Below, in pieces: positions 1 to 11,637 of a stretch of 11,637 bases of DNA (the first letter of the stretch is position 1; every line of letters starts with the position of its first letter). The position numbers and the translations under genes are program-made. The notes beneath the pieces were generated by a model. The model ran no database searches. It was not told the DNA's origin and was given only the letters and a program-made list of their open reading frames with translations. This DNA is from an uncultured Flavihumibacter sp. (GTDB taxonomy: Bacteria > Bacteroidota > Bacteroidia > Chitinophagales > Chitinophagaceae): positions 1 through 11,637 of the forward strand of contig CAMLRX010000151.1 of the NCBI GenBank assembly GCA_946482545.1, in the 5' to 3' direction.

Positions 1-501
1 GTAGATTCTTCAGGCTCCGGACCCAGCGACCATTATTCTTTTTACAGGATCAATGTACCTGTGCTATTTTTCTTCACCGGAACGCATGAAGATTACCACA
101 AACCCAGTGATGATGCCGATAAGCTGAATTATACCGGAATGTTTCTGGTAGAAAAAAAGATCATGGATATTGTAACTGCTGCGGAAAAAGAACCCAAACT
201 GAGTTTCCTGAAAACCAGGGAAAAACAAACCACTTCTTCCAGCTCTTTTAAAGTGACTTTGGGTATCATGCCCGATTACGTTTTTTCCGGAACAGGGGTA
301 AAAATTGATGGTACCACAACGGGAAAACCTGCGGAAAAAGCCGGTTTGAAGAAAGGAGATATTGTGGTGAAGCTGGGTGATATAACCATTACCGGAATGG
401 AAGATTATATGAAGGCCCTGGGAAGTTTTGAAAAAGGACAACAAACAACGGTGGTGTTTGTAAGGGATGGTAAAGAAATGAAAGCCGAAGTTAACTGGTA
501 G
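1..501 (+). CDS. M28-family zinc metallopeptidase with C-terminal PDZ domain (3' part only)
   Basis: The gene enters from the left edge: the frame is open from base 1, giving 166 visible residues, and no true start is in the window. The first ~45 residues match the end of an M28 aminopeptidase catalytic domain, with a SGSGPSDHYSF stretch followed by PVLFFFTGTHEDYHKPSDDADKLN. In the M28 family the His of this DYHxPSD block (H33 here) is a zinc ligand. Residues ~87-164 form a PDZ domain, with LGIMPDY, then GKPAEKAGLKKGDIVVKLGD and a closing VVFVRDGKEMKAEV strand. M28 peptidases with a C-terminal PDZ are common in Bacteroidota and are usually exported; the signal peptide would lie outside the window. 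The next gene begins 15 bp downstream, so they are probably co-transcribed. The family is clear; the substrate is unknown. Confidence 0.9.
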   Translation, partial: VDSSGSGPSDHYSFYRINVPVLFFFTGTHEDYHKPSDDADKLNYTGMFLVEKKIMDIVTAAEKEPKLSFLKTREKQTTSSSSFKVTLGIMPDYVFSGTGVKIDGTTTGKPAEKAGLKKGDIVVKLGDITITGMEDYMKALGSFEKGQQTTVVFVRDGKEMKAEVNW

Positions 502-516
502 AAACAGCGATATAAT

Positions 517-951
517 ATGAAACTGAAACTGGATGTGAGCCAGATGGCAGATGAATTTTTCGAGGATACGCGGCTGCTCGGTGTAGTGGCGCCTATCCGC
601 GATTACCAGTTCTGTTGGCGGTTGAACAACAGGCTCCGCTTTGATTTCAGGATCAACAATGATGTGGAGATACAACTTACCCGTAAGAACAGGCAATATT
701 TTTTCTCCGTATATTCATTTCCTGAACCGCATTGCAGCCTGGTACATTATTTATACAACAACCAGTTTGACGGGGAATACCTGCTGCCGGAATTCAGACA
801 CCTCGATTTTTTGTGGTTGCTGAAAGGGGATGTGGTATCAGATGATTACCTTCAGAACATTATGCAACTACTCCGGAGTATGGGTGATGTGCAAATGGTA
901 ATGGAGATTGGTCAGAGCCAGGTAAAGCATAAAAGTCACATGATCTTTTAA
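517..951 (+). CDS. IPExxxVDY-family protein (function unknown)
   Basis: This 144-residue protein has no signal peptide and no membrane segment. Its recognisable feature is [16 protein letters not shown] at residues 90-105, which fits the signature that names the Bacteroidota IPExxxVDY family, with L for I and LDF for VDY. The N-terminal half carries the aromatic-rich [14 protein letters not shown] and [10 protein letters not shown] segments, which look like beta strands of a small globular domain. To my knowledge the family has no assigned biochemical function. It starts 15 bp after the peptidase stop and ends 17 bp before the dehydratase start, so it probably lies in the same transcript. The start ATG follows a purine-poor stretch without a Shine-Dalgarno sequence, as is normal in this phylum. 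Confidence 0.8.
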
Positions 952-968
952 CAATTAATACGTGTGTT

Positions 969-1199
969 ATGTGGGAAAATGCAGACAATAAACTCTACAG
1001 AAAATTCAGTTTTAAGGATTTTTCTGAAGCTTTTGCTTTTATGACGCGTGTGGCGCTTATCGCTGAAAAACAAAACCACCATCCTTCCTGGAAGAATACT
1101 TATAATACAGTAGAAGTATGGTTGTCCACACATGATGCGGGCGATGTTGTAACAGAGAAAGATAAAAAGCTCGCGGCAGCAATTGACGCTTTACTATGA
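969..1199 (+). CDS. Pterin-4a-carbinolamine dehydratase (PCD/DCoH family)
   Basis: This 76-residue enzyme dehydrates 4a-hydroxytetrahydrobiopterin, the by-product of aromatic amino acid hydroxylases, back to quinonoid dihydropterin. The family active-site signature is intact: EKQNHHPSW at residues 33-41 (His37, His38, Pro39), then Tyr45, Trp51, the STHDAG segment with His55 and Asp56, and Asp65 in TEKD. It is shorter than the usual ~100 residues because the N-terminal extension seen in proteobacterial PhhB is absent. The [22 protein letters not shown] beginning looks like a natural start, not a truncation. The stop overlaps the next ATG in an ATGA arrangement (1196-1199), implying translational coupling to the lipoprotein. 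No aromatic amino acid hydroxylase lies in the window, so the physiological partner is not visible. Confidence 0.9.
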
Positions 1200-1891
1200 T
1201 AAAAAGAATACTTTTTTTAAGTGGTATCCTGCTCACCGTTTTGTTTTTCTCCTGCAACAATGGGGAGGAAGATAATGCCGTTCCGGAGGACCAATCGGAT
1301 ACAGTGAACATTCTCGCCAGAACAGATTCTTCTTTAGATGTATCCGGTCCGGCTGAAGGAGCGCTTCAGCAATGGTTTTCTTTTATTCAACCTGAATACA
1401 AAATAAGCATCGATAGTTTTGTGCTCACGGATATCTGGGTGGAAGATTCCCTGATAACAGAACCTTTCAAACCTGATAGCCTGTATTATCCATTGTATGG
1501 AAAGTACCTGCGCTACGCACCTGACAGCGCTTATTTCGTGGACCTCGACAGTTACAATATTTTATTGAAGGAAACCAACGGAGTGGTATCGGGAACAGTA
1601 GGTGGTCCAGACAACCAGGTTTTTCTGATTGATAAAAATAACCAGATCAAAAAGCGTTTGTTGTTCAATGGTCCCGGGACTTATATCCAGGATGCATGGT
1701 GGATCAACAATGAATCGGTTTTACTTGCTTCCATTGCCGAAGGTGATACAACAAACCGGTTTGAGCCCGTGTTGTGGAAAATCAATATAGTGGAAGATCT
1801 TTTCGAAAAATATGAATACCGCGGTGCTACTTTAAGAATGTTCCCCGAGTATGTGGAAAAAGTACGCTTCTCAGGAATTACGGTACGATAA
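1196..1891 (+). CDS. Putative lipoprotein of unknown function
   Basis: This 231-residue protein begins with a lipoprotein signal peptide: MIKR, a hydrophobic core to residue 18, and a lipobox ending LFFSC with Cys20 as the lipidation site. The mature N-terminus reads CNNGEEDN, and an acidic cluster so close to the Cys resembles the lipoprotein export signal that sends Bacteroidota lipoproteins to the cell surface (inference). The body is rich in Asp, Tyr and aromatic residues, with repeated strand-like segments such as [20 protein letters not shown] and [18 protein letters not shown] do not recognise a catalytic motif or a named domain. It is coupled to the dehydratase by a 4-bp overlap. Its 3' end overlaps the opposite-strand small membrane gene by 14 bp. 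Confidence 0.75.
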
Positions 1892-2081
1892 AGGATTTCT
1901 GGCTTTTATACCTGTTGTAATACAGCATATAAATCACGATAGCTGATAAGGCAGGTAATGTGAACAACAAGACAATAAAAACAGCTTTGATAAAATTGTT
2001 CTTTTCGTTTTCGAAAAGCAGGTTGAAAGCGCTGAGTGATAAATACAGCACACCTATTGCGATAAGGATGGCAGGCAACAT
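1878..2081 (-). CDS. Small two-helix membrane protein, hypothetical
   Basis: A 67-residue ORF whose product is almost entirely two membrane helices: residues ~1-23 (MLPAILIAIGVLYLSLSAFN and on) and ~31-53 (IKAVFIVLLFTLPALSAIVI and on). A charged link, ENEKNN, joins them, and the tail YNRYKSQK is basic, which predicts a cytoplasmic C-terminus. The second helix with its LPALSAIVIYML pattern loosely resembles the short membrane domain found at the N-terminus of phospholipase D-like proteins, but the tryptophans usual there are absent, so I leave it unnamed. It lies downstream of rho behind an intrinsic terminator and overlaps the lipoprotein gene tail to tail. Codons look like those of its neighbours, but such a short gene could still be spurious. 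Confidence 0.6.
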   Translation of the reverse strand: MLPAILIAIGVLYLSLSAFNLLFENEKNNFIKAVFIVLLFTLPALSAIVIYMLYYNRYKSQKSFIVP

Positions 2082-2138
2082 GCGGATCGTTTTTGGTGGA
2101 AAATTTCCATGACTAATTTACTAAATATCTGACAAATA

Positions 2139-2167
2139 AAAATCCCGCTGATCAACAGCGGGATTTT
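2139..2167 (-). terminator. Intrinsic terminator of rho
   Basis: A perfect 12-bp stem (AAAATCCCGCTG paired with CAGCGGGATTTT) encloses the 5-nt loop ATCAA (loop read on the + strand). On the minus strand it starts 17 bp past the rho stop and is followed by the U-rich stretch TTTATTTG, so it fits rho best. The A/T ends make it partly bidirectional, and it could also block readthrough from the plus-strand genes on the left. Confidence 0.85.
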
Positions 2168-2184
2168 CTATAGTAATGTATCTT

Positions 2185-3903
2185 TTACCTGTTCATACTG
2201 GCGAGGAACTCACTATTGTCTTTTGTTCCTCTCATGCGTTTCAGCAGTTCCTGCATGGCTTCCTCTGGATTCATATCGTTGAGGTATACACGAAGCAGGT
2301 TCATGCGCTGCAGCACATCTTTTTCCAGCAGCAGGTCGTCACGACGCGTGGAGGAGGAAACCAGGTCGATGGCCGGGTAAACTCTTCTGTTCGACAAACG
2401 GCGTTCCAGTTGCAGTTCCATGTTACCGGTACCTTTAAATTCTTCGAAGATGACTTCATCCATTTTGGAACCGGTATCAATAAGCGCGGTAGCAAGGATG
2501 GTGAGCGATCCACCGTTTTCAATTTTACGGGCGGCGCCGAAGAATTGTTTGGGTTTCTGCATGGCATTCGCTTCCACACCACCACTCAGTACTTTACCTG
2601 AAGCGGGTGCCACGGTATTGTGTGCACGTGCAAGACGGGTAATGGAATCCAGCAGGATGATCACATCGTGTCCGCATTCAACCAGGCGTTTTGCTTTTTG
2701 CAATGCGATGGTAGAAACGCGTACATGTTTCTCGGCTGGTTCATCGAAGGTAGAAGCCAGTACTTCAGCTTTTACACTTCTTTCCATATCGGTCACTTCT
2801 TCCGGACGTTCATCAATCAACACCACCATCAGGTAACATTCAGGATGGTTTTCGGCGATGGCGTTGGCGATGTTTTTCAACATCATTGTTTTACCCGTTT
2901 TTGGTTGGGCAACAATCAGTCCGCGTTGTCCTTTACCGATAGGTGTGAACAGGTCGATGATACGGGTGGAATAATTATCTGGCGTTGTAAAGATGTTCAG
3001 TTTTTCGAAAGGGAACAGCGGCGTGAGGTAATCGAAGGGAACGCGGTCGCGTACTTCTTCGGGCTTCTTGCCATTGATGGTTTCTACTTTCAACAGGGCG
3101 AAATATTTCTCCCCTTCTTTTGGCGGACGAACCGTTCCATTAACGGTATCTCCGGTTTTCAGTCCGAACAGTTTGATCTGTGAAGGACTTACATAAATAT
3201 CATCTGGAGAAGAGAGGTAGTTGTAATCGCTGGAACGCAGGAAGCCGTAGCCATCGGGCATCATTTCCAGTACACCTTCGCCGGGAATCATGCCATCGAA
3301 TTCGATGTTGAAAACTGGTTCTTTTTTATGAAAGGTTCTGGGTTGTTGTTGTGGCGCAGGTTCGTGCGTTGGTGGCGGATCAAGGTTGATGTCTTCAGCA
3401 AGCGCTTCAGCAATCAACGGACTTATGATGAGTGGTTCGTTGTTCAGTGTATCATCACCTTCGTAGGAATCAGCATTTACTTCACCAATGGGAAGTTCAG
3501 GTTGCTCAGGCTTTTTACGAACAGGTTTTTTTGCAACCGGAGCTGGTGGGGGAGGAGGCGTTGCTGCCAGCGGTTTTTCTTCTTTTTTCTCCTCTTTCTT
3601 TTCCTCTTTTTTGATTTCTTTTTTAACCGGTTTTTTAGCTTTTGGCTCGGGAACTGTTTCACCACTTTCCACTACGGCTTCTTCCGTACTGTTGGCTGTT
3701 GTGGTTTTCACGATTCGTTTTCTCTTGCCTGCTTTATCATCATCTTTGCCTGCGTTATCAGATGCCATTACTGCTTGTTTATCCAGGATCTTGTAAACAA
3801 GTTCCTGCTTGTTCATTTTCTTAGCGTTAGGGATTTTTAATTGCTCTGCGATATCCAGCAACTCAGGAACGAGCATGTCGTTCAGTTGTAAAATGTCGTA
3901 CAT
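2185..3903 (-). CDS. rho: Transcription termination factor Rho with a long disordered insert
   Basis: Rho is a hexameric RNA-dependent ATPase that terminates transcription. The ATG at 3903 gives a 572-residue protein beginning [15 protein letters not shown], which suits Bacteroidota Rho; extending to a TTG at 3939 would add 12 poorly fitting residues. Domains in order: the Rho N-terminal helical domain (~1-45), a low-complexity insert (~46-196) rich in Lys, Glu and Pro including [13 protein letters not shown] and a run of prolines, the cold-shock RNA-binding domain (~206-278, with DGYGFLR), and the ATPase. The ATPase shows Walker A AQPKTGKT (~332-339), [12 protein letters not shown] (~362-373), Walker B DVIILLD (~413-419) and the R-loop region [13 protein letters not shown] (~490-502). 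The insert explains why it is ~150 residues longer than the 419-residue E. coli protein. It is transcribed alone, with an intrinsic terminator directly behind it. Confidence 0.97.
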
Positions 3904-4012
3904 AGAAACGATTTGAAGAGTGGTTAGCCGGGCGGCCAACAGAAAGGAAAAATTTGATTTGAAAAATAAGTTGATTGGGATTGAAAGGAGCCGATGAGCT
4001 AGTTTCTCGTTG

Positions 4013-4044
4013 CAATGTTACAATATATTCAGAAAATCGTCAAA
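4013..4044 (-). promoter_or_regulatory. Candidate rho promoter (Bacteroidota type)
   Basis: On the minus strand TTTG (4044-4041) is followed after exactly 20 bases by TAACATTG (4020-4013). This matches the Bacteroidota sigma-factor pattern TTTG - about 20 - TAnnTTTG with one mismatch in the -7 element. Transcription would start near 4005, giving rho a leader of about 100 nt. Long rho leaders often serve autoregulation, but nothing here proves that. The spacer contains the CAATATATT word that recurs in the palindrome at 4110-4125. Confidence 0.45.
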
Positions 4045-4109
4045 TGAGCGTTCAAATATTTTGTTAATGGGTCAGAATCAATAAGTTATTATTATTATAA
4101 TGGATTGAT

Positions 4110-4125
4110 TTTCAATATATTGAAA
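4110..4125. repeat. 16-bp perfect palindrome, possible operator
   Basis: TTTCAATATATTGAAA reads the same on both strands, and symmetry breaks at the next base on each side. Its core CAATATATT is repeated at 4021-4029, inside the spacer of the candidate rho promoter, 92 bp away. A perfect palindrome between divergent genes could be a dimeric-regulator site, though AT-rich DNA makes such sequences by chance more easily. Confidence 0.35.
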
Positions 4126-4257
4126 GGATATAAGCATTGGTTATGATACCGTTCCATGTTGTTTTCACCAAAAATATCTTTTATACGTGTTGATTTCCTT
4201 GATATTATGTGGAAAAAAGAGAGATTTGTAACCACTAAACAATTGAATAAGGGAATC

Positions 4258-5694
4258 ATGTTCAACAAGAGAGTCAAAATTTCAACTTTATTAACATCTG
4301 CTACTGCAGGCGATCAGGTTACGGTGATGGGATGGGTGCGCACCTTCCGCAACAACCAGTTTATAGCGCTGAATGATGGTTCTACCAATAATAATATCCA
4401 GGTAGTGGCAGAGCTTGGAAAATTCGATGATAATCTCCTGAAAAGGTTAACCACAGGGGCTTCCGTTAAAGTAACGGGAGAAGTGGTGCCTTCTATCGGA
4501 AAGGGCCAATCGGTAGAAATAAAAGCTTTATCGATAGACATTCTCGGCGACAGTGATCCGGAGAAATACCCGCTGCAACCTAAGAAACACAGCCTGGAGT
4601 TCCTCCGTGAAATCGCCCATTTGCGTTTCCGTACAAACACCTTCGGTTCCGTGTTCAGAATACGGCATTCACTGGCGTTCGCGGTACATAAATTCTTCAA
4701 CGAAAAAGGTTTCGTGTACATGCATACACCTGTAATCACTGCGTCGGATGCAGAAGGTGCGGGTGAAATGTTCCGCGTTACCACGCTGGATCTTGATAAA
4801 CTGCCCAGAACAGATGATGGTGTCATAAATTTCAAAGAAGACTTTTTTGGACGAAGCACCAACCTCACGGTTTCGGGCCAGCTAGAAGGAGAACTGGCGG
4901 CAATGGCTTTTTCAGAAATATATACGTTCGGCCCAACGTTCCGCGCAGAAAACTCAAACACCGCAAGGCACCTCGCTGAATTCTGGATGATTGAACCGGA
5001 GATGGCGTTCCATGACCTGGAAGACAACATGAACCTGGCGGAAGAATTCATCAAATACATCATCCGCTATGTGATGGAACACAATGCCGATGATCTTACC
5101 TTCCTTGCGCAAAGACTTGCAGAAGAGGAAAAACAAAAACCACAGAATGAACGCAGTGAAATGGGATTGATCGAGAAGCTGGAATTCGTGGTGAACAATG
5201 CTTTTGAAAGAATCACTTATACCGAAGCGATTGATATCTTATTGCAGTCGACCGCGTACAAGAAGAAGAAATTCCAGTATGAAGTGAAGTGGGGCGTGGA
5301 CATGCAGAGTGAGCACGAACGCTATCTCGTAGAGAAACATTTCAAGAAGCCAGTGATTGTAACAAACTATCCTGCCGAAATTAAATCTTTCTACATGCGA
5401 CTGAATGAGGATGGAAAAACAGTTGCAGCCATGGATATTCTCGCGCCTGGTATCGGTGAAATTGTGGGTGGTTCTCAAAGGGAAGAACGTTTGGATGTAC
5501 TGGAAGAAAAAATGAAAAAGCTGGGTGTGCCTGCAGAAGAATTATGGTGGTACCTGGATACGAGAAGATTTGGTTCAGTGCCGCACGCCGGGTTTGGACT
5601 GGGTTTTGAAAGAATGGTACTGTTCGTAACGGGCATGGGTAACATCCGTGATGTGATTCCTTTCCCCAGAACACCAAAGAACGCTGAATTCTAA
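4258..5694 (+). CDS. asnS: Asparaginyl-tRNA synthetase (AsnRS)
   Basis: AsnRS charges tRNA-Asn with asparagine using ATP. The 478-residue product starting [12 protein letters not shown] is close to the usual bacterial length. Domains: an N-terminal OB-fold anticodon-binding domain (~residues 15-105, with [21 protein letters not shown]), then a class II synthetase core. Class II motif 2 is [20 protein letters not shown] from residue 224, and motif 3 is GFGLGFER at 445-452. The [16 protein letters not shown] wording separates AsnRS from AspRS and LysRS. The ATG at 4258 is preferred over the in-frame ATG at 4156, because the extra 34 residues are not part of the conserved protein. An oxygenase gene follows after 21 bp on the same strand and is probably co-transcribed. 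Confidence 0.97.
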
Positions 5695-5715
5695 TGCCAC
5701 GCTAAAACACTAACC

Positions 5716-6660
5716 ATGTCGATACCAGTTGTTGATCTTGCCGATTTCTTATCCGGTGATGCGGATAGGAAAAGTAGTTTCGTAAGCGCATTGGGAAAAG
5801 CTTATGAAGAAGTAGGATTTGTTTCCGTAAAGAACCACGGTATTCCCGATGAACTCATCAGTACGCTTTACCAGAAAGTACAACAGTTTTATAAATTACC
5901 TGCTGAAGATAAGAAGCGATACGAAATAGAAGGACTTGCTGGTCAAAGGGGATATACTTCTTTCGGAAAAGAACATGCGAAAGGAAGTGATGCACCGGAC
6001 CTGAAAGAATTTTTTCAGTATGGACAAACCGTTCCTGAAGGTGTATCTTCTTCCGAAGATTATCCCGATAATGTACAGGTACCTTCGGTAGAAGGATTTA
6101 ATGAGACGCTGCAGCAAACGTACCGCGCTTTTGAAAAAAGCGGTTTCGCTTTACTCCGTGCCATAGCGTTGTACCTGGGTTTGGATGAAAATTATTTTGA
6201 TGAATATGTGGAGCATGGTAATTCAATCCTGCGTGCTATTCACTATCCACCAATATTTCGTGAGCCTGCAAGCGCCATTCGTGCGGAGCAGCATGAAGAC
6301 ATTAACCTGATCACACTGCTGGTAGGCGCCAGTGCCGATGGACTTGAAATACTGGACAGGTCAGGGAAGTGGGTACCCGTTACTTCGTTGCCGGAACAAA
6401 TTGTGGTGAATGTTGGCGATATGTTGCAACGGCTCACCAATAATAAATTGAAGTCTACCACACACCGTGTGGTGAATCCGCCAAGAGAACTCTGGGGTAC
6501 GAGTCGTTTCTCTATGCCTTTCTTCCTGCATCCAAAGAGTGATATGAGTTTGGCCTGCCTGGAGCACTGTATCGATAAGGATCATCCGAAGCAGTATCAA
6601 GATATTACTGCAGGCGGCTACCTGGATGAAAGACTAAGAGAAATTGGTCTCAGGAAATAA
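5716..6660 (+). CDS. Isopenicillin-N-synthase-like 2-oxoglutarate/Fe(II) dioxygenase
   Basis: This 314-residue protein belongs to the non-haem iron oxygenase superfamily that includes isopenicillin N synthase and plant 2-oxoglutarate dioxygenases. The N-terminal DIOX_N region is present (IPVVDLADF at 3-11; EEVGFVSVKNHGIP at 31-44). The iron facial triad is His193 and Asp195 (QHEDINLITLL) plus His250 (STTHRVVNP), and the RFS of residues 264-266 is the R-x-S pair that binds 2-oxoglutarate. All catalytic residues are therefore intact. It has no signal peptide and is presumably cytosolic. The substrate cannot be read from sequence; related bacterial genes are mostly uncharacterised, and the absence of peptide-synthetase genes argues against antibiotic synthesis. 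It sits 21 bp behind asnS and is followed by a terminator, so the two probably form one transcript. Confidence 0.92.
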   Translation: MSIPVVDLADFLSGDADRKSSFVSALGKAYEEVGFVSVKNHGIPDELISTLYQKVQQFYKLPAEDKKRYEIEGLAGQRGYTSFGKEHAKGSDAPDLKEFFQYGQTVPEGVSSSEDYPDNVQVPSVEGFNETLQQTYRAFEKSGFALLRAIALYLGLDENYFDEYVEHGNSILRAIHYPPIFREPASAIRAEQHEDINLITLLVGASADGLEILDRSGKWVPVTSLPEQIVVNVGDMLQRLTNNKLKSTTHRVVNPPRELWGTSRFSMPFFLHPKSDMSLACLEHCIDKDHPKQYQDITAGGYLDERLREIGLRK

Positions 6661-6677
6661 TCAGTTTATCGTTTAAT

Positions 6678-6709
6678 AAAGGCAACCCGGTTAAGAGGGT
6701 TGCTTTTTT
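6678..6709 (+). terminator. Intrinsic terminator after the oxygenase gene
   Basis: The stem AAAGGCAACCC pairs with GGGTTGCTTTT (11 pairs, one of them G-U) around the 8-base loop GGTTAAGA, and the right arm runs into six T residues. It lies 17 bp after the stop at 6660 and closes the asnS-oxygenase transcript. Confidence 0.85.
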
Positions 6710-6723
6710 ATTAATTTTAGTTT

Positions 6724-7953
6724 GTGGTTCTACTGCGCCATATCCCGTTCTTAAAATCTGTGTTCATGCACAGTGTTACAGCGTTCGGTGGTCCTCAGGG
6801 ACACTACGGAATGGTGCTGAAAACTTTTGTGCAGAAACGAAGGGATATTTCAGAAGAGGAACTGATCGATTACAATTCCTTTTGCCAGTTGCTGCCGGGC
6901 GCCTCCAGTACGCAGATACTTACATTGGTAGGGTATAAGCGGGGAGGGGTTCCGCTGGCCATCATTACTTTATTGGTTTGGATACTGCCTGCCTGCATAT
7001 TGATGGGCGCATTTTCTTTTCTGCTTTTTCTTTTTGATAAGAAAGACCTCAACAGTAAAGTCTTTTCTTTTATTTCTCCAATGGCGGTGGGCTTTCTGGC
7101 GTATGCCGCATTTAAAACTTTCCGGCTTTCCATTCACAATACGATCACCTGGATCATCATGTTGGTTTGCCTGGGCATTACATATATCTGGTTCAAATCG
7201 CCCTGGGTATTTCCCCTGCTGTTGATTGCCGGTGGCATTGTTACCAATTTCAGCGACAAGCGTATTCCTCAGAAAGATATTCTTCCCAAGAAAATCAAGT
7301 GGGGGAACATCTGGTTGTTCGTTGTCATATTTATTGCGGCGGGCTTTGTGAGTGAGATTGCCCGTGTGCAACAATGGGAGCACCGTCGTGCATTTAACCT
7401 TTTTGAGAACTTCTATCGTTTCGGAAGCCTGGTGTTTGGCGGCGGGCAGGTATTGATTCCCCTGATGTACGAACAATTTGTAGTAAGGTTTGTGGCAAGA
7501 GGGCAGGAACCATATATGTCTGGGGCTGAATTTTTGACCGGCGCTGGTATTGTACGGGCAATGCCTGGCCCTGTTTTTTCCATTGCGTCTTTCGCTGGAG
7601 GAATGGCCATGCACGATCAGGGTGCATTGATGCAGGTGATTGGTTGTACGGTAGGCATGATCGGTATCTTTTTACCGAGTGCATTGCTGGCCCTTTTCTT
7701 TTACCCGATATGGCACAACCTGAAAAGGTATGCTGTGGTGTACCGCGCATTGGAGGGAATCAATGCTGCTGTGGTAGGCATTATGATTGCGGCCACACTG
7801 ATAATGATGAAAGACATTACGATTACAGAATGGAAGACGGCCACCTTCATTAACATTGGAGTAATCGTAGGCACTTTTCTCCTGCTTCGCTTTACTAAAG
7901 TGCCCTCACCTGTGGTGGTGTTGGCGTGTCTTTTACTGGGGTGGCTGTTATAA
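6724..7953 (+). CDS. chrA: Chromate transporter family protein (ChrA, two-domain type)
   Basis: This 409-residue, strongly hydrophobic protein has roughly ten predicted membrane helices and two CHR domains. The first shows [12 protein letters not shown] (19-30), a RRDISEEEL loop and [12 protein letters not shown] (53-64). The second shows [16 protein letters not shown] (from ~233) and [14 protein letters not shown] (from 280). Known family members export chromate by a proton-linked mechanism and act in the inner membrane. The first-domain motif has PGA where PGP is usual, so transport of chromate itself is not certain. The GTG at 6724 is chosen because [12 protein letters not shown] fits the family N-terminus and a stop (TAG, 6718-6720) lies just upstream; an ATG at 6766 is the alternative. 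No chrB or other metal-resistance gene is adjacent. Its stop overlaps the convergent nadD stop by 6 bp. Confidence 0.9.
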
Positions 7954-8517
7954 GTAGTACCCGTTCTCCGTTATTTCCAGTTTTACCTGCTCCGGAACAA
8001 GGTAGCTGATATCCTTTTTCCCTTTGATCCATTGTCGGATCATTGTAGAAGAGATGTCGAGCAGAGGTGCGGCTATTACGGAACAGGGGAAACCTTCCTG
8101 TTGGGCCACTTCAAACCCAGGCCTTGGATACACATACAGCGGATAACGTTGGCCGATGACCGGAGCATTTTTCCATTTAGGGAGATTAAGGTAACTGTCT
8201 GCACCGAGCACAATCGAGAAATTATGTTGCGGATACTTCTCTTCCAGGTAGGCGAGGGTGTCCACCGTATAAGAAGGCTTAGGCAAACTGAATTCAATAT
8301 CGCTTGCCCGGAGTTTATCGTTTCCTTCCACTGCGGAGCGAACCAGGTGCAGCCTGTTGTATTCGTTGAGCAGGGAAGAGGAAGGTTTAAACGGATTTTG
8401 AGGGGATACCACCAGCCAGAGTTGCTCAAGCGGCGTATGTTGTACCGTATAGTTCGCGATAATTAGGTGCCCGGTATGAATTGGATTGAAGGAACCGAAG
8501 TATAAACCGATGTTCAT
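7948..8517 (-). CDS. nadD: Nicotinate-nucleotide adenylyltransferase
   Basis: NadD joins nicotinate mononucleotide to the AMP moiety of ATP to make deamido-NAD in NAD synthesis. The 189-residue protein begins [17 protein letters not shown], containing the nucleotidyltransferase HxGH signature as HTGH (residues 14-17). PSYTVDTL (81-88), [14 protein letters not shown] (104-117) and [10 protein letters not shown] (155-164) are the other NadD landmarks. The ATG at 8517 places the first strand at the usual position; the longer frame would need a TTG at 8535 inside the feoA stop region. It lies 10 bp downstream of feoA and is probably translated from the same mRNA. The stop TAA (7950-7948) abuts the chrA stop head-on, so transcription of the two genes converges. 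Confidence 0.96.
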
Positions 8518-8527
8518 GAGCGGAAAA

Positions 8528-8755
8528 TTAGGCAACTACTTCTACCAGGATGTTCTCTGCTTCATTTAAACGTAGGCTCAGGGTGTATCCTGCCACGGAA
8601 ACAGAGATCGGATCTCCCATGAAGGCCACTTGTTCCACCCTTATCTCTTCGCCCGGGATACAACCCATCTCCATAAGTTTAATGAAAATATCGTCCTTCT
8701 CAAAAGACCTGATGATCGCCTTAGTGCCTGCCGTAAGTTGTGATAGCTTTTTCAT
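8528..8755 (-). CDS. feoA: FeoA family protein (ferrous iron transport accessory)
   Basis: This 75-residue protein has the FeoA SH3-like fold pattern: KKLSQLTAGTKAIIRSF, then LMEMGCIPGEEIRVEQVAFMGDPISVSVAGYTLSLRLNEAENILV. FeoA is a small cytosolic partner of the FeoB ferrous iron permease. The ATG at 8755 gives a normal-length FeoA; the longer reading to 8857 adds 34 residues unlike the family and would overlap ybeY. No feoB lies in the window, so either feoB is elsewhere or this protein works apart from it. It is followed after 10 bp by nadD. A TAnnTTTG promoter element at 8866-8873 probably drives the pair, with a leader of about 100 nt. Confidence 0.92.
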   Translation of the reverse strand: MKKLSQLTAGTKAIIRSFEKDDIFIKLMEMGCIPGEEIRVEQVAFMGDPISVSVAGYTLSLRLNEAENILVEVVA

Positions 8756-8849
8756 CTGTTTGCTTTTACATTTAATGAGGCATCCTGTATGCCCGCCTTT
8801 GTTAAAGGATTCCTGAGCGAATGTACCGGGTATTTCCGAATTTTGAAGC

Positions 8850-9290
8850 ATGAACAATTCCTCTGCAAAAGTAACCTTTCATTTCCTCGACGTAAAATTT
8901 CCGTTTCGGAACAGGACCCGGTTGAAGAATTTCCTTGTGAAGATGTTTGAATTAGAAGGGAAGGAGGTGGACAGCCTTCAGTATATATTCTGTAGTGACG
9001 AGCACTTGTTGCAGATGAACCGGGATTTCCTTCAGCACGACTATTATACCGACATCATTACATTCGACTTGTCCACTGCTAAGAACGACCCAACTGCGGG
9101 AGAGCTATACATCAGCGTTGACCGGGTGAAGGACAATGCGATAAACTTCGACTCCTCCTTTGAAAGAGAACTTCACCGGGTTGTGTTTCACGGTGTTTTG
9201 CACCTTATTGGCTATAAAGATAAGTCTGAAAAGGACCAGAAGTTGATGAGAAAGAAGGAAGATCAATACCTGAACATCTATTTTAGTTAA
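8850..9290 (+). CDS. ybeY: Endoribonuclease YbeY (rRNA maturation factor)
   Basis: YbeY is a single-domain metal-dependent endoribonuclease involved in 16S rRNA 3'-end maturation and late 70S ribosome quality control. The 146-residue product has the family core: CSDEHLLQMNRDFLQHDYYTDIITFD (48-73), GELYISVDRV (84-93), and the metal site HGVLHLIGYKDK at 114-125. His114 and His118 occupy the two classical ligand positions, while the third, His124 in E. coli YbeY (GYDH), is Asp124 here. The GYKDK wording is familiar from other Bacteroidota, so it is probably a lineage variant and not a defect. The ATG at 8850 gives the expected N-terminus. Its stop codon is followed at once by the first parS site. 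Confidence 0.95.
   Translation: MNNSSAKVTFHFLDVKFPFRNRTRLKNFLVKMFELEGKEVDSLQYIFCSDEHLLQMNRDFLQHDYYTDIITFDLSTAKNDPTAGELYISVDRVKDNAINFDSSFERELHRVVFHGVLHLIGYKDKSEKDQKLMRKKEDQYLNIYFS
8866..8893 (-). promoter_or_regulatory. Candidate feoA-nadD promoter
   Basis: On the minus strand TACTTTTG (8873-8866) is an exact match to the Bacteroidota -7 element TAnnTTTG. A TTTA sits about 19 bases upstream (8896-8893), in place of the ideal TTTG. Transcription would start near 8858 and run into feoA at 8755. The element lies inside the first codons of the divergent ybeY, so the two transcripts would overlap at their 5' ends. Confidence 0.45.
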
Positions 9291-9306
9291 TGTTCCACGT
9301 GGAACA
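9291..9306. promoter_or_regulatory. parS: parS site 1 (ParB binding)
   Basis: TGTTCCACGTGGAACA is a perfect 16-bp palindrome and is identical to the parS sequence known from Pseudomonas; it differs from the B. subtilis type TGTTTCACGTGAAACA at one base in each half. ParB (Spo0J) loads here to build the partition complex. It begins directly after the ybeY stop codon. Confidence 0.9.
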
Positions 9307-9307
9307 G

Positions 9308-9316
9308 TTGTTCACA
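9308..9316 (+). promoter_or_regulatory. DnaA box-like site (8/9)
   Basis: TTGTTCACA differs from the DnaA consensus TTATNCACA only at the third base. It lies one base beyond parS site 1. A single 8/9 match is weak alone and gains weight only from its neighbours. Confidence 0.4.
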
Positions 9317-9399
9317 AGGTATATTTCGTTTGATTTCTATTGATAATCAGTGTTTAAGTTGAAATTGGCCGTAGTTTATAAGCCTTAAATTGATCTGGA

Positions 9400-9408
9400 T
9401 GTGAATAA
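9400..9408 (-). promoter_or_regulatory. DnaA box (perfect consensus)
   Basis: The minus strand reads TTATTCACA, an exact match to TTATNCACA. A weaker plus-strand copy, AGATTCACA (9423-9431, 7/9), faces it, so TGTGAAT and ATTCACA form a 7-bp inverted repeat separated by 18 bp. The pair lies between parS sites 1 and 2. Confidence 0.5.
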
Positions 9409-9474
9409 AGTCGCGCTTGAATAGATTCACACTTCTCTATTAAACAGCATTTAATTAGGCAATTGAGAGAGGAA

Positions 9475-9490
9475 TGTTCCACGTGGAACA
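9475..9490. promoter_or_regulatory. parS: parS site 2 (ParB binding)
   Basis: A second perfect TGTTCCACGTGGAACA, 184 bp start-to-start from site 1. Flanking bases differ from those of site 1, so only the 16-bp core is conserved, as expected for a protein-binding site and not for a duplicated segment. Confidence 0.9.
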
Positions 9491-9531
9491 CGTTTTAATT
9501 TTCTTGTCGTTACCATTTCCAAAAAAACAAA

Positions 9532-9547
9532 TGTTCCACGTGGAACG
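9532..9547. promoter_or_regulatory. parS: parS site 3 (ParB binding)
   Basis: TGTTCCACGTGGAACG matches the parS palindrome at 15 of 16 bases; only the last, least critical base differs. It lies 57 bp start-to-start from site 2, after an A-rich stretch. Confidence 0.87.
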
Positions 9548-9697
9548 TTGAGATAAGCTGGGAGTATAACCCATTTTAAGCACCATAAAGTTGGCAAAGA
9601 ATACGGTTTAAATAGGAGTGCCAATTCGCATTATTAACAGTAAAGTCTCTTTAGTAAGATCGTGTTTTCTCAATCTTCTTTTAAGGTTTCAACCTAA

Positions 9698-9706
9698 TTA
9701 TGCACT
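9698..9706 (+). promoter_or_regulatory. DnaA box-like site (8/9)
   Basis: TTATGCACT matches TTATNCACA except at the last base. It lies 150 bp to the right of the parS cluster in the most AT-rich part of the spacer. Confidence 0.35.
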
Positions 9707-9856
9707 TTAATTCAAGGGAGAAGCGTATCAATATTTACTACTCATGAATAAAAAACCTTAGGCCAACCTGTATAGTTTTAGTCGATTTAAGTTATAAAGT
9801 AAGCGGTAAAAGCAACGATAGCAGGTTTAGTAATGAAAGTATTTTAAGTTTTTAAA

Positions 9857-9914
9857 GCGCTGATGGATAGCGTTTCCCCATTTCTTCTACCGAACGCAGA
9901 AGCTATTGCAGCGC
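9857..9914. repeat. Nested imperfect inverted repeat upstream of the mnmG promoter
   Basis: The outer arms GCGCTG (9857-9862) and CAGCGC (9909-9914) enclose inner arms GCGTT (9870-9874) and AACGC (9893-9897). A competing TAGC (9868-9871) / GCTA (9902-9905) pairing is possible. The structure ends just before the promoter elements of mnmG. There is no T-run, so it is not a typical terminator. Its role is unknown. Confidence 0.3.
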
Positions 9915-9915
9915 C

Positions 9916-9944
9916 TTAACTTATCTTCTAATCGTGTACCTTTG
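9916..9944 (+). promoter_or_regulatory. Candidate mnmG promoter
   Basis: TACCTTTG (9937-9944) is an exact match to the Bacteroidota -7 element TAnnTTTG. The sequence TTAAC (9916-9920) sits about where the -33 TTG would be, but fits only loosely. Transcription would start near 9950, leaving a leader of about a dozen bases before the ATG at 9962 and no Shine-Dalgarno sequence. Confidence 0.5.
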
Positions 9945-9961
9945 CATCCTAAATTATTCCG

Positions 9962-11637
9962 ATGTTTCCTAAGTATGATGTGATAGTGGCAGGTGCTGGT
10001 CACGCAGGTTGCGAAGCGGCAGCCGCTGCGGCAAATCTTGGTTCCAAAGTTTTACTGGTAACCATGAATATGCAGACCATTGCACAGATGAGTTGTAACC
10101 CTGCTATGGGCGGAATTGCTAAAGGACAAATTGTTCGGGAAATAGATGCGTTAGGAGGATACTCCGGTATTGTGACGGATAAGAGTATGATCCAATTCAG
10201 GATGTTGAACCGTTCCAAAGGTCCTGCCATGTGGAGCCCACGTGCACAAAGCGACCGGATGGTATTTGCTGCCACCTGGAGAGAAATGTTAGAGCAGACA
10301 CCTAATGTAGACTTCTACCAAGATATGGTAAAGGAGATTATCGTGAAGGATGGAAAAGCATGTGGTGTGGTTACCGGACTTGGGCACGAAATATTCAGTT
10401 CCAGCGTAGTGATTACAAGCGGTACTTTTTTAAATGGTATCATTCATATTGGAGAAAAGCAATTCGGCGGGGGAAGGGTAGCTGAGAAAGCCGCAACGGG
10501 AATTACTGAGCAACTGGTTGGATTGGGTTTTGAAAGTGATCGTTTGAAAACAGGGACACCACCACGTATAGATGGAAGAAGCCTGGATTATTCCAAAATG
10601 GAAGAACAGAAAGGAGATGAAGAGATTGTTGGATTCTCCTATATGGATGTTCCAAAAATTAAAGCAGCACAACAAAGAAGTTGCTGGATCAGCTATACCA
10701 ACCAGACAGTACATGATATTTTAAAAACCGGATTTGACAGAAGTCCAATGTACGCCGGTAGAATAGAAGGCGTTGGCCCCAGGTATTGTCCCAGCATCGA
10801 AGACAAGATCAATCGTTTTGCCGACCGGGAAAGGCATCAGCTTTTTGTTGAGCCCGAAGGATTCAATACGGTAGAAATCTATGTAAATGGTTTTTCCACT
10901 TCACTCCCGGAAGAAGTTCAGATCGCAGCTTTAAGGCAGGTGCCTGGTTTTGAAAATGTACGCATCTTCCGACCAGGATATGCGATTGAATACGATTATT
11001 TTCCGCCAACACAATTGACTTATTCGCTGGAGACAAAACTGGTTCCGAATCTTTTCTTCGCCGGACAAATCAATGGAACTACAGGTTATGAAGAAGCCGC
11101 CTGCCAGGGATTGATGGCTGGTATCAATGCACACCTCAAAGCCAGGAATGAAGCGCCGTTCATCCTGCAAAGAAGTGAGGCCTATATTGGTGTGTTGATT
11201 GATGACCTTATTTCGAAAGGAACGGACGAGCCGTACCGCATGTTTACTTCCCGTGCTGAATTCAGGACACTGCTTCGACAAGATAATGCGGACCTCCGTT
11301 TGACTGAAAAAAGCTTCCGTTTGGGATTGGCAACAAAAGAAAGGATGGAGCGCATGGAAGAAAAAAGAGACGGTGTTGAAAAAGTAAAAACAACTTTAAA
11401 AGAACTCTCTCTCGATCCATTAACGTTCAACCCTTACCTCGAAAGTATCAATTCTGCACCATTGACGCAAAAGCAAAAGGCCATGCAGGTTTTACTCCGC
11501 CCAAATGTTGACCTTAAAAAAATGGTGAATGCATCCCCTCAACTGGCTGAGACACTTTCTTATGCGGATGATGAAATACTGGAGCAGGCGGAGATTCAGG
11601 TGAAGTATGATGTTTACATCGAAAAGGAAAAAGAATT
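9962..11637 (+). CDS. mnmG: tRNA uridine-5-carboxymethylaminomethyl modification enzyme MnmG (3' end missing)
   Basis: MnmG (GidA) is the FAD-dependent partner of MnmE and adds the carboxymethylaminomethyl group to wobble uridine 34 of certain tRNAs. The frame is open from the ATG at 9962 to the window edge, 558 codons of an expected ~620, so only the C-terminal tail is missing. Landmarks: the FAD-binding GAGHAGCEAA (11-20); MSCNPAMGGIAKG with Cys45; PRYCPSIEDK with Cys276; GTTGYEEAA (372-380); and DEPYRMFTSRAEFR (~422-435). Cys45 and Cys276 correspond to the two conserved cysteines of the family. No frameshift was found at the positions checked. Its location beside parS sites agrees with the frequent origin-proximal position of gidA. 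Confidence 0.97.
   Translation, partial: MFPKYDVIVAGAGHAGCEAAAAAANLGSKVLLVTMNMQTIAQMSCNPAMGGIAKGQIVREIDALGGYSGIVTDKSMIQFRMLNRSKGPAMWSPRAQSDRMVFAATWREMLEQTPNVDFYQDMVKEIIVKDGKACGVVTGLGHEIFSSSVVITSGTFLNGIIHIGEKQFGGGRVAEKAATGITEQLVGLGFESDRLKTGTPPRIDGRSLDYSKMEEQKGDEEIVGFSYMDVPKIKAAQQRSCWISYTNQTVHDILKTGFDRSPMYAGRIEGVGPRYCPSIEDKINRFADRERHQLFVEPEGFNTVEIYVNGFSTSLPEEVQIAALRQVPGFENVRIFRPGYAIEYDYFPPTQLTYSLETKLVPNLFFAGQINGTTGYEEAACQGLMAGINAHLKARNEAPFILQRSEAYIGVLIDDLISKGTDEPYRMFTSRAEFRTLLRQDNADLRLTEKSFRLGLATKERMERMEEKRDGVEKVKTTLKELSLDPLTFNPYLESINSAPLTQKQKAMQVLLRPNVDLKKMVNASPQLAETLSYADDEILEQAEIQVKYDVYIEKEKE

Follow-up and report, generated by a model that had tools for sequence, protein, structure and literature searches.

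Three 16-bp sequences clustered in the gap between ybeY and mnmG are, with very high probability, chromosomal parS sites, that is, a ParB-loaded centromere with the oriC of its chromosome not far away. In the window, by which we mean the whole analysed stretch of 11,637 bp, TGTTCCACGTGGAACA occurs in two exact copies and one copy matching 15 of 16 bases, which start at positions 9291, 9475 and 9532. Copy 1 (9291..9306), a perfect 16-bp palindrome, and copy 2 (9475..9490) are unaltered, while copy 3 (9532..9547) has G for A as its last base (...AACG); no strand is assigned to any of them. The rest of the window contains no further match with up to three mismatches. Among 200 dinucleotide shuffles the mean number of matches was 0.05 and the maximum 2, and three matches were reached in none; chance does not give these three 16-mers. 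Two claims of the sequence-only reading, namely a pair of exact copies plus a 15/16 copy within non-coding DNA at 9291..9547 and a number of copies beyond chance, were thus borne out. The sites have the form of a 16-bp palindrome of the parS type (consensus in PMC7022226 and PMC10197239).

The cluster is located in a non-coding gap of 671 bp (9291..9961, no strand assigned), the longest open reading frame wholly within it having 57 codons, and an Rfam scan of the window revealed no known RNA family at the gathering score of any model. On the left side, ybeY (8850..9290, forward strand) encodes an rRNA maturation RNase (YbeY TIGR00043, 95.6 bits, cut-off 45); its stop codon occupies 9288-9290 and parS copy 1 begins at the next base. 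On the right side, 414 bp separate the end of copy 3 from the ATG (9962) of mnmG, also named gidA, the 5' part of which is present (9962..11635, forward strand; MnmG TIGR00136, 767.1 bits, cut-off 524.85) and which continues past the window end. These scores confirm the names previously given to the two flanking genes. Farther upstream, the forward strand carries a gene for an IPExxxVDY family protein (517-951), a family that does not assign a function, and an open reading frame of 231 amino acids (1196-1891), which begins like a lipoprotein and matched no Pfam family at E 0.001.

Comparison with G044, the closest genome met, the MnmG of which is 98% identical over 558 residues, revealed a footprint of selection on the 16-mers, because all 48 of 48 parS bases are kept while the other bases of the gap diverge. 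Up to position 9920, only 290 of 582 remaining gap bases are identical (204 gapped), and ybeY itself agrees at 232 of 290 bases; the last stretch before mnmG (9921-9961) matches at 36 of 41 bases. In G044, the sites are found at C1:3855053, 3855258 and 3855314, ahead of mnmG at 3855625, and all three copies are identical to those of the window, including the deviant final G of copy 3; copy 1 again follows right behind the ybeY stop codon. This conservation speaks against an origin of the copies as functionless leftovers of repeat expansion or recent duplication, as do the 20-base flanks of the three copies, which have only 3-7 bases in common, pairwise.

A protein that would read these sites is encoded by the relatives of the window. 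In the family sample, ParB was detected in 58 of 60 genomes, and a closer inspection of six genomes identified one strong ParB_N match in each, with two weaker ones in addition in G005. A ParA-type Walker A frame is present at six of six parB loci, and at L083 parA immediately precedes parB. Among solved structures, the ParB of L083 matched ParB/Spo0J chains most strongly (3.4e-47 or better), closely followed by chains of Noc; its top NCBIfam score was obtained with the Noc model TIGR04285, which at 229 bits remained below the cut-off of 315, and the general ParB model was passed. Recognition residues were mapped by spacing onto the Caulobacter numbering of PMC7383237, where R173 and G201 are described to separate the parS class ('RXXG') from the NBS class. 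Q162, K171, R173, N178, K184 and G201 are present in six of six ParBs, which are accordingly classified by sequence as members of the parS class and not of the Noc class because R173 occurs together with G201. Deviations were found at position 172, where each of these ParBs has E, D or N and PMC7383237 describes S, at position 170, which is N or K and not G in three of six, and at position 204, which is K in one. One full-length SMC scoring over its cut-off is encoded in six of six genomes. Absence of a ParB with the parS-recognition helix, which had been named as a finding that would overturn the parS assignment, was therefore not what the relatives showed.

The position of parAB is a different matter. 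A comparison of the sites with parA/parB had been proposed, and the two were not close wherever the distance could be measured: in all ten genomes with both genes on one contig, parB lies at least 0.73 Mb from mnmG, and elsewhere the genes are on separate contigs. A parAB locus adjoining parS and oriC, which is a common arrangement and not a required one, was thus absent from these ten one-contig genomes.

The association of such sites with mnmG extends far beyond the window. In the best 80 of 589 Bacteroidota mnmG loci, we found 135 sites with at most one mismatch to TGTTYCACGTGRAACA near mnmG, distributed over 54 loci, whereas 100 shuffled palindromes searched in the same DNA gave a mean of 0.05 sites and a maximum of 3. 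Seven of the 80 loci carry a site with at most one mismatch elsewhere in the stretch examined. Among the 26 loci lacking a site with at most one mismatch, 9 have a site with CACGTG core and 2-3 mismatches and 17 have none. In whole genomes, the exact site is present in 30 of 60 genomes of the family sample (absent from 30) and in 87 of 118 of the phylum sample (absent from 31), the two samples having three genomes in common; the reversed pattern, used as a control, was present in none of the 60 and in 1 of the 118 genomes. With 'beside mnmG' defined relative to the start of the MnmG match, from 1.3 kb before it to 3.4 kb after it, 29 of the 30 positive family-sample genomes have an exact site beside mnmG, as do 39 of 42 phylum-sample genomes among the matches listed, of 87 genomes. 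Counted by sites, these are 48 of 53 for the family sample and, among the matches listed for the phylum sample, 72 of 75. Exceptions are G125, G133 and G087, in which the listed site is located away from mnmG, and G054, in which the mnmG match is partial and on a different contig from the site. Moreover, 1.6 Mb of DNA sampled from four genomes contained no site with at most one mismatch and two sites with 2 mismatches. An even scatter of the 16-mer around the chromosome, the second finding named as contrary to the parS assignment, was consequently not observed in the relatives; the clustering is seen in the window itself and the confinement to one part of the chromosome in its relatives. Taken together, the conservation against G044, the class of the relatives' ParBs and the clustering at mnmG in relatives argue for the identification of the 16-mer as parS.

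Some loci differ in the number and arrangement of sites. Upstream of mnmG, L061, L071, L090 and L105 have arrays of 7-12 parS-like sites (at most 2 mismatches), more than the window. The Chryseobacterium/Kaistella loci L025, L036, L039, L042, L049 and L056 carry one parS, TGTTTCACGTGAAACA, on either side of mnmG, about 1.9 kb apart.

The placement of the sites around mnmG also bears on the proposal that a transcription factor, or a ParB acting as repressor, uses the palindromes as operators to control mnmG or ybeY. Sites upstream of mnmG in 50 of the best 80 of 589 loci would suit such a function, but sites downstream of mnmG (28 of 80) or within its reading frame (6 of 80) do not have the geometry of operators. 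In Bacteroidota, the consensus of the -7 promoter box is TAnnTTTG. The putative -7 box of mnmG in the window that fits it, TACCTTTG (9937..9944, forward strand), begins 389 bp beyond the end of the last and nearest parS; the window contains five TAnnTTTG matches, below the 10.4 expected by chance. Since the sequence is, in addition, exactly that of parS and ParB is encoded nearly throughout the family sample, we regard control of mnmG or ybeY as very improbable.

Sites within mnmG deserve separate mention. In five of the 80 loci (L009, L010, L015, L021 and L023), a parS-like site is located at mnmG +380, and the encoded protein reads SRGT or SRET there. At the same place without a site, the window has KDGK and four other listed loci have KDGK or KDGR, while two further listed loci differ. 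Sites at about mnmG +380 were also seen in further genomes of the family sample.

This recurrence within mnmG frames also speaks against hairpins acting as intrinsic terminators of ybeY. A pattern scan did flag copies 2 and 3, with 3 terminator-like patterns found against a shuffle mean of 0.5, but copy 1, the one next to ybeY, was not flagged and copy 3 was flagged solely on the opposite strand. Stem length is 5-6 pairs, of which 3 are G-C, and it is the exact 16-mer that is kept, not merely a stem; a terminator function is thus hardly credible. Nor do the many copies in some relatives (13 within 2 mismatches at L061, 9 at L105) lend more than a negligible probability to the idle-repeat origin mentioned above, given the dissimilar flanks and the preservation of the copies in diverging DNA. 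All three explanations were set aside on the basis of site geometry, stem scan, promoter distance and conservation in G044, and the 16-mers are almost certainly, as predicted from their sequence, docking sites for ParB.

The location of parS near the replication origin was assessed in relatives. G023 and G027 each consist of a single contig of genome size. Within 400 kb around parS, the minimum of the cumulative GC skew lies 14.0 kb from parS in G023 and 9.3 kb in G027, and in both genomes the coarse genome-wide skew is lowest at the samples adjoining parS. G003, with its parS at 154 kb, agrees coarsely, the skew reaching its lowest value after the sample at 166-186 kb. G044 was discarded as a proxy for GC skew. 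Its contig C1 comprises only 4.0 of the 4.8 Mb, and neither skew curve places the origin at parS, which is located at 3.855 Mb: the coarse one bottoms out near 3.4 Mb, and the 400-kb one has its minimum at the left edge, at a distance of 247 kb from parS, and a local dip near 3.75 Mb. The claim of the sequence-only reading that the region lies near the origin therefore held against the GC-skew minimum in G023 and G027 and coarsely in G003, with G044 being uninformative.

DnaA boxes, defined by at most one mismatch to TTATCCACA and scored as the best cluster in a 600-bp span within each 400 kb, complement the skew. The best cluster has 12 boxes at +3.9 kb from parS in G023, 6 boxes at +8.8 kb in G027 and 6 boxes at -15.4 kb in G044, so the last genome has its parS near an origin by boxes and not by skew; the distance between cluster and skew minimum is 0.4 kb in G027 and 10 kb in G023. 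In all three genomes, the cluster coincides with the gap immediately upstream of nadA. The corresponding candidate oriC regions of these Chitinophagaceae-type genomes are L259:11181-11685 (6 boxes), L218:3755-4519 (12 boxes) and L238:8676-9267 (6 boxes). The window contains no DnaA-box cluster, only 6 scattered one-mismatch boxes; a cluster placed as in G044, 15.4 kb upstream of parS, would fall past its left end. For the window, both the position of the origin and the presence of ParB are taken from these relatives.

Among the mnmG loci (best 80 of 589), 18 have at least 5 DnaA boxes in 600 bp, and shuffled 9-mers (n = 100) gave at most 2 loci each. In eleven Cytophagales-type and four Chryseobacterium loci among the 18, the boxes cluster in other gaps, 3.7-5.7 kb beyond the start of mnmG. 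The remaining 62 of 80 loci have no cluster of at least 5 boxes in the stretch examined, which reached up to 10 kb on each side. The nadA neighbourhood was rejected as a general rule: nadA was recognised by its motifs in 8 of 80 mnmG loci, and only 2 of these 8 have at least 5 boxes in the 800 bp upstream. The gene dnaA is 0.43-1.95 Mb from parS along the contig in the 4 of 9 genomes searched that have both on one contig.

By analogy with known ParABS systems, in which the steps of ParB clamping, ParA action and SMC loading have been described (PMC8367383, PMC8494293), ParB would bind the three sites and load there as CTP-dependent clamps, which would slide into the flanking DNA of ybeY and mnmG. 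ParA would then move the ParB-DNA complex, and SMC would probably be loaded at the sites. The sites would thereby act as the centromere, at a distance from oriC that was about 4-15 kb in the relatives measured, and the region of the window would be among the first to be segregated.

Already known are parS, its clustering near oriC and, for some species, a dnaA apart from the origin (PMC10197239). gidA and parA are named among the usual neighbours of origins (PMC2768785), and gidA is near oriC in Yersinia and E. coli (PMC10225481). In the open PubMed Central literature, among the matches listed, there was no paper joining mnmG/gidA, parS and Bacteroidota origins, and a parS inside the mnmG frame was likewise not met in print. 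While nothing is unusual about the mechanism, the widespread neighbourhood of mnmG, parS and oriC without dnaA and parAB is newer. We consider it likely that Bacteroidota have an old module of mnmG, parS and oriC from which dnaA and parAB moved away, with the centromere before, behind or inside mnmG and, in the Chitinophagaceae type, an oriC formed by the DnaA-box cluster directly upstream of nadA, and that a parS around codon 127 of mnmG turned KDGK/KDGR into SRGT/SRET in certain lineages. If this is true, a centromere shapes a tRNA-modifying enzyme. The mnmG-parS pair could serve as a marker of origin and centromere readable from sequence in a large, little-studied phylum where dnaA can mislead, with possible use in metagenomic growth-rate estimates based on origins, in setting genome start coordinates and in ParB/SMC experiments. 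In addition, the arrangement provides a natural setting in which to test why parAB can leave the side of its centromere.

In other bacteria, parAB and dnaA are usually found near oriC. The ParABS systems of Bacillus subtilis, Caulobacter and Pseudomonas aeruginosa resemble the one described here in the 16-bp palindrome, which agrees within 1-2 bases, and in the clustering of its copies near the origin, and the relatives of the window likewise possess a ParA-ParB pair, with parS-type recognition residues in ParB, together with SMC; in contrast, parAB and dnaA of Bacteroidota are far from parS where measurable. The origins of Bacteroides caecimuris and Muribaculum intestinale, two of the 12 Oligo-MM12 strains, across which the origin does not always accompany dnaA, were placed by a parS cluster and the switch in GC skew, as here (PMC10197239). 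The parS passages of that source do not mention mnmG. Its two Bacteroidetes are reported to lack any known condensin, whereas full-length SMC is encoded by the six genomes searched here. The Noc/NBS system is similar in that it consists of a ParB paralogue and a site differing from parS at two positions (PMC7383237). An NBS would have A at position 1, C at position 6 and a Noc-type protein with Q173 and R201; the sites described here have the sequence of parS, and the ParBs of the relatives, with R173 and G201, belong to the RXXG class.
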